From positions 829,261 through 893,260 of the forward strand of contig NZ_VTEX01000001.1 in assembly GCF_008180865.1 (NCBI RefSeq): a stretch of DNA of 64,000 nucleotides, given 5' to 3'. Of this stretch, positions 1-64,000 are shown in pieces. The translations under genes and the position numbers were made by a program. Origin of the DNA: Rossellomorea aquimaris. GTDB lineage: Bacteria > Bacillota > Bacilli > Bacillales > Bacillaceae_B. The notes beneath the pieces were generated by a model that saw nothing but the letters and a program-made list of their open reading frames with translations, had not been told where the DNA came from and did not search any database. How positions within the stretch are numbered: position 1 is the stretch's first letter; each line of letters opens with the position of its first letter.

Positions 1-1
1 A

Positions 2-1096
2 TCAGCACTTGTACACTATGGTGCTTATCCGTATGTCTCAAGGGTGATCACCCTTTCCACACCCCATTATGGTTCCCAACTGGCAGATCTTGCTTATAGC
101 AGCTGGGCAGGGTGGTTGACAGGCATTTTGGGAAGTAAGAATGATGCCACCTATTCACTGCAAACAGGGTATATGAGTTATTTCCGCTCTGAAACGGATC
201 ATCATTCGAATGTAAATGGAAATCCAATCTATACGTTTGGCGGGACCAAATGGGGAAGCTTCGGAAGCTCACTATATTGGGGAGGATTGTACCTGGGTAC
301 TTATGGAAGCAACGATGGTGCCGTTACGGTCAATAGTTCAAGACTTCCCTATGGAACAGAGCTGAGAGTGGGGGATTGGAATCATTCGACCATCAAAGAA
401 GGTTCCTCTACCTTTAATTTGTTCAGAAATTATTTGAATGAAGCGACCAATACCTCGGGGTTTAACCCGCAAAGTGAGGTCGAGACAAATGTTGCAGAGA
501 ACGCTGCCTCTTTTGTTAGAGGAGGAGAATATATTGGAAAGAAACATGAAAAGGTCTTTGTAGAACAAGGGGCTCTGTCCGTAACATTTGACTGGATTAG
601 TAATAAGCCTTCGTCACAATTAATCCTAAGAGATCCTGGTCAAAAAACAAGTTCAATCTTCAAGGTGAAAAAGGATGAAAGTGAATACTTTAACGGTGCG
701 TATCACCATACGGTAACCGTAAATGATCCTGCACCAGGGCAGTGGACGGTTGATGCATCGTCGTCTTCAGAAGAAAAATATCTCTTACACGTGTCTTTTG
801 AAAGCACGATGAATGATGTAATGAGCATCCAATTAGCACAGGATGAAATCAATTTGAAAGTTAAGGACAGTAAGGTAAAGCATAAAACTGACATGACAAT
901 TGAATATTACAAGAATGGTAAGTTGAAGAAAAGTAAGGTGAAACCAAAAAATGACTCATTAAATCTTCCGAAGCTTGGAGAAGGAATTTATAACGTGACC
1001 ATTGATGTAGAAGGAAGCAAGGACAAAAATACGTTCCAAAGAACCTTCATTAAAACGATTTACGTTAATGATTCTGGGAAGATTTATGGACAGTAG
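2..1096 (+). CDS. Lipase-like alpha/beta hydrolase, 5' end missing
   Basis: The reading frame is open from base 2, so the real start lies upstream of the window. The visible part begins just after where a GHSMGG-type nucleophile elbow would sit and shows VSRVITLSTPHYGSQLAD, the segment that follows the nucleophile in secreted triacylglycerol lipases and PGAP1-like hydrolases. GSNDGAVTVNSSRLP carries the likely catalytic Asp and WNHSTIKEG the likely His. About 200 residues of beta-rich C-terminal sequence follow the catalytic part (from roughly 500 onward) and look like a pre-peptidase or binding domain. The nucleophile serine and any signal peptide are outside the window, so export is inferred. 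An internal GTG at 44 is not the true start, because the family alignment continues upstream of it. Confidence 0.75.
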   Translation, partial: SALVHYGAYPYVSRVITLSTPHYGSQLADLAYSSWAGWLTGILGSKNDATYSLQTGYMSYFRSETDHHSNVNGNPIYTFGGTKWGSFGSSLYWGGLYLGTYGSNDGAVTVNSSRLPYGTELRVGDWNHSTIKEGSSTFNLFRNYLNEATNTSGFNPQSEVETNVAENAASFVRGGEYIGKKHEKVFVEQGALSVTFDWISNKPSSQLILRDPGQKTSSIFKVKKDESEYFNGAYHHTVTVNDPAPGQWTVDASSSSEEKYLLHVSFESTMNDVMSIQLAQDEINLKVKDSKVKHKTDMTIEYYKNGKLKKSKVKPKNDSLNLPKLGEGIYNVTIDVEGSKDKNTFQRTFIKTIYVNDSGKIYGQ

Positions 1097-1117
1097 GATA
1101 GGTTGGGATTTTTTGGT

Positions 1118-1151
1118 GAGAAGCTGATATTTCATTAGCTTCTCTTTTTTT
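1118..1151 (+). terminator. Rho-independent terminator of the lipase-like gene
   Basis: GAGAAGCT (1118-1125) pairs with AGCTTCTC (1137-1144) and is followed by seven T residues. It lies 22 bp after the lipase-like stop codon. Confidence 0.8.
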
Positions 1152-1350
1152 ATAGAGGATAGGGACTGAATAATTAGTCTCCTGCTATTAGTTTGACAAA
1201 ACTCAACCATTTCCGAAATGTCATAGGAACTTATATTCACACTCAGTTCCATAATTCGGTACCATAGTTTCATTTTTGCAAATGGAAAAGGGTTTCAATC
1301 CTTTTATCTCTAAATAGATTAGGGAGTCGAAATAAAAGGAGGAATACATA

Positions 1351-2400
1351 ATGAAGAATAAATTAATGGTTGGAGCACTTTCGGGTGTGCTGGTAGCTTC
1401 AGGGATCGCTTTCTCTGCACCGGGTGCATCTGTACTTGCAAATGGTCCAGGATATAATGGGAACGAGACGATCAAAAACGAGCGATTACATAATTATGAA
1501 GAAATGGTGAGTATGCTTCAACATTTAGATCAGAAATCGGATGCTCTTTCCTTAGAAGTGTATGGTCAATCCGTCAAGGGACGAGATATTTACCTTGCGA
1601 AGTTTGGAACAAATGAAAACAATCCTACGATCCTTTATTTAACTCAGCAGCACGGAAATGAAACATTGACGACTGAAGGGGCTCTTCAGTTCATCAAGCA
1701 CCTTACATCGAACTCAAAAGAAGTAAAAGAAATGCTCGAGAATGTGAATATTTTGGTTGCTCCGAGATTAAATGTGGATGGAGCAGAAGGAGACGTTAAT
1801 TTCTCCCTTGAGGATTATGTTTCGGGGACTCACACCCGCTACAATGCGAATGAAGTCGATTTAAATCGTGATCACGTGGACCGCTTACAACCAGAAACAC
1901 AAGCTCTTCATGGTAACGTCCTCCAAAAGTACAAACCTGATTATATGATCGATCTTCATCATCAAGGAGCCGAAACAACGCTTGGAGATACCGATGAACT
2001 CGTATCGGGATCTATACTTTACCCTACGAATGAAGAAGTGGATCCTGAAGTAGTGGAGAAATCGAAACGGCTGGGTACTGTTCTTTACAACACGGTGGAA
2101 AGTCGTGGATTTGGTACGTTATCAAAATACATCGGTGGCACAGCACCGACGATTAGCCGTAACGGACTGGCGGTTGAATATGGAATAGCAACTCTTCTTT
2201 TTGAAATGAGAGGAATGGCTGATCATTATCGCGATGATTATGTTCTGGGTCAAAAGAGTAATGGGTATCTTATTAAGCAAGCGGTCATTAGTTTAGAAGC
2301 TACGGCAAAAGCCATTGCTGACGGATCAATTGAAGATGCTGATACTTCTTTCTGGGACACGCTTCCTGAAAGCTCATACAATCGCAGTGAAAGTGAATAA
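1351..2400 (+). CDS. M14 family zinc carboxypeptidase, secreted
   Basis: The 349-residue product has a signal peptide: MKNK followed by a hydrophobic core to about residue 30. It then carries the M14 zinc-carboxypeptidase core. Zinc ligands are visible as HGNE (His101, Glu104) and DLHHQG (His203 or His204), with the substrate arginine in DLNRDH (Arg173). The catalytic glutamate is probably Glu285 in LLFEMRG. The predicted role is removal of C-terminal residues from peptides, or possibly peptidoglycan stem cleavage, outside the cell; which of these is not readable from sequence. AAAGGAGG at 1335-1342 fixes the ATG start. The gene is monocistronic, between the lipase terminator and a convergent hydrolase. 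Confidence 0.85.
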   Translation: MKNKLMVGALSGVLVASGIAFSAPGASVLANGPGYNGNETIKNERLHNYEEMVSMLQHLDQKSDALSLEVYGQSVKGRDIYLAKFGTNENNPTILYLTQQHGNETLTTEGALQFIKHLTSNSKEVKEMLENVNILVAPRLNVDGAEGDVNFSLEDYVSGTHTRYNANEVDLNRDHVDRLQPETQALHGNVLQKYKPDYMIDLHHQGAETTLGDTDELVSGSILYPTNEEVDPEVVEKSKRLGTVLYNTVESRGFGTLSKYIGGTAPTISRNGLAVEYGIATLLFEMRGMADHYRDDYVLGQKSNGYLIKQAVISLEATAKAIADGSIEDADTSFWDTLPESSYNRSESE

Positions 2401-2411
2401 AAATGTTGAAA

Positions 2412-2440
2412 AGGGGCCCTTCTTGACGGAAAGGGCCTCT
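2412..2440. terminator. Hairpin between convergent genes
   Basis: AGGGGCCCTT (2412-2421) pairs with AAGGGCCTCT (2431-2440) with one mismatch. On the minus strand it is followed by a short T tract, so it probably ends the minus-strand SGNH gene and may also serve the M14 gene. Confidence 0.55.
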
Positions 2441-2441
2441 A

Positions 2442-3122
2442 TTAAGTTTGGAGCAATTCTTCAATATACTCTCCGTATTTTTCAGCAACGATCATGGCGC
2501 CGTGACTATTTAAATGAATACCATCTATTGTATACTTCAATCCCCGTTTATTAGAAAGGTGGTCAATTCGGGGAGGACTCTTATAAAAAAGAGCATCTTT
2601 CATGATGCTAAAGATGCTGGTGTTGATAAAATTGCTGCTGTCTCCAGTGGATAAATGTTGAAGGAAAACCTCTTGCATATTTAGAAAATGGATGGAGGGA
2701 TTGTTGCCCGTGATGAATTGGATTATGAAAGATAGTTCCTTTAATTCCATGTTGAATTCGTTATCGAGACGCTCACCGATTATAGCTGGAGAAACCGCGA
2801 TGGTGTATCGGGTTGAGGAAGAAATGTTCTTAAGTATGTTTCGATAATAATCTTTAAACTCATCATGATCTTTTACAACTGGCTGCGACTGAATTTTTAA
2901 CAGCTTGGAGTATACATCGTTCACGCCGATCCAGAGAAATGTAAGGTCATAGTTTTTTTGTAAAGGGCTATCAGTGAGACGGTTATTTAAACTCTTAACA
3001 GTTTCACCAGGTTTTCCAAGATTGTCAAAAAGATAATTTGGATACTTTTTTTGAAGAAATGAGACGAATGATACCCCCGGTCTGCCTTCCGTTAAACTAT
3101 CTCCAATAAGTCCAATTTTCAT
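2442..3122 (-). CDS. SGNH/GDSL hydrolase family protein
   Basis: The 226-residue protein has the four family blocks. GDSLTEG has nucleophile Ser9, block II is represented by a glycine near residue 36, GVND has Asn68, and DGIHLNSHG has Asp200 and His203. Proteins of this family hydrolyse esters such as lysophospholipids, acyl groups or acetylated sugars; the substrate here cannot be read. There is no signal peptide, so it is probably cytosolic. An AGGAGGG-like site lies just upstream of the ATG. The gene is on its own on the minus strand, convergent with the M14 peptidase. Confidence 0.85.
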   Translation of the reverse strand: MKIGLIGDSLTEGRPGVSFVSFLQKKYPNYLFDNLGKPGETVKSLNNRLTDSPLQKNYDLTFLWIGVNDVYSKLLKIQSQPVVKDHDEFKDYYRNILKNISSSTRYTIAVSPAIIGERLDNEFNMELKELSFIIQFITGNNPSIHFLNMQEVFLQHLSTGDSSNFINTSIFSIMKDALFYKSPPRIDHLSNKRGLKYTIDGIHLNSHGAMIVAEKYGEYIEELLQT

Positions 3123-3194
3123 GGGATGCCCTCCTTTGTTTATATTAGAGCGGGTACTGATGATTTTTGATTATTTGTAAGGTTGAAATAGAGG

Positions 3195-3217
3195 AAGACT
3201 TCCAAATAGGAAGTCTT
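3195..3217 (-). terminator. Terminator of the universal stress protein gene
   Basis: AAGACTTCC (3195-3203) and GGAAGTCTT (3209-3217) form a perfect 9-bp stem with a 5-nt loop, directly after the minus-strand stop codon. Confidence 0.75.
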
Positions 3218-3220
3218 ACT

Positions 3221-3637
3221 TTATTTCACGATCATCACTGGGCATTTAGCCCTCTTTGCAACTTTATGGCTTACGCTTCCCAAGACCATTTCCTGAAACA
3301 CATTTAATCCCCGGCTTCCGATGACTACTGCATCGAAGTTGTTTTTGTTTGCATGCTCAACAATGGTTGGCCCCGGTTCTCCGTGTAAAAAGATAATCTC
3401 ATAGTCGATGCCTTCATGCTTGGCTTTTTGTTCTATCATTTGCAGTTTCTGCTTCCGTTTATCTGCTGCATCCAGTCCCCAATGGTGCAGAACATCTTCC
3501 TTGGATTGCTTCCCATCTACAACGTATACAATATCTATTTTAGAGCCTTCATGGCATCTTGCGAGAGCAATCGCTTTTTCTCCTGCCCTTAGAGAGTGTT
3601 CAGATCCGTCTGTTGCTAGAAGAATATGTTTGAACAT
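3221..3637 (-). CDS. UspA-type universal stress protein
   Basis: This is a 138-residue single UspA domain. It has the N-terminal strand with the nucleotide-binding aspartate (LLATDGSEHS) and the C-terminal ATP-binding signature G-x2-G-x9-G-S within GSRGLNVFQEMVLGSVSHK. Such proteins bind ATP, dimerise and support survival under stress. The gene is divergent from a SulP transporter gene and separated from it by a 268-bp promoter region. Usp/SulP neighbours are common in Bacilli, suggesting a link to anion or bicarbonate uptake; that link is inference. Confidence 0.9.
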   Translation of the reverse strand: MFKHILLATDGSEHSLRAGEKAIALARCHEGSKIDIVYVVDGKQSKEDVLHHWGLDAADKRKQKLQMIEQKAKHEGIDYEIIFLHGEPGPTIVEHANKNNFDAVVIGSRGLNVFQEMVLGSVSHKVAKRAKCPVMIVK

Positions 3638-3806
3638 TGCTTTTCCTCCATCCGATGAAAGCGTTTAGTATTTAGTTCTATATTATTATTCAATTTCCTC
3701 TTCGGAACTTTAAGATTTATTTACATGTTTTTGAAATGATGCAGATTATCAGTGAAATTAAGAGTAAATGAAAGTTAAATTGTTATGTTTGCGCTTTCAT
3801 AACCGT

Positions 3807-3835
3807 TTCACAAATTAAATCATCCATTATATAAT
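3807..3835 (+). promoter_or_regulatory. Probable sigma-A promoter of sulP
   Basis: TTCACA (3807-3812), a 17-bp spacer and TATAAT (3830-3835) sit about 70 bp before the sulP start. Confidence 0.6.
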
Positions 3836-3857
3836 GTCCCTTGTGTTAAACGGCCCC

Positions 3858-3880
3858 GACTTTCATGAGAGTTGAAAGTC
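3858..3880 (+). promoter_or_regulatory. Inverted repeat in the sulP 5' leader
   Basis: GACTTTCA (3858-3865) and TGAAAGTC (3873-3880) form a perfect 8-bp inverted repeat downstream of the predicted transcription start and 25 bp before the coding sequence. It could be an operator or an mRNA hairpin. No T tract follows, so it is not a terminator. Confidence 0.5.
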
Positions 3881-3905
3881 ATAATTAAACAGGAAGAGGT
3901 GCATT

Positions 3906-5387
3906 ATGAGTTTAAGTCAAAAAATTAAATATGAGTGGTTTGGTAATATCCGTGGAGATGTGTTAGCCGGTTTAGTCGTGGCTATGGCATTGGTCCCGGA
4001 AGCAATTGCATTTTCTATCATCGCAGGTGTCGATCCAATGATCGGGTTATATGCTTCCTTCTGTATTGCAGTAGTGATTGCCTTTGTAGGCGGTCGTCCG
4101 GGAATGATCTCTGCCGCCACGGGTGCTACAGCACTGGTGATGGTGACGTTGGTCGCAGATCATGGATTACAGTATCTGTTAGCAGCGACCATCCTAACAG
4201 GTGTGATCCAGATTATCATGGGTGTCCTTAAACTTGGCCGCTTAATGAAATTTGTACCACGTTCTGTTATGGTTGGATTTGTGAACGCCCTTGCCATCTT
4301 GATTTTCACTTCACAATTACCACACTTTGTTGGAGAATCGTGGATCATGTATGCTATGGTGGCTGGTGCGTTGGGGATCATATATATTTTACCCCGCTTT
4401 ACAAAGGCAGTTCCATCACCATTAGTGGCAATTATCGCTGTTACTATTTTCGCGGTGATGACAGGAAGTGGAGTACGTACAGTTGGAGATATGGGGGAGC
4501 TTACTCAAGCATTACCTATCTTCTTGATTCCTGATATTCCATTTAACTTCGAGACATTGCAAATCATTTTCCCATATTCTTTATCCATTGCAATTGTAGG
4601 GTTAGTAGAGTCTCTGTTAACTGCGTCTATTGTTGATGATATGACAGATACCACAAGTGATAAAAATAAAGAAGCAAAAGGTCAAGGGATTGCGAATATC
4701 GTATCCGGTCTTTTCGGTGGAATGGCTGGCTGTGCGATGATCGGACAATCTGTTATTAATGTTAAGTCAGGTGGACGAGGACGTTTATCAGCTTTTGTGG
4801 CTGGTACATTCTTGATGACCTTAATCCTATTGCTCAATGATTTCTTGGTTCAAATTCCAATGGCAGCTTTAGTTGGTGTTATGATCATGGTATCCGTTGG
4901 GACATTTGATTGGTCTTCGGTGAAAAACTTACACAAAACGCCGATTACAGACTCTCTTGTTATGATTGCAACAGTTGTCACTGTATTGTTTACTCATGAT
5001 TTATCTAAAGGTGTTCTTGTCGGGATTATCTTAAGCGCTGTATTCTTCGCTTCCAAAATATCAAAAGTGAAGATTACCACGATGGCTTCTGAAGAAACTC
5101 ATAAGAAGGTATACCGTGTGTCAGGTCAATTGTTCTTTGCTTCTGTTACGGAATTTGTTGAAAGCTTTAATTTCAATGAAGATGTGAAGGAAGTAACACT
5201 GGATTTAACTTCCACACATTTATGGGATGATTCAGCCGTAGGAGCTATTGATAAAATCGTTATCAAGTACCATCAGAATGGCGTGAAAGTAAATCTGATT
5301 GGTCTGAATACTGAAAGTAATAAATTAATTGACAAATTGGCTGTGCATAATAAGCCGGGTGGATTAGATAAAGCCGTTAACCATTAA
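3906..5387 (+). CDS. SulP family anion transporter with STAS domain
   Basis: The 493-residue membrane protein begins with the SulP signature region ([21 protein letters not shown], split here as GDVLAGLVV and [11 protein letters not shown]) and continues with many hydrophobic segments to about residue 385. A C-terminal cytoplasmic STAS domain follows (about 395-490; [17 protein letters not shown] and [16 protein letters not shown]). SulP proteins carry sulfate, bicarbonate or other anions, often with protons or sodium. The specific ion is not readable here. AGGAAGAGG precedes the ATG. It is transcribed away from the universal stress protein gene. Confidence 0.88.
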
Positions 5388-5398
5388 GTAAGAATTTG

Positions 5399-5430
5399 AA
5401 AAGTCCTTGGTCAAGTGATCAAGGACTTTT
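5399..5430 (+). terminator. Terminator of sulP
   Basis: AAAAGTCCTTG (5399-5409) pairs perfectly with CAAGGACTTTT (5420-5430). The right arm supplies the T tract. Confidence 0.85.
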
Positions 5431-5487
5431 CTAATTATATTTATTTGTACAATTTGCGCCCCAAAACTAAAGAATCATGAAAAAAGG

Positions 5488-5535
5488 TTGAAATAAGCAT
5501 ATAAGTATTTTATTATATAAGCAAGAACTTATATG
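5488..5535 (+). promoter_or_regulatory. ars operon promoter with overlapping inverted repeat
   Basis: TTGAAA (5488-5493), a 17-bp spacer and TATTAT (5511-5516) make a good sigma-A promoter. CATATAAG (5498-5505) and CTTATATG (5528-5535) form an 8-bp inverted repeat that brackets the -10 box, a plausible ArsR operator. The word TTATTATATAAG occurs at 5510-5521 and again at 5565-5576. Confidence 0.65.
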
Positions 5536-5536
5536 A

Positions 5537-5563
5537 GAGCCTTTTGAAAGGTTCTTATTTTTT
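5537..5563 (+). terminator. Terminator-like hairpin in the arsR leader
   Basis: GAGCCTT (5537-5543) pairs with AAGGTTC (5548-5554, one G-U pair) and is followed by a T-rich run to 5563. It lies after the predicted ars transcription start and 60 bp before arsR, so it could attenuate the operon. It could also be a relic. Confidence 0.5.
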
Positions 5564-5622
5564 CTTATTATATAAGTAAATAATAATATGCTAATAAAAT
5601 AAGTGTTTGAGGAGGTGTTTAC

Positions 5623-5967
5623 ATGCTTAAATCAAAAGTTGATATTGAAAGGGCGGCAACAATGTTAAAGCTTTTAGGGGATAAAACCCGTCTTACCATG
5701 GTGAAACTATTAGAATCCAATGACTGCTGTGTGTGTGAATTTGTCGAGATATTCAAAATGAGTCAGCCTGCCATCTCACAGCATGTTCGTAAATTGAAAG
5801 ATGCAGGACTTGTGAGGGAATTAAGAAGGGGTCAATGGGTCTTTTACTCTCTTAACAAAGAAAGTGATGCGTATCCGTTTGTTCAAAGCTTGATGGAACA
5901 CTTGCCTAATCAGGATGATCGATTAACAGCATTAGAAAAGCAAGGATTACGCATTTCTTGTAATTAG
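5623..5967 (+). CDS. arsR: ArsR/SmtB family arsenic-responsive repressor
   Basis: The 114-residue winged-helix repressor heads the arsenic operon. The DNA-binding core includes [18 protein letters not shown]. The segment DCCVCEF contains the clustered cysteines that bind As(III) in ArsR proteins of the ELCVCDL type, releasing DNA on arsenite binding. GAGGAGGTG precedes the ATG. It is followed after 14 bp by arsB, so the operon is probably self-repressed through the inverted repeat at 5498-5535. Confidence 0.92.
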
Positions 5968-5981
5968 GAGGAGGGTTTCCC

Positions 5982-7280
5982 GTGTTATCAGTAATTTTAG
6001 CTACCATGATTTTTGTGGCCACATTGGTCCTCGTGATTTGGCAGCCTAAAGGATTGTCCATTGGCTGGTCTGCTTGTGGAGGAGCGATCCTTGCCTTAAT
6101 TGTAGGGGTTGTCGACTTCCAGGATGTTGTGGCTGTGACAGGAATAGTATGGAATGCGACTTTAGCATTCATTGCTATTATCATTATCTCTTTAATTCTG
6201 GATGAAATTGGATTCTTTGAATGGTCTGCTCTACATATGGCGAGAGCAGCAAAGGGGAATGGCGTTAAAATGTTTGTTTACGTCTCCCTATTAGGTGCGG
6301 TTGTTGCAGCGTTTTTTGCGAATGATGGAGCTGCGTTGATATTGACTCCAATTGTTTTGGCAATGGTAAGAAACTTGAATTTTGAAGAAAAAATGGTTTT
6401 TCCATTTATCATGGCAAGTGGATTCATCGCCGACACGACTTCATTACCGCTTGTCGTGAGTAACCTTGTGAATATCGTATCAGCCGATTTCTTTGATATC
6501 GGGTTTGTAGAATATGCATCAAGAATGATCATTCCAAACTTCTTCTCATTGTTTGCAAGCATACTGGTACTGTATCTGTTCTTTAGAAAAAGCATTCCAA
6601 AGAATTATGATGCCAGCCAGCTAAAGAAACCGGTTGAAGCGATTAAAGATCAGCGTATGTTTAAGCTATCATGGATTGTACTTGGTATCTTGCTTGTTGG
6701 TTACTTTATCAGTGAATCACTGCACATTCCTGTATCGATCATCGCAGGTATCGTGTCAATTTTCTTCTTATTAATGGCTAGGAAAAGCTCAGCTGTCAAC
6801 ACGAAAACGGTCATTAAAGGTGCTCCATGGGCGATTGTATTCTTCTCGATTGGAATGTACGTGGTAGTGTATGGTTTGCGTAATGTAGGACTGACGAATG
6901 TGTTAACCGATGTTATCCAAGTTGCCGCTGATCAAGGGCTGTTCGTCGCTACGATTTCAATGGGATTCATTGCAGCGATATTGTCATCGGTGATGAATAA
7001 TATGCCGACCGTTATGATCGATGCGATTGCGATAATGGATACGAACACTACAGGGGTTATTCGGGAGTCCCTTATTTATTCCAATGTCATTGGTTCTGAT
7101 CTTGGTCCGAAAATCACCCCAATTGGTTCACTGGCAACCCTCTTATGGTTACATGTCTTATCATTAAAAGGCGTGAAAATCTCATGGGGGCAATATTTTA
7201 AAACAGGAATTATTTTAACCGTACCAACGTTACTCATTACCCTTATTGGTTTATATATCTGGTTAATGATCATATCTTAA
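5982..7280 (+). CDS. arsB: ArsB arsenite efflux permease
   Basis: The 432-residue integral membrane protein has the ArsB/NhaD-like arrangement of about 12 hydrophobic segments and the usual ArsB length of about 430. It exports As(OH)3/Sb(III), alone by proton motive force or with the ArsA ATPase, and arsA lies further down this operon. The start is GTG at 5982, set by AGGAGGAGGG at 5966-5975; no ATG has comparable spacing. It lies between arsR and arsC, in the usual Bacillus order. Confidence 0.92.
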
Positions 7281-7308
7281 AACTTACAACAAAAGGAGCT
7301 CGATTATT

Positions 7309-7728
7309 ATGTCTAAAAAAACACTATACTTCCTATGTACAGGTAACTCATGCCGCAGCCAAATGGCAGAAGGTTGGGCGAAGCATCATTTAGGAGAAGA
7401 TTGGGATGTGAAAAGTGCCGGTATTGAAGCGCATGGATTAAATCCTAACGCCGTTAAAGCAATGAAAGAAGCGGGAATTGATATTTCAAACCAAACGTCT
7501 GACATTATCGATCCTATCATTTTGAACAATGCAGACTTAGTCGTTACACTTTGTGGTGATGCAGCTGATAAATGCCCAATGACTCCTCCGCATGTCAAGC
7601 GTGAGCACTGGGGCTTCGATGACCCGGCAAAAGCCGAAGGAACGGATGAAGAAAAATGGGCATTCTTCCAACGCGTACGTGATGAAATCAGCGACCGCAT
7701 CAAAACATTCGCTGAAACTGGAAAGTAA
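7309..7728 (+). CDS. arsC: Thioredoxin-coupled arsenate reductase
   Basis: The 139-residue protein belongs to the low-molecular-weight phosphatase fold class of ArsC. The P-loop is CTGNSCR with nucleophile Cys10. The relay cysteines are Cys82 and Cys89 in LCGDAADKC, exactly the spacing of the Bacillus subtilis and pI258 enzymes. It reduces arsenate to arsenite with electrons from thioredoxin, supplying the substrate of ArsB. An AAAGGAG site precedes the ATG. A repeat element and a strong terminator follow, so this gene may end one arsRBC transcript. Confidence 0.95.
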
Positions 7729-7737
7729 ACAGAAATA

Positions 7738-7797
7738 GAGGGACGGACCTCATTGTGAATTGTAAATATGAGGTATTGTACAATAGGTCCGTCCCTC
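7738..7797. repeat. GGACGGACC palindromic element, paired copy
   Basis: GAGGGACGGACCT (7738-7750) and its exact reverse complement (7785-7797) enclose 34 bp, and ATTGT/ACAAT extends the stem inward. The same 13-mer recurs at 10442, 14394/14479, 22278 and 23511, so this is a dispersed extragenic palindrome. It lies between arsC and arsD. Confidence 0.85.
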
Positions 7798-7803
7798 CTT
7801 ATA

Positions 7804-7831
7804 AAGCCGAGAGATTCTTCTCGGCTTTTTT
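7804..7831 (+). terminator. Terminator between arsC and arsD
   Basis: AAGCCGAGA (7804-7812) pairs perfectly with TCTCGGCTT (7819-7827), followed by T residues to 7831. It splits the arsenic operon and would lower arsDA expression unless read through or bypassed by an internal promoter. Confidence 0.85.
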
Positions 7832-7863
7832 CATACAAGCTTAGTAAAGGGAGAGGGATTTTG

Positions 7864-8226
7864 ATGGTTAAGGTTGAAATTTTTGATCCGGCAATGTGTT
7901 GTTCGACGGGGGTTTGTGGTCCCAGTATTGACCCTGAGCTTACTCGCGTCGCGAATGCTGTATATTCACTTGAAAAACGAGGGTTTGATATTAGCCGATA
8001 CAATTTAGCGAATGATCCAGGGGCATTTGCTGACCATGAAGTGATCAACCGTATTTTACACGATAAAGGTCCGGATGCTTTACCTGTCACGCTTGTTGAT
8101 GGGAAACAAGCCGCTGTTGGAAAATATCCTTCAAATGAAGATTTTTCAAAATGGTTTGAAGTACCGGCTGAGGATTTGAATGAGAAAAGAAAAGTACGAC
8201 TGACATTGGATATTAATAAGAAATAA
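7864..8226 (+). CDS. arsD: ArsD arsenic metallochaperone
   Basis: The 120-residue protein has Cys12, Cys13 and Cys18 in MCCSTGVC, the same positions that bind As(III) in Escherichia coli ArsD. ArsD hands arsenite to ArsA and is a weak repressor in some systems. The open frame extends upstream to 7768, but that part lies over the terminator and repeat. The ATG at 7864, preceded by AAAGGGAGAGGG, is the credible start. arsA follows after 15 bp, as expected for a chaperone-ATPase pair. Confidence 0.92.
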   Translation: MVKVEIFDPAMCCSTGVCGPSIDPELTRVANAVYSLEKRGFDISRYNLANDPGAFADHEVINRILHDKGPDALPVTLVDGKQAAVGKYPSNEDFSKWFEVPAEDLNEKRKVRLTLDINKK

Positions 8227-8241
8227 GAAAGTTGGGGTAGA

Positions 8242-10014
8242 ATGTTCACATCGTTTCAATTAGAGGCTGTCCATCATACACCATTCCTCTTTTTTACAGG
8301 AAAAGGCGGAGTGGGGAAAACGTCTACGGCGAGTGCAACAGCCATTGCCCTTGCTGATGAAGGAAAAAGGGTGCTGATTGTCAGTACAGATCCAGCTTCC
8401 AATTTACAGGATGTATTAGAAACCGAACTTACCAATCAACCAAAACAAGTTCCAGGATTACCGAAATTATCCGCTTGTAATCTTGATCCGGAAGAAGCAG
8501 CAGCTTCATACCGTGAAAAAGTTATTGGACCATATAGAGGGAAGCTCCCAGAATCTGTAGTAAGTAATATGGAGGAACAACTGTCTGGTGCTTGTACAGT
8601 TGAAATTGCCGCTTTTGATGAGTTTACAAGCTTGCTTTCAGACCCTGCCATAGTAAATAAGTTTGATCATATTGTATTTGATACGGCACCGACAGGTCAT
8701 ACACTCCGATTACTGCAGCTTCCAACAGCTTGGACGGGATTCTTGGAAGAGAGTACACATGGAGCTTCTTGCTTGGGACCTCTTTCAGGGCTTGGAGACA
8801 AGAAGGATATGTATTCTTCCACTGTTAACGTTTTATCCGATAAGGAAAAAACAGCTCTTGTACTTGTTGCACGGCCGGATTCTTCATCGTTAATGGAAGC
8901 TGACCGGGCATCAACGGAACTCAAGGATATTGGAATAAAAAATCAAATGTTGATTGTAAATGGATTAATGGGTAAGCATCAATGGGATGATCCGATTGCA
9001 TCGGCCTTTTACAGCCGTCAGCAAGAAGCATTACGTTCAATGCCGATTGCTCTTAAGGAAATTCAAACGTATTCGCTACCTTATGTAGCGTATTCCTTAA
9101 CGGGAACGAATTCTTTGAGGCAATTATTCTCACATGTAGAGGTTAACCCGAATGCCGTAACTGTTGATGACGATGAATCAATTGAAATTCCCGGATTAAT
9201 AGAAGTGATAGATGACTTCTCCAAGAATAACACCCGAGTCATTTTCACAATGGGTAAAGGTGGAGTGGGGAAAACCACTATTGCTTCTGCCATTGCTGTT
9301 GGATTGGTTGAAAGGGGACATAAGGTACATTTAACCACAACAGATCCTGCAGCCCACTTAACTCATATGTTCCAAGAAGAACGAGGGAAGGACGACTTAA
9401 GAATCAGCCGGATCGACCCGCAAGAAACGGTTGAGTCGTATAAAAAGTCTGTTCTTTCTAAAGCTGCAGAGGGTCTCGATGAAGAAGGATTGGCGTATCT
9501 GGAGGAAGATTTAAACTCCCCTTGTACCGAAGAAATAGCCATCTTTCAATCTTTTGCAGAGATAGTAGGGAAAGCGGATGAAGAAATAGTCGTGATCGAT
9601 ACTGCTCCAACGGGTCATACTCTGCTTTTACTGGATGCGACTGAATCTTATACGAAAGAAGTGTCGCGTTCAAAAGGAGAGGTGGAAGATCATGTGAAAA
9701 ATCTTCTGCCACGTCTTCGTAATCCAAACGAAACGAGCGTAGTGATAGTGACATTACCTGAAGCTACCCCTGTTTTCGAAGCGAAACGACTCCAGGAAGA
9801 TTTGCATCGAGCGGAGATTCACCCAAAGTGGTGGATCATTAATCAAAGCCTATCTGCAACGGACACAACAGATCCCGTGTTAAGAGGCAGGTCTGTCTCA
9901 GAGCGGGAATGGATACAAAAAGTGCATTACGACTATGCAAACAAGACCGCTCTCATTCCATGGATGAGTGAAGAAAAGATAGGGTACAAAAAACTGATGG
10001 ACTTCTCTAAGTAA
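8242..10014 (+). CDS. arsA: ArsA arsenite-transporting ATPase
   Basis: The 590-residue protein is made of two homologous halves. The P-loops are GKGGVGKT at 20-27 and 338-345, and the DTAPTGHT signal transduction motifs start at 147 and 453. Metal-site cysteines Cys118, Cys177 and Cys428 correspond to Cys113, Cys172 and Cys422 of the E. coli enzyme. It couples ATP hydrolysis to arsenite export through ArsB at the inner face of the membrane, receiving arsenite from ArsD. arsA is frequent in plasmid-type operons but absent from many Bacillus arsRBC loci. Confidence 0.95.
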   Translation: MFTSFQLEAVHHTPFLFFTGKGGVGKTSTASATAIALADEGKRVLIVSTDPASNLQDVLETELTNQPKQVPGLPKLSACNLDPEEAAASYREKVIGPYRGKLPESVVSNMEEQLSGACTVEIAAFDEFTSLLSDPAIVNKFDHIVFDTAPTGHTLRLLQLPTAWTGFLEESTHGASCLGPLSGLGDKKDMYSSTVNVLSDKEKTALVLVARPDSSSLMEADRASTELKDIGIKNQMLIVNGLMGKHQWDDPIASAFYSRQQEALRSMPIALKEIQTYSLPYVAYSLTGTNSLRQLFSHVEVNPNAVTVDDDESIEIPGLIEVIDDFSKNNTRVIFTMGKGGVGKTTIASAIAVGLVERGHKVHLTTTDPAAHLTHMFQEERGKDDLRISRIDPQETVESYKKSVLSKAAEGLDEEGLAYLEEDLNSPCTEEIAIFQSFAEIVGKADEEIVVIDTAPTGHTLLLLDATESYTKEVSRSKGEVEDHVKNLLPRLRNPNETSVVIVTLPEATPVFEAKRLQEDLHRAEIHPKWWIINQSLSATDTTDPVLRGRSVSEREWIQKVHYDYANKTALIPWMSEEKIGYKKLMDFSK

Positions 10015-10026
10015 AGGTGGATAACA

Positions 10027-10443
10027 ATGAATTATAATGAATTAGTGAAAGACCGAATTTATATCGGGGGTTTCGAAGATGTGGACTCAGTTCGTGATAA
10101 AGTGGATATAATTGTCGACTTACGAGCTGAAGCACCTGGAGTGGAATTTGATGATGTGTCCCGCATGCATCGTCCAATTGTAGAGAATGCTGATCAACAA
10201 GAAGAGTCCATAAGGCATGCAATCGATGAAGTGGTAACAGCCTATCAAAATGGCAAAAACATCTACTTCCACTGTAACGGAGGAAGTAACCGGACAGGCA
10301 CGGTCGCAGCAGGAACTCTACTGTCACTGGGAGAAGCCTCCACACTCGAAGAAGCTGAAACGAAAGCAAAGAATGTCCGACCAAAAATCAACATCAAACC
10401 AGAACTGAAAAATGTATTAAAAGAGTTATATCCAAAGAATTGA
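10027..10443 (+). CDS. Dual-specificity/tyrosine phosphatase-like protein in the ars operon
   Basis: The 138-residue protein carries the cysteine phosphatase P-loop HCNGGSNRTG, with nucleophile Cys83 and Arg89 (C-x5-R). It resembles atypical dual-specificity phosphatases. It starts 12 bp after arsA with a GGTGG-type ribosome site, so it is co-transcribed with arsDA. Arsenate is a phosphate analogue, and a second arsenate reductase or a phosphoprotein phosphatase are both possible; neither is shown by the sequence. The stop codon overlaps the first bases of a dispersed repeat copy at 10442. Confidence 0.8.
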   Translation: MNYNELVKDRIYIGGFEDVDSVRDKVDIIVDLRAEAPGVEFDDVSRMHRPIVENADQQEESIRHAIDEVVTAYQNGKNIYFHCNGGSNRTGTVAAGTLLSLGEASTLEEAETKAKNVRPKINIKPELKNVLKELYPKN

Positions 10444-10454
10444 GGGACGGACCT
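10442..10454 (+). repeat. GGACGGACC element, single copy
   Basis: GAGGGACGGACCT overlaps the TGA stop codon (10441-10443) of the phosphatase gene. No inverted partner was seen nearby. Confidence 0.75.
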
Positions 10455-10479
10455 TAAAAAGAAATGGGGATTGTTTACA

Positions 10480-10755
10480 ATGAATATTACGAATGAAGCA
10501 AAAGAATTACTGTTGAATGCAATGGAAGAGAACAGATCGGAAGGTATCAGATTTTTTCTTAATCAAGGGGGATGCTGTGGGCCACAAATTGGCGTTTCTT
10601 TAGATTCAGCTCAAGCAACAGATAAAGTGGAAGAAATTAATGGGGTTTCGGTTGCCTTTGATACGAATGTGATTTCTATGACTGATGATATCACATTAGA
10701 TGTCCAAGATGGGGGATTAGTATTAGTGGGTGTTCCGGATAGCGGCTGCTGTTAA
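10480..10755 (+). CDS. Small HesB/IscA-like cysteine-paired protein
   Basis: The 91-residue protein has a beta-rich HesB/IscA-like layout, with Cys32-Cys33 in GGCCGPQIGVS and Cys90-Cys91 at the extreme C-terminus (SGCC). The cysteines are placed as in A-type Fe-S scaffold proteins but are doubled. GGGGA at 10466-10470 gives proper spacing to the ATG at 10480; an upstream in-frame TTG at 10471 abuts it. It closes the arsenic operon. It might buffer As(III) or repair Fe-S clusters, and both are inference. The HesB relation itself is tentative. Confidence 0.7.
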   Translation: MNITNEAKELLLNAMEENRSEGIRFFLNQGGCCGPQIGVSLDSAQATDKVEEINGVSVAFDTNVISMTDDITLDVQDGGLVLVGVPDSGCC

Positions 10756-10773
10756 GGTCATCCTAAATAGAAT

Positions 10774-10817
10774 AAGTCTGTTCTGGGTACTTTTGTACTT
10801 AGAAACAGGCTTTTTTT
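10774..10817. terminator. Terminator of the ars operon
   Basis: AAGTCTGTTCT near 10774 pairs with AGAAACAGGCTT, with a bulge, followed by seven T residues to 10817. Confidence 0.75.
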
Positions 10818-10848
10818 GATGATGAAAGAACAATTTCCAATGAAGAAA

Positions 10849-10876
10849 ACCAGCAAAGGACATAATCCCTGCTGGT
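10849..10876 (-). terminator. Terminator of the M4 protease gene
   Basis: ACCAGCA (10849-10855) and TGCTGGT (10870-10876) form a perfect stem. On the minus strand a TTTTCTTC tract follows. It is 12 bp past the protease stop. Confidence 0.75.
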
Positions 10877-10888
10877 CTGGCAAACTCT

Positions 10889-12538
<1,650 letters not shown>

Positions 12539-12791
12539 CTAAAAATTCTGTCAAAAATAGATTATCATACGAACGAAGAAGAAGGTATTGAGAAAATGAA
12601 GGACTTTTTGAGGATATAGAGTAGACCATTAATAGTAGTATTCAGGAAAATTTTCATGAAAACGAATCTTTATATAAGATATAAATCTTTTGTTAGAATT
12701 TGTAATTTTTTTAGTGTTAATATAAGCGGGTAGGGTTATAAAAGGAGAGTGGTTTTTTCTATTTTGTTGGGGAAATAGATTCAATCAATGT

Positions 12792-12827
12792 AAAACACCC
12801 CTCAACCAATTGGTTGAGGGGTGTTTT
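12792..12827. terminator. Perfect-palindrome terminator of the subtilase gene
   Basis: The 36-bp stretch is a perfect palindrome with arms AAAACACCCCTCAACCAA and its complement, followed by T residues on the minus strand. It begins 9 bp beyond the subtilase stop and can act in both directions. Confidence 0.85.
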
Positions 12828-12835
12828 ACACTTTT

Positions 12836-14050
12836 TTAGTATCTTACAGCATCGTAAGAGTTAATTCTTCCATGCTGGAAGTAAGAGCCTGTACCGCTGA
12901 TAGGATCAGCTGTTTGTTCGATCGCTTGACGGATTTGAACATTGTTTCGTCCTTGCCCTGCAAGTAATCCCGCTAAACCTGCAACGTGAGGTGAAGCCAT
13001 CGATGTACCTGACATGTATGAGTAGCCGTTGTTAGGTACGGTAGAAGCGATATCAACTCCTGGAGCGGTTACATCCACCCAAGTTCCATAGTTTGAGAAA
13101 GAAGCTTTACGGTCTCTGGAATCAACTGCTCCTACTGCAATGGCGTTAGGGTAAGAAGCTGGCTCAAACGTTGTTGATACTCCGTCATTTCCTGCAGCGG
13201 CAATGACGACAGACCCTTTGTTCCACGCATAGTCAACCGCACTTTTTAACGTTGTTGTATTACAGTCGCAACCAAGAGAAAGATTTAGAACTTCAGCGCC
13301 TTGATCTGCAGCGTAACGAATACCTGCCGCGATATCATCAAGTGATCCACTTCCGTTGGCATCTAATACCCGAACGGCAAGAATCTTTGTATTAGGAGCC
13401 ATACCGGCAACCCCGGTTCCGTTGTTCGTTTCAGCCGCAGCGGTACCAGCTACATGTGTACCATGTCCATTTAAATCCATCGGATAATAATCATTGTCGA
13501 CGAAATCATATCCACGAATCGTTTTGCCGTCTAAGTCAGGGTGGTTATAATCTACACCTGTATCAAGAACGGCGATTTCCTGACCGCTGCTCCCGCGTGC
13601 AAGATCCCATGCACTAGGTGTATACGTGTTTTGTGGTCCATATTGATATCCTTGGTAGTAATAATCATTTGGGGTCCAGGTGGCTGAGAAAGTATAGTTA
13701 GGTTCAGCGTATTCTACATTAGGATTCTTACTTAATGCTTTTACAGTTGCTTCTACATTTCCTACTTTTAACACTTCAAAAGGCTTCTTCTTACTAGCTT
13801 TTTCCTTTACTGCAGAAGCATTCACTTTTTTGAGAGTGTTTCCTTTTTCAGACTCTGCCACACCGTCTTTAAATTTTACAATAACCTCACCTTTTGTATA
13901 GCTGCCTTTTTCGAGGCTTTTACTGACAACTGTCTTTTTCGGGGCTTTCTCAAGAGGGTTTTGATCTTGTGCAAAGGCACTTCCTCCGAAACTAGGTACG
14001 AGAGCAAGTGAAGCAGCTAGAGATAAAGCAGCAATTTTTTTAAACTTCAT
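12836..14050 (-). CDS. Secreted subtilisin-family serine protease (S8)
   Basis: The 404-residue prepro-enzyme has a signal peptide ending near AFA-QDQ (residue 28), an I9-type propeptide region (about 50-120), and a thermitase-like catalytic domain. The catalytic triad is Asp163 (AVLDTGVD), His196 (NGHGTHVAG) and Ser350 (SGTSMASPHVAG), with oxyanion Asn288 (AAAGND). Cys261 and Cys263 form a CDC pair unusual for secreted subtilases. It is an extracellular alkaline-type protease. The ATG start follows GGAGG, and the gene has its own terminator. Confidence 0.95.
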   Translation of the reverse strand: MKFKKIAALSLAASLALVPSFGGSAFAQDQNPLEKAPKKTVVSKSLEKGSYTKGEVIVKFKDGVAESEKGNTLKKVNASAVKEKASKKKPFEVLKVGNVEATVKALSKNPNVEYAEPNYTFSATWTPNDYYYQGYQYGPQNTYTPSAWDLARGSSGQEIAVLDTGVDYNHPDLDGKTIRGYDFVDNDYYPMDLNGHGTHVAGTAAAETNNGTGVAGMAPNTKILAVRVLDANGSGSLDDIAAGIRYAADQGAEVLNLSLGCDCNTTTLKSAVDYAWNKGSVVIAAAGNDGVSTTFEPASYPNAIAVGAVDSRDRKASFSNYGTWVDVTAPGVDIASTVPNNGYSYMSGTSMASPHVAGLAGLLAGQGRNNVQIRQAIEQTADPISGTGSYFQHGRINSYDAVRY

Positions 14051-14393
14051 AATAGCATTCCTCCGATTTTCTTTTTTTGGCTCAACGACAAATGAATGGA
14101 TTAGTGAAACGTTTGCTTGTGGAATAACCTCCTCTTATGAAAATTCACAAGAATAATTGAGAGTGTGTATGAGAAAGTATGTATATGATTCTTGCTAACT
14201 AGGATTCTAGCAGACCCTTCCAAAAAACAGAATAGGTCAACAATTCAGAATATGTAAATTTTTGGGAGTTAAGGGGTGGCCAAATGCAAAAATCACCGAG
14301 ATTCAAGAAAACTTTCCTCCACACTCCCACAAAAACAAAAATAACCATAGGAAAACAGTCCCGCATTTTCCCAACCTCATTATTAAAATTTTT
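14051..14393. other. Spacer without recognised genes
   Basis: This stretch holds the upstream region of the subtilase gene. The reading frames in it have no recognisable protein character and no convincing ribosome site. No clear promoter could be fixed by eye. Confidence 0.5.
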
Positions 14394-14492
14394 GAGGGAC
14401 GGACCTCCATTTTTATTGAAAAGAGTATGGTGATTATGCATAAATGCTAAAAATTGCATCATTAGAGAGATGGATTTAGAGGTCCGTCCCTC
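14394..14492. repeat. GGACGGACC palindromic element, second paired copy
   Basis: GAGGGACGGACCTC (14394-14407) and its exact reverse complement GAGGTCCGTCCCTC (14479-14492) enclose 71 bp. The arrangement matches the copy at 7738-7797, but the internal sequence is unrelated. Confidence 0.85.
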
Positions 14493-14513
14493 TAGGAAGG
14501 GGAGAGTGGAGGG

Positions 14514-14551
14514 CAACATTACTTATATTACTCAACATTACTTATATTACT
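14514..14551. repeat. Perfect 19-bp tandem duplication
   Basis: CAACATTACTTATATTACT occurs twice head to tail (14514-14532 and 14533-14551), between the palindromic element and the rsbR-like terminator. Confidence 0.85.
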
Positions 14552-14559
14552 TATAAGAA

Positions 14560-14586
14560 AAAGGACTTCTGTCTATGAAGTCCTTT
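14560..14586 (-). terminator. Terminator of the RsbR-like gene
   Basis: AAAGGACTTC (14560-14569) pairs with GAAGTCCTTT (14577-14586). On the minus strand a T-rich tract follows. Confidence 0.75.
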
Positions 14587-14604
14587 AGGTTATGCTATAT
14601 CATT

Positions 14605-15420
14605 TTAATGATTTTCTACTGCTTTATTTAAAGATTGATAGATTTTCAAGCTTGAAATGTTTATTCCCATCTGTACAAATTCGATACTCATTTCTGGGCG
14701 CATACCCGATAAAATCGGTTCGATTCCCAATAATTTAAGGCTGTCAATCAATTTCATGATTCCCTGTTGGAACAATGGATTCACTTCATACACACCGGAA
14801 AGATCGATGATTAATTTATGAATGGATAGCTTTTTACACTCAAGAAGGACATGCTCAGCCATCATTTCTCCACGTACTTCATCCACTTGTCCAATGAGAG
14901 GCAATACTGCCAAGTCGGAGAAGATGGGAACGACTGGAGTGGATAAGGACAAATACTTTTCTTCAGATATTTTCAGCTGTTCTTCTGCATACTCACTATA
15001 TGCTTCACAAAAAGCAGAAATCATAGTGGTGAATGTGTGATCGATATCGTTTGTGATTTGCAGTAGGATATCTTTAGAAATGGTTGCTTCATTGTGCAAA
15101 ACGATATTTTCTAATATCACTTTTTTATATAAGGATGATTTACTTATGGACATGTGCAAAGGAACTCCTTGGCCTGAAGCAAGTCTTCCAACTTCCTTTC
15201 CCCACTGACTTGATTTGTCTAAGTTATTTTCTCCCCTTAGCAAGCCTTCACCTATAAGTTCGATAAGCTGCTCAAAATAAGGAAGGCTTTCAATTCTTCG
15301 TGCTTCCACGTAAATTGTTGGATAAGCAGCTAAAAGCTCTGAGAAAATGTTATTGGCGATTTCATGCTTTCTCTCAATCAGTTGATCCCCAATAGAAGTA
15401 GTGATTGTGTGGTGAGTCAT
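14605..15420 (-). CDS. RsbR-type stressosome co-antagonist with STAS domain
   Basis: The 271-residue protein has the RsbR layout: an N-terminal non-heme globin-like helical domain (about 1-150), then a C-terminal STAS domain (about 158-268). RsbR proteins assemble with RsbS and RsbT and control release of sigma-B. The segments holding the RsbT-phosphorylated threonines of RsbRA read GQVDEVR and YEVNPLF here, so both positions appear to be replaced (Glu181 and Pro215). That suggests a variant subunit not controlled by phosphorylation. It is a single-gene unit with its own terminator. Confidence 0.85.
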   Translation of the reverse strand: MTHHTITTSIGDQLIERKHEIANNIFSELLAAYPTIYVEARRIESLPYFEQLIELIGEGLLRGENNLDKSSQWGKEVGRLASGQGVPLHMSISKSSLYKKVILENIVLHNEATISKDILLQITNDIDHTFTTMISAFCEAYSEYAEEQLKISEEKYLSLSTPVVPIFSDLAVLPLIGQVDEVRGEMMAEHVLLECKKLSIHKLIIDLSGVYEVNPLFQQGIMKLIDSLKLLGIEPILSGMRPEMSIEFVQMGINISSLKIYQSLNKAVENH

Positions 15421-15515
15421 TTTTCTCCTCCAGATGTATGATTTTCCTTTATTATAAAGTATTATTAATTTTTAGTATAGGCTGGAAAGACTAGAATAAT
15501 AGTATACCAGGTATA

Positions 15516-15544
15516 TTGACAATATGATGTCATTACCTTATAAT
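15516..15544 (+). promoter_or_regulatory. Consensus sigma-A promoter of the T-box leader
   Basis: TTGACA (15516-15521), a 17-bp spacer and TATAAT (15539-15544) match the consensus completely. It lies just upstream of the T-box leader. Confidence 0.85.
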
Positions 15545-15569
15545 TTCATTAATTTAAAATATTTCCAAT

Positions 15570-15840
15570 TAACGATGAAGAGAAAATTATAATGGAGTAA
15601 TTGATGTACAGAGAGCTCTATTAGCTGAAAAAGAGCCATCATGTTCATTATGGTAAAAGACTTGGAGTTATGTATGAAGCTCTTTCAGGCAGTGAATACA
15701 TCGGTTTCTCCCGTTATAGAGATAGGATATACAATGTATCCAAAGAGGTTGGTATGGTGACATGCCAACAAACTGAGGTGGTACCGCGAAAAATAAACTC
15801 TCGTCCTCAAGAATTATTTCTTGAGAATGAGAGTTTTTTA
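15570..15840 (+). promoter_or_regulatory. T-box leader upstream of a GNAT gene
   Basis: The canonical T-box sequence AGGTGGTACCGCG is at 15776-15788, followed by a terminator (AAACTCTC at 15795-15802 with GAGAGTTT at 15829-15836, then T residues). Upstream are GATGAAGAG, AGTA and CAGAGAGC with the stem I apical element. T-boxes sense uncharged tRNA and usually precede aminoacyl-tRNA synthetase or amino-acid genes. The specifier triplet could not be fixed; the 3' side of the specifier loop reads TGTTCATTATGG, and ATT or TAT are candidates. Confidence 0.88.
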
Positions 15841-15864
15841 TTTTGATAAAGAGGAGTGTTTTGT

Positions 15865-16425
15865 ATGAACCCTGTATTACTTGAAGTTCCACCAGTGTTA
15901 GAAACGGAGAGGTTAGTACTAAGAATGCCTCAGCCAGGTGATGGCAGGTCAGTAAATGCAGCCATTAAGGCTTCACTATCTGAATTAAAGCCGTGGTTAG
16001 GATTTGCACAAAATGACCCTTCAGTAGAAGATACGGAAACGAACACCCGTGAAGCTCATGCGAAATTTCTAACAAGGGAAAGTTTGAGGTACCTCATCTT
16101 CCGAAAAGATACAAATGAATTCGTCGGTTCAACAGGCTTTCACAACATTGAATGGAGTGTTCCAAAATTTGAAATCGGTTATTGGATTGATACCAGAATG
16201 AGTGGGCATGGTTACATGATGGAAGCAGTTGGGAAATTGACCGATTTCGCCTTAACTGAATTAAAAGGAAAAAGAGTGGAAATCAGGTGTGAATCCACAA
16301 ATGGGAGAAGCAGGAGAATTCCTGAAAGGCTTGGCTATATACTGGAAGGAATTCTGCGCAATGAGGATCTTTCGGTTGATGGGGAACGGTTAACCGATAC
16401 GTGTGTGTATGGAAAATATAAATAG
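15865..16425 (+). CDS. RimJ/RimL-type GNAT acetyltransferase under T-box control
   Basis: The 186-residue protein belongs to the ribosomal-protein/aminoacyl-type GNAT group: LETERLVLRMPQPGDG at the N-terminus, then EIGYWIDTRMSGHGYMMEA over the acetyl-CoA site, then RRIPERLGY. AGAGGAG (15850-15856) points to the ATG at 15865 rather than the overlapping GTG at 15856. Its only visible control is the T-box, so expression should rise when one tRNA is uncharged. Substrates of this group include ribosomal protein N-termini and small amines; the T-box suggests an amino-acid or translation-related one (inference). The stop lies inside a 44-bp palindrome. Confidence 0.88.
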   Translation: MNPVLLEVPPVLETERLVLRMPQPGDGRSVNAAIKASLSELKPWLGFAQNDPSVEDTETNTREAHAKFLTRESLRYLIFRKDTNEFVGSTGFHNIEWSVPKFEIGYWIDTRMSGHGYMMEAVGKLTDFALTELKGKRVEIRCESTNGRSRRIPERLGYILEGILRNEDLSVDGERLTDTCVYGKYK

Positions 16426-16464
16426 ATGAAGCATGGTCTTAATTAAGACCATGCTTCATCTATT
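16421..16464. repeat. Perfect 44-bp palindrome over the GNAT stop codon
   Basis: Arms of 22 bp (AATAGATGAAGCATGGTCTTAA and its complement, split at 16442/16443) are exactly self-complementary and include the stop codon at 16423-16425. No T tract follows. It may act as a transcription end or mRNA stabiliser. Confidence 0.85.
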
Positions 16465-16671
16465 AACCGTCATTGAATTGACTACTTATTTTTAAGCAGA
16501 TTCTTATGGTTTCGAAAGAATTTTTCTTATGAATGAATTTATATATTTTAGAAAAAACATGGGGACATTGCACCGGCAAAGGAGGAAGTGAAACCGCCTC
16601 GTTTACATATAGCAATTTTTAAAAGAAGAGGCGTTTCTAAAATGAAAACTGCCTATGTAATGAGTGACTCC

Positions 16672-17217
16672 TTAAGACATCTCCCAATCTTTTCTCAACA
16701 AACTATACGTTACAAGGTCTTCATAATGATCATATAACCATTGACCATCCCGCGTGATACCTTCCTTGTCAAATCCCAAACGTTCCGGGATGTCAATGCT
16801 TTTCTTATTGTTGATGGCACATTGGATTTCTACCCTGTTGATGCCCATTTCACTAAATAGATAGTTTAATAGAGCAGAAACGGCTCGTGTAATGATCCCT
16901 TTTCCTTCTGCTTCTTCCGAAAGAAGGTATCCAATACTGGTGCTCTTGCTTTTCCAATCAATATAATGCAGCCCGATCATACCGACTAATCTCCCTTGAT
17001 AGCGTATTCCGGCATCGAATCCGTTGTTATCCGCATAATTCCGTATCCAGATGGGTATGATCGACTCTAAATCCTGTGGGGACTTCCGTTTATCGACCCA
17101 AAGAAGCCACTGGCGAAGATGATCCCGGTTGGAATCAATCAGTTCGTATAACTCCTCTTTGTGGTGCTGCTGAAATAGCTCGATCGAGATTTCTTGATCT
17201 ACTTTGAAAGAAAACAT
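16672..17217 (-). CDS. YdaF-like ribosomal-protein-type GNAT acetyltransferase
   Basis: The 181-residue protein closely follows the Bacillus YdaF pattern: IRNYADNNGFDAGIRYQG, IGYLLSEEAEGKGIITRA at the acetyl-CoA pyrophosphate loop (EGKGI), then INNKKSIDIPERLGF and a C-terminal DLVTYSLLRKDW. YdaF is annotated as a ribosomal-protein-serine acetyltransferase by homology, and the true substrate is uncertain. An AGGAG site precedes the ATG at 17217. The gene stands alone, convergent with the T-box-controlled GNAT. Confidence 0.88.
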   Translation of the reverse strand: MFSFKVDQEISIELFQQHHKEELYELIDSNRDHLRQWLLWVDKRKSPQDLESIIPIWIRNYADNNGFDAGIRYQGRLVGMIGLHYIDWKSKSTSIGYLLSEEAEGKGIITRAVSALLNYLFSEMGINRVEIQCAINNKKSIDIPERLGFDKEGITRDGQWLYDHYEDLVTYSLLRKDWEMS

Positions 17218-17354
17218 GGGAACATCTCCTTTAATATATTTAGAAGATTATACCATATGTATGTTGCTTCTTTCTAGGCTTTTTATCATAATGTGATTCA
17301 ACCGAATTTATTTTATAATAGAAGAACGAACAACAACTTAAAGGAGGTGGTGAC

Positions 17355-17444
17355 ATGGTAATGAAAACAAACTTACCAGAGTCCAAAGCGTCTCATGCAA
17401 AGCCTATTATTAGAAAGGCGATACTTTGCATGGGGGGACGCTGA
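17355..17444 (+). CDS. Putative 29-residue leader peptide
   Basis: The ATG at 17355 follows AAAGGAGGTGGTGA, one of the strongest ribosome sites in the window, and is followed by 29 sense codons (MVMKTNLPESKASHAKPI and on to a terminal GGR) and TGA. Its codons run through the 5' arm and loop of a long hairpin, and the stop is at that hairpin's end. This arrangement is that of the leader peptides of translational attenuators in erm-type resistance genes. The peptide itself was not recognised. Translation is inferred only from the ribosome site. Confidence 0.55.
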   Translation: MVMKTNLPESKASHAKPIIRKAILCMGGR

Positions 17445-17519
17445 CTGATCGCCCTTAAAGTTCATTTCTAGTAAGTCGGCTTTGCACCTTATTTACTTTA
17501 TTAATCAGAAAATAAGGGG
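17387..17519 (+). promoter_or_regulatory. Attenuator-like leader with mutually exclusive hairpins
   Basis: Structure 1 pairs AGCGTC with GACGCT (17387-17392, 17437-17442) and CATGCAAAG with CTTTGCATG (17394-17402, 17424-17432). Structure 2 pairs TGCAAAGCC with GGCTTTGCA (17396-17404, 17478-17486) and TAGAAA with TTTCTA (17411-17416, 17465-17470). The two use the same 5' segment and exclude each other. A third stem, CCTTATTT with AAATAAGG (17487-17494, 17510-17517), covers the AAGGGG ribosome site of the gene at 17529. Confidence 0.7.
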
Positions 17520-17528
17520 CTGACTGAA

Positions 17529-17795
17529 ATGAAATATGTGAAAGCTGAGAGTGTTTTACCACCATCGCTTCTTGTTGAAGTCCAGAAATATGTACAGGGG
17601 GAAACTCTTTATATTCCTAAACCTAAGGTGAAATACCGAAAATGGGGTAGCCGTTCTGGAAGTAGAAAAGAAATTGATGAACGAAATGGTGAGATCAAAG
17701 AGGCTTTTTTGAATGGAAAGACGATTCAAGAATTAGCCGAACATTATTATCTTTCAACGGAAACAATTAAGAAAATAGTGTATAGAAAGCGCTGA
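17529..17795 (+). CDS. CD3324-family small helix-turn-helix protein
   Basis: The 88-residue protein has the CD3324-type start MKYVKAESVLPPSLLVEVQ followed by VQGETLYIPK and WGSRSGSRKEIDERN, then a C-terminal helix-turn-helix (TIQELAEHYYLSTETIKKIV). Its family is common in Firmicutes and of unknown role; DNA binding is probable. The ATG follows AAGGGG, which is buried in a predicted hairpin of the leader. The preceding short ORF and alternative stems suggest control at translation. The stop codon lies in the terminator stem. Confidence 0.8.
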   Translation: MKYVKAESVLPPSLLVEVQKYVQGETLYIPKPKVKYRKWGSRSGSRKEIDERNGEIKEAFLNGKTIQELAEHYYLSTETIKKIVYRKR

Positions 17796-17815
17796 TGATT
17801 ATGTCAGTGCTTTTT
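17786..17815 (+). terminator. Terminator of the CD3324-like gene
   Basis: AGCGCTGA pairs with TCAGTGCT, followed by TTTTT to 17815. The 5' arm contains the stop codon. Confidence 0.8.
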
Positions 17816-17906
17816 ATCTTGTATAGATTGATTCTGAACCAAACTCTACATATATTTTTGACATGTACCGGTTTATAGTAAAAATAGGGTTGCACGGAAT
17901 AACTGT

Positions 17907-17969
17907 GCTCCTTGACTCATCTTAAAAAGCCGATTTAAGATGATGATAATGACAAATGTTTTTAGGAGC
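17907..17969 (+). promoter_or_regulatory. Possible ribosome-site masking structure of the FusB-type gene
   Basis: GCTCCT (17907-17912) is complementary to AGGAGC (17964-17969), which contains the ribosome site of the next gene. Between them CATCTTAAA (17918-17926) and TTTAAGATG (17934-17942) form a perfect 9-bp hairpin. GCAC/GTGC at 17892 and 17905 could compete for the masking strand. Confidence 0.45.
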
Positions 17970-17976
17970 GATTAAC

Positions 17977-18615
17977 ATGGAACCATTTATTCGAAATGAT
18001 CAATATAATTTCATAACGTATCAGACTCAAGTACTGATCAATGGATATTCAACAGTGAATGATCTAGGTGTCCTTCAAGCTTTGAAAGGACTTGTGAAAG
18101 ATAAGGTGACAAATTTGTTCGATGAACTGTCTCAAGCTCAACTGCACATACTTGATCCAATCGGGAATATCAGGGATTCTGACCAGGCGGAGGATTATTT
18201 AATTGGATTAAAACCTTATGTAATTCCATTTCCAACTGTTTCTGAAGCCTCATTAAAAAAATTATTCCCCAAAGTGAAAAAACTTAAGTCACCTGATTGG
18301 GGAAATATCGATTTCAGGGATCTCTCCTATTTAGGCTGGAATGATTACGGACAGGAGCGAAAATATATTGTCGCTATGCATGAGGGTAAATTGAAAGGAT
18401 TTAAGGGTACCTTCAAAAGCAGCAGCAAGAAGGGAATTTGCACGATTTGCAATACCTTTGGAAGCATCGGATTTTATATGTCTGAATCGAAAACTTCATC
18501 TCAAGGAACCTTTGTGAAGAAAGGGAATTACGTCTGCCAGGATAGTCATGAGTGTAATGAAAAGCTTAAAGACAAAGAGAAATTGGATGATTTTATTCAG
18601 AGAATTAATCATTAG
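17977..18615 (+). CDS. FusB/FusC-family EF-G-binding protein
   Basis: The 212-residue protein matches FusB/FusC proteins: an N-terminal helical part, the central IDFRDLSYLGWNDYGQERKY region, and a C-terminal treble-clef zinc site with Cys155, Cys158, Cys187 and His191 or Cys193 (CTIC ... CQDSHEC). In staphylococci these proteins bind EF-G and free it from fusidic-acid-stalled ribosomes. AGGAG at 17964-17968 selects the ATG at 17977 rather than an upstream in-frame codon at 17956. Chromosomal homologues in Bacillaceae may be housekeeping or low-level resistance factors. An RlmN-type gene follows. Confidence 0.85.
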   Translation: MEPFIRNDQYNFITYQTQVLINGYSTVNDLGVLQALKGLVKDKVTNLFDELSQAQLHILDPIGNIRDSDQAEDYLIGLKPYVIPFPTVSEASLKKLFPKVKKLKSPDWGNIDFRDLSYLGWNDYGQERKYIVAMHEGKLKGFKGTFKSSSKKGICTICNTFGSIGFYMSESKTSSQGTFVKKGNYVCQDSHECNEKLKDKEKLDDFIQRINH

Positions 18616-18622
18616 TAGGGTG

Positions 18623-18643
18623 CGCCGAGCAAGTGTCTCGGCG
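18623..18643 (+). terminator. Terminator of the FusB-type gene
   Basis: CGCCGAG (18623-18629) pairs with CTCGGCG (18637-18643), followed by a TATTATTATT tract. Confidence 0.75.
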
Positions 18644-18705
18644 TATTATTATTGTATTTATACTAAATTACGGAATTCCAATTCTTCTCAACACTTATAA
18701 ATCCC

Positions 18706-18734
18706 TTGAAACATTACCATACTTTAAGTAGTAT
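18706..18734 (+). promoter_or_regulatory. Probable promoter of the rlmN-like gene
   Basis: TTGAAA (18706-18711), a 17-bp spacer and TAGTAT (18729-18734) lie 43 bp before the start codon. Confidence 0.5.
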
Positions 18735-18776
18735 AGATAAGTAGAAAATTGTAGAGTTTCGAAATGAGGGTTTTAA

Positions 18777-19847
18777 ATGGAAAAGAAATCCATATACGGA
18801 TTAACATTAGATCAACTGACAACATGGTTGGTCGAGCACGGTCAAAAGAAATTCCGTGCCGCCCAGGTGTGGGATTGGTTATATAAAAAGAGAGTGACAA
18901 ACTTCGCGGATATGAAGAATCTGAACGCGGACTGTGTACAATTGCTTGACGAACACTTCTATCTTCATACACTCACTCAAGAGGTTAAACAGGAATCCAA
19001 GGACGGCACCATTAAATTCCTGTTCAAGCTTGAAGATGGTAACTTAATTGAAACGGTTCTAATGCGATTCAATTATGGACTAAGTGTTTGTGTGACGACG
19101 CAGGTCGGGTGCAACATCGGTTGTACATTCTGTGCAAGTGGACTGCTGAAGAAGAACCGTGATCTTTCAAGCGGAGAAATCGTAGAACAGATCATGAACG
19201 TTCAACATCACTTGGACGAAGCAGGAAATGGGGAACGTGTCAGTCATATCGTCGTAATGGGGATCGGTGAACCATTCGATAACTACGATAACATGATGGA
19301 CTTCTTCCGAGTAGTGAATGACCAAAAAGGTCTTTCCATCGGAGCTCGTCACATCACCGTTTCAACAAGTGGTCTGGCAGATAAGATTTATAAATTTGCC
19401 GACGAAAACATTCAAATCAACCTGGCCGTTTCCTTGCACGCACCAAACAATGAATTGCGTACGAAGATTATGAAAATCAACCGTGCGTACCCGTTAGAGA
19501 AATTAATGCCAGCAATTGATTACTATTTAGAAAAAACAAATCGACGCATTACCTTTGAGTATATCTTGTTAAGTGATGTGAATGATCATAAAGAAGAAGC
19601 CATTCAGCTGGCCAAACTGCTGAAAAACAAGCGTCACCTTTCTTATGTGAACTTGATACCTTATAACCCGGTTGACGAACACAACCAATATCAAAGAAGT
19701 ACGAAAGAAGCGATTGTCGAATTCTACGGTACATTACTTGAACATGGAATCAATTGTGGAGTCCGTGTGGAACAAGGGACGGACATTGATGCAGCTTGCG
19801 GTCAGTTAAGAAGTAAGCAGATCAAGAAGGATAAGGTTAAATCTTAA
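18777..19847 (+). CDS. rlmN: RlmN-type 23S rRNA A2503 methyltransferase, second-type paralogue
   Basis: The 356-residue radical-SAM enzyme has the CxxxCxxC cluster (Cys112, Cys116, Cys119 in [12 protein letters not shown]) and the C-terminal substrate-relay Cys341 in DIDAACGQL. RlmN methylates C2 of A2503 of 23S rRNA and of A37 in some tRNAs. The sequence, as I recall the family, is closer to the Enterococcus/Lactobacillales RlmN type ([30 protein letters not shown]) than to the usual Bacillus YloN type. It is also not in the prpC-prkC neighbourhood, so it is probably an extra copy. It is not clearly Cfr. Confidence 0.85.
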
Positions 19848-19861
19848 TACTTTTTATATGG

Positions 19862-19900
19862 AGCACATAGATTCCTAAGTGGAATTTGTGTGCTTTTTTT
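19862..19900 (+). terminator. Terminator of the rlmN-like gene
   Basis: An imperfect stem (GCACATAGATTCC against GGAATTTGTGTGC) is followed by seven T residues to 19900. Confidence 0.75.
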
Positions 19901-19931
19901 GTTTACTACATTCGAAAGTTATTGAATTAAT

Positions 19932-19951
19932 AATTCTATAAGTATAGAATT
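19932..19951. promoter_or_regulatory. Operator-like inverted repeat before the ArsR-like gene
   Basis: AATTCTATA-AG-TATAGAATT is a perfect 9-2-9 inverted repeat 40 bp upstream of the regulator start, a likely self-control site. Confidence 0.65.
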
Positions 19952-19990
19952 ATTTACAAGGTACAAATTTTGGAAATGAGGTGTTTCTAT

Positions 19991-21037
19991 ATGGATGTGC
20001 TCCATTTGACCAGTCGGAAAAGAGAGACGTATGAGGTAAGAATCGAGGCTTCTCTTCTATGGGAATGCGCTTTGGGGATTGCTGCAATCACAAATACAAA
20101 GCTTATTGATACATTAGAGAAACCAAAAGAGTCATGGGACCATTTGAAAAAATCTTTATCTGAACCTTTGATTGAGGATTTGAAAATGGTTGAAGAGAAC
20201 AATACCTGGAAATCTCTACTCCTTTTGCTTCATCAAAGTGAGTTTAGGGATCTATCTGAATTCATTCTGTTTATAGATGCATTGGGCGATGAAAAACTAA
20301 GATTTATCTGCATTCCATACATAGGGATGAAATATCAAGAACTTCGAACGCATGCTTCAGAAGGAGATGAGTCATCAAGAAACAGTTTGAAAAAACAGAC
20401 AGAGAATAACCCGTTTTTTCCAGATTATATTGATTTCATCTGCACGACCAATATTCATGACCTTAGGAAACATCTGACGAGTGTCATGACCCGATGGTAT
20501 GAAGAAGTGATTTATCCTCAAAAAGAAACACTATCTCAAATATTGTCAAGAGATAAACAATCCAAGGAGAAGATGTGTGGAAATCTAAAGTCCGATGCGT
20601 TGGTAGAATGGGCAACGGGCGGTATCACTTATTTGCCTGAGCCAAGTGTGCATACAGTATTGTTGATCCCCCAGTCGATTTATCGCCCTTGGAACGTAGA
20701 AGGGGATGTTGAAGGAGTAAAGGTGTTTTATTACCCCGTAGCCAATGAAAGCATCTATCCTGATGATAAGGATATGCCAAGTTATTTTCTGGTTCAAAAA
20801 CATAAAGCACTTGGTGATGAGGCGCGCCTCCGAATGGTGAAATTGCTGAAAGGTTCAAACCGTACTCTCCAGGAAATCACGAATGAACTGAACATGGGGA
20901 AGTCGACGGTCCATCACCATTTGAAAATTCTCAGGTCAGCAAGACTCGTAGAAACGCAGAATGGGAGGTATCGCCTGAAAGAGAATGCTGTTCAAGCTTT
21001 ATCAAATGAATTGATGCAGTATTTAAATGATTATTAA
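19991..21037 (+). CDS. ArsR-family regulator with long N-terminal domain
   Basis: The 348-residue protein has an unassigned N-terminal region of about 255 residues and a C-terminal ArsR-type winged helix (HKALGDEARLRMVKLLKG, then MGKSTVHHHLKILRSARLV). No cysteine metal motif is seen, so a small organic ligand is more likely than a metal. GAGGTG points to the ATG at 19991; the TTG at 19970 has no site. It starts just downstream of a palindromic operator, and the MFS gene follows after 14 bp, so it probably controls that exporter. Confidence 0.8.
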   Translation: MDVLHLTSRKRETYEVRIEASLLWECALGIAAITNTKLIDTLEKPKESWDHLKKSLSEPLIEDLKMVEENNTWKSLLLLLHQSEFRDLSEFILFIDALGDEKLRFICIPYIGMKYQELRTHASEGDESSRNSLKKQTENNPFFPDYIDFICTTNIHDLRKHLTSVMTRWYEEVIYPQKETLSQILSRDKQSKEKMCGNLKSDALVEWATGGITYLPEPSVHTVLLIPQSIYRPWNVEGDVEGVKVFYYPVANESIYPDDKDMPSYFLVQKHKALGDEARLRMVKLLKGSNRTLQEITNELNMGKSTVHHHLKILRSARLVETQNGRYRLKENAVQALSNELMQYLNDY

Positions 21038-21051
21038 AAGGGGAATTTGAT

Positions 21052-22278
21052 ATGGGAGAGCGTGTGGTCAAGGTGAATCAATTGAAGGATTTCCCACCCT
21101 TAAAGAAAAACTATTCTGTTTTCAGATTTATGGGTGGGAACCTTATTTCATTTTTCGGGGATCAAATATATTTAATCGCGATTCCTCTTATGGTATTAGC
21201 TATTACTGGATCACCTGTGAGTATGGGAATTGTAGCGGCTCTTGAACGGCTGCCGATTCTATTGCAGCCCTTCGCGGGTATCATGTCCGATAAATTCAAC
21301 CGGAAGCTCCTGCTCCTTTTGTGCGATTTAGGACGATGCTTACTTGTTGGTGTTATTGGAGTTCTATATATCATGGAGATACTTGAGATGTGGATGGTAT
21401 ATCCGGTAGTATTCGGTATTGGCTTATTAAGCCAAATCTACAATACATCTCAATTTGCTTCAGTACCAAGCCTGGTGAGAAGAGAAGACCTACAGGCTGT
21501 AAATTCACTGAATACCGGTATATTTAATTTAGCGGTTTTTTTAGCACCAGGTTTAGGAGGGTTGCTCATTTCCTTTTTTAATCCCGGATATGCTCTGTTG
21601 GTGAACAGCGGAAGCTTCCTGGTATCTTTTCTTGCCATTGCGGGTCTTCGCATGAAGATGAAGGAGAGGGTTTCATCTAGCATTTCCATATGGGGGGATA
21701 TAAGGGAGGGATTCGTATTCGTCGCAAAGACCAAGCCGATCTTGTATACCAATCTTGCCATGATATCTTCTGTGTTCGGAACTACATTATTTCTCACATT
21801 ATTGGTGTTTCACCTGAAAGATTTCCTCAATGTAAATACGGTCATGATTGGCTGGCTATTATCAATGGGTGGAGTGGGTGCGATTCTCGGCGCTGTTACG
21901 TCAAACCTTTTTCGGAAGCGGTTTTCGTATCGGAGCATTTTATTTACAGCCTCTGTCATTGGAGGGCTATCGATCTTGTGTTTCGGCTGGGTAGAAACCT
22001 ACTTTTGGCTTGTGATCATGAATGCAACCGGGACCTTCTGTGCTTCGATGATGAGCCCGTGCATCATTACGATCCGGCAAACGCTGACACCCGATCACTT
22101 ATTAGGAAGGGTCCAGGCCACTAGCCGCCTCATGACATGGGTATCCATGCCCCTGGCCGCATTTCTTGCAGGAATATTGGCTGATTCCATAGGTACAGAC
22201 CTAACCATCATGCTCGCTGGAGCCATCTCTACACTGGCCTCCATCCCTTATCTCCATCACAGTTTGAAAGATAAATAG
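21052..22278 (+). CDS. MFS transporter, drug-exporter type
   Basis: The 408-residue protein has about 12 membrane segments and the MFS loop 2-3 signature DKFNRKLLLL after PFAGIMS. Similar proteins include macrolide-type (MefA-like) and other multidrug exporters of the 12-segment class. GGGGAATTTGAT precedes the ATG. It is co-transcribed with the ArsR-like regulator, which suggests ligand-induced export. The substrate is unknown. The stop codon TAG shares its last base with a dispersed repeat element. Confidence 0.85.
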   Translation: MGERVVKVNQLKDFPPLKKNYSVFRFMGGNLISFFGDQIYLIAIPLMVLAITGSPVSMGIVAALERLPILLQPFAGIMSDKFNRKLLLLLCDLGRCLLVGVIGVLYIMEILEMWMVYPVVFGIGLLSQIYNTSQFASVPSLVRREDLQAVNSLNTGIFNLAVFLAPGLGGLLISFFNPGYALLVNSGSFLVSFLAIAGLRMKMKERVSSSISIWGDIREGFVFVAKTKPILYTNLAMISSVFGTTLFLTLLVFHLKDFLNVNTVMIGWLLSMGGVGAILGAVTSNLFRKRFSYRSILFTASVIGGLSILCFGWVETYFWLVIMNATGTFCASMMSPCIITIRQTLTPDHLLGRVQATSRLMTWVSMPLAAFLAGILADSIGTDLTIMLAGAISTLASIPYLHHSLKDK

Positions 22279-22290
22279 AGGGACGGACCT
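22278..22290 (+). repeat. GGACGGACC element, single copy
   Basis: GAGGGACGGACCT begins at the last base of the MFS stop codon. The nearest inverted copy is at 23511, inside a coding sequence. Confidence 0.75.
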
Positions 22291-22352
22291 CCCACAACTC
22301 TGTTTTATGGTAGGATGGAAATGGAAACTAAATTGGTGAGGCGAATGCAGAT

Positions 22353-22442
22353 ATGATCACTGAAAGACAATTGAAAGAGAAATTAAAAAAGATCGTTTTT
22401 ATCCGTTTTAATATAAAGTGGCATAAGCACCATTACAACTAA
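22353..22442 (+). CDS. Possible 29-residue basic peptide
   Basis: The ATG at 22353 opens 29 codons rich in Lys, Arg and His, ending in KWHKHHYN, with the stop just before the ribosome site of the FAD oxidoreductase. A GGTGAGG site lies about 12 nt upstream, which is distant. It could be a small protein, a leader peptide or chance. I do not recognise it. Confidence 0.3.
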   Translation: MITERQLKEKLKKIVFIRFNIKWHKHHYN

Positions 22443-22458
22443 GAAAGGGGAGCAGAGG

Positions 22459-23808
22459 ATGCAATCGAATCATTATGACATCACGATCATCGGAGCAGGA
22501 GTGAGCAGTGTGTTTCTCGCTTACACCTTGATGAAGCACAATGAACATATCTCCATCCACATGATTGATCTCGGCAAAAAGCTGAGTGAACGTACATGCG
22601 GTTTAGATGAGGGGCGCGGGTGTACGTGTGAAGGAGTGTGCAGTAAATACATCGGATTTGCGGGTCTTGGAAAATCAGAGGGGAAATTTAATTACACGAA
22701 TGATTTCGGAGGAGAGCTTGGCAGGAAAATTGGAAATCAAACCACACTTGATTTGATGAAGGAAGTAGACGATATTCTCTGTGAGTTTGGCGGTGACATC
22801 ATCCCGTCCTATAGCACGAAAAATGAAACAGTATCAAAGCGAGCCAGAATGGTGGATGTGAAGGTTCTTTCAACTGAGGTCCGTCATTTAGGAACACGTT
22901 TAGCGAGTGATATTTTTCAAAGAATGTATGAAGTGCTCAAAAATCGCATTACGTTTAGTTTCGAAACTCATATTGATACAATTTCAAAACATGATCCGGG
23001 CTTTCACTTGAAATCTAATAGCGGTGACTTTACAACGGAGAAATTAGTGATCGGTACAGGAATGAGCGGCAGCACGTGGCTGAAAAAACAAGCAGCATCA
23101 CTTGGACTTTTTCCAGGAAAGACACGTCTGGATATGGGGGTTCGGGTGGAAATGAAAGGGGATCAGCTTCAATCGATATTAGAAGATACGTTTGAAACGA
23201 AGCTGAAAATCGAAAGGGATTCATTCAGCGCGACGACCTATTGTATGAATCCGCGAGGGAGGATCATACGGAAACACCAACATGGACTCGTGATGCCAGA
23301 CGGACAAAATGCCCGTGAAGAAGATATACCAAGTGCAAATTTGAACTTCAGTTTGTTCGTTCCACGTTATTTTCATTCCCATGGTGAGGCAATGGATTAT
23401 GCAGTGAGCACTATAGGAGGGATTAATCAAGGAAGAGAGCGGATTGTCGTTCAGAGATTGGAAGATTTCAAATTACATAGGAATACAGAATCGCTAGAGG
23501 GGAACCTGATAGGTCCGTCCCTCAAAGCGGAATGTGGGAATCTTCGGGAAGAGGTTCCGGAATTATATAGTATTGCGCTTAAGGAATTTTTTGCTTCTTT
23601 GGAAAGCCTTATTGGGGAACCGATACACCATGATACGCTTCTTTACGGGTTAGATGCGAAGTATTATGAACCGAAATTACCGACGGATAAGAACTTTGAA
23701 ACAGATGTGTCAAATCTGTATCTCATTGGTGACTGCTCGGGGGAAACCCATTCCTTATCGCAGGCAGCTGCAAGTGGTATTTATTTGGGGAAACATCTGG
23801 GGATATAG
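22459..23808 (+). CDS. FAD/NAD(P)-dependent oxidoreductase
   Basis: The 449-residue flavoprotein has the N-terminal dinucleotide fold (YDITIIGAGVSSVFLAY, Gly12-x-Gly14) and a C-terminal FAD segment NLYLIGDCSGETHSLSQAA. A cysteine cluster sits at about 55-65 (CTCEGVCS). It resembles the uncharacterised FAD-dependent dehydrogenases of about 450 residues related to HI0933-like proteins; the reaction is unknown. AAAGGGGAG precedes the ATG. The 13-base repeat word AGGTCCGTCCCTC is part of the coding sequence at 23511, encoding part of LIGPSLK. Confidence 0.82.
   Translation: MQSNHYDITIIGAGVSSVFLAYTLMKHNEHISIHMIDLGKKLSERTCGLDEGRGCTCEGVCSKYIGFAGLGKSEGKFNYTNDFGGELGRKIGNQTTLDLMKEVDDILCEFGGDIIPSYSTKNETVSKRARMVDVKVLSTEVRHLGTRLASDIFQRMYEVLKNRITFSFETHIDTISKHDPGFHLKSNSGDFTTEKLVIGTGMSGSTWLKKQAASLGLFPGKTRLDMGVRVEMKGDQLQSILEDTFETKLKIERDSFSATTYCMNPRGRIIRKHQHGLVMPDGQNAREEDIPSANLNFSLFVPRYFHSHGEAMDYAVSTIGGINQGRERIVVQRLEDFKLHRNTESLEGNLIGPSLKAECGNLREEVPELYSIALKEFFASLESLIGEPIHHDTLLYGLDAKYYEPKLPTDKNFETDVSNLYLIGDCSGETHSLSQAAASGIYLGKHLGI
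23511..23523 (-). repeat. GGACGGACC element inside a coding sequence
   Basis: AGGTCCGTCCCTC, the exact reverse complement of the dispersed 13-mer, lies in frame in the FAD oxidoreductase gene. A 13-base match by chance in 64 kb is improbable. Confidence 0.65.
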
Positions 23809-23904
23809 GGCTTTTACCAGTTAATAATAAATTTGGAATAATTTGAAACCTTTCTGTTTGTTTTTTCGTAATAGTAGAAAAGAACAGGCAGAAAGGATTT
23901 TTTT

Positions 23905-24270
23905 ATGGGGTTGCGAGTAGAAAAAAACGTTTTGGAATATGAAACGAATGTAGATAATCATCCAAAAAAGGAGATGAGTATGTACTCGCTCCTACGTTTA
24001 TTGGGTATTTTTATTTTCGTTGGGTGGGGAGCCATATTCTTCACAGTCCCCCTGGATCTGAACCATAAATTCGAATGGGTTCAAGTGAAGGGCATTCATG
24101 TAGATAGGCAAAAAACGATAGAATTCTTTCTATGTCTGATCACTGTTGGATTTATATATTTTGGGTTGCTATATTTATATTTTAAAAAATTGTGGGGAAA
24201 AACTTTTTTACTGATCTCTCTGTTATGTCTCGGAGTAATCGATGGTCTCTTTTTTTTCCTTTCATTATAA
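23905..24270 (+). CDS. Small membrane protein of unknown function
   Basis: The 121-residue protein has a hydrophilic N-terminus and three hydrophobic stretches (about 27-47, 73-92, 98-119). I do not recognise the family. AAAGGA supports the ATG at 23905. A second good site (AAAAAGGAG) precedes an in-frame ATG at 23980 that would begin MYSLLRLLGIF directly at the first membrane segment, so the start is uncertain. Confidence 0.6.
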   Translation: MGLRVEKNVLEYETNVDNHPKKEMSMYSLLRLLGIFIFVGWGAIFFTVPLDLNHKFEWVQVKGIHVDRQKTIEFFLCLITVGFIYFGLLYLYFKKLWGKTFLLISLLCLGVIDGLFFFLSL

Positions 24271-24321
24271 ATTTTTTATTCATAAATATAATCATTTTCT
24301 AATGAACGGAGGCAGCTCAAA

Positions 24322-24762
24322 TTGAATTACTATGTCAACCTATTAATAACGATAATCATCCTAATTATTGGAACCGGTACGGCATTCTTCATTGACCAAT
24401 TCAGCAAACAATTAGAAAAATTTATTTCTTCAAGGTACTTATCCTTCACGATCATCATGATCCTCTTCACCCTAATGACTGGCGCTACGGTAATGACCAG
24501 CTCATTAGGAGGGTGGAGCATAATGGATACGGCTTTCATTTCCAGCCTTTGCTTTTTTGCACTGGGATGGCTCACCAATATTTCAAAACGAGCTGGAATT
24601 AATCAGGCATCAACGGCCGCTAAGTTCATCACAAATAATCAAATTAAATATGAATATGAATCAGCGAGTTCTTCTAATAAGAGTCCATATTTTATTGCGA
24701 GTCTCCTTTTTCTAGTTATGAGTTGGAATATCATTTTGGATGGCTTACAGTTAATTGAATGA
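24322..24762 (+). CDS. Membrane protein of unknown function
   Basis: The 146-residue protein has four hydrophobic stretches (about 5-24, 40-60, 70-87, 123-143) and a hydrophilic, serine-rich loop before the last. The start is TTG at 24322, 9 nt after GGAGG. The next small membrane gene has its ribosome site overlapping this stop codon, so the two are translationally coupled. No family recognised. Confidence 0.65.
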   Translation: MNYYVNLLITIIILIIGTGTAFFIDQFSKQLEKFISSRYLSFTIIMILFTLMTGATVMTSSLGGWSIMDTAFISSLCFFALGWLTNISKRAGINQASTAAKFITNNQIKYEYESASSSNKSPYFIASLLFLVMSWNIILDGLQLIE

Positions 24763-24775
24763 GGAGGAATGTTTT

Positions 24776-25060
24776 TTGTCTGATTGGGGTGTCTTGATTC
24801 TATTATTCATGATCATTATGACAGTACTGGCTTTAACTGATTATACGATTATGAAAGTTACCGGACAGGATAAGAAGAAGAGAATTTGGGCGGGAGTCAT
24901 ATGTTTACTCCTTACACCTGTGGTTTTTATCTTGACTGGTTTATCCGTAAGTCCATTTGATCCTTCTGGGTTTGGAACAGGTATGGTCATGATGATATAT
25001 GGAACTTTTTTCGCATTGAATGCCATAGGAATCATTGTGGTTGGATTGTTCACTGAATGA
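24776..25060 (+). CDS. Small membrane protein coupled to the preceding gene
   Basis: The 94-residue protein has three hydrophobic segments. The ribosome site GAGGAGG (24761-24767) overlaps the upstream stop codon and points to TTG at 24776 (SDWGVLILLFM); the in-frame TTG at 24755 lies before that site and is less likely. The family was not recognised. Coupling with the previous gene suggests a two-part membrane complex (inference). Confidence 0.62.
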   Translation: MSDWGVLILLFMIIMTVLALTDYTIMKVTGQDKKKRIWAGVICLLLTPVVFILTGLSVSPFDPSGFGTGMVMMIYGTFFALNAIGIIVVGLFTE

Positions 25061-25109
25061 GGAAGTGGGGCTTTAAGAATTCTTACAATACAAAGGAGAG
25101 GTTGAGAGC

Positions 25110-25571
25110 ATGTTAGAACTTTTTTCTTATAATTGGGAAATACGCGAAGAATGGTTTAATTGGTGCAGGGAAATTGATCCGGATGAACTGACGAAAGAGC
25201 GTACAGGCGGGATGGGGAGCATTCTGAAGAATCTCTTTCATGTAGTGGACTGTGAGCAAATTTGGATGAATCAATTACAAGGGAAACCCGTGATAAAAAA
25301 GGATTTACATACTATTTCGACACTTGACGAAGTCATTGAGTTTTCAGGAGTGACCAGGCAGCAAACGGAAAACTTTCTGTCATTATGGACTCCTGCCTAT
25401 GGAAAGAAAGAACTCAATATGACAACAAGGTCAGGTGAAACATACCTCTTTACATACCAAAAAGTTTTGCAGCATGTAGTGACCCATGAGATCCATCATA
25501 TTGGTCAATTATCCGTGTGGGCAAGGGAGATAGGTAAGAAACCGGTGTCGAGTGATTTGATTTTTAGATGA
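25110..25571 (+). CDS. DinB-family protein
   Basis: The 153-residue four-helix-bundle protein has the metal-binding histidines of the DinB/YfiT fold: His44 (LFHVVD), His126 and His130 (THEIHHIGQLS). Members act as thiol-dependent transferases (bacillithiol S-transferase type) or are damage-induced proteins of unknown role. AAAGGAGAGG precedes the ATG. It is followed by a tiny membrane-peptide ORF. Confidence 0.85.
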   Translation: MLELFSYNWEIREEWFNWCREIDPDELTKERTGGMGSILKNLFHVVDCEQIWMNQLQGKPVIKKDLHTISTLDEVIEFSGVTRQQTENFLSLWTPAYGKKELNMTTRSGETYLFTYQKVLQHVVTHEIHHIGQLSVWAREIGKKPVSSDLIFR

Positions 25572-25600
25572 ATAAGTGACTCCGAGGAAGAGGTTGGCTT

Positions 25601-25684
25601 ATGAGTTTTTGGTTATGGGTTGCTATTTTCACAGTATTATCTGTAAGTATTGCTGTAGCAATCACTGCTGAAAAAAAGAATTAA
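25601..25684 (+). CDS. Possible 27-residue single-pass membrane peptide
   Basis: The ATG at 25601 follows GAGGAAGAGG. The codons give MSFWLWVAIF, a continuous hydrophobic stretch, and a charged end AEKKN. Length and layout are those of small membrane peptides common in Bacillus. Expression is not shown by sequence alone. Confidence 0.5.
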   Translation: MSFWLWVAIFTVLSVSIAVAITAEKKN

Positions 25685-25729
25685 ACTTGCTTTCAAAGAA
25701 TTTACATATAGGAAAGAGGAGGATATACA

Positions 25730-26464
25730 GTGGTAAATCAACGGAATTCACTGATCGAAAAAGTGAAAATCATTCATGGTGACAATTATGCAACCATTGA
25801 GGATACAAAGGAATTATCCACAGAAGAAATGAAAGAGCTCGTCAGATTTCTGGAACAGAATCCAGCCTATCATTCCTTGTCTACCCTAAAGATTCTTGTG
25901 AATCAAATATTCTCCCGGGAAGTAGATGAATATTTAGTGGAAAAAGGATATGAAATGGTTGATGAATTTGTTACAGTGTATAAAAAGCTTGAGAAGTCGG
26001 AAATCGAACACTCTTATACTTTGAAGAATTTACATGAGATTTCAGAAAATGAGTTTGCTCATATCTGGATGCAAACGATGGAGGGCTCCCTTAATGTCCA
26101 ATCTTCCTTAACCATGGAAGAACATATGAAAAGTGTCACGGTCGAACTGGGTGACAGCTATAAGGATTCCTGTATTGCGATTTATGAAGGAGATCAGGCA
26201 ATTGGCGTCTTAATGCCACATATAGAACCGGGCACGATAGATGAAGGAAGGTTGTTTTATTTCGGATTGATTCCTGATGAAAGAAGCAAGGGAAAGAGCA
26301 AGAATCTGCATAAACTGGCACTTAGTCTGTTAGCTAGTGTGTTTCATGCAAAAAAATATATTGGGGGGACGAGTAAAAATAACGCTCCGATGATCCGAAC
26401 ATTTCTTGCCAATGGGTGTGAAGTGAAGGATGTGAACAGGGTCTTCCTTAAGAAATCCCTTTAG
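25730..26464 (+). CDS. GNAT-family acetyltransferase
   Basis: The 244-residue protein has an N-terminal extension and a C-terminal GNAT-type domain: IAIYEGDQAIGVLMP, FYFGLIPDERSKGKSKNLHKLAL at the acetyl-CoA loop, and YIGGTSKNNAPMIRTF with NG at the end. The pyrophosphate loop (RSKGKSKN) departs from the strict Q/RxxGxG/A pattern. The start is GTG at 25730 after AAGAGGAGG. The substrate is unknown. Confidence 0.75.
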   Translation: MVNQRNSLIEKVKIIHGDNYATIEDTKELSTEEMKELVRFLEQNPAYHSLSTLKILVNQIFSREVDEYLVEKGYEMVDEFVTVYKKLEKSEIEHSYTLKNLHEISENEFAHIWMQTMEGSLNVQSSLTMEEHMKSVTVELGDSYKDSCIAIYEGDQAIGVLMPHIEPGTIDEGRLFYFGLIPDERSKGKSKNLHKLALSLLASVFHAKKYIGGTSKNNAPMIRTFLANGCEVKDVNRVFLKKSL

Positions 26465-26527
26465 TACTGTGACAAGCAATGTTATACTTGATGAATTGTT
26501 CAACAAGAAAAGGGGAGTTAAAGCCTT

Positions 26528-26719
26528 ATGAAATATATGAAATCACAAATGAAACTGTTAATCAAAGATAATAAAGAATTGCAAGCCCGCCTGAAAGTAT
26601 TGATGGATGAGATGAACTTAGAGCGTACGTTTGCTCTTAAAGCATTGTATCATTCAGAGGTAGCAGAAGGCGGAAAATATCAGGCTGCCTATCAAGCGTT
26701 AGACCAACCAAAGGAGTAA
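26528..26719 (+). CDS. Small coiled-coil-like protein
   Basis: The 63-residue, Lys/Glu-rich protein has a heptad-like helical pattern (LLIKDNKELQARLKVLMDEM) and an AEGGKYQAAYQALD tail. AAAGGGGAG precedes the ATG. Family not recognised. It is followed by a terminator, so it forms a single-gene unit. Confidence 0.65.
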   Translation: MKYMKSQMKLLIKDNKELQARLKVLMDEMNLERTFALKALYHSEVAEGGKYQAAYQALDQPKE

Positions 26720-26794
26720 ATCTTTTTTCTGTGAAATTCCGTATAGTACATTCATACAAATGACATAATCAGCGTTTTTATAGTGCATATAGAC

Positions 26795-26836
26795 GGCAAG
26801 GTAAGAGAGGACATTCCCTCATTATCTTGCCTTTTC
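26795..26836 (+). terminator. Terminator after the small coiled-coil gene
   Basis: An imperfect long stem (GGCAAGGTAAGAGAGG against CCCTCATTATCTTGCC) is followed by TTTT. Confidence 0.7.
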
Positions 26837-26943
26837 ATTTTTCATTCAGAATAAATCTCCTGTTTTCACTCATTTCAGACTTTCCAAATTTGTAAGAAGG
26901 TTCCCTTCAAAATCATTAGGGTTTTCTCCCAAGATCTATATGT

Positions 26944-27005
26944 TTGACTTATAAAACCATATGTATTATATTAATTGACAGGTCAATGATTGACCCATCA
27001 ATTAA
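26944..27005 (+). promoter_or_regulatory. Promoter and palindromic MarR operator
   Basis: TTGACT (26944-26949), a 17-bp spacer and TATATT (26967-26972) form the promoter. The next 35 bp (26971-27005) are a near-perfect inverted repeat: TTAATTGA at the outside and GGTCAAT-G-ATTGACC at the centre, with only two mismatched pairs. It overlaps the -10 box and ends 18 bp before the MarR gene. Confidence 0.8.
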
Positions 27006-27023
27006 ATTAAGGAGGAGGATGCT

Positions 27024-27458
27024 TTGTCCATCTCTTGTCGTGAAGAAGAGAAGATAATCGTTCAACTAAATGATATATATAAGCAAATGAGTCCTAAGTT
27101 TGAGCGCTGTACCGGAATTAGTCAGTCTCGGTTGGATCTTTTGCACAAGTTGTTCGAAGTGGAAGAAATTAGTCAAACGGCTTTACAAAGAGAAGTGAAT
27201 ATTGATAGTGCAGCCGTGACGAGACACTTAAAGCAGCTTGAAGGAAAAGGGATGGTCTCCCGCCGTAAAAATCCTGATGATAACAGGTTTACATTTGTCC
27301 GGTTGACAGAGGAAGGCCGTCAGAAAATAGAAGCTTATCGTGAAGAGAAAGAGATCTTTATCTCTAAAGTCTTTAAAAGCTTTACAAAAGAAGAACGTTC
27401 GGTTTTATCCGACATGCTTAATCGTATTCAGGATAATGTACAGGACATTGAATACTAA
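27024..27458 (+). CDS. MarR-family repressor
   Basis: The 144-residue winged-helix protein has the MarR recognition region (ISQTALQREVNIDSAAVTRHLKQLEGKGMVSRR, beginning near residue 51) and the wing NPDDNRFTFVRLTEEG. The start is TTG at 27024, 7 nt after GGAGGAGG. A single N-terminal Cys5 and Cys28 could sense thiol-reactive compounds (inference). It heads an operon with a nitroreductase and an antibiotic-biosynthesis-monooxygenase-like protein, and a large palindrome in its promoter is the probable operator. Confidence 0.88.
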   Translation: MSISCREEEKIIVQLNDIYKQMSPKFERCTGISQSRLDLLHKLFEVEEISQTALQREVNIDSAAVTRHLKQLEGKGMVSRRKNPDDNRFTFVRLTEEGRQKIEAYREEKEIFISKVFKSFTKEERSVLSDMLNRIQDNVQDIEY

Positions 27459-27484
27459 ATTTTACTCATAAAGGAGAATGCATC

Positions 27485-28120
27485 ATGAATCAAACAAAAA
27501 TCAATGACTTTAACCAAATCATCACAGGTCGTCGTTCCATCCGTAATTATGACCCGTCTGTGAAAATCAGCAAAGAAGTAATGACAGAGATACTAACCGA
27601 AGCCACTCTTGCACCATCATCTGTAAACTTGCAGCCATGGCGTTTTGTGGTCATCGATAGTCCAGAAGGGAAAGAAAAACTTGCACCACTTGCGAAATTC
27701 AATCAGACGCAAGTCAAAACTTCATCTGCAGTGATTGCGGTATTTGTAGATATGAACAGCCTTGACTATGCGGATGAGATTTACAATAAAGCAGTAGAAG
27801 AAGGGTATATGCCTGCAGAAGTAAGAGACAGACAGCTACCATCTATTAAAGGATTACTACAAATGATGACAACTGAACAGTTCAGGGAAATGAACCTCAT
27901 CGACGCAGGGTTAGTATCCATGCAACTCATGCTTTCTGCACGTGCTCACGGATTTGATACGAATCCAATTGGTGGATATGAAAAAGATCAAATTGCTGAA
28001 GCATACGGGATGGACAAAGACCGTTACTATCCAGTCATGCTGATTTCAATCGGAAAAGCGGCAGATGCAGGCTACAAATCTGTTCGCCTGCCAGTAGAGT
28101 CCATCACAGAATGGAAATAA
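27485..28120 (+). CDS. Nitroreductase-family flavoprotein
   Basis: The 211-residue protein has the FMN-binding nitroreductase signatures GRRSIRNYDPSVKIS and TLAPSSVNLQPWRFVV at the N-terminus and DTNPIGGYEKDQI near the C-terminus. Such enzymes reduce nitroaromatics or quinones with NAD(P)H. It starts 26 bp after the MarR gene with AAAGGAG. Together with the next gene it suggests a response to quinone or electrophile stress. Confidence 0.9.
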   Translation: MNQTKINDFNQIITGRRSIRNYDPSVKISKEVMTEILTEATLAPSSVNLQPWRFVVIDSPEGKEKLAPLAKFNQTQVKTSSAVIAVFVDMNSLDYADEIYNKAVEEGYMPAEVRDRQLPSIKGLLQMMTTEQFREMNLIDAGLVSMQLMLSARAHGFDTNPIGGYEKDQIAEAYGMDKDRYYPVMLISIGKAADAGYKSVRLPVESITEWK

Positions 28121-28145
28121 AAGATAAGAAAAGAGGAGAAAGTAT

Positions 28146-28442
28146 ATGATTATTATTCATGCAGAATTTCATATTAATCCAACAAAAGAACAAGCATTTT
28201 TAGAAGAGATTCGCCCACTTGTAGCAGCATCCAAAGCAGAAGAGGGAAACATCTCATATGACTTAATGAAAGATACTGAAAGAGGAAGTGTCTATACTAT
28301 GGTAGAAGTGTGGAGGGATACTGCTGCCGTTGAGATTCACAATGCGAGTGAGCATTTTACTTCATTTGTTGGGAGAGCACCTGAGTATTTAGCGGCTCCT
28401 TTAGATGTGAAGATTTATGAAGGAAATAAGATAGAGAAATAA
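28146..28442 (+). CDS. ABM-domain putative quinol monooxygenase
   Basis: The 98-residue dimeric ferredoxin-like fold protein shows the ABM pattern: IIHAEFHINPTKEQAFLEEI, then EEGNISYDLMKD, then FTSFVGRAPEYLAAPLDVKIYE. Relatives such as YgiN oxidise quinols without cofactors. It is third in the MarR operon. A terminator follows, completing a three-gene unit. Confidence 0.85.
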   Translation: MIIIHAEFHINPTKEQAFLEEIRPLVAASKAEEGNISYDLMKDTERGSVYTMVEVWRDTAAVEIHNASEHFTSFVGRAPEYLAAPLDVKIYEGNKIEK

Positions 28443-28453
28443 TTAATTTTATG

Positions 28454-28485
28454 GGCATCTGACTTTTGGTTGGGTGCTTTTTTTA
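28454..28485 (+). terminator. Terminator of the MarR operon
   Basis: GCATCTGAC pairs with GTTGGGTGC through several G-U pairs and is followed by seven T residues. Confidence 0.6.
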
Positions 28486-28490
28486 TATAA

Positions 28491-28521
28491 AAAATGCCAG
28501 GCGCATAAGCACCCGACATTT
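28491..28521 (-). terminator. Terminator of the RNase J gene
   Basis: On the minus strand AAATGTCGGGTGC pairs imperfectly with GCGCCTGGCATTT and a T tract follows. Confidence 0.7.
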
Positions 28522-28525
28522 CCAA

Positions 28526-30199
28526 CTACACTTCGATAATAACTGGTAATATCATAGGTTTCCTTTTCAAATGCTTGAATAGGTATTGACCTACGTCTTT
28601 TTTGATCGCCTGTTTCATTTCTTTCCAGTCGCGAATATTTTCTGCAGACAATTCATCTACAACTTTTTTAACGAGATGGTTTATGTCCTTTAATAGGTCT
28701 TCTGAGTTTCGTACAAAAACAAATCCCCGTGATATGGTATCAGGCCCAGAAATAATCGAATGCTCCGACTTGCTAAGGGTAATGACAATGATAAGCATTC
28801 CATCTTCAGAAAGCTGTTTTCGATCACGTAACACAATTGATCCGATATCTCCGACGCTCAAACCATCTACAAAGGTGTCTCCTGCAGGAATGGTTCGCGT
28901 TTGCCGGGCAACGGAATTCTCGAAATCGACGACTTCACCGTTTTTTATTATAAAAGTATTTCCTGTTTCTACTCCTACCGATTCAGCCAGGATTCTGTGA
29001 TGATGCAGCATTCGGTATTCACCATGTATAGGAATAAAGTAAGTCGGCTTCATTAATGTTAGCATGAGTTTTAAGTCTTCTTTATACCCGTGTCCAGATA
29101 CATGCATCCCTGTTGTACTTCCACTTCCGTAAATCACGTGGGCACCAAGTTGAAATAAATTATCCAGAATACGTGATACGTCCTTTTCGTTTCCTGGTAT
29201 AGGTGAAGCTGCCAGAATGACAGTATCACCTGGATAAACGTATACGTCCCTGAAGCTTCCAGTCGATAGGCGACCCAGTGCCGCCCTGGGTTCCCCTTGA
29301 CTTCCCGTACATAAAATCGCAACCTTTTCGGGAGGTAATGCATCAATTTCACGGGCATCGATCAGCATCCCGTCAGGCACGGTTAAATATCCCCGTTCCA
29401 TGGCGACTGAAACTACATTGATCATGCTCCTTCCTAATAATGCCAGCCTCCTGTTTGTCTTGATGGAAGCATCGACTACCTGTTGGACCCGGTTGACATT
29501 CGAAGCAAAGGTTGAGACAAAGATTTTTCCAGTGGCTTTCAAGAACGCTTCATCCATATGATTCCCCACCATTTGTTCAGAAGGGGTCAAGCCGCCCCGC
29601 TCCGCATTGGTGCTTTCAGAAAGTAAGACCAATACCCCTTCATCACCGATCCTGGCCATTTTATGAATGTCTGAGTATTGATGATTGGCAGGTGTTAAAT
29701 CGAACTTAAAGTCTCCAGTATGTACGACATTTCCTTCCGGCGTATGAAATACGATACCTAAACAATCCGGAATGCTGTGACTGACCCTGAAGAACGAAAC
29801 ATCGATCGTTCCTAAATTCAGGATGGAATTTGAGTCGATGGTTACAAGTTTTGTATCTCTTATAAGTCTATGCTCTTCTAATTTTAGTTCGATTAAACCC
29901 AGGGTGAAATGTGTAGCATAAATGGGCATGTTAATCTTTTTTAGAAGATAAGGTATGCCACCTATGTGATCCTCGTGGCCATGAGTGACGATTAATCCCC
30001 GTATTTTATCTTTGTTTTTTTCAAGATAAGTAACATCGGGAATGATTAAGTCAATTCCCAAAAGACTTTCATCAGGAAACTTACCTCCACAATCGATGAT
30101 GACAATATCATCACGATGTTGAATGACATACATGTTTTTTCCTATTTCATTGATCCCGCCAAGTGCAAAAATGGATAATGCCTGTTCATTGGTATGCAA
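28526..30199 (-). CDS. Ribonuclease J-type metallo-beta-lactamase nuclease
   Basis: The 557-residue protein follows RNase J1/J2 throughout: N-terminal ALGGINEIGKNMYV, the zinc motif THGHEDHIGG (His73, His75, Asp77, His78), the beta-CASP domain, TSGHG-like VSGHGYKEDLKLML, PIHGEYRML and a C-terminal RRPMILPVIIEV-like end. RNase J enzymes have 5' exo- and endonuclease activity on mRNA. It differs at many positions from the B. subtilis RnjA sequence as I recall it, and stands alone, so it is probably an extra paralogue. A TTG at 30199, 7 nt after GGAGGG, is the likely start. Confidence 0.88.
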   Translation of the reverse strand: MHTNEQALSIFALGGINEIGKNMYVIQHRDDIVIIDCGGKFPDESLLGIDLIIPDVTYLEKNKDKIRGLIVTHGHEDHIGGIPYLLKKINMPIYATHFTLGLIELKLEEHRLIRDTKLVTIDSNSILNLGTIDVSFFRVSHSIPDCLGIVFHTPEGNVVHTGDFKFDLTPANHQYSDIHKMARIGDEGVLVLLSESTNAERGGLTPSEQMVGNHMDEAFLKATGKIFVSTFASNVNRVQQVVDASIKTNRRLALLGRSMINVVSVAMERGYLTVPDGMLIDAREIDALPPEKVAILCTGSQGEPRAALGRLSTGSFRDVYVYPGDTVILAASPIPGNEKDVSRILDNLFQLGAHVIYGSGSTTGMHVSGHGYKEDLKLMLTLMKPTYFIPIHGEYRMLHHHRILAESVGVETGNTFIIKNGEVVDFENSVARQTRTIPAGDTFVDGLSVGDIGSIVLRDRKQLSEDGMLIIVITLSKSEHSIISGPDTISRGFVFVRNSEDLLKDINHLVKKVVDELSAENIRDWKEMKQAIKKDVGQYLFKHLKRKPMILPVIIEV

Positions 30200-30366
30200 G
30201 AATGAACCCTCCAAGACAAATTGTTTTGGTTATTATGCCCGAATAGGTTGATTTCATTAAGATAAACTTTTTGTTTTGAGAGATAAAAAGTTACGTGAAA
30301 TAAATATATATATGGTAAATTATGTTATTATTGTTTATGAATGATACATACTAAGGAGTGATGATG

Positions 30367-31026
30367 ATGACATCAACAAATGCATGGGCAGAAGTAGATC
30401 AATATTTTACGAGTAAACTTCAAGTATCAGATCCACTTATGGATTCTGTATTGAAAGCAAATAGAGAAGCAGAACTGCCTGCAATCGATGTATCTCCGAA
30501 TCAAGGGAAGTTTCTCTCGTTGCTTGCACAGCTTAAAGGAGCGAAACGAATATTGGAAATCGGGACACTTGGAGGCTATTGTACGATCTGGCTTGCCCGT
30601 GCACTGCCTGAGGACGGCCGCCTTGTAACCTTGGAATATAGTGAAAAACATGCAAAAGTCGCTGCAAAAAACATACAAAACGCTGGAATGGAGCGAAAGG
30701 TGGAAATTAAGGTAGGTGCTGCCCTGGATACGCTGCCGACTATTGAAGGTGAATTTGATTTCATTTTTATCGATGCAGACAAACAAAACAATGCAAATTA
30801 TTTTAAGTGGGCACTCGAGCTTTCTCAACCTGGAGCTGTCATCATTACAGATAATGTGGTACGTGGTGGAAGAGTAATCGATGAAAACAGCGGAGATGAA
30901 AGCGTTCAAGGTGTTCGCCATTTTGTTGATATGTTGTCTAAAGAGCCCCGTATTGATTCAACGGCTGTTCAAACTGTCGGGTCTAAAGGTTACGACGGGT
31001 TTGTAATGGGGATTGTGAAGGGATAA
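30367..31026 (+). CDS. SAM-dependent O-methyltransferase (family 3 type)
   Basis: The 219-residue protein has the class I SAM fold of catechol-type O-methyltransferases: ILEIGTLGGYCTIWLA (motif I), LVTLEYSEKHAKVA, DFIFIDADKQNNANYFKWAL with the metal Asp, and DNVVRGGRV. Members methylate catechol-like hydroxyls with a divalent cation. Several ATG codons run in tandem after AAGGAG; the ATG at 30367 has the best spacing (8 nt). It is followed by the tyrS T-box, so it is a separate unit. Confidence 0.85.
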   Translation: MTSTNAWAEVDQYFTSKLQVSDPLMDSVLKANREAELPAIDVSPNQGKFLSLLAQLKGAKRILEIGTLGGYCTIWLARALPEDGRLVTLEYSEKHAKVAAKNIQNAGMERKVEIKVGAALDTLPTIEGEFDFIFIDADKQNNANYFKWALELSQPGAVIITDNVVRGGRVIDENSGDESVQGVRHFVDMLSKEPRIDSTAVQTVGSKGYDGFVMGIVKG

Positions 31027-31036
31027 AAAAATATTA

Positions 31037-31065
31037 TTGTATTTTATGGCATTTTTCTGTAAAAT
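31037..31065 (+). promoter_or_regulatory. Promoter of the tyrS T-box transcript
   Basis: TTGTAT (31037-31042), a 17-bp spacer and TAAAAT (31060-31065) lie immediately upstream of the T-box leader. Confidence 0.6.
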
Positions 31066-31089
31066 AAATGAAAATTCATAATCATACAT

Positions 31090-31313
31090 GTCATGATAGG
31101 AATGAGTAGTGACTTATCTCCCTGGTGAAGAGAGCTGATGGCTGGTGGGAATCAGTACAAAGATAAGCGCGAATTACCTCCTTAAACATTCTCTGTGAAC
31201 CTTTCTTAGTAGCAGAGAACGGCCGATCCGTTATCCGTATGAAGTGGAAGAGAAATCTTCAATGAGGGTGGTACCGCGTTAACCACGTCCCTTTTTTTGG
31301 GGCGTGGTTTTTT
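31090..31313 (+). promoter_or_regulatory. T-box leader of tyrS
   Basis: The T-box sequence GGTGGTACCGCG ends at 31277. It is followed by a terminator (AACCACGTCCC with GGGGCGTGGTT, then T residues). Stem I contains GAGTAGTG, AAGAGAGC and the pairing GACTTATCT with AAGATAAG. The specifier loop reads CGAATTACC, with the Tyr codon TAC at 31175-31177, in agreement with the gene controlled. Confidence 0.92.
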
Positions 31314-31361
31314 GGTGTGATTTTTGGTTGAGAGAGTGGATAACAGCGAAAGGTTCATTTT

Positions 31362-31481
31362 TACGGCGGAAGTTGAAATATATAGGCGGAATTTTCGTAT
31401 TAACGGCGAATTTCCGAATATATAGGCGAAATCACAAATTCGTCGTTTCTAATCAGAATATATCAGCGTAATTAAAATGAT
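31362..31481. repeat. 20-bp periodic repeat, copy 1 (reverse orientation)
   Basis: Six consecutive 20-bp units start at 31362, 31382, 31402, 31422, 31442 and 31462. Read on the minus strand one unit is TTCGCCGTTAATACGAAAAT, 19 of 20 identical to a unit of the array at 62030. The last two units are more degenerate. It fills the space between the tyrS T-box terminator and tyrS. Confidence 0.75.
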
Positions 31482-31544
31482 CTCAAAGAACACGTTCAAC
31501 CTGACGAATATTTAAACGATCATATTAATCAAGGAGGAATCACC

Positions 31545-32792
31545 ATGCAACACAAATGGGAATCACTTTCACAAGAACAACAGGCAGAAGTGGAAAAGCA
31601 GTTAACCGTATACAAAAATGGAGTTCATGAAATCATCCCAGAAGCAGAGTTAAGGCAAAAACTCGTCAAGTCAATTGCCACAGAAGTACCATTGAAAATC
31701 AAGCTTGGTCTAGACCCAACCGCTCCCGATGTTCACCTGGGTCATACGGTTGTTCTGAACAAATTAAGGCAGTTCCAAGAGAACGGTCATATCATTCAGC
31801 TTATTATCGGGGATTTCACAGGTAAAATCGGTGATCCGACTGGTAAGTCCGTTGCCAGGAAGCAGTTGACTGATGAAGAGGTGAAGAGAAATGCCCAAAC
31901 TTACTTTGAGCAATTTGGGAAAGTCATCGACAAAGAGAAGGTGGAGCTTCATTACAATTCCAAATGGCTGTCATCGTTGAATCTTGAAGATGTGATTCAT
32001 TTATCATCGAAGATCACGGTTGCTCGATTAATTGAAAGAAACGATTTTTCTAACCGGTTGTCAACAGGGAAGCCAGTCTCGCTTCATGAGTTTTTCTACC
32101 CGTTAATGCAAGGATACGATTCCGTCGCATTAGAAAGTGATGTGGAGCTTGGCGGGACGGATCAGCAATTCAATGTGTTGATGGGAAGGCATCTTCAGGA
32201 GCATTACAAACAGGAGAAACAAGTGGTCATATTACTTCCTTTACTTGAAGGTCTTGACGGCGTGGATAAAATGTCAAAATCAAAACATAATTATATTGGA
32301 ATTGATGAAAATCCTAACCAAATGTTTGGGAAGACGATGTCGATTCCGGATGAATTGATCATCAAGTACTTCAACCTGATAACGGACTTATCTTTAGATG
32401 AGAAAACGAAAATAGAGAAGGAATTAATTCAAGGGACACTCCACCCCAGAGACGCCAAAATACGTTTAGGAAAAACCATCGTGTCTATGTACCACGGAGA
32501 AGAAGCAGCTGCACAAGCCGAAAACAATTTTAAGGAAGTATTTCAAAAAGGCGCACTGCCTGATGATATTCCAGAGATACAGTGGACAGGTGAACGCAGA
32601 ATGACCATTATCGACTTACTTGTTAACTTAAACATGCAAGGTTCAAAGAGTGAAGCACGACGGATGATCCAAAATGGAGGAATCAGAATCAATTCAGAAA
32701 AGGTTCTGGATATGCAATTGGAAGTAGAGATTGAAGATGGACTGATTGTACAGGTAGGGAAGAGGAAGTATAAAAAGCTGAGAATAAGGTAA
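31545..32792 (+). CDS. tyrS: Tyrosyl-tRNA synthetase, TyrZ type
   Basis: The 415-residue class I synthetase has the HIGH-type motif HLGH (64-67), KMSKS (242-246) and a C-terminal S4 RNA-binding domain ([20 protein letters not shown]). Its core ([37 protein letters not shown]) matches the TyrZ rather than the TyrS form of B. subtilis. It charges tRNA-Tyr. AAGGAGG precedes the ATG. The T-box with a TAC specifier couples expression to uncharged tRNA-Tyr. Confidence 0.95.
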
Positions 32793-32798
32793 CTCCGT

Positions 32799-32845
32799 AA
32801 GAAAGTCGTCTAATCAGTATGAATAAGATGACTTTCTTATTTTTT
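32799..32845 (+). terminator. Terminator of tyrS
   Basis: AAGAAAGTCGTCT (32799-32811) pairs with AGATGACTTTCTT (32826-32838) with one wobble pair, followed by T residues. Confidence 0.8.
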
Positions 32846-32912
32846 ATTAAATCAATTATTTTTGATGTATTGTTGTTGCCTCAATGGAAGATCTTGCATA
32901 TAATGAGGGTAT

Positions 32913-32928
32913 ATCAAATAAATTTGAT
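32913..32928. promoter_or_regulatory. ArsR operator, copy 1
   Basis: ATCAAAT-AA-ATTTGAT is a perfect 7-2-7 inverted repeat just before the ArsR-type gene. The same sequence recurs at 33341-33356. Confidence 0.75.
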
Positions 32929-32946
32929 TTAAGAGGAGCTGATAGC

Positions 32947-33267
32947 ATGAATAAACAAATTCCATTAAAAGATATATCACTGGATTCAACCTTCAGTAAT
33001 TATGAAAAAAAATTCAAGGCACTAGCAGATCAAAAAAGGTTATTTATCCTGCACCAAATTACTGAAATGGGAGAAGTGTGTGTATGTGACTTATCTGATA
33101 AATTAGACTTACCCCAATCTAAACTTTCCTACCATCTGAAGATTTTAATGGACGCTGAGTTGATCTTGAAAGAAACGCGGGGCACATGGAGTTACTATAC
33201 ATTAAATCACACTGAATTGAATCATTTGTTATCAGAACAACTTTGCTGCTTGTTTAGGCGTGAATAA
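32947..33267 (+). CDS. ArsR/SmtB repressor of the ArsP-like unit
   Basis: The 106-residue repressor has the As(III) motif EVCVCDL and the recognition helix region LPQSKLSYHLKILMDAELI. A further Cys-Cys pair lies near the C-terminus (EQLCCLF). AAGAGGAG selects the ATG at 32947; the in-frame codon at 32884 lies upstream of the operator and is not credible. Identical operators before this gene and before the permease gene indicate that it represses both. Confidence 0.88.
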   Translation: MNKQIPLKDISLDSTFSNYEKKFKALADQKRLFILHQITEMGEVCVCDLSDKLDLPQSKLSYHLKILMDAELILKETRGTWSYYTLNHTELNHLLSEQLCCLFRRE

Positions 33268-33334
33268 AGTGATTAATTTGCATGGTGACATCTTATGATT
33301 TATTCATCAAAAAAAATTGATGTATAATATTCAA

Positions 33335-33362
33335 TAATTAATCAAATAAATTTGATTAATTA
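33335..33362. promoter_or_regulatory. ArsR operator, copy 2, extended palindrome
   Basis: ATCAAATAAATTTGAT at 33341-33356 is identical to copy 1, and here the inverted repeat extends to 13-2-13 (33335-33362), ending 18 bp before the permease start. Confidence 0.8.
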
Positions 33363-33379
33363 AAATGGAGGCAGTCAAA

Positions 33380-34240
33380 ATGACTATGTTTAAAGATTTT
33401 ATCAGTATCGCCCTTGAACTAACTGTGCTGTTTGTTGGAATATCCTTTGTGATTCATCTACTTCAAGGAGTTATTCCTTATAAAAGGATGGAGGAGCTGA
33501 TGGATAGAAGCCATCCTCTGTTGAGTGCTCTGATTGCTGTTGGTTTTGCATTCGTCACACCATTTTGCTCTTGTTCAACCATCCCTATTGTCGTAAATCT
33601 ATTGCGAAACAAAGTTCGTTTTCCAATTGTGATGATTTTCCTTTTTGCCTCACCTGTACTGGATTTAACGATTTTGTCCTTGATGACCTATTTACTCGGA
33701 TGGAAAGTAGCCATTGCATACACGATTTTAACCACTTCTTTTTCTATAATCATAGGATTTGCGTTGAGTGCATTTGGATTTGAAAGACAACTAAAAAATG
33801 TCATGGTAGAAAATTTCTCAGTCCCTGAGAATGGAATCGACATTAAGAAAGCGATAAGAGAAACACTTACACTTATGAGAAATGTCTATCCATTTCTTAT
33901 TATCGGGGCAGGGATTGGTTCGGTTATTCATGGTTCTGTTCCAACTGAATGGATTACAACCTATTTGGGAGGAGAGAATTGGTGGCTGGTTCCAATAGCT
34001 GCGATTATCGGAATTCCATTATATATCCGACTTTCTACAATGATTCCCATTTCCCAAATTCTCGTTGCTAAAGGAATGGCACTGGGACCAGTAATGGCTC
34101 TTATGATTGCATCAGCAGGAGCAAGTCTTCCTGAGGTGACGTTACTCCATAGCATTTTTAAGAAGAAGCTTGTACTCGCATTTATTGGCTCTGTCCTCAT
34201 TATGTCTACTATGTCAGGATTCTTATTTTACTTTGTATAA
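33380..34240 (+). CDS. arsP: ArsP/YraQ-type permease, probable organoarsenical exporter
   Basis: The 286-residue membrane protein has about eight hydrophobic segments and the family motif TPFCSCSTIP (two cysteines in a transmembrane segment). ArsP proteins of this DUF318-type family export trivalent methyl- and aromatic arsenicals. GGAGG at 33367-33371 places the start at ATG 33380; the in-frame ATG at 33365 overlaps that site. Control by an ArsR with a duplicated operator supports an arsenic role, but the exact substrate is inference. Confidence 0.8.
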   Translation: MTMFKDFISIALELTVLFVGISFVIHLLQGVIPYKRMEELMDRSHPLLSALIAVGFAFVTPFCSCSTIPIVVNLLRNKVRFPIVMIFLFASPVLDLTILSLMTYLLGWKVAIAYTILTTSFSIIIGFALSAFGFERQLKNVMVENFSVPENGIDIKKAIRETLTLMRNVYPFLIIGAGIGSVIHGSVPTEWITTYLGGENWWLVPIAAIIGIPLYIRLSTMIPISQILVAKGMALGPVMALMIASAGASLPEVTLLHSIFKKKLVLAFIGSVLIMSTMSGFLFYFV

Positions 34241-34253
34241 GGAGGTGAAGAAA

Positions 34254-34364
34254 ATGAAATGGTTAAAGAGTGTGATAGGTCAGAAAGAACAGAGGGATTG
34301 CTGTAAAGTGAAGTTGGTAGAAGTTAAAGATGAAAATGCTAAAAAAGAATGTTGTCAAAAATGA
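34254..34364 (+). CDS. 36-residue protein with two CC pairs
   Basis: The ATG at 34254 follows AAGGAGGTGAAGAAA, 14 bp after the permease stop. The product has Cys16-Cys17 (RDCCKVKLVEV) and Cys33-Cys34 (ECCQK), with many Lys and Glu and no membrane segment. Four thiols in a tiny cytosolic protein co-transcribed with an arsenical permease suggest metalloid binding or delivery. That is inference; I do not know a named family. Confidence 0.7.
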   Translation: MKWLKSVIGQKEQRDCCKVKLVEVKDENAKKECCQK

Positions 34365-34369
34365 AAAAT

Positions 34370-34409
34370 GAAGCCCTTGTTTACTAACGTAGGGCTTCAT
34401 CTTTTTTTG
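34370..34409 (+). terminator. Terminator of the ArsR-ArsP unit
   Basis: GAAGCCCT (34370-34377) pairs with AGGGCTTC (34391-34398), followed by ATCTTTTTTT. Confidence 0.85.
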
Positions 34410-34443
34410 AGGGGATGTGAGCTTGCGACTATCCTCATTCAAA

Positions 34444-35306
34444 TCAATGAGTAGGTGCTTCGGTTAAATTAAAGCCAATATACTTTAACGCAGATTCTAA
34501 ATTGCGTACCTTAACAATAGGTAGTTGAGATAATTGTCCGTTATCCTTTTCGTGAATCGCAATATCAGGTGTAATTCCTGTGAGGATGCTTTCAATACCC
34601 ATTACCTTCAGTGATTTTACTAAGTTAATAAATACCGATGGAAAAATTCCATCTAAAATAAGCAGTCCGGATAAGTCGATAATAAAGTACTCTGTATCGT
34701 GACTTGAGCCATATTCGAGAACTTTGTTTATTATTTTATCTGCCCTTATTTCATCGATGACTCCCTGAATACTAAGACAGGCAATTCCTTCTGTAATTGG
34801 GATAATCGGAACACTCAAGTAATTCATATTAAATTTGGTTTGATCCAAATCCAGGATATAAGACAGGATATCTGCCATGGATTGAAGGTATTCAATATCC
34901 GACTGACAGAAATTTTTCTCTTCTTTATCCATGACACATAATGTCCCAAATACATCCCCTTGTAAATCTCTTAGCGTAACCCCGAGAAATCCTTTCACCC
35001 CTAATTGAGAAGTAACTTCAACTCTTTGGTGATCGCATCTTCTGCAAGGTTTAACTTATGCATCTCATTGTTTTCATTCATTATAATCAACCTACAATAT
35101 GTATCTCCATATTTAACAGAGTAACCCTCTGGAATGATCTCTTCTTTTTCGTTATAAGAACTTAAAACAGTCATGGAATCATCGCCTCGTCTTGTTACAT
35201 AAGCCGTTTGAACATTTAAGTGTTTGCTTATGCTGTGGAACAACTTTTTAGAGGTGGCTATTAATGAATGGTATTCGGATGACGCTAAATTATACTCATT
35301 AGACAC
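34444..35306 (-). pseudogene. GAF-STAS stressosome-type protein, frameshifted
   Basis: Two adjacent minus-strand frames (35001-35306 and 34444-34998) read as one protein: a GAF domain split at ITKEL, then GVKGFLGVTLRDLQGDVFGTL, then a STAS domain. Just before the stop at 35001 the other frame reads EVTSQLGVKG, so a single base is missing near 35016-35023. The STAS part lacks the RsbR phosphothreonines (GVIDEIR and LLILDGI). It could be a recent pseudogene, a sequencing error, or a real recoding site. Both halves are otherwise intact, which favours a very recent change or an error. Confidence 0.75.
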
Positions 35307-35560
35307 GAATCTTTCCTCCTCCTCTAAACTAGAAATCTAAGAACTATGTAAGCAATCAAAAAAATACAGTTAATGTAACTATATAGATAATGGGGATGGA
35401 TGTCTAATAAGAGACCTTTTTAAAAAAATACTTATTTAAGTTATAATTTACCTTATATTGAAATCCGAAGAGAGGAAATGGAGTGTGCAATCAGTTATTT
35501 GTTATATTCAATGCAGATGAGTTGTCTAATAAGCAATAAGAGAGTAAGAGGAGAACAAAA

Positions 35561-36523
35561 ATGAGTAGAATCACAATAGAAAAAGCAACAATACAAGATG
35601 AAGAAGCTCTTACCAATATAAAAAGGAAAGTCTTTGGTGCTGAAAAAGAGAAATGGCTTTCATATGCAGAGGATGTAGTCGATTACAATATCCAGCCACC
35701 AGGCTACGACTCCATTGAGATGGGGAAGTATATGATCCATGAATTGAATTATTTCAAAATTTTTTATCAAGAAGTGCTTGTTGGAGGTGTTATTGTCACG
35801 TTAGAGGGAAAGCGCCATGGAAGAGTCGACCGTATCTTTGTTGATTCAGATTACCAGGGAAATGGAATTGGTTCTGCTGCCATAAGATTAATAGAAGAGA
35901 AGTTTCCGCAGGTGAAATCGTGGGAGCTTGAGACATCCAGCAGGCAGCTGAATAATCATGCCTTTTACGAGAAATTAGGGTACAAGAAAGTCTTTGAATC
36001 AGAAGATGAATTCTGTTATGAGAAAAGGTTACAACTTGATGCGACAGAAGAGGTTGAGACGAAGGAGATTCACATTCAAGGTGATACCTTGAGACAATTT
36101 GACCTTTCCCGGCTTCAAGTGGAGCAGAGCAACATGACGGAAACGGATTTCTATGGTATTAACGGGAGTCATTCCACATTTAGTAACAGTAACCTAAAAG
36201 GCGCTCAATTTAGTAATTGCAATCTAAGTGAATCCCGCTTTCAGAATATTAATCTCAAAAAATCCCTGATTGCTGATTTGAATCTTTCACATAGTGAATT
36301 CGCCCATGTGACTTTCGGGGGCACTTATTTTCATGACACAACTCTTGGAGAAGAGGGTGAACCTATAATTTTTGAGCGCTGTGTTCTTAAAGGGTGCCAA
36401 TTTAAAAGTTCCAATCTGATTGATGTTAGGTTAATAGATTGTGAGACGGAGGGAATGAGGATCAATAATATTTTGGTGAAGGATCTTTTGGATGCGTATG
36501 AAATAGTCCATAAGAAAAGGTAA
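35561..36523 (+). CDS. GNAT acetyltransferase fused to a pentapeptide-repeat domain
   Basis: The 320-residue protein starts with a GNAT domain (about 1-157): DRIFVDSDYQGNGIGSAAIRLIE with the QxxGxG loop at 99-104, and NNHAFYEKLGYKKV. From about residue 175 to 300 it follows the pentapeptide pattern with Phe/Leu every five residues (DFYGINGSHSTFSNSNLKGA, then QFSNCNLSESRFQNINLKKS). Pentapeptide domains form right-handed beta helices, and in Qnr proteins mimic DNA. A fusion to GNAT is unusual. AGAGGAG precedes the ATG. The substrate is unknown. Confidence 0.82.
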   Translation: MSRITIEKATIQDEEALTNIKRKVFGAEKEKWLSYAEDVVDYNIQPPGYDSIEMGKYMIHELNYFKIFYQEVLVGGVIVTLEGKRHGRVDRIFVDSDYQGNGIGSAAIRLIEEKFPQVKSWELETSSRQLNNHAFYEKLGYKKVFESEDEFCYEKRLQLDATEEVETKEIHIQGDTLRQFDLSRLQVEQSNMTETDFYGINGSHSTFSNSNLKGAQFSNCNLSESRFQNINLKKSLIADLNLSHSEFAHVTFGGTYFHDTTLGEEGEPIIFERCVLKGCQFKSSNLIDVRLIDCETEGMRINNILVKDLLDAYEIVHKKR

Positions 36524-36604
36524 AGAGTAAATCTTCTGACACCCACTTTAGGCTGAAGTCATAAGATACTTAATGACAGAGAGAAAAGAGAGGTGTCTTT
36601 CTAA

Positions 36605-37519
36605 ATGAATCCTTATCAATTTTATCGTCAATTCAAACCTTTTCACTTAGATGGTTACTCGCGGGTTCAGGAGAATCAATCACTGATAAAAGATATACAA
36701 AAGGCAATTAACGGAGAATATAGTGCGATCGCTTGTTATAAAAAACTTGCAAAATTGGCCCCAACCGTAGAAGAGAAAAATCGCATTCGAGAAATTCGAA
36801 AAGATGAAATGCACCATTTCAAAGCTTTCAGTGATATCTATACGAATATAACAGGAGTCCCGCCCACCCCTCAATTGCAAGAAGGTTGTCCAGATGCATA
36901 CAAAAGAGGTCTTGAATTTGCCATAAAAGACGAGCAAGAAACGGTTGATTTCTATTTAGAAATTGCAGATAGAGCCCAAGATACCAATATAAAGGAATCA
37001 TTCCGTCGGGCTGCTGCAGATGAACAAAATCATGCCGTTTGGTTTTTGTTTTTCATTATCCCGAACCGTGGAAACAGGAGACAGGAGAGGCAAATGAATT
37101 ACGGCGCAAAAGGAGCACTTGATGCAACTTCACTCACTGTACCTCAAATGCTCGTTTATGCCATGCAGGACGAATACTTGGCTCAAGCCAGATATGATCG
37201 AATCATTCAGAATTTCGGAAGTGTTCAAACCTTTATGAGAATAAAAGAAGCCGAGCTACGTCATATTACAGCTTTGCAAACCCTTTTTCAACGCTATGGT
37301 GTGCCCTTACCTGAAGATAATTCTCAAGCCTATACTTCAACTCCGGATTCGATTAAAAGTGCATACGCAGCAGGAGTTCAAGGTGAAATTGACAATATAG
37401 CTATGTATAATAAATTTCTGACTTACAATCTTCCTCAAGATGTAAGGATTGTCTTTACACAACTGAGAAATGCTTCACAGAATCATTTAGCTGCTTTTGA
37501 GAGAGGTTTAGCTAGATGA
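36605..37519 (+). CDS. Two-domain ferritin-like protein
   Basis: The 304-residue protein joins two four-helix ferritin-like domains. The first (about 25-150) has carboxylate/His ligands Glu38, Glu68-x-x-His71, Glu110 and Glu140-x-x-His143. The second (about 175-302) resembles DUF2202-type domains, with Glu190 and Glu217-x-x-His220; its last helix reads SQNHLAAF without a clear second ExxH. Such proteins bind di-iron centres and are often linked to oxidative stress or spores. Both domains in one chain suggest a fusion. GAGAGGTG precedes the ATG. Confidence 0.78.
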   Translation: MNPYQFYRQFKPFHLDGYSRVQENQSLIKDIQKAINGEYSAIACYKKLAKLAPTVEEKNRIREIRKDEMHHFKAFSDIYTNITGVPPTPQLQEGCPDAYKRGLEFAIKDEQETVDFYLEIADRAQDTNIKESFRRAAADEQNHAVWFLFFIIPNRGNRRQERQMNYGAKGALDATSLTVPQMLVYAMQDEYLAQARYDRIIQNFGSVQTFMRIKEAELRHITALQTLFQRYGVPLPEDNSQAYTSTPDSIKSAYAAGVQGEIDNIAMYNKFLTYNLPQDVRIVFTQLRNASQNHLAAFERGLAR

Positions 37520-37523
37520 TGTG

Positions 37524-37548
37524 ACCACCTTTATGGGTGGTTTTTTTT
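37524..37548 (+). terminator. Terminator of the ferritin-like gene
   Basis: ACCACC (37524-37529) pairs with GGTGGT, followed by eight T residues. Confidence 0.85.
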
Positions 37549-37640
37549 ATGAGATGGGTTTAAGGTTGGGAATGGGGTAAGGGAGGTGTTGATAGCACGC
37601 TAAAACCGTTGGATTTTGAATTTATTAAATCGCAGTTAAA

Positions 37641-37975
37641 TTGAAGGTTCTCAAAATACCAGATGGTTTTATTCATTACTCAGCATATGAGGTATGTGAA
37701 GATCAAGCGATCCAGGATAATATGGAAAAGATCACGATTCCAGCAAAGAGTTATTTCATGACGCGCCATAAAAGGGTGATGATATTGTTCATACCTACCA
37801 TCGTATTTACCAATGGTTCAAAGAGAGCGAATACCAACCTTATAAAGAACCGAATGTTGAATATTTCGATAGTCAACCGATCAAGCATGAGAGATACCCG
37901 AATGACCGAGATATAAATGATCCTCATTTCGACATCTTGTTTCCCGTATGGAAAAATAATGAAAAAAAGAGATAG
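37641..37975 (+). pseudogene. GyrI-like effector-binding domain remnant
   Basis: The first frame gives IPDGFIHYSAYEVCEDQ to MTRHKR. The second frame continues DDIVHTYHRIYQWFKESEYQ and ends DPHFDILFPVWKNNEKKR at 37975. Together they match a GyrI-like small-molecule-binding domain, broken by loss of one A in the run at 37770-37773. The N-terminal half of the usual domain is missing and no good ribosome site is seen, so this is a decayed gene fragment. Confidence 0.7.
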
Positions 37976-37998
37976 ATGAGCATTTCATCTATCTCTTT
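37966..37998. terminator. Bidirectional terminator between remnant and acetate transporter
   Basis: AAAGAGATAGATGA (37966-37979) pairs perfectly with TCATCTATCTCTTT (37985-37998). On the minus strand seven T residues follow. Confidence 0.85.
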
Positions 37999-38004
37999 CT
38001 TCGC

Positions 38005-38622
38005 TTACTTAAATATCCCGAATGGCTTGCCTACAGGAAGTGTTTCTTTCCCAAAGTGAATGTTCAACACACTTGCCGCAGAGCCGTAGAAGCTGAATAA
38101 TGCAATAAACAACTCAGAAATGGCCGCTAATTTATGCATGGCTTCAGGAGCGATCCCGAGTGTAGACAGGGAAAGTCCGATAAATAAGAAATCAATCAGT
38201 ACAAAAATAATGAATAAGACCTTATGTGTTTCCATGGCGCCAACGGTCATGAAAATACTGAAAATCAGATAGCCGATATACGCAATCCCTAGTTGGTGTG
38301 GATCAACTGCCGCTGCCGCTGCTTCTCCAAACACACCGAATGAAATTAACCAGGATGTCCCGACACCAAGCCAAAATAAACCGAATGCCCCAAATGCAGT
38401 GGATCCGAATGTATTATTATGTTTTGCATCTCCAAAGCATGCAATCAGCTGTGCAATTCCTCCAAGGAAAATTGCCCATGGCAATACAAAAGAAACTCCA
38501 TCCGTCCATCCAAGTTTCGCTGAAGAAGCGACAAGGGTAACCATAGCTAATCCAAAAAGTCCGATCGCAGATGGATCCGCTGTAGCGATTTGAACACGCT
38601 GAGTGTTTTGTGTTTGATTCAT
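38005..38622 (-). CDS. GPR1/FUN34/YaaH-family acetate transporter
   Basis: The 205-residue protein has six hydrophobic segments and the family start motif, here ADPSAIGLFGLAM in place of NPAPLGL. Relatives (E. coli SatP) take up acetate and succinate with protons. An AGGAGG site precedes the ATG at 38622. It is a single-gene unit. A roughly 450-bp spacer with periodic repeats lies upstream. Confidence 0.85.
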   Translation of the reverse strand: MNQTQNTQRVQIATADPSAIGLFGLAMVTLVASSAKLGWTDGVSFVLPWAIFLGGIAQLIACFGDAKHNNTFGSTAFGAFGLFWLGVGTSWLISFGVFGEAAAAAVDPHQLGIAYIGYLIFSIFMTVGAMETHKVLFIIFVLIDFLFIGLSLSTLGIAPEAMHKLAAISELFIALFSFYGSAASVLNIHFGKETLPVGKPFGIFK

Positions 38623-38757
38623 GATGATACCTCCTATTAAACATACTTGACTAATTTACATAAAAAAGTGTCAGTATGCAATAGAAAATATTATGTAAGC
38701 ATAACTTTCATAAATATTGGCGGTATTTTAGATGTAGCTAAGGTGGGAAAGTGTGTA

Positions 38758-38818
38758 TCGCTGATAAAATCGAAATTTCGATGATAAATTTAATATTTCG
38801 CTGATAAAATTTTCTCAT
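38758..38818. repeat. 20-bp periodic repeat, copy 2
   Basis: Three units start at 38758, 38778 and 38798: TCGCTGATAAAATCGAAATT, TCGATGATAAATTTAATATT and TCGCTGATAAAATTTTCTCA. They share spacing and core with the arrays at 31362 and 62030. It lies between the acetate transporter and the toxin candidate. Confidence 0.75.
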
Positions 38819-38920
38819 ACGCCAATCCTGCTCTCAAAACCTCTTCAAAGAAGTCGATTTCAGCAAGATTACGACTCATCAAATGATAATTCATCAAAAA
38901 ACCCTCTATCTAATGAAGAA

Positions 38921-38957
38921 ACTCCCGGTATATCTTAATAAAAGATAAACCGGGAGT
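38921..38957. terminator. Strong isolated hairpin
   Basis: ACTCCCGGT (38921-38929) pairs with ACCGGGAGT (38949-38957), with an inner TATCTT/AAGATA stem. It is terminator-like in either direction, but no coding sequence ends next to it, so it may end a small RNA or stray transcripts. Confidence 0.55.
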
Positions 38958-39080
38958 CCTTTATTCTGTCCGTACACCCAATACACAACAAAAAAACGCA
39001 TGAATTGAGTCTATCCTACATACATATCAACAGGGGACAAATATTTTACTCGAGCGATCCTCTAGAAGGAGGTGATGGTG

Positions 39081-39161
39081 GTGGAGAACTACTTTATTTT
39101 CATGCTGATGTTTCAAGCAGGGAGTTTCATCATTTCGTTGTTGAATCATATTGAAAAGTAG
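39081..39161 (+). CDS. Putative holin-like type I toxin peptide
   Basis: A perfect ribosome site AAGGAGGTGAT (39066-39076) is followed by GTG at 39081 and 26 residues: MENYFIFMLMFQAGSFIISL, then LNHIEK. The ATG at 39075 lies inside the ribosome site and cannot be the start. A short hydrophobic peptide with an FMLMFQAGSFI-type core and a charged tail matches the Hol-Tox/TxpA-like membrane toxins of Bacilli. A strong terminator follows at once. An antisense antitoxin RNA would be expected but cannot be proved by eye. Confidence 0.6.
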   Translation: MENYFIFMLMFQAGSFIISLLNHIEK

Positions 39162-39182
39162 AGGGCTCCTTAAAGGTTTTTT

Positions 39183-39217
39183 CCGGACTATGACTGGCCT
39201 CATAGTTCGGTTTTTTT
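39183..39217 (+). terminator. Terminator of the toxin candidate
   Basis: CCGGACTATGA (39183-39193) pairs with TCATAGTTCGG (39200-39210, one wobble), followed by seven T residues. Confidence 0.85.
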
Positions 39218-39394
39218 CTGTCGGATCGCTTCCCTTATAGTCTATGTAGATCATCTCGCGAATATACGTTTCTATTAATATAGTAATAGATGCCGTACTG
39301 TTTCTAAATTTGCCTATTGTTGTTATCATAAGAATATTGAAGAAATCCAATTAGGAAACATACATACAAACATTTCCAGGAAGGAATCAGACAT

Positions 39395-42300
39395 TTGAAG
39401 GTCATACATCAAAAACTTATAAAAGAACGATGCGGTACCGTTTCTTTCAAAAGGGGAGAGGTCTATTATCGTTCCAATAAAGTGAAAATGGACGAGTTAT
39501 ATTCAAATTATTGTGAAGCGACGGTTATGGGGGAGGAAGATTTCTACGTAACCGTTACAGGGGAAGCTAATGGAGAACTCCATGCAAAGTGCAGTTGTCC
39601 CAAACTAGCATCGTTTGATAAAGATTGTCAACATATCGCTGCTGTCCTAATCGCCATTCATTATGAGCAGCGTAATGAAAATAGCCAAGGAAGGGAAGTA
39701 ACAGAAGAATTTTTCACCTTGTTTCAAGATGAATCCATACGCTCCACTGGTCACCAGAGGCATTTTGAAAACAGACATGTTTTGCCATGTGAAATATTGA
39801 TTAAGCCTGTCCCCGTAAAAACAGGTGGAGCATTGATCGGGATTGAATTAACGATTCATTCCATCAAGGTTCAACAGGTTAGAGAGTTTCTCCAGAGCAT
39901 CAAAGAAGGAGTTCCCTTCCAACTTTCAGATTCATTCATTTTCAATCAACAACTTCATTGCTTTGAAATCGATACCGATACTGTAATCCAAAAGCTTATA
40001 AAGGTTGCCCAGGAAGAGAAGATATATTCTTCAACTGAAGAGAACAATATTGAACAATTGCTCATTCAACCTTCTTCATGGGAGGGGCTTTTACCACTTC
40101 TTATTAAAGCCCCAAGGGTTAAAGTGGAGCAAAGTCAGCACACCGTAGAGGGGATCAAGCTATTAAAGACCCCGCTTCCATTGAAGTTCCACTTTGGCCA
40201 TAATGAGGGCGGAAGCTATCGATTACACATAACCGGGTTAAACAATATGGTCGTCCTGGATGAATATGAAGTCGTTCTTCATAAAGGAACATTGACCCAA
40301 CTGAACACCAGGGATTGCAAGCGTCTTTCTGAATTAAAGCGACTTCTCACCAAATCAGGTACAGACTCGATTCCCATTCCTCAAGGGCAAATAGGCTTCT
40401 TTCTAGAGAAAGTAGCGATTGGTTTAAAGAAATTGGGGAAGGTCACAATCGCGGAAGGAATTTCCAGAAGGTTGGAAATGGCGCCACTTGTTGCAAAGCT
40501 GTATCTTGACCGGGTGAAGAATCGCTTGCTGGCGGGTCTTGAATTTCATTACGAAAATGTAGTGATTCACCCATTAGAAAATCGTGAACCACCTTCGGGA
40601 TCCTTACTAATTAGAGAGGTGGAGAAAGAAGATACCATCCTTGAATTAATGGAAGAGTTCTCTTTTGGAAAAACAGAAGGAGGTTATTTTTTACACAATG
40701 AGGATTTAGAATATGAATTTTTAACGTACGGAGTGACAAAGATTCAGAATCTTGTCCAAATCTATGCGACTACCGCAGTGAGAAACCGTGTATTCAAGGG
40801 GAATAATGGTCCGAAAATCCGGGTCAAGGTGAAGAAAGAACGAATGAACTGGCTGGAATTCAAGTTTGAAATGGATGGGATACCTGACCGACAGATCATG
40901 GAAATCCTAGAGGCATTGGATGAAAAGCGTAAATATTACCGGATGCGAAACGGATCACTTCTGTCCCTTGAAACCAATGAATTTCAAGACATTCAGCGAT
41001 TTCTTCATACATCACAAGCAGAGAAAAATGATTTAATCAAGGGACTCGAGCTGCCGTTGCATCAAAGTCTCCAACTCCTTGATTCAGTTGATGCGAGCAA
41101 CACGTTCAAATTAGGGAAATCGTATAAAGAGTTCCTGCAACATATCATGAACCCTGGCAGTATGGAGTTTTCCATACCACCAACCTTGAACACACTGTTG
41201 AGAGAATATCAAAAAGAAGGCTATCGATGGATGAAAACTCTGGCCTTTTATGATCTGGGCGGGATCTTAGCCGACGATATGGGATTAGGGAAAACCATCC
41301 AAAGCATTTCTTTTATTTTTTCTGAGTTAGATGAGATTCGGAAGCAGAAACTTCCGTCTCTGATTGTTTGTCCTTCGTCCCTCATGTATAACTGGCAGAG
41401 TGAATTTACGAAGTTTGCGCCTGAAATTCAAGCAGTGATCCTGGATGGAAATAAATCAGAACGAATGAAGAAGCAGAATGGATTAAAGGATATCGATGTG
41501 ATCATCATTTCCTATCCTTTACTTCGAAGTGACATCAAGTGGTACGAGCAGCAGAAATTTCACACGGTGTTTTATGATGAGGCTCAGGCGTTCAAAAATC
41601 CAATAACGCAAACGGCAAGAAGCGTAAAGAAAATCGAAGCCAATCACCGTTTCGCATTAACCGGTACTCCTGTTGAGAACTCACTCGAAGAGCTGTGGTC
41701 TATCTTTCACGTTGTATTTCCGGGGTTATTTCAAGGGCTTAAGGATTACAGTGGTCTTACAAAAAAAGATATCGCTAAACGAATCCGCCCGTTTGTCCTG
41801 CGCAGGATGAAGGAAGATGTTTTATCAGAACTTCCGGAAAAGCGGGAGATCATGGAATCGGCGGAATTACTGCCGGCTCAAAAGGAATTGTACGCTGCTT
41901 ATTTAGCGAAGCTGCGTCACGATACGCTTAAGCACCTGGATAAAAATACTTTGAGGAAAAACAGAATCAAAATTCTGGCTGGTTTAACCAGACTTCGACA
42001 AATATGCTGTCATCCAGGATTATTTGTAGAGGGCTACCAGGGAACATCGGCAAAATTCATTCAGCTAATGGAGATTTTGGAAGAATCAAGGCTTTCAGGC
42101 AGAAGGGTGTTGATTTTTTCACAGTTTACTAAAATGCTTGAGCTCATTGGAAGTGAGCTTTCGGCAAAGGGAAAGACCTTCTTTTACCTCAATGGCTCAA
42201 CACCTTCTGAAGAGCGGGTAGGCATGTGCGAAAGATTTAATGAAGGAGAACGCGACCTGTTTCTTATTTCATTAAAAGCGGGAGGTACGGGACTCAACTT

Positions 42301-42559
42301 AACAAGCGCTGATACCGTCATCCTCTATGATACATGGTGGAACCCTGCTGTCGAAGAGCAAGCAGCGGATCGAGCCCACCGCATGGGGCAAAAAAATGAA
42401 GTACAAGTCATCAAGCTCATTTCCCCCGGAACCATTGAAGAAAAAATGAATGAGCTTCAAGAAAAAAAGAGACACCTCATTCAAGAGGTGATCGATCCTG
42501 ACGAGAAAATCGTTTCTTCCATCACGGAAGATGAGATTAGAAATATATTATCAATTTAA
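39395..42559 (+). CDS. SWIM-zinc-finger SNF2-family helicase
   Basis: The 1054-residue protein has an N-terminal SWIM zinc finger (Cys66-x-Cys68, Cys78-x-His80), a bacterial SNF2-associated middle region, and a C-terminal SNF2 ATPase core. Motif I is DDMGLGKT (627-634), motif II is DEAQ (728-731), motif III GTPVEN, and motifs V-VI are GGTGLNLTSAD and DRAHRMGQ. These enzymes move along double-stranded DNA using ATP and relate to RapA/HepA-type proteins; the cellular role is not known. The start is TTG at 39395 after GGAAGGA. It is a single-gene unit with no defence-system neighbours. Confidence 0.9.
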   Translation: MKVIHQKLIKERCGTVSFKRGEVYYRSNKVKMDELYSNYCEATVMGEEDFYVTVTGEANGELHAKCSCPKLASFDKDCQHIAAVLIAIHYEQRNENSQGREVTEEFFTLFQDESIRSTGHQRHFENRHVLPCEILIKPVPVKTGGALIGIELTIHSIKVQQVREFLQSIKEGVPFQLSDSFIFNQQLHCFEIDTDTVIQKLIKVAQEEKIYSSTEENNIEQLLIQPSSWEGLLPLLIKAPRVKVEQSQHTVEGIKLLKTPLPLKFHFGHNEGGSYRLHITGLNNMVVLDEYEVVLHKGTLTQLNTRDCKRLSELKRLLTKSGTDSIPIPQGQIGFFLEKVAIGLKKLGKVTIAEGISRRLEMAPLVAKLYLDRVKNRLLAGLEFHYENVVIHPLENREPPSGSLLIREVEKEDTILELMEEFSFGKTEGGYFLHNEDLEYEFLTYGVTKIQNLVQIYATTAVRNRVFKGNNGPKIRVKVKKERMNWLEFKFEMDGIPDRQIMEILEALDEKRKYYRMRNGSLLSLETNEFQDIQRFLHTSQAEKNDLIKGLELPLHQSLQLLDSVDASNTFKLGKSYKEFLQHIMNPGSMEFSIPPTLNTLLREYQKEGYRWMKTLAFYDLGGILADDMGLGKTIQSISFIFSELDEIRKQKLPSLIVCPSSLMYNWQSEFTKFAPEIQAVILDGNKSERMKKQNGLKDIDVIIISYPLLRSDIKWYEQQKFHTVFYDEAQAFKNPITQTARSVKKIEANHRFALTGTPVENSLEELWSIFHVVFPGLFQGLKDYSGLTKKDIAKRIRPFVLRRMKEDVLSELPEKREIMESAELLPAQKELYAAYLAKLRHDTLKHLDKNTLRKNRIKILAGLTRLRQICCHPGLFVEGYQGTSAKFIQLMEILEESRLSGRRVLIFSQFTKMLELIGSELSAKGKTFFYLNGSTPSEERVGMCERFNEGERDLFLISLKAGGTGLNLTSADTVILYDTWWNPAVEEQAADRAHRMGQKNEVQVIKLISPGTIEEKMNELQEKKRHLIQEVIDPDEKIVSSITEDEIRNILSI

Positions 42560-42572
42560 GATTTAGGGTTGT

Positions 42573-42610
42573 AAAGGTGGGGCCTTCTATAATGAAGCCC
42601 CACCTTTTAT
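42573..42610 (+). terminator. Terminator of the SNF2 gene
   Basis: AAGGTGGGGC pairs with GCCCCACCTT across an 11-14 nt loop region, followed by TTATATTTT. Confidence 0.8.
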
Positions 42611-42778
42611 ATTTTCAATCAGCAAGGTTTTTTATCAAGTGTGGGTCATTTATTTACATTCTATAAAGTTAAGACTGGAAGTTACAGAATAAATCTTTAT
42701 AACAAACTCATCAGCAAAAATTTTGGGACCTCTCATATTTTCTTAAGCTGGGCACGCGTGTATTATTTTAGAATATTA

Positions 42779-42829
42779 TTGACCACGCTGGTCAAAAGTG
42801 GTTATAATGAAATTGACCAACTCGGTCAA
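42779..42829 (+). promoter_or_regulatory. TetR promoter with two operators
   Basis: The promoter is TTGACC (42779-42784), an 18-bp spacer and TATAAT (42803-42808). Operator 1, TTGACCA-CGC-TGGTCAA (42779-42795), covers the -35 box. Operator 2, TTGACC-AACTC-GGTCAA (42813-42829), lies just after the -10 box. The two centres are 33-34 bp apart, about three helical turns. Confidence 0.82.
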
Positions 42830-42862
42830 ACGCCTGTCCCTAAGAAGGAGGATGAGAAAATA

Positions 42863-43483
42863 TTGTTTAAAACATTAAACATAGATCCTGAGAAAGAAGA
42901 AAGGATCATAAATGCAGCAACTCATGTTTTTGCGAAGAATGGTTACCAAAATGCCTCAACAAACGCGATCGTGAAGGAAGCAAAAATCTCAAAGGGAATT
43001 TTATTTCATTATTTTAAAAGCAAAAAGGATTTGTATGTTTCACTGTATGAACATCTATCCGACTTATTCACTGAGAAGATTTATGAGCGTATTGACTGGA
43101 ACCAGCGTGATATTTTCGTTACGATTCGTGCAGAAACATTGATAAAGTTTGAGCTTTTTGCCGTTTATCCACATCTGATAAATTTTCTTACTAGTGCATT
43201 TATCGAAGAAGCACCGGAAGTAAAAGATGATATCCAACAGATTAAAGCCAAAATGGTGGAGAACAGCTTTGCAAAATTATTCACCAATATGGATACATCA
43301 AAATTCAAAGAAGGAGTCGATGTGAAAAAGTCGATTCAAATTATTTATTGGACCTTTGAAGGAATTGCCAATCAACAGCAGCAAAAAGCTAAGACACTTT
43401 CCGTAGAAGAAATTAACCAAGAAGAAGTGCTGGCTGAAATTGATTCCTACATCGAATTATTAAAGGCATCATTTTATAAATAA
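42863..43483 (+). CDS. TetR-family regulator of an ABC exporter
   Basis: The 206-residue protein has an N-terminal TetR DNA-binding domain (RIINAATHVFAKNGYQNAST, then KISKGILFHYFKSKKDLY) and a helical ligand domain. The open frame reaches back to 42641, across the promoter and operators, but AAGGAGG at 42845-42851 and the normal TetR length point to TTG at 42863. Two operators in its own promoter indicate self-repression. Three ABC genes follow without a terminator. Confidence 0.88.
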   Translation: MFKTLNIDPEKEERIINAATHVFAKNGYQNASTNAIVKEAKISKGILFHYFKSKKDLYVSLYEHLSDLFTEKIYERIDWNQRDIFVTIRAETLIKFELFAVYPHLINFLTSAFIEEAPEVKDDIQQIKAKMVENSFAKLFTNMDTSKFKEGVDVKKSIQIIYWTFEGIANQQQQKAKTLSVEEINQEEVLAEIDSYIELLKASFYK

Positions 43484-43510
43484 GAAATAGGAAAAGGGAG
43501 GAAGAGATCC

Positions 43511-44395
43511 ATGAATGTGATAGAAATTAATGAACTGACAAAAACGTACGGAAAGTCTAGAGGGGTTATCGACATCAGTTTCCAAGTGAAAGAAGGGGAG
43601 ATCTTTGGCTTTATCGGGCCTAACGGGGCAGGAAAATCAACGACGATTAGAACTCTCCTCTCGCTGATTCATCCGACTAGCGGCAATGCGAGAATATTTG
43701 GAAAAGATTGTGTTGAGTTCGCTCCAGAGATTGCGAAGGAAGTAGGATATCTACCATCTGAAGTGTTCTATTACGACAATATGAAGGTGATGGATCTTCT
43801 CAAGTATTCTGCCAGTTTCTATAAGAAAGACTGCACAAAGAGGATTAAAGAATTAGCCGAAGTGCTGAACTTAGATTTAACGAAGAAAATTGATGATCTC
43901 TCACTTGGAAATAAAAAGAAGGTGGGAATTGTTCAAGGATTGCTCCATGAACCGAAGCTCATTATCCTGGATGAACCAACATCAGGTTTGGATCCTTTAA
44001 TGCAGCAAAAATTCTTCGAACTGCTTCAAGCTGAAAATAAGAAGGGAGCCACCATTCTATTTTCTTCTCATATATTAAGTGAAGTACAGCGACTATGTGA
44101 TCGAGTAGCGATCATTAAAGAAGGAAAAATCGTTCAAGTTGAAAAAATCAGTACATTAAAAGAAAACAATCATAAAAAATTCAAACTTGAATTGAAAAGT
44201 GGTGTAGATCAATCACACTTCGAGCTTGAAGGTGTGAGCAATCTTGAAATGTATCAAAATCATGTCAGCTTCCTGTTCAGGGGGAATATCAACACAGTGA
44301 TGAAGAAGATTGCCGATGTCCAAATAGCTAATCTTTGGATCGAGGAACCGGATTTAGAAGAAATCTTCATGCACTATTACGAAAAGGAGGCTTGA
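43511..44395 (+). CDS. ABC exporter ATP-binding protein
   Basis: The 294-residue protein has Walker A GPNGAGKST (36-44), signature-region DLSLGNKKKVGI (LSLGN in place of LSGGQ), Walker B LIILDEPTSGLDP and a switch His in ILFSSHILSEV. It belongs to the drug-export type of ABC-2 ATPases. It starts 27 bp after the TetR gene with GGAGGAAGAG and overlaps closely with the permease genes that follow, so it supplies energy to both. Confidence 0.92.
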   Translation: MNVIEINELTKTYGKSRGVIDISFQVKEGEIFGFIGPNGAGKSTTIRTLLSLIHPTSGNARIFGKDCVEFAPEIAKEVGYLPSEVFYYDNMKVMDLLKYSASFYKKDCTKRIKELAEVLNLDLTKKIDDLSLGNKKKVGIVQGLLHEPKLIILDEPTSGLDPLMQQKFFELLQAENKKGATILFSSHILSEVQRLCDRVAIIKEGKIVQVEKISTLKENNHKKFKLELKSGVDQSHFELEGVSNLEMYQNHVSFLFRGNINTVMKKIADVQIANLWIEEPDLEEIFMHYYEKEA

Positions 44396-44401
44396 TCCTC
44401 T

Positions 44402-45193
44402 ATGAATATCTTTTTATATGAGTTAAAGGCTTATCGAAAGTCAACGATTATGTGGACCAGTGCACTCGTTGTATTAGTGATCCTGTTTATGTCGATGTTT
44501 CCTTCCATTTATAAAGAGATCAATGAATTTAAGAAGCTCCTGGAAGGATTCCCAGAGGGGGTAAGAAAAGCGTTAGGTATTCAGGTGGACACTATAGGCT
44601 CTCTAAATGGTTTTTATTCGTATATATTTTTGTACATCACATTATGCGGTGCGATTCAAGCCGTGAATCTGGGAATCTCCATTAGCTCGAAGGAAATTCG
44701 TGAAAAGACAGCTGATTTTCTGTTGACTAAACCAGTTACCCGTACAAAGATCCTTTCTTCTAAAATATTCGCAGCTTTAACATCGCTGCTTTTTACAAAT
44801 ATCGTGTATGTGATTGCAGCAATCACTGTGGCTAATATGGTAAAAGTGGAGGATTTCAACCTGTATGTATTCTTGCTGATTTCTCTAACTCTCTTATTCA
44901 CTCAATTGATTATGTTTGCTGTTGGAATCATCATTGCTGTTGTATTTCCGAAGGGGAAATCGGTAATCAGCTTATCACTAGGAGTCGTGTTTGGCTTTTT
45001 TCTAATAGGTATGGTTGCAGCTGCTGAGAAGGCTACTCGCTATTTATCTCCGTTTAAGTACTTTGACTATAGCTATATCATGAACCAAGAGGGATATGAA
45101 TGGTCATTCCTGATCTTGGGGATGTTCCTGATTGTCCTTTCATTGATTGGAAGCTTCGTTATTTACAACAAAAAAGATATTCATACGGTATAA
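44402..45193 (+). CDS. ABC-2 permease subunit A
   Basis: The 263-residue protein has six hydrophobic segments and the ABC-2 pattern LGISISSKEIREKTADFLLTKPVTRTKIL, shown here by its parts SISSKEIREKTADFLL and KPVTRTKIL. It starts 6 bp after the ATPase stop, with AAAGGAGG inside that gene's end. It resembles the second permease of the operon, from which it probably arose by duplication. The transported compound is unknown. Confidence 0.88.
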   Translation: MNIFLYELKAYRKSTIMWTSALVVLVILFMSMFPSIYKEINEFKKLLEGFPEGVRKALGIQVDTIGSLNGFYSYIFLYITLCGAIQAVNLGISISSKEIREKTADFLLTKPVTRTKILSSKIFAALTSLLFTNIVYVIAAITVANMVKVEDFNLYVFLLISLTLLFTQLIMFAVGIIIAVVFPKGKSVISLSLGVVFGFFLIGMVAAAEKATRYLSPFKYFDYSYIMNQEGYEWSFLILGMFLIVLSLIGSFVIYNKKDIHTV

Positions 45194-45208
45194 GGGGAGG
45201 GGTTCAAG

Positions 45209-46003
45209 ATGAACGTATATATAAGAGAAATGAAGGCTCACCGCAAATCCCTCATCATTTGGTGTATAGGGATGATCGCCTTGATTGGTTCGGGAATGGG
45301 AAAGTTTGCAGGATTCTCTTCTTCAGGTCAATCCATGAATGAGCTAATGGCTCAAATGCCAAAATCACTCCAAGCATTTCTAGGGGTAGGCAGTCTCGAT
45401 ATGTCCACGGCCAGCGGATATTATGGAGTGCTCTTTCTGTATATAGTGTTGCTCTCAACGATTCATGCAGCAATGATTGGTGCAACAATCATCTCAAAGG
45501 AAGAAAGGGATAAAACCGTTGAGTTTCTGTTCGTAAAACCCATGCCAAGGAAGAGAATCATAGGGAATAAATTGTTGGCAGCCTTCACGCAAGTTGGGAT
45601 TCTGTCGATCATCACATGGTTAGTTTCTTTACTTATGGTAGGAAGGTATAGTGATGGAGAATCCATTACCAGCGATATCGGGATTTCGATGATTGGAATG
45701 TTAATTTTACAAGTATTATTTTTAGTAATCGGTACAGCGATTGCTGCTTCGACCAAAAAGCCTGGAAAAGCCGCTACGTTAGCAACATTCGTTCTTTTAG
45801 TCACCTTTATCCTTTCCTTTGCCATCGACCTGAGCGGAAAAATCGAAGGCTTGAAATACCTCACACCATTCAAGTATTTTGAAGCGAAGAATGTGATGGA
45901 TGCTGGATTGGAATTTGTATTTGTTGGGATTTCAGTTGTTTTGATAGGGGTTCTGGCGGTAGCTACCTTTGTTCTTTATGAAAAGCGGGATTTAAATGTA
46001 TAG
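45209..46003 (+). CDS. ABC-2 permease subunit B
   Basis: The 264-residue protein has six hydrophobic segments and shares with subunit A the start (EMKAHRKSLIIW), the ISKEERDKTVEFLFVKPMPR cytoplasmic segment and the LTPFKYFEAKN stretch near the C-terminus. The two subunits probably form a heterodimer with two ATPase copies. GGGGAGGGG precedes the ATG. It is the last gene of the TetR-controlled operon. Confidence 0.88.
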   Translation: MNVYIREMKAHRKSLIIWCIGMIALIGSGMGKFAGFSSSGQSMNELMAQMPKSLQAFLGVGSLDMSTASGYYGVLFLYIVLLSTIHAAMIGATIISKEERDKTVEFLFVKPMPRKRIIGNKLLAAFTQVGILSIITWLVSLLMVGRYSDGESITSDIGISMIGMLILQVLFLVIGTAIAASTKKPGKAATLATFVLLVTFILSFAIDLSGKIEGLKYLTPFKYFEAKNVMDAGLEFVFVGISVVLIGVLAVATFVLYEKRDLNV

Positions 46004-46035
46004 AAGTAAATAATCTAGTGAATTGCAAAGATAAA

Positions 46036-46064
46036 AGGAGCTTCTCCACTAAGGAGAAGCTCCT
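46036..46064. terminator. Bidirectional terminator, ABC operon and DinB gene
   Basis: AGGAGCTTCTCC (46036-46047) pairs perfectly with GGAGAAGCTCCT (46053-46064). T-rich tracts follow on the minus strand. Confidence 0.8.
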
Positions 46065-46076
46065 AAATTGATAGGT

Positions 46077-46571
46077 TTATAATTTTGCTTTTAGTTCTTC
46101 AATCTGCTCTAAATGCCTCTTCTCATGATACCCGATAAAAGGTACCCATTCATCTAATCGGATAAGTCCGAATATAGGGTGAGGATACGCTTTTTTCTGT
46201 AATTCTACTTTGCTTGTTGTATGGAGAAAGGTGAGAAGATCTTGACGAGAAGCTTTCAGTTTGTCCTTCATTTCTTGAATTGTAAGATTTTCTTCTGTAG
46301 GAACGACAAATGGAGGTGCATCTACTTTCGTCGTACGATCTACCGTATAGTGGATCGGCTTGGATGGCACTTCCTGTTCCTCACCTTTAGCTAACGTTGT
46401 TTGAATCGCTTTCGTCAACGATCTTTCCATTAGATACAGATGGTCCAGCACTTGAATGATTGTCCATCGGTCTTCTACAATTCTTCTGTTTAAATCCTCA
46501 TTGGTTAAATCACTCACACTATTTAATAGGTCAGAACGGATGTCCTCAATTAGTTTCATCTCTTTGTCCAT
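46077..46571 (-). CDS. DinB-type four-helix protein (DinB_2 type)
   Basis: The 164-residue protein has the metal-binding histidines His44 (LDHLYLMERS), His149 and His153 (YHEKRHLEQIEEL). RWTIIQVLDHL is typical of DinB_2 proteins such as the YfiT type, metal-dependent hydrolases or thiol transferases. GGAGGAAT precedes the ATG at 46571. It has its own terminator. Confidence 0.85.
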   Translation of the reverse strand: MDKEMKLIEDIRSDLLNSVSDLTNEDLNRRIVEDRWTIIQVLDHLYLMERSLTKAIQTTLAKGEEQEVPSKPIHYTVDRTTKVDAPPFVVPTEENLTIQEMKDKLKASRQDLLTFLHTTSKVELQKKAYPHPIFGLIRLDEWVPFIGYHEKRHLEQIEELKAKL

Positions 46572-46654
46572 ATAAATTCCTCCTCATGGGTGGTTTCAAC
46601 ATCCATTTTACTCTTTTAGGAAGATGGACGTACAGTAATAGCACTTTTGAAAAA

Positions 46655-46678
46655 AAAAGCTCAGGAATCTGAGCTTTT
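46655..46678 (-). terminator. Terminator of the DHA2 exporter gene
   Basis: AAAAGCTCAG (46655-46664) pairs perfectly with CTGAGCTTTT (46669-46678). On the minus strand a run of T residues follows. Confidence 0.85.
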
Positions 46679-46700
46679 CAGGATTACGGAATTTATATAC

Positions 46701-48152
46701 TTAACTTTCACTTCCAGCGTGTTCTACTTCTCCGTCAAAATCAGGAGCAACAGCTTTCCGGATGAACAACGAAATGAGGAAAGCGACAGCAGCCAAAGCA
46801 AGAGCAAACCAATAAGCATGATGTACACCGTAGGTCATGGCATTGTTTAAGAGTCCTTCTGTTAATTCACCCGATTTCCCTTCAATATACCCGGCCTGAC
46901 TTTGTGTCATAATGCTGACAAATATTGAAACACCAAGAGCTCCTGCGACTGGCTGCAGGGTGTTTGCTATGGCGGTCCCATGTGGATATAGATGCTTTGG
47001 CAGTTCATTTAAACCATTCGTTTGTGCAGGCATCATGATGGCTGAAATGGATAGCATCAGAAGCATATAGACAAGAACGAATAACCAGATCGGTGTAGAT
47101 GGATTAATCGTGCTAAAGAAAATCATTACTCCTACTAAGGTTAAGGTTCCTGGGATGATCAGTTTTCTTGGTCCGTGCTTATCGAATAGCGACCCCATCG
47201 TAGGAGACATCAGACCATTTAAGAGAGCCCCAGGAAGTAATAATAATCCGGCTGCTTTTGCAGAATATCCGAGAGGTCCTTGTAAGTACATGGGCATGAC
47301 GATTTCGGATGCAAACATAGCCATGATGACAATGACGAAAATCGATACTCCTCTCGCATAGCTTTTATATCGGAAAACACGAACATCGAGAAGTGGTTCT
47401 TCAAGCTTTAACTGACGTAAGACAAATAGTACTAAGCTTATAACCGCAATTGAAATAATCACGATAATTTTCAGAGACGTAAACCCGGCAGATTCTTCTC
47501 CCGCCGAACTAAATCCGTAAACAATTCCTCCAATACCAATTGAAGAAAGGATAATGGACAAGATATCCACGCTGGGACGAGTGATTTCGCCGACATTTTG
47601 TAAATATTTTAATGCGAATAGAATTGAGAACACGGCGAAGGGAATGACCGTAATGAATAACCATCTCCACCCTAACAAGTCGACAATCACACCAGAAAGT
47701 GTCGGGCCGATCGCTGGTGCAAACATAATGACCAGTCCGAACGTACCCATGATTTTACCACGGACTTCCGGCCGGTAAATTAATAATAAGGCATTCATGA
47801 TGACCGGAATGAGTAGACCGGTCCCAACCGCCTGAATCATCCGGCCGGCAAGCAACATAGGGAAATTCATGGCACATGCAGCAATCACCGTGCCGAGAAG
47901 AAACACACTCATCACACCGATAAACATTTGACGAGTCGTGAACCATTGGATAAGCAGGGCGGAGATAGGCATCAGCACACCCATGACGAGCATGAATCCT
48001 GTTGCTAACCACTGAACCGTGGGAGCATCGACGTTAAATACAGCCATTAATTCGGTTAGGGCGATATTTAACAACGTTTCATTTAATATGGCAAAAAAAG
48101 CACCGATCATAAAAGTAATGAGGATCGCTTTTGTATTGATTTTTGATGACAT
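46701..48152 (-). CDS. DHA2-family (EmrB/QacA-type) MFS exporter
   Basis: The 483-residue protein has about 14 hydrophobic segments. Family features are ILNETLLNIALTELMA in segment 1, WLATGFMLVMGVLMP, GRMIQAVGTGLLIPVIMN (motif C region) and a GPTLSGVIVDLLGWRW segment. These proteins export cationic or lipophilic drugs with protons. GGAGGAACAAC precedes the ATG. It lies downstream of the RND pump on the same strand, with a terminator-like hairpin between them, so it may share control by the TetR protein at 51555. Confidence 0.9.
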   Translation of the reverse strand: MSSKINTKAILITFMIGAFFAILNETLLNIALTELMAVFNVDAPTVQWLATGFMLVMGVLMPISALLIQWFTTRQMFIGVMSVFLLGTVIAACAMNFPMLLAGRMIQAVGTGLLIPVIMNALLLIYRPEVRGKIMGTFGLVIMFAPAIGPTLSGVIVDLLGWRWLFITVIPFAVFSILFALKYLQNVGEITRPSVDILSIILSSIGIGGIVYGFSSAGEESAGFTSLKIIVIISIAVISLVLFVLRQLKLEEPLLDVRVFRYKSYARGVSIFVIVIMAMFASEIVMPMYLQGPLGYSAKAAGLLLLPGALLNGLMSPTMGSLFDKHGPRKLIIPGTLTLVGVMIFFSTINPSTPIWLFVLVYMLLMLSISAIMMPAQTNGLNELPKHLYPHGTAIANTLQPVAGALGVSIFVSIMTQSQAGYIEGKSGELTEGLLNNAMTYGVHHAYWFALALAAVAFLISLFIRKAVAPDFDGEVEHAGSES

Positions 48153-48246
48153 GTTGTTCCTCCATTAAAGATTAAAATAAAATACTTATCTATAATGCTT
48201 GATTTTGAATGATTTCTCAAGGGAATTGTTCCTTAAATCAAGAAAA

Positions 48247-48273
48247 AGAGGGGTGTCACATGGACACACCTCT
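48247..48273 (-). terminator. Terminator of the RND pump gene
   Basis: AGAGGGGTGTC pairs with GACACACCTCT (one wobble). On the minus strand TTTTTC follows. Confidence 0.75.
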
Positions 48274-48282
48274 AAAATATTC

Positions 48283-51200
48283 TTATGCTTCGCGCTTATT
48301 TCTTCTAAATCGGTGGAAGACAAGATACATCATCGGAACTATGATCAACGTTAATACAGCAGAGAACAGGATACCTGAAATAATGGTAACTGCAAGTGGT
48401 GTGAAAAGGGCATCTCCGCTGACTGCAACAGGAATTAGTGCCACAATCGACGTGAGAGCTGTCAGTAGAATTGGACGAATACGGGTACGCCCTGATTCTA
48501 CAACTGCTTCCTTCAAGCTCATACCACTCTTCAATCCCTGTTCAATAAACTCAATCAACACGACAGAGTTCCTCACAACGATACCGGTTAAAGACACCAT
48601 CCCCATGACAGCCAGGAAGCTGATCGGGGTTTGAGTAACGAATAACCCGAGAATTGCACCTGCAATGGCAAGATAAACAGCGACAAGCACTAAGAACGGA
48701 AGTGATAATGAATTAAATTGAAGAGCAATGACTAAATACACTAGGAAAATGACTATGGTAAATAGTACTGTGATCTCCGCGAAGAAGTCATTCTGAGCTT
48801 CATTTTCCCCGCCTAATGTAATGGAATAATTGTTGTCGTCTAGGTTTTCTCGTACATCTTTCACTATATCCTGGACATTTTCTTTATAATATTCCTCATT
48901 CTCAGGAAAAGCACGAATCGTGATTGCACGTTCCCCGTCTTTATGAGGGATGAGTTGAAGTTCTTCTTTCTTTTCAGGAGTCACCAGCTCTCCAAGGGAA
49001 ATCAGCTTCGGTGGTCCAGCAGGATTAGCTGTTTCAGCGGGAACCTCTAGAGAAGACAGATTCACTTCATCATCATTTCCTTCTAATACCAGTGTCATAG
49101 CACGTTTCGTGACACCATTATCAAAGGCTTTCATCGGAATGCCTTCTGTAGCCAATCGGAGTTGTTGGCTGATCTGATTGATTGTAATACCATTTTCCTC
49201 GAGAAGCTCGCGGTTTGGAACATATTCAATTGTGGGCTCCATTTCCCCAACATTATCAACGACTAGATCAGTATCGAGTTTTTCAATTTCAGTTGAAATC
49301 CTATCACGAAGTTCAATCAATCGATCCATCTCAGGACCAGAAACCGTTACTGTGACAGGAGCCCCTGCCGGAGGACCTTGCTGGATCGTTTCCATGAAGA
49401 TCAACGCATCAGGATATTCTTCTCTAAGTTTGTCAGTCCATTCGTCAATCAGACCTTGAGCCGTTTGATTTTCACGATCGACTCTCGCAACCAATTGACC
49501 TGTATTTTGACCGGAATTTGAAAGAGAGCTGTTAAATAAGTTAGGTAGTCCTGAACCAGCAAAAGCCGAGGTTTCATAGACACCCTCATCCGTTTTTAAT
49601 AGTTGTTCCATGTCTTCTAAAGTGCTCGCTGTTTCATCAATCGTGGTACCGATTGGTAACGTTACATCAATCGTTACTTCTTCGCGGTCAGCTGACGGGA
49701 AGAATTCAAATGGTGTAAGAGCAATCAGACCGAAGATGGCGGTTGTGAAGATGAGACCGATGGCAGATACCAAGACAGGTCGTTTTGAAAACTTCTTTAG
49801 AATAGTATCAGCATAAAAGTCAGCCAGCCTATTCAATGGTTTTCCTAGTAAACCGGGTGCATCTGGTACTTTTTTCGTTGTTCTACTATAAAGCAGGTAT
49901 CTCATGATCGGAACAAAGATCAGTGCAACAAGTGTTGATGCGATGATCGTCGTTATCAGCACAGTCGGCAATGCTCTTATGAACGCTCCGTTTCCGCCTG
50001 ATAAAAATATAAGAGGAAGGAACGTGAATACAATGGCAAGAGAAGAGGTCACAATCGAAACCCAGATCTCTTTGACACCATTTACGGCTCCCATAAGCGC
50101 ACGATCACCAAGCTTGTAGCGACGTTGAATATTGTCATTCACAACAATTGAGTCATCCACAAGGATACCGAGAGCAATGATGGCACCGATGACGGAGATC
50201 TGATTAAGATCCACACCGGAAAACGGCAGTGGAATCAACCCCATCAGGACGGAAATCGGAACGGCTAATGCAACCACGAACGCTCCAGAAACGGTAAGTC
50301 CCAATGCCGTTGTCAAGATAACAGCTACAACGGAAATAGCAAGGGACATAAATAATCCATCAAAGATGTCTGTTACAATCGTGGCCTGAGAGTAATAAGG
50401 TTCAAGATTCACATCAGAAGGAAGAGATTTTGCCAGTTCATCCACTTTGTCGCTTACTTTCTCATCCACAGAAGGGATATCTTCCCCTGCCTGAACAAAT
50501 GCTGTAAAGGAGAGGGAAGGCTTGCCTTCAAATGTGACAATATCTTTATCCTCTTTAGGAGCAATTTCAACGTTTGCTATATCTTGTAAAAAGACCGATT
50601 CTCCATCAGGATTCTTGCCAACAAAAAGCTCGTTCATTTCATTAAGAGTTGAGTAATGATCAACCGTTAATTGAACGACTTCCTTATCGACTTCTTGTTT
50701 TCCTAGAGGAGTAGGATAGTATTCATCATTAATCGCACTCATGACAGTAGAAGGATTGAGTCCGGATTCTTTTAGTTTATCCTGTTTTAATTCTATGACA
50801 ATTTCTTCTTCAGGTAATCCTTTTACCGTTATACTGGAAACACCTGAGATTTCCTCGACTTCTTCCTGCCAACGGTTCATTTCTTCACGAAGAGTAAGGA
50901 GGGATTCCTTATTATCACTTGTGAGGTGGTAGGAAACAATCGGCATTTTTACCGTGGATTCGTTAATTTCCGGATCGAATACCTCGTCAGGAAAAGAGGT
51001 GGAAGCATCTGAAACTGCTTGTCGCACATCTCCAAACACTTCTTTTTTGTTTTCTCCATCTTCAACCTCTACAATAATAGTAGAGAAACCGGCTGAAGAG
51101 GAAGAGCTGATTTCTTTAATTCCATCGATGGACTGCAGAGAAGATTCGATGGGATTGGTTACCGTCCTCTCAACAGAGTCAACGGTTGCACCTGGATAAA

Positions 51201-51342
51201 CGGTGCTGACCGTTCCAATGTTCACGCTTGTTTCAGGTATTTCTCGCTGTGGTAATTGTAAAAAAGTAAAAATACCGATAATCACAAACAACAAGACAAA
51301 AATCAGTGTGATTTTGGAACGGTTTAAAATAGCTTTCAACAT
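48283..51342 (-). CDS. RND-family efflux permease
   Basis: The 1019-residue protein follows the AcrB/HAE-type plan: one N-terminal membrane segment, a large periplasmic-type loop (STVYPGATVDSVERTV, IDGIKEISSSSS), a bundle of membrane segments including GAIIALGILVDDSIVVNDNI with the paired Asp of the proton relay, then a repeat of the whole. In Gram-positive bacteria such pumps (SwrC-like) export surfactants, lipids or drugs. AAAGGAGG, 9 nt upstream, selects the ATG at 51342; the upstream in-frame codon at 51384 has no site. A divergent TetR gene probably controls it. Confidence 0.9.
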   Translation of the reverse strand: MLKAILNRSKITLIFVLLFVIIGIFTFLQLPQREIPETSVNIGTVSTVYPGATVDSVERTVTNPIESSLQSIDGIKEISSSSSAGFSTIIVEVEDGENKKEVFGDVRQAVSDASTSFPDEVFDPEINESTVKMPIVSYHLTSDNKESLLTLREEMNRWQEEVEEISGVSSITVKGLPEEEIVIELKQDKLKESGLNPSTVMSAINDEYYPTPLGKQEVDKEVVQLTVDHYSTLNEMNELFVGKNPDGESVFLQDIANVEIAPKEDKDIVTFEGKPSLSFTAFVQAGEDIPSVDEKVSDKVDELAKSLPSDVNLEPYYSQATIVTDIFDGLFMSLAISVVAVILTTALGLTVSGAFVVALAVPISVLMGLIPLPFSGVDLNQISVIGAIIALGILVDDSIVVNDNIQRRYKLGDRALMGAVNGVKEIWVSIVTSSLAIVFTFLPLIFLSGGNGAFIRALPTVLITTIIASTLVALIFVPIMRYLLYSRTTKKVPDAPGLLGKPLNRLADFYADTILKKFSKRPVLVSAIGLIFTTAIFGLIALTPFEFFPSADREEVTIDVTLPIGTTIDETASTLEDMEQLLKTDEGVYETSAFAGSGLPNLFNSSLSNSGQNTGQLVARVDRENQTAQGLIDEWTDKLREEYPDALIFMETIQQGPPAGAPVTVTVSGPEMDRLIELRDRISTEIEKLDTDLVVDNVGEMEPTIEYVPNRELLEENGITINQISQQLRLATEGIPMKAFDNGVTKRAMTLVLEGNDDEVNLSSLEVPAETANPAGPPKLISLGELVTPEKKEELQLIPHKDGERAITIRAFPENEEYYKENVQDIVKDVRENLDDNNYSITLGGENEAQNDFFAEITVLFTIVIFLVYLVIALQFNSLSLPFLVLVAVYLAIAGAILGLFVTQTPISFLAVMGMVSLTGIVVRNSVVLIEFIEQGLKSGMSLKEAVVESGRTRIRPILLTALTSIVALIPVAVSGDALFTPLAVTIISGILFSAVLTLIIVPMMYLVFHRFRRNKREA

Positions 51343-51367
51343 GAATGTTATCCTCCTTTGATAATGT

Positions 51368-51448
51368 TTTGACTCATGGGTCAAATGTTTTTTTATAAAT
51401 TGAATATTTACTGATATAGCAGCTGTTAATCGGTTGACTCACTAGTCA
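51368..51448. promoter_or_regulatory. Operator-like repeats between RND pump and TetR
   Basis: TTTGAC-TCATGG-GTCAAA (51368-51385) and TGACT-CACT-AGTCA (51435-51448) are inverted repeats in the divergent intergenic region, the expected binding sites of the adjacent TetR protein. A further TTGACT-like half site lies nearby. Confidence 0.65.
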
Positions 51449-51554
51449 TTTTACATGTATTTTTTCTCTAGTCAAGAAATAATGCTCTTCTATTTTTTGG
51501 AGAGTATGGTTAAAATGATAGAGTGAATTTTCTCTGGATTTAGAGGTGTAGAAA

Positions 51555-52436
51555 TTGGATAAACGTAAATCAATACTCGAATCAGCCGTAGAGCTCTTTG
51601 CAGAACACGGATATAATCATACATCCATGCAGCAAATCGCCGAAAGTGTCGGCATTTCAAAGGGCTCCCTATACTCATTTTTTCAATCAAAAGAAGATTT
51701 AATCATATCGATTTATGAACATTATCAGCAACTTGTCTTCGAACGGGCTTTTGTCGTCGGGCTAGAAGGGAATTTACCACCTCTTGAACGGTTCGCAAAG
51801 CAGTTTCAAGTCCAGTTTGAAGGGATACTTGAATATAAGTCATATATGAAGATGCACATGCGGGGAGATTCCTCGAAGAATAGTGAGAAATTGGCTGCAA
51901 TGGAACACCGTATGAGAGGACGGTTATTTAGCTGGCTCGAGCATAATCTATTAGAAGTATTTGGTGGTAAGATCAAACCTTACATATGGGACCTCATGTG
52001 GATGACCCAATCCATCTATTCATCGTATATGATGCTTTTGATTTCTACCAACGATACCCTGGATCCTTCTGTTCTCGGGAAACATTTAGTGAGACAGATA
52101 TCCCTTCTTGCTGAAGATTTTCTCGAAGGTAAGAGCAAGCCATTATTAAATGATAAGATGATGAAATCATTTTCTGTAAGCATGGATCGGGAAGGGGCCT
52201 TCATTTCATTTGAAAAGAGGGAGAATGCCTGGAAGGGATTGTATGAGAAAATAAGCGGGTTGAGTGTAGAAAATGTCAAGTATTACATGAATATCGCCAA
52301 TCGGATTTCAGAGGAATGCCGCCAATCGGAGCCGGACGAGTTGATCATCAAAGGGTTATTTCGATTGTTGATGGATGCAGAGGAATTGAAAATAGAAGCT
52401 GAAGAGTTAGAGATGCAGCTCCTTCCTGATAAATAG
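51555..52436 (+). CDS. TetR-family regulator, long form
   Basis: The 293-residue protein has a TetR DNA-binding domain (SILESAVELFAEHGYNHTSM, then VGISKGSLYSFFQSKEDLI) and an unusually long C-terminal region of about 240 residues, against the usual 140 or so. The start is TTG at 51555 after AGAGGTG. It is divergent from the RND pump gene, and the spacer contains inverted repeats, so it is the probable repressor of the pump. The stop lies inside the terminator. Confidence 0.87.
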   Translation: MDKRKSILESAVELFAEHGYNHTSMQQIAESVGISKGSLYSFFQSKEDLIISIYEHYQQLVFERAFVVGLEGNLPPLERFAKQFQVQFEGILEYKSYMKMHMRGDSSKNSEKLAAMEHRMRGRLFSWLEHNLLEVFGGKIKPYIWDLMWMTQSIYSSYMMLLISTNDTLDPSVLGKHLVRQISLLAEDFLEGKSKPLLNDKMMKSFSVSMDREGAFISFEKRENAWKGLYEKISGLSVENVKYYMNIANRISEECRQSEPDELIIKGLFRLLMDAEELKIEAEELEMQLLPDK

Positions 52437-52452
52437 GGAAGGAGTTTTTTTT
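52419..52452 (+). terminator. Terminator of the long TetR gene
   Basis: CTCCTTCC (52419-52426) pairs perfectly with GGAAGGAG (52437-52444), followed by eight T residues. The stop codon is in the loop. Confidence 0.85.
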
Positions 52453-52628
52453 GTTGAATAGTAGAAATAGATAGAATTAGAAATTTAATATCATCAAGAA
52501 TGAGCAAAAGAGTTTCATTAGAACCAAAAAATCACACAATTCCAGTAGTTTTTCTAGACGTTTGGTAAGACAAAGCTCCTATTTTTCAATACCATAATTA
52601 AGACCATATCATTTAAAGGAGGGTTTTT

Positions 52629-55600
52629 ATGGCATTTCCCAGTAATTCACAATATACCCCTGTTTTAATTGGGGGAACACCATTATTTGACGTCTTGGGA
52701 GATGAGAGTCCCGTATCGACGGATATAGTAGGAAATTCAACATTTCCTGCAGGATTCTTCGCATACGATGGGACCAATGTTTATTTTAGGTTAAGGCTGA
52801 ATGGGGATCCACGAAATAATCAGTTAACAGGCTTCAGAAATTTCTCATGGGGGGTTTTGATCAACACTACTGGTGTGGCAGGAACGTACGATTGGCTCTT
52901 TAACGTTGATGGGTTGAATAATCGTGTAGGTTTGATTCAAAATACGGTGAAATTAGTAAATTCGTGGAATGATCCAGCAAAAGGGACTGGCGGCGGAAAT
53001 CCTAATTTCGCCCAGAAGATTACCAATTTTGATTTTGCCAGGGTATCGCCTGCTGATTCCAGCATTGGTGGGGAGCAGGATTTCTTTCTTGATTGGTTTC
53101 TCCCGGCAAGCACCGTCTTCTCTTTCTTGGGCATAAATGCTTCATCAGCTATTCGTGCCGTGTATTTTACCTCTGCAAACGCTAATAACTTTAATAAAGA
53201 TTCCTTAAGAACGAGCGAGGGTTTTTCATTTGCAAATGCATTGACAGACCCCATCACTCCAGCACAAGCTGATATAAGAGCAAAATTAACAACGAATAAG
53301 GTATTGAACACCGGGCCACAAACAGTTGTTCTTGGCCAGCAAGCAAATTGGAGCGGCTCCATTACAGTCACCAATTCCGGGCGTTCTCAAGCAACATCTG
53401 TCTTTCTGGATGATATTATCGGGCCTGATGTCGTTAACTCTTTTGTCGTGAATTCCACTTCACAAGGATTAACAACGTACAATTCAGTGACTAAATTGCT
53501 TACCTGGAATGTAGGGAATCTGAATCCCGGTGCCACTGCAACATTAACATTTACATTAAATGGTGCATTCACGACTAGTGGTTCACGGAATTTGGATAGG
53601 GTACAAGCTTCAGGTTTTGATACTTCATCAGGGAATGCAATACAATCAAACACATCCGTCGTCAATATCACTGTCCAGCAGACCGCCACAATCAATGGGA
53701 TAATTACCGATCAATCAACAGGATTGGTACTCCCGAATACAACAGTGTCTCTTCTTCAAGGAATGAGCACGATTGCTACAACTCAATCAAACGCAAGTGG
53801 ATTTTATACATTTACGAATGCAGTACCTGGAAACTATACAGTACAGGCTGCTTTAACGAACTATGTAACAGGATCAGCTAACGTAACGGCAGTAGGTGGT
53901 ACATCGACAACGGCGGATATTGCACTTGTACCTCAGCCGAGTACGATTTCCGGAAATGTATCAAATGGCGGTCCCATTAACAATGCAGCCGTCCAGCTTC
54001 TCAATAATTCAGGAACCGTAATAGACACCACATCCACTAACGGAGCAGGAAACTATTCTTTCGTAAATGTAACTCCGGGTATTTATAATGTTTCTGTTAT
54101 CGCAGCCGGTTTTCAATCTCAAGTAAAATCCGTCATGACAGCGCCCAACCAGGCAGCGGTCGTCAATTTTACCCTCTTTGCAAATCCGGGAGCTATTTCA
54201 GGTACAGTCCGTGATTCCTCCAATAATACAGCCATCCCACTGGCAAATTTAGAGTTGATTGATTCAAACGGAGTACTCATTGCCACCACGACGGCAGATG
54301 GAAGCGGTCAATATTCCTTTAATAATTTCGCTCCAGGGAATTATCAAGTCAGGTCTTTCGCTACAAACTATAGTACAACGACAGTATTTTCAACGGTTAC
54401 AGCTGGCAATACCACAATAACCAACATTTTCCTTGAGCCCAATCCCGGCTCTATTCAAGGCACGGTAGTAGACGGAGATACCTTGATGGCCATTTCAGGA
54501 GCCTCAGTACAGGCAGTGAACGGTCAAAATGTCATCGTAGCCTCTGCAACAACAAACGGAAGTGGACAATATTCATTTGATAGTCTTCTACCTGGATCGT
54601 ATTCTCTTATCTTTACAGCTGATGGGTTTGCGACCATAAACCTCGGTGCGGTTGTTACATCAAACACTTCTACAACTGTGAATGCGTATTTATCCAAGCT
54701 TGCTGGAGCACTTCAAGGAACAGTACTGGATCCCAACGCCGCCGGGATACCAAGTGCAACGGTTACCATATTCCAAAATAATATTCAGATTAATTCTGTA
54801 GTAACTGACGCAAATGGTAACTACATGATCTCCGGACTGCCTCCAGGAAGCTATACGGTTGTTGCTAGTGCACCCAATTACACCACTGAAACCGTTGCAG
54901 CAATGATTGTAAATGGTCAATCCACCTCGTTAAATATTACGTTAAACGAAGATCCAGGTACATTGACGGGGTTTGTTAGAGACACGAATAATGCCCCGAT
55001 TGCCGGAGGAAGTGTTACGGTTCAAATCAGTACCGGGGCAGGAATCATTGTTGCTACCACTGTCACGTCACCTGACGGATCCTATACGGTTCAGAGCCTT
55101 GCCCCCGGGAATTACACCGTTGTCGCAGCAGCATCAAATTTTCAGGCTGCCACTCAAGGGGTGACTGTTGTTTCGAATATGACCTCTAACGTGAACTTTA
55201 ACTTGGCAGCTGATCCAGGTTCAATATCTGGAATCGTATCAAATGCCCAAACAGGCACGCCAATAGTTGGTGCAAATGTGGAGGTAAGAATTGTTGATTC
55301 AAGTGGAGCAGTCATCGCGACCGTTTTGACAGATAATAATGGAGAATATGTTGTAAATGGATTGGCTCCAAGTATTTACTCGGTCCTGGTTTCAGCACCA
55401 GATTTTCAAACCAATGCCGCTACTGTACAAGTCACCTCAAATCAAACAGTGGATGGAAGCATCGCACTTGAACCTGATCCCGGTCAGATAACGGGGACAG
55501 TCTTAGACAGTGTTGGGAGTAACCCTATCCCTGGAGCAAGTGTCAGCATCGTGAATAGCTCAGGAACACTGATTACAACGGTATTAACGGATCCAAACGG

Positions 55601-58600
55601 AATATTCATGGTTCAAGGACTCGCACCTGATAACTATACAGTGAATGTATTTGCAAACGACTTCCAAAACGGGACAGTGGGAGCCCTAGTAAATTCAGGG
55701 CAGACAACGCCGGTTTCGGTTTCACTGGAACCTAATCCAGGAGCGATAACGGGGACCATCAGCCCCCTTGTAACGAATACAACTATTCAACTTCGGAATG
55801 TTAACAACGTATTAATCGATTCAGTCGTGCCAAATCAGGATGGGACATTTTCATTCAATAATTTAACGCCGGGAAACTACACTGTTTTAGGATCGGCTCC
55901 TAACTATTCAACTGCCCAGGCTGGAGCTTTCGTCCTGGCGAATCAAACTTCAACCGTGGATCTGACTCTTACCCCAAACCCAGGCACAGTGTCAGGGATC
56001 GTGACGGATAATCTTGGAAATCCACTTGTAAACGCCATTGTACAAATCCTTGATCAAAATAATAGTTTAATCGGTTCAGGATTCACTGACTCATCTGGAC
56101 AATATATTGTCGGAAATCTTCCAAGCGGATCATTCAATGTGGTTGTCAATTCACCTGGGTTCGGGCAGGTCATTACAGGGATTTTCGTAGAGGTGGGTCA
56201 AGATTTAAGTGATGTAAATATTTCCTTGATACCGAACCCGGGCTCCATCAACGGTCAGATCACTAATCGAACCACAGGAGAACCGATTTCAGGAGTAACT
56301 GTAATCATCATTGATGGAAGTTCTCAAATTCCAGTCGCAACAACAACAACTTCAGTATTTGGAAACTATTCAGTTAGTGGCTTATCACCGGGCTCATATA
56401 TTGTCTCAGCAACTAAAATGAATTTTACCACAGAGCAGATTGGAGCCATTGTCATTAGTGATACAGATACGAGAGCCGATTTGTCACTAGGAGAAAATCC
56501 AGGTGCATTAGAAGGAAATGTTGAAGACACCAATGGAAATCCAATAACAGGAAATGATATTCAGATTTCAGTGTACAATGAAAACAATGTTCTGGTAGTT
56601 GCATTTTTTGCAAATTCAGACGGCACATACACTGTTCCATCTCTCGCGCCGGGTACGTACTTCATTACAGCTACGGTACCGAACTTTTCTTCCTCAACCG
56701 TTTCAGCAATCGTAGAATCCAATCAAACTAGTACTGTAACAAACGTATTAGCTGCAATTCCAGTAATGTTAACCGTTCAAGTCATGATTGAAAACACTGC
56801 GAATCCAATCCAAGGAGCAACGGTCACGGTGAGGCACGCCAATAACATCCCAATTGTAACAGGAATCACAGATGAAAGTGGATTTGTCACGTTTTTCTCT
56901 TTACCAACAGGCACATTGAATATCACAGCTGATGCTTCTTCGTTTGGAACGGATACGAAGTCTGTTATCGGTGGCCCTGGGGATATTCTATTTGCATCCC
57001 TGAATCTGGCGCAAAATCCTGGTCAACTCCAAGGGTTTATTTCAAATCTTACTAACGGAAATGCAATCGCTAACGCCGTCATTCAACTATACGATTTCAC
57101 GAATGTTCTCGTCCAAACCACATTATCTAATCAAAACGGAGAATATACCTTCTCGAGAGTAACTCCTGGAGTGTACACGGTCATTGCCAATGCATCAGAT
57201 TTTGGACCGGAGACGGCTGGTGCCATCGTAGAATCCAATCAAACCAGTTTACTAAGCTTTGCATTAAGTGCAAATCCGGGTATCGTACAAGGATTTGTCC
57301 GGGACTCGCTCACGCTTAATCCGATTCCAGGTGCAAACGTCGAAGTCAGGGAGCTTTCCGGATCGGGTCCAATCATTTTTACCACGATTACGGATTCGAA
57401 TGGGTTCTTCCAGACGACGACCCTCTCCCCAAGGGTATATGTATTAGTCGGAAGCAGTCCTGGTTTTGGCACAAGCGCTGTATCGGCAGAAGTGATGAGT
57501 GGAGGTGTTACTGAAATTGAGCTTCTTCTTACGCCCAATCCGGGGTCCCTTGTCGGAACTGCTAGAGATGCTGCGACATTACAAGCCTTGACAGACACAT
57601 TAATCAGGGTCATCGACAACCAGGGAACAGTAGTAGCGACCGTACAAACGTCTGTTGACGGAACATATCTTATCGAAGGTCTTGCTCAAGGAAGCTATTC
57701 TGTAGCCGCCATTAACCCTGACTATCAATCCGAAATTGTTCAAACAAACATTCAGCCTAATTCTACGACATTATTAGACTTTAATCTTCAGGGCAATCCC
57801 GCGACTCTTAGTGGAAACATCGTTGATGCATTCGATCAGTCCCCTTTAACCGGTGTAATTGTTGAAGTTTATTTAAGTGGAACCGACATTCTGGTGAGAC
57901 GTGTCCTTACTGACGAAAACGGAAACTATTTAATCGAAGGACTGCCGCAAGGAACCTTTGACGTGAAAGCTCAGCTTCAAGATTACGCCATAAATGTGAA
58001 TACCGTATTTTTATCACCTGGTGATAGTGAAGTGCTAAATGTTGAACTTGTTCCATTCCCTGCAACGGTTAAAGGAACGATTAGAGATGCAGACACATTT
58101 GATCTACTTAGCGGTGCACTTGTACAAGTGGTTATACCAAATACCGACATCGTTGTTGGGAGCATCATTACATCCAGTGACGGTACGTATTCTATCGGTA
58201 ATTTACCACAGGGAAGCTATAATGTAGTCATATCAGCAGACGGCTATGCCACTGAGGTTGTACCGGTCATCCTTGCTCCAAAAGGGACAAAAACGGTGAA
58301 TGCGAATCTTGACCCGAATCCAGCAACCATTTCCGGCGAGGTATTAAATGCTCAATCGGCTGCCGGAATACAAGGTGCGTTAGTGAGAGTTTTTAACTCT
58401 GACGGCGTGTTTATTACAAGCATTTTAACCGATGAAAATGGTTTCTACTCAATTTCAGGTTTGGGAGCAGGTCAATACACTGTTATAGCGAGTGCACCCG
58501 GTTTCGCAGATGGCATTAACATCGTTACGCTATCACCGGGTGAATCCGAATCACTGAATTTCAGCTTATCAAACCAAACCGCAACTCTTAGAGGAATTGT

Positions 58601-60191
58601 ACGGGATAACGTGAACAATCAACCGCTTCAATCCGCTCTTGTACAAGTTTTCAGAATAGGTACAGCGATCCCGATTGCCTCTGTCCTTACCAATGGCTCT
58701 GGTGAGTATGTGATTGAGGGGTTAGATCCAAGAGAATATCGAATCGTCTTTTCGGCTGATGGATACACAAGTGAAGTCTTCAGGATTTTCCTTACCAATG
58801 GTGAAGACCGGACACTTAATGTGAATCTCCTGCGCCAGCCAGCAACCATTGCAGGTAATGTAACCGATGCGACAACAGGACTGCCGATCCAAAGTGCCGG
58901 CGTCATTACGGTGATCAGTGGAAGTGGAATCGTAGTAGCGTCCACCTTGACGGACCAAGAAGGAAATTATATATTAACTGGTCTGGCACCTGGTGATTAC
59001 AACGTGATCTTCTCAGCTGATGGATACGTCAGGTCGACGTTCAAGATCACATTAAGCCCGAATGAAACAGCCATCCTCAATGCCGCTTTAGAACCAAATC
59101 CCGCTACCATTACGGGAAATGTACGTGACGTGAATACGCTCGATCCGATCGGGAACGCAATCATCCAAGTATTCACACTCGATGGAATATTACTGGGAGT
59201 TACCCTTACAGATATGAATGGTAGTTACATCATTTCTGGTTTGCCTGGGGGAACAGTCGTACTGGTCGTGCGTGCACAAGGATATCAAAGTCAAATGCAA
59301 AATGTCACCGTGACAAGAGGTAACACGACGACAGTCAACTTCTTATTAGAGGATAATCCGTCAAGCATAAGTGGGATTGTCACTGACATTCGAACAGGCG
59401 AACCCATTTCCCAAGTTCTTGTTCAAATCTTCCCGATAGGTTCCATTGTTCCGATTCGTTCTACCTTAACAGATCCAAATGGATTCTATATCCTAACGGG
59501 ATTACCTGCAGGAACCTACGTGATTCGATTCACTGCAGCAGGCTACCCGGTCAAAGAGATTTCCATTGTACTTGGAGAAGGCGAAAGCCTACAGTTAAAC
59601 GTTCAATTAGGAGAAGAAGCCCCACCTCCGCCACCAGGAAGTATAAGACCTGAATGCATCTCTGTAGAAAAAGTGTATGACTGGGTCATCGCAACCCATA
59701 ACACCACTCAATCCGTCAGTCTCTCACCTGATTGCAGGGAGTTTGTAGATGAACTCGTGGCAAGAGGAGATGGAATACATGTAGAGTGTCAGCTCAATCC
59801 AAATACCGAGACGAGATGCTTGCTCCTTTCGTTCGAAACTGGAACACCGGGTTATGTAGTGATACGGGGGCAAGCGTTTTTGCTTGTGACCATCCAATCC
59901 TTATTTAATGAAGAAGATTTCTGCACCATGGAAGTACCAATCTTCTTTGATAAAAAACTAGCCGTATGCTTACCAGAAGGAATGGATGCAAGCAATGTGA
60001 ACTGCTCTCTTATGGATATCAAGTGTCGTGAGAAAGAGGGAAGCCTCACTCGTGAACAAGTGAAACTTCAACTCATCGCATGCCTGGAAATAGAAATACT
60101 TCATCCAGTCGTTCTTGAAGTTTTAGGAACTTTCTGTACACCAAGGACCAATGTCAAGCGTGTGGAAGAAGAAGAAAAGGATATGTGTTAA
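52629..60191 (+). CDS. Giant protein with 23 carboxypeptidase-regulatory-like repeats
   Basis: The 2520-residue protein starts with a globular beta-rich region (1 to about 225), then a DUF11-like segment (about 228-350; VTNSGRSQATSVFLDD, TWNVGNLNPGATATLTF). It then has 23 tandem repeats of 80-90 residues (354 to about 2330), each with a GxVxD start, a TDxNGxYxIxGLxPGxYxV core and an NPG or NPA end. A PPPPPG linker and a Cys-containing C-terminal domain (about 2337-2520, opening ECISVEKVYDWV) follow. There is no signal peptide, LPxTG, SLH or membrane segment. AAAGGAGGG sets the ATG. Surface or spore-coat structural use is inference. Confidence 0.85.
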   Translation: MAFPSNSQYTPVLIGGTPLFDVLGDESPVSTDIVGNSTFPAGFFAYDGTNVYFRLRLNGDPRNNQLTGFRNFSWGVLINTTGVAGTYDWLFNVDGLNNRVGLIQNTVKLVNSWNDPAKGTGGGNPNFAQKITNFDFARVSPADSSIGGEQDFFLDWFLPASTVFSFLGINASSAIRAVYFTSANANNFNKDSLRTSEGFSFANALTDPITPAQADIRAKLTTNKVLNTGPQTVVLGQQANWSGSITVTNSGRSQATSVFLDDIIGPDVVNSFVVNSTSQGLTTYNSVTKLLTWNVGNLNPGATATLTFTLNGAFTTSGSRNLDRVQASGFDTSSGNAIQSNTSVVNITVQQTATINGIITDQSTGLVLPNTTVSLLQGMSTIATTQSNASGFYTFTNAVPGNYTVQAALTNYVTGSANVTAVGGTSTTADIALVPQPSTISGNVSNGGPINNAAVQLLNNSGTVIDTTSTNGAGNYSFVNVTPGIYNVSVIAAGFQSQVKSVMTAPNQAAVVNFTLFANPGAISGTVRDSSNNTAIPLANLELIDSNGVLIATTTADGSGQYSFNNFAPGNYQVRSFATNYSTTTVFSTVTAGNTTITNIFLEPNPGSIQGTVVDGDTLMAISGASVQAVNGQNVIVASATTNGSGQYSFDSLLPGSYSLIFTADGFATINLGAVVTSNTSTTVNAYLSKLAGALQGTVLDPNAAGIPSATVTIFQNNIQINSVVTDANGNYMISGLPPGSYTVVASAPNYTTETVAAMIVNGQSTSLNITLNEDPGTLTGFVRDTNNAPIAGGSVTVQISTGAGIIVATTVTSPDGSYTVQSLAPGNYTVVAAASNFQAATQGVTVVSNMTSNVNFNLAADPGSISGIVSNAQTGTPIVGANVEVRIVDSSGAVIATVLTDNNGEYVVNGLAPSIYSVLVSAPDFQTNAATVQVTSNQTVDGSIALEPDPGQITGTVLDSVGSNPIPGASVSIVNSSGTLITTVLTDPNGIFMVQGLAPDNYTVNVFANDFQNGTVGALVNSGQTTPVSVSLEPNPGAITGTISPLVTNTTIQLRNVNNVLIDSVVPNQDGTFSFNNLTPGNYTVLGSAPNYSTAQAGAFVLANQTSTVDLTLTPNPGTVSGIVTDNLGNPLVNAIVQILDQNNSLIGSGFTDSSGQYIVGNLPSGSFNVVVNSPGFGQVITGIFVEVGQDLSDVNISLIPNPGSINGQITNRTTGEPISGVTVIIIDGSSQIPVATTTTSVFGNYSVSGLSPGSYIVSATKMNFTTEQIGAIVISDTDTRADLSLGENPGALEGNVEDTNGNPITGNDIQISVYNENNVLVVAFFANSDGTYTVPSLAPGTYFITATVPNFSSSTVSAIVESNQTSTVTNVLAAIPVMLTVQVMIENTANPIQGATVTVRHANNIPIVTGITDESGFVTFFSLPTGTLNITADASSFGTDTKSVIGGPGDILFASLNLAQNPGQLQGFISNLTNGNAIANAVIQLYDFTNVLVQTTLSNQNGEYTFSRVTPGVYTVIANASDFGPETAGAIVESNQTSLLSFALSANPGIVQGFVRDSLTLNPIPGANVEVRELSGSGPIIFTTITDSNGFFQTTTLSPRVYVLVGSSPGFGTSAVSAEVMSGGVTEIELLLTPNPGSLVGTARDAATLQALTDTLIRVIDNQGTVVATVQTSVDGTYLIEGLAQGSYSVAAINPDYQSEIVQTNIQPNSTTLLDFNLQGNPATLSGNIVDAFDQSPLTGVIVEVYLSGTDILVRRVLTDENGNYLIEGLPQGTFDVKAQLQDYAINVNTVFLSPGDSEVLNVELVPFPATVKGTIRDADTFDLLSGALVQVVIPNTDIVVGSIITSSDGTYSIGNLPQGSYNVVISADGYATEVVPVILAPKGTKTVNANLDPNPATISGEVLNAQSAAGIQGALVRVFNSDGVFITSILTDENGFYSISGLGAGQYTVIASAPGFADGINIVTLSPGESESLNFSLSNQTATLRGIVRDNVNNQPLQSALVQVFRIGTAIPIASVLTNGSGEYVIEGLDPREYRIVFSADGYTSEVFRIFLTNGEDRTLNVNLLRQPATIAGNVTDATTGLPIQSAGVITVISGSGIVVASTLTDQEGNYILTGLAPGDYNVIFSADGYVRSTFKITLSPNETAILNAALEPNPATITGNVRDVNTLDPIGNAIIQVFTLDGILLGVTLTDMNGSYIISGLPGGTVVLVVRAQGYQSQMQNVTVTRGNTTTVNFLLEDNPSSISGIVTDIRTGEPISQVLVQIFPIGSIVPIRSTLTDPNGFYILTGLPAGTYVIRFTAAGYPVKEISIVLGEGESLQLNVQLGEEAPPPPPGSIRPECISVEKVYDWVIATHNTTQSVSLSPDCREFVDELVARGDGIHVECQLNPNTETRCLLLSFETGTPGYVVIRGQAFLLVTIQSLFNEEDFCTMEVPIFFDKKLAVCLPEGMDASNVNCSLMDIKCREKEGSLTREQVKLQLIACLEIEILHPVVLEVLGTFCTPRTNVKRVEEEEKDMC
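53688..59630 (+). repeat. Array of 23 diverged protein repeats
   Basis: Repeats were segmented by hand at the recurring NPG/NPA boundary. Repeats 1-15 mostly end NPG or similar and repeats 16-22 end NPA or similar, so two blocks can be told apart. Repeats 12 and 14 share the nearly identical DNA word ATCGTAGAATCCAATCAAAC (56708 and 57224 region), pointing to more recent exchange between those two. Elsewhere DNA identity is low. Confidence 0.8.
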
Positions 60192-60197
60192 TAATAA

Positions 60198-60233
60198 AAA
60201 GAGGTGCCCTTCAGTGGAGAGCACCTCTTTTTT
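60198..60233 (+). terminator. Terminator of the giant repeat gene
   Basis: AAAGAGGTGC (60198-60207) pairs perfectly with GCACCTCTTT (60221-60230), followed by T residues. Confidence 0.85.
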
Positions 60234-60255
60234 ATGGGGAATTATTAAAGATGAA

Positions 60256-60690
60256 TCAGTAACTTGAACTTCCTTTTTTTGTTTCTTGAGATTTTCTAAT
60301 GTTTTTTCGATGGAAGGGAGAATCTTCTTGTTCATTTACGACACTAAAGGGATTGTTGTCTAGATCAAAGAAATCAAACCCTTTCATACCACCAAAGTCC
60401 TCAATAGGGGTAGTGACAACACCTGCACTCTTTAACTTCTCATGCACAGCCTCAATATTGTCTACTAAAAAATTAAAGTACACATTTTTCCTCTTCCCAC
60501 TGATGACAAATTCAGTAGGCTGAGGGGATTCCACCTGAACCAATCCTATTTGAGTGTCACTATTAGGGAAATAAAAACCTGCACCACTATCCCAGGTATC
60601 AATCTTTCTCACACCTAAATGCTTTTCATACCATTTCATCGATTTCTCCATGTCCGTCACCGGGATAAATACACTACCGACTTTAAACAA
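60256..60690 (-). CDS. VOC/glyoxalase-fold protein
   Basis: The 144-residue protein has the VOC pattern: VFIPVTDMEKSMKWYEKHLG at the N-terminus and GFDFFDLDNNPFSVV with a terminal ligand-type region. VOC proteins include glyoxalases, dioxygenases and drug-binding proteins; the function here is unknown. AAGGAG with an 8-nt spacing points to TTG at 60690 rather than the GTG at 60699 that abuts the site. It is convergent with the giant gene. Confidence 0.8.
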   Translation of the reverse strand: MFKVGSVFIPVTDMEKSMKWYEKHLGVRKIDTWDSGAGFYFPNSDTQIGLVQVESPQPTEFVISGKRKNVYFNFLVDNIEAVHEKLKSAGVVTTPIEDFGGMKGFDFFDLDNNPFSVVNEQEDSPFHRKNIRKSQETKKGSSSY

Positions 60691-60784
60691 AAAACTCACT
60701 CCTTCTATTTGGAATTCATTGGTATAACGATTATACTAGAATAAAAGTTACAAATGTTTTTAAATTTTTTTTGAAAGGACGAAA

Positions 60785-61420
60785 ATGTTGATTTTTGAGG
60801 AACTGGAAACTACGATTCTAAAACTTTATAAGTATTGTATGAAGCTATCTGGTTCTATTCCAGAAGCAGAAGACCTTGTTCAGGATACCCTTTTGAAAAC
60901 TTACAGATTGATGAAGTCAGATCCCGAACGAAACTTATCCATGTCCTTTCTCTATACCATCGCCAAAAACCTTTTTATCGATGGTAAAAGAAAAAGCAAA
61001 GATGTGGTTTGCTTTCATGAAGAGTATCATTTCGAATCATATGACTTTACCGAATATGACTCTCTGTTGGAATGTCTATTTACAGTGTTACCCCTTAAGC
61101 AAGCTATGCTTCTCACATTGAAAGACGTGTATGGATACTCATCTAAAGAAATCGCCTCAATGCTTCGAATCAGCGATACATCGGTCAAGACCGCTCTTCA
61201 CCGTGCCAGAAATAGACTGATGAAGGGTGCTCCATATGCAAATTCTGATAAACAACTCCTTTTTGAAATAACAAACTCTATCAAGGAATCAAATACATTA
61301 CGATTATTTCAATATTATCGACTGCTAGAAACCAAGTATTACAGTGCCTCGAGAAAATCAGTGAATACTATTAGCTATGTTGTTGATCCAGATGGAAATG
61401 TGTTAGAAATCATCAGTTGA
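60785..61420 (+). CDS. ECF-type RNA polymerase sigma factor
   Basis: The 211-residue protein has sigma region 2 (PEAEDLVQDTLLKTYRLM, about 26-43, and FLYTIAKNLFIDGKRK) and region 4 (YSSKEIASMLRISDTSVKTA, then LHRARNRLMKG, about 118-147). A C-terminal extension of about 60 residues ends NTISYVVDPDGNVLEIIS and may be regulatory. AAAGGA precedes the ATG. No anti-sigma membrane gene follows; instead a GyrI-like protein begins 12 bp later. The sigma target promoters are unknown. Confidence 0.85.
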   Translation: MLIFEELETTILKLYKYCMKLSGSIPEAEDLVQDTLLKTYRLMKSDPERNLSMSFLYTIAKNLFIDGKRKSKDVVCFHEEYHFESYDFTEYDSLLECLFTVLPLKQAMLLTLKDVYGYSSKEIASMLRISDTSVKTALHRARNRLMKGAPYANSDKQLLFEITNSIKESNTLRLFQYYRLLETKYYSASRKSVNTISYVVDPDGNVLEIIS

Positions 61421-61432
61421 GGAGGTATAATT

Positions 61433-61906
61433 ATGATAACGCGTAACATAAAAGTGAAGAAAATTGGTGAATTGAAATTAATAGGTATTCGAGTCGTATG
61501 CCCCGGTGACCAGTACATAATAGAGATTCCAAAAGCTGCTTCTAAATTGAAAGAAAGGGTCCATGAGATTAAGGATCTTATAAATAAGCAGATTCAACTT
61601 GGTGCGTTCATTGCAGAGGACACTACTGGCGACTTGGATGGATACTGGGTAGGGATGGAAGTGGAGAAGATTGAAGTTATTCCCCCTGGCATGGTGTCAT
61701 TAACGATTCCGCCACAAACCTATGTAAGTTCCTTTTATCAAGGGACGAATCATGGAATTAGAGATGCATATCGTGACATGCATGAATGGGCAGGGATAAA
61801 TGGATATGCAAGACGTAGAGATTTATGGCACTTAGAGAAATTTTATCGTTTTGATAGTGGTGAACAGGTAGAAGTGGAATTGTTGGATACAGTTGAATCG
61901 AAGTGA
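61433..61906 (+). CDS. GyrI-like small-molecule-binding protein
   Basis: The 157-residue protein is a stand-alone GyrI/AraC-effector-binding-type domain: ELKLIGIRVVCPGDQ, GYWVGMEVEKIEVIPPGMVS, TIPPQTYVSSFYQG and DAYRDMHEWAGINGYARR. Such domains bind hydrophobic or cationic small molecules. GAGGAGGT precedes the ATG. It is co-transcribed with the ECF sigma factor and may be its ligand sensor or a resistance protein (inference). Confidence 0.8.
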   Translation: MITRNIKVKKIGELKLIGIRVVCPGDQYIIEIPKAASKLKERVHEIKDLINKQIQLGAFIAEDTTGDLDGYWVGMEVEKIEVIPPGMVSLTIPPQTYVSSFYQGTNHGIRDAYRDMHEWAGINGYARRRDLWHLEKFYRFDSGEQVEVELLDTVESK

Positions 61907-61916
61907 TTGGATGGCT

Positions 61917-61942
61917 GACTCTATAATAGAGTCGGTTTTTTT
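61917..61942 (+). terminator. Terminator of the ECF sigma operon
   Basis: GACTCTA (61917-61923) pairs with TAGAGTC (61927-61933), followed by GG and seven T residues. Confidence 0.8.
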
Positions 61943-62029
61943 GATTGGACGTGAGTGGAGAGGGGCATATCGTGTTATAAATTTTGCAGAAAAGGTTGGA
62001 AAGCTTGCAATCATGGGTTTGAGACCGAT

Positions 62030-62129
62030 TCGCCGTTAAATTAGAAATATCGCCGATAAAAGTAAATATTTCCCATTAAAATAAAATTTTCGCCGTTAAA
62101 ACGAAAATATCGCCGTTATCTCCTTTTTC
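62030..62129. repeat. 20-bp periodic repeat, copy 3
   Basis: Five units start exactly 20 bp apart at 62030, 62050, 62070, 62090 and 62110. Examples are TCGCCGTTAAATTAGAAATA, TCGCCGATAAAAGTAAATAT and TCGCCGTTAAAACGAAAATA. The TAAA tracts repeat every 20 bp, about two helical turns. The surrounding spacer (61943-62503) has no recognised gene. Confidence 0.8.
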
Positions 62130-62362
62130 AGCACATGCATCATCATGAAAATTAAACCCTAACGGACCCAACCGACCGTTTCATAACTCTTTCACTAAAA
62201 AATTCTAATTTTTAAAAAATTATTATATAATTCCCAAAAAACCAAAAAAGACTACACAATGATAGGTATCGCATACACTCCACACCTCTCATTACACCTC
62301 TTGATCCAACAAAAATTCACAGCCAAAACTTAACCTTTTCCACCACTATTTTCCGACATAAT

Positions 62363-62388
62363 GTTTCAAAATTCCACAAATGGGGTAA
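62363..62388 (+). promoter_or_regulatory. Sigma-B-like promoter of the osmoprotectant operon
   Basis: GTTTCA (62363-62368), a 14-bp spacer and GGGTAA (62383-62388) match the sigma-B consensus. It lies about 115 bp before the permease gene. Confidence 0.6.
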
Positions 62389-62429
62389 AAGAATGTTGGC
62401 GCAATTATACGGTTATACTAAATCCGTGG

Positions 62430-62470
62430 GTCGTCAGGACTAGATTAGATCCTGGACGGCTTTTGTTTTG
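62430..62470 (+). terminator. Terminator-like hairpin in the osmoprotectant leader
   Basis: GTCGTCAGGA (62430-62439) pairs with TCCTGGACGGC (62450-62460), with a bulge and wobbles, then TTTTGTTTT. It lies after the sigma-B-like promoter and 34 bp before the permease gene, so it may attenuate the operon. Confidence 0.55.
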
Positions 62471-62503
62471 CCCAAAATACATAAATAAAGGAGGGTGTAA
62501 ACT

Positions 62504-63154
62504 GTGGAGAAATGGATGAAGTTTCTGGAGGTTAATGCACCTCGAATTCTTGACTTGACGATTGAGCATGCAGTGCTCGTCGGACTTGCGATTTTCGTTG
62601 CCCTTTTAATCGGGATACCTTTAGGGATATATTTAACAACCAATGATTATTTGGCGGAGACCGTGCTGCAGATTGCCTCGGTTATGCTGACTATTCCCAG
62701 CATTGCCTTGTTTGGGGTGATGATTCCGATTTTTTCAATCATCAACCAGGGAATAGGATTTGTTCCGGCCTTTGTGGCATTGGTTCTTTATTCTCAGCTA
62801 CCTATTATACGGAATACATATACAGCGATTCGAAACGTAAGTCCTGAGATGCGTGATGCGGCGAAGGGGGTCGGGATGAAGACTCATCAACGTCTGCTGC
62901 GGGTGGAGATCCCAAATGCATTCCCTGTAATCATGGCGGGGATCAGAACAGCCGTCGTCTTAAACATAGGAATCGGTGTAATTGCAGCTTATATCGGAGC
63001 TGGTGGCCTCGGAGTCCTTATTACTCAAGGGATTTCCAGAGGAGACAATTATTTAATTATTAGTGGATCTGTAGCAGTGGCGATATTGGCTATGATTGCA
63101 GATGCAATCCTATTATGGATTCAAAAGCGATACACACCAAAAAGCATTGCATAA
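62504..63154 (+). CDS. Osmoprotectant (glycine betaine/choline-type) ABC permease
   Basis: The 216-residue protein has five to six hydrophobic segments and the permease EAA loop AAKGVGMKTHQRLLRVEIPNAFP (shown by its parts AAKGVGMKTHQ and LLRVEIPNAFPVIMAGI). This is the OpuBB/OpuCB/YehW type that moves quaternary amine osmolytes. The start is GTG at 62504 after AAAGGAGGGTG. It precedes an ATP-binding gene by 18 bp. The order permease then ATPase differs from the opuC order of B. subtilis, where the ATPase gene comes first. Confidence 0.88.
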   Translation: MEKWMKFLEVNAPRILDLTIEHAVLVGLAIFVALLIGIPLGIYLTTNDYLAETVLQIASVMLTIPSIALFGVMIPIFSIINQGIGFVPAFVALVLYSQLPIIRNTYTAIRNVSPEMRDAAKGVGMKTHQRLLRVEIPNAFPVIMAGIRTAVVLNIGIGVIAAYIGAGGLGVLITQGISRGDNYLIISGSVAVAILAMIADAILLWIQKRYTPKSIA

Positions 63155-63172
63155 AGTGGAAGAGGTGAAGAG

Positions 63173-64000
63173 ATGATTACATTTGATCATACAACGAAAA
63201 CTTACGAAGGCGATGTGACAGCGGTTAAAGGTGTCGACTTTACCGTTGAGAAAGGTCACATAGTCGTATTATTAGGTCCATCAGGGTGTGGGAAAACCAC
63301 CTTATTGCGAATGGTGAACAGGCTGGAATCGATTACAGACGGAAAAATCATCATCGACGGGCAGGACTCAATGGATTTAAATCAAATTGAATTGCGTAGA
63401 AAAATCGGGTACGTCATTCAAAGTAACGGACTGTTCCCTAATATGACGATCGAGGAAAACGTTATGATTGTTCCTGACATGCTAGGCTGGAGCAAAAAGA
63501 AAAAGAAAGAGCGGTTCAATAAGCTGATGGAAATGATCGGCCTTAACGGAGATAAGTTCGGTAGGAGATATCCACATGAGTTATCCGGAGGTCAGCAGCA
63601 AAGAATTGGTGTTATTCGTGCGCTGGCAGCAGATCCTCCAGTAATGTTGATGGACGAACCGTTTGGGGCACTTGATCCAATCATTCGTGAAAAAATACAG
63701 GATGAATTTCTGCAGATACAGCGTGAAGTGAAGAAAACGATTCTTTTTGTGAGTCATGATATCGATGAAGCGATTAAAATGGCAGATAAGATTGTTCTAT
63801 TGCGTGGAGGAGAAATCATGCAGTACGACACTCCATCAGAAATGCTCGTCCGTCCAAAAAGTGATTTTGTATATGAGTTCTTTGGTAAAGATCGTGCCAT
63901 CAAAAGTTTAAGTTTACATACGATTGAAAACTTGAAGAACATCATAGGCTTAGCTGACTTTGATGAATCCATTCCTGATACGAAAACGATCAATATTCGT
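63173..64000 (+). CDS. Osmoprotectant ABC transporter ATP-binding protein, 3' end missing
   Basis: Translation from the ATG at 63173 is open to the window edge (276 codons). It shows Walker A GPSGCGKT (35-42), the signature LSGGQQQRIGV, Walker B VMLMDEPFGALDP and the switch FVSHDIDEAIKMAD, as in the OpuCA/ProV type. The Q-loop reads YVIQSNGLFPNMTIEENV. Downstream of the ATPase domain the beginning of a C-terminal regulatory part is visible. AAGAGGTGAAG precedes the ATG. It powers the permease encoded just upstream. Confidence 0.9.
   Translation, partial: MITFDHTTKTYEGDVTAVKGVDFTVEKGHIVVLLGPSGCGKTTLLRMVNRLESITDGKIIIDGQDSMDLNQIELRRKIGYVIQSNGLFPNMTIEENVMIVPDMLGWSKKKKKERFNKLMEMIGLNGDKFGRRYPHELSGGQQQRIGVIRALAADPPVMLMDEPFGALDPIIREKIQDEFLQIQREVKKTILFVSHDIDEAIKMADKIVLLRGGEIMQYDTPSEMLVRPKSDFVYEFFGKDRAIKSLSLHTIENLKNIIGLADFDESIPDTKTINIR

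Follow-up and report, generated by a model that had tools for sequence, protein, structure and literature searches.

Organization of the locus

The window, by which we mean the whole 64,000-nucleotide stretch of Rossellomorea aquimaris DNA analyzed here, contains a leader followed by three genes, all on the plus strand. A −10 box for the leader transcript (TATAAT, 17314..17319) is predicted from the sequence; among leaders in general, TTTATAAT/TATAATAA rank with the most frequent 8-mers on the 5′ side, below the ribosome-site words. The Shine-Dalgarno region AAAGGAGGTGGTGA (17340..17353) stands directly before a short leader ORF of 29 aa (17355..17444, from the ORF call; MVMKTNLPESKASHAKPIIRKAILCMGGR), so that the short ORF with a strong ribosome site on which the original prediction was built is indeed present. 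The next ribosome site, AAGGGG at 17514..17519, recognized from sequence and folding, belongs to a CD3324-family gene of 88 aa (17529..17795; NF040785, 112 bits against a cut-off of 65), whose product is a Mor-like helix-turn-helix protein and a predicted activator. At the 3′ end of CD3324, a terminator-like hairpin, AAAGCGCTGA/TCAGTGCTTT followed by TT, can be seen by eye at 17786..17813.

Beyond this hairpin lies an operator-like 36-bp dyad (17818..17853), which scores 21.3 bits on the plus strand and 20.5 bits, one base off, on the minus strand. A predicted −10 box, TATAGT (17874..17879), follows 22 nt past the CAT of the dyad and precedes a FusB-type gene for a protein binding elongation factor G (EF-G) (17977..18615; PF07299, 97.1 bits; PF16571, 35.7 bits). 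As the start of this gene we took the ATG that follows TAGGAGCG; the longest possible ORF begins at 17956. Its EF-G-binding_N domain and its treble-clef C-terminal domain, FBP_C, both score above the Pfam cut-offs, and the gene stays below the NCBIfam cut-offs of the named fusB/C/D/F resistance models (137.2 versus 375 bits for fusB). The third gene is rlmN (18777-19847; TIGR00048, 434.6 bits, cut-off 290). The profiles thus bear out the gene order of the original prediction, CD3324, FusB type and RlmN type; the dyad between the first two, and loci in which the leader stands directly before FusB, had been overlooked.

The window also contains two T-box leaders, at 15566-15811 (94.8 bits) and 31084-31295 (138.6 bits). 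The former lies directly 5′ of a GNAT acetyltransferase ORF (15856-16425). A T-box ahead of a GNAT acetyltransferase gene is an unexpected pairing.

A leader RNA with mutually exclusive, covarying helices

The leader region 17325-17540 folds at −60.1 kcal/mol, a value better than those of all 200 dinucleotide shuffles (z −3.98). Five helices were compared with related leaders. H1, the presumed OFF helix, joins 17392-17402 to 17424-17434 by 11 bp including one G-U pair. B1, the presumed ON helix of 9 bp, joins 17396-17404 (TGCAAAGCC) to the exactly complementary 17478-17486 (GGCTTTGCA). Both helices use 17396-17402, within the strand that we call segment 1, and are therefore mutually exclusive. 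Nested in B1 are B2 (17409-17416 with 17465-17472), four pairs of which are changed on both sides in alignment A1, and B3 (17417-17422 with 17448-17453). Finally, a ribosome-site hairpin (17487-17493 with 17511-17517) takes in the start of AAGGGG and would hide the CD3324 site. Like B1, this third stem agrees with the original prediction, which had also paired 17396-17404 with 17424-17432; that pairing is real, and its register was two bases off.

We measured covariation in a set of 254 elements, which was reduced to 149 at <80% identity and to 144 carrying the segment-1 string. Together with the window these make an alignment of 145 rows, aligned by sequence alone and compared with shuffles whose statistics ignore kinship. 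H1 is 98.9% paired, with 26 double-changed cells versus 2.3 in shuffles, and B3 is 93.4% paired, with 23 versus 3.6. The ribosome-site hairpin is 89.0% paired, with 16 versus 5.2. B1 has seven double-changed cells versus 1.2, its percentage of paired cells being barely above that of the shuffles (95.8 versus 95.5). For each of these four helices, none of 200 shuffles reached the observed number of double changes. B2 is weak: 72.3% paired, 37 versus 25.3 double-changed cells, and three of 200 shuffles as high. The inner pairs of H1 show no support in the same 145 rows (three double-changed cells versus 3.4; 141/200 shuffles as high). When the partner columns were slid, the paired cells of these helices fell to 29-71% (10% in one case); slid columns can equal or exceed the observed double changes, as for B1 (13 at −2), the ribosome-site hairpin (18 at +2) and B2 (54 at +2). 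In the first 30 sequences, five pairs of structure B were changed on both sides, a score reached by 0/500 shuffles, while structure A was nearly invariant and without covariation, 446/500 shuffles reaching its score. The heptamer GCAAAGC is exact in 29 of the first 30 loci and differs by one base in the remaining one (L011).

H1 and B1 cannot coexist, yet both are kept paired in divergent sequences, which is the signature of an RNA switch. The original prediction had named compensatory changes in homologous leaders as a check on its attenuator, and such changes were found when the helices were compared with shuffles. As an RNA architecture, the attenuator is thus well supported. A search against Rfam 15 gave no match at the gathering threshold in the leader, and at E≤1 two matches in four loci, both far below gathering; these results ruled out a T-box or another Rfam family.

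A short ORF accompanies this RNA throughout. Keeping the best of three frames per element, we found an ORF that reaches segment 1 in all 144 dereplicated elements. These ORFs start with ATG (103), TTG (27) or GTG (14), and 107 have a Shine-Dalgarno match of at least five bases, the other 37 having fewer than five. Across segment 1, 115 elements read HAKP and 26 read SCKA followed by a stop; the remaining three use a third frame that is doubtful. Given that two reading frames run over one unchanged RNA, the helices do not simply result from the conservation of a single peptide, and purely peptide-driven conservation is ruled out.

The strong conservation of the RNA sequence, which extends to the elements of the second frame, would also suit a leader that senses a small molecule or a protein through the RNA itself, the short ORF being incidental; the weak start codons and Shine-Dalgarno matches of some elements point the same way. 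Against such a sensor, the ORF starts 36-45 nt before segment 1 in 116 of the 144 elements, at exactly 42 nt in 65 of them, and the genes behind the leader are mostly of translation-rescue or resistance type. The invariance of the RNA is moreover expected because one segment must pair with two others. We regard ligand sensing as improbable and the short ORF as probably translated.

To model the switch, we scanned the leader with a ribosome-sized mask and read out the cost of opening the ribosome site. The mean cost reached its minimum with the P-site about 15 nt ahead of segment 1 and its maximum with the ribosome on segment 1, both among 172 elements and in a dereplicated scan that covered 72 of the 144 elements and gave values for 71. 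In these 71, the predicted cost was 7.28 kcal/mol without a ribosome; placing the P-site 15 nt ahead of segment 1 brought it to 5.97 kcal/mol, a decrease seen in 50 elements, and placing it 9 nt past the start of segment 1 brought it to 8.13 kcal/mol, an increase seen in 41. With B1 forbidden, an early stall gained 0.52 instead of 1.31 kcal/mol, and the cost rose at nearly every upstream position. When either H1 or B1 was enforced, opening was cheaper with B1 in 59 of the 89 computable elements (of 144). In the window itself, the predicted cost was 6.7 kcal/mol with no ribosome present. A ribosome at codons 8-10 lowered it to 4.1-5.1, one at codons 13-14 to 3.4-4.0 and one at codons 25-30 to 4.7-5.0; at codons 16-24 it rose to 8.0-9.2. 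The representative nearest to the window, L031, deviates: its site is most open with the ribosome on segment 1 (3.2 kcal/mol).

These calculations suggest, by a modest effect, that H1 is the OFF and B1 the ON helix: B1 is predicted to cheapen the opening of the ribosome site, and the position of the ribosome to decide between the two. They disfavor an OFF role for structure B by stacking. The attenuator logic of the original prediction hence draws its support from covariation in relatives and, modestly, from folding.

The folding scan also bears on what might halt the ribosome. In the HAKP frame (n=89, Shine-Dalgarno match of at least five bases), the residues 8 to 5 codons ahead of segment 1 loosely follow an L-[PS]-x-[ST] motif: at the respective positions, 47 elements have L, 70 have P or S and 59 have T or S. 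These residues coincide with the P-site positions at which the ribosome site is most open on average. The short ORF might accordingly encode a drug-specific arrest peptide that responds to one drug class, as opposed to slowed ribosomes generally. We rate this as a secondary possibility, given how loose the motif is and its absence from the SCKA frame, which precedes many FusB genes.

Premature termination of transcription, in place of control of translation, would be a further way for the leader to act, and this is how related stress leaders, that of whiB7 among them, are described as working (PMC11550727). A terminator scan reported no terminator-like site in our leader, whose last hairpin holds the ribosome site and has no T run after it. 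The scan is of limited sensitivity because it also missed the hairpin behind CD3324 (17786..17813). Even so, we judge a termination mechanism to be very unlikely, and control of translation remains our preferred reading.

CD3324 and the dyad before its neighbor gene

Of the 101 genomes searched, 46 encode the CD3324 protein. It matches the Mor family PF08765 marginally (26.0 bits, cut-off 24.9); NF040785 and Mor are the only families listed for it, with no WhiB-type match. Its predicted structure (pLDDT 81.6, pTM 0.49) has phage Mu C (E 0.12) and Mor (E 0.19) as its top two matches among solved structures, at a TM of about 0.4, and no match reaches 0.001. When solved structures were searched with a sequence profile, neither a Mor nor a C chain was listed. 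The idea that CD3324 corresponds to Bacillus subtilis YraL was dropped, the literature found not fitting it; a literature search on CD3324 returned nothing relevant. The protein is predicted to be a Mor-type activator of its neighbor gene.

The dyad, with the consensus TATGNNGAGTTTGTTTCTTAATCATTTTCTNCATTT, lies between CD3324 and the next gene. Counting sites of at least 12 bits within 450 nt, we found it in 54 of 63 CD3324-FusB loci and 15 of 23 CD3324-other loci (69/86), at a median of 43 nt past the CD3324 stop; 17 of the 86 CD3324 loci are without it. At a 10-bit threshold and with the 5′ cut boundary set by a CD3324 stop read one base out of frame, it was present in 58 of the 63 CD3324-FusB loci. 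Loci in which the leader directly precedes FusB contained none (0/53, 800 nt searched). Upstream of the leaders, no site of at least 10 bits was detected (0/86 and 0/53), nor in mononucleotide shuffles (0/315). In ten repeats of a hold-out analysis, training on one half and testing on the other recovered 27-29 of 32 sites versus 0/32 in shuffled sequences, one known site serving as the seed, and fits on shuffled sets reached 8.5-9.5 bits versus 30.4 on the real set. The window dyad, at 21.3 bits, scores below the median of 34.3; the second-best site in the window scores 9.1. In its own genome, the genus-specific dyad pattern matches once, at this locus, with up to three mismatches allowed and more divergent sites missed. 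The best −10-like hexamer stands exactly 22 nt past the CAT of the dyad in 44 of the 69 loci, and there is no conserved −35.

Given that the dyad lies between CD3324 and FusB, CD3324 probably activates the FusB-type gene; we infer that the protein binds the dyad and turns on its neighbor. As a DNA architecture, this relay is well supported. The arrangement resembles that of the phage Mu activators Mor and C, members of PF08765, and of the Mu promoter Pm: the promoter has a −10, with the dyad where the −35 would be. At Pm, as described in PMC4390567, the site of the Mor dimer stands in for the −35 and spans 16 bp centered at −43.5, whereas our dyad spans about 33 bp centered, by our own count, near −51. 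Mor and C are phage proteins, whereas CD3324 is here encoded in bacterial chromosomes.

CD3324 might instead be a repressor or autoregulator and the dyad a site of repression, the leader still being an attenuator; stalling would then lower expression of the neighbor. The direction of CD3324 control is a prediction, and a TTGACA hexamer does occur near the window dyad, in the sigma-70-like sequence TTGACA-16-AAAAAT (10/12). Repression nevertheless fits poorly with the placement of the dyad, upstream of the −10 and mostly exactly 22 nt from it, where a −35 would stand, as at Pm, which Mor activates (PMC4390567), and with a family match that is to activators. In addition, opening a leader that stands directly before FusB would raise FusB, and the same sign is expected via the relay. 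We therefore see little likelihood in repression by CD3324.

With activation as the preferred direction, the leader is probably a translational attenuator in which an early stall moves the RNA from H1 to B1 and releases CD3324, a Mor-type activator that acts on the FusB-type promoter via the dyad. A ribosome slowed early in the short ORF would shift the RNA from H1 to B1; B1, once formed, would open the CD3324 start site and allow CD3324 to be made; CD3324 would then bind the dyad and turn on the FusB-type promoter of the neighbor gene. Where the leader stands directly before FusB, the relay step would fall away; those loci lack the dyad. The signal would presumably be ribosomes slowed by a drug or by stress. 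We infer responsiveness to antibiotics with help from the genes behind the leader, FusB following directly in 55 of 179 elements.

Distribution, known counterparts and other outputs

The leader was present at all 30 CD3324 loci first fetched. A covariance model, R1, then gave matches in 139 of the 397 genomes searched in the order and in 96 of the 398 searched in the class, two overlapping sets whose places were fetched in part; the model was built from CD3324 leaders and favors close relatives. A pattern scan of named genomes yielded at least 118 stretches, and among the matches listed, 75 of 80 loci match R1. The R1-matching named loci span at least 20 genera, including Bacillus, Peribacillus, Metabacillus, Brevibacillus, Paenibacillus and Cohnella. 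Of the 179 elements examined, 118 lie directly 5′ of CD3324 and the above-mentioned 55 directly 5′ of FusB. The other six comprise L193, with FusB 223 nt on, and five without a match to the two profiles. Among the matches listed, 41 of the 75 named elements precede CD3324, with FusB next in 34, and the other 34 directly precede FusB, an arrangement that dominates in Paenibacillus (22/23) and Cohnella (8/8). We found no description of this leader or of CD3324 in the open literature searched, a search that most subscription papers fell outside.

L141, one of the five elements without a match to the two profiles, has the leader (401-541) directly before a SpoU-type rRNA methylase-like gene (539-1279, sub-cut-off matches) and no CD3324 match. 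In L160, two equal-scoring leaders (2560-2696 and 3325-3461, minus strand) lie 765 bases apart in one genome.

The leaders of erm, cat and vmlR exchange hairpins in a manner that depends on stalling. They act on the resistance gene itself, whereas a regulator intervenes in most elements examined here. A leader working as a FusB translational attenuator is known from plasmid pUB101, where, according to the accounts in PMC12493156 and PMC12008383, ribosomes stalled by fusidic acid on the leader refold the mRNA and free the ribosome site of fusB. The likeness is one of function. R1 does not match the pUB101 leader (best 6.5 bits, E 3.5), and by this covariance model homology is ruled out; by eye, the sequence and the short ORF differ as well, and unlike the window, the pUB101 stretch has neither CD3324 nor the relay. 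The control of chromosomal FusB homologues "remains unknown" in the words of the review PMC12493156, and our findings suggest a mode for it.

The closest functional analogue is actinobacterial whiB7/wblC, where, as described in PMC11550727, the leader carries a uORF, detects inhibitors of translation and governs a transcription factor for resistance genes. Both systems place a uORF leader ahead of a regulator gene; whiB7/wblC uses termination and a WhiB protein, whereas here control would be of translation and the regulator Mor-like. The WhiB7 regulon comprises many target promoters; in the R. aquimaris genome, a single genus-specific pattern, which more divergent sites would escape, found one nearby dyad. 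The uORFC-6-1 motif, found mainly in Bacillales upstream of hflX, has been proposed as a stalled-ribosome sensor for a ribosome-rescue gene (PMC8632094). It shares a uORF leader with our element, a likeness known from its description as opposed to sequence comparison, and the gene differs (hflX); a word search of the main text of PMC8632094 gave no mention of fusB or elongation factor G.

We lean, by a small margin of confidence, toward a Bacillales counterpart of WhiB7 that can be plugged in before different genes: a cassette of leader, Mor-type activator and promoter, with a shortcut to FusB and a second leader family for CD3324 paralogues. If this is true, the cassette has moved before whatever protects ribosomes or detoxifies an inhibitor, its outputs being EF-G rescue, rRNA methylase, acetyltransferase, kinase, hydrolase and efflux. 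The leader and the relay themselves would show that induction in Bacilli can run through a circuit of two steps that senses translation, with outputs that draw attention to chromosomal genes acting against inhibitors of the ribosome. They also offer a testable function for CD3324, a widespread small-protein family of unknown role.

Regarding these outputs, we typed 17 proteins, hand-picked from 46 loci, by Pfam and NCBIfam. Pfam placed alpha/beta hydrolases (L089, L285), a beta-lactamase-fold hydrolase (L159), a GNAT acetyltransferase (L161), APH-type kinases (L149, L151, L153) and an MFS transporter (L187) behind CD3324. The corresponding gene is a SpoU methylase at L136, with a dyad of 11.8 bits, slightly below the cut, and a nucleotidyltransferase at L111 and a sensor-kinase-like gene at L133, both without a dyad. 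None of the NCBIfam resistance-gene models reached its cut-off among the typed proteins, which are therefore assigned to families only and not to resistance functions. Seven loci from genomes of about 7 Mb (L111-L114, L116, L118 and L119) have a nucleotidyltransferase-like gene after CD3324 and no dyad match, the best score being 6.0 bits; a different site may serve the CD3324 of these genomes. One of them, L116, contains the start of a tetracycline ribosomal-protection-like GTPase gene (2-769, minus strand) about 1.7 kb behind the leader, where the stretch ends.

Seventeen loci of lower-scoring CD3324 paralogues (L342-L358) lack the FusB dyad (best score 1.9). By eye, 12 of them carry a second leader, unrelated in sequence, which is missing or doubtful at L346, L348, L350, L352 and L358. 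This second leader has a short ORF such as MGKYPNLKLFSC followed by a stop, a GCAAAGGCTGCT/AGCGGTCTTTGC-like pair before the ribosome site and, again by eye, pairings that look exclusive; an acetyltransferase-like (GNAT-like) gene often lies behind it. Separately, in the Listeria record L330, a FusB homologue has a different short ORF and a long hairpin upstream of position 1507, as seen by eye.
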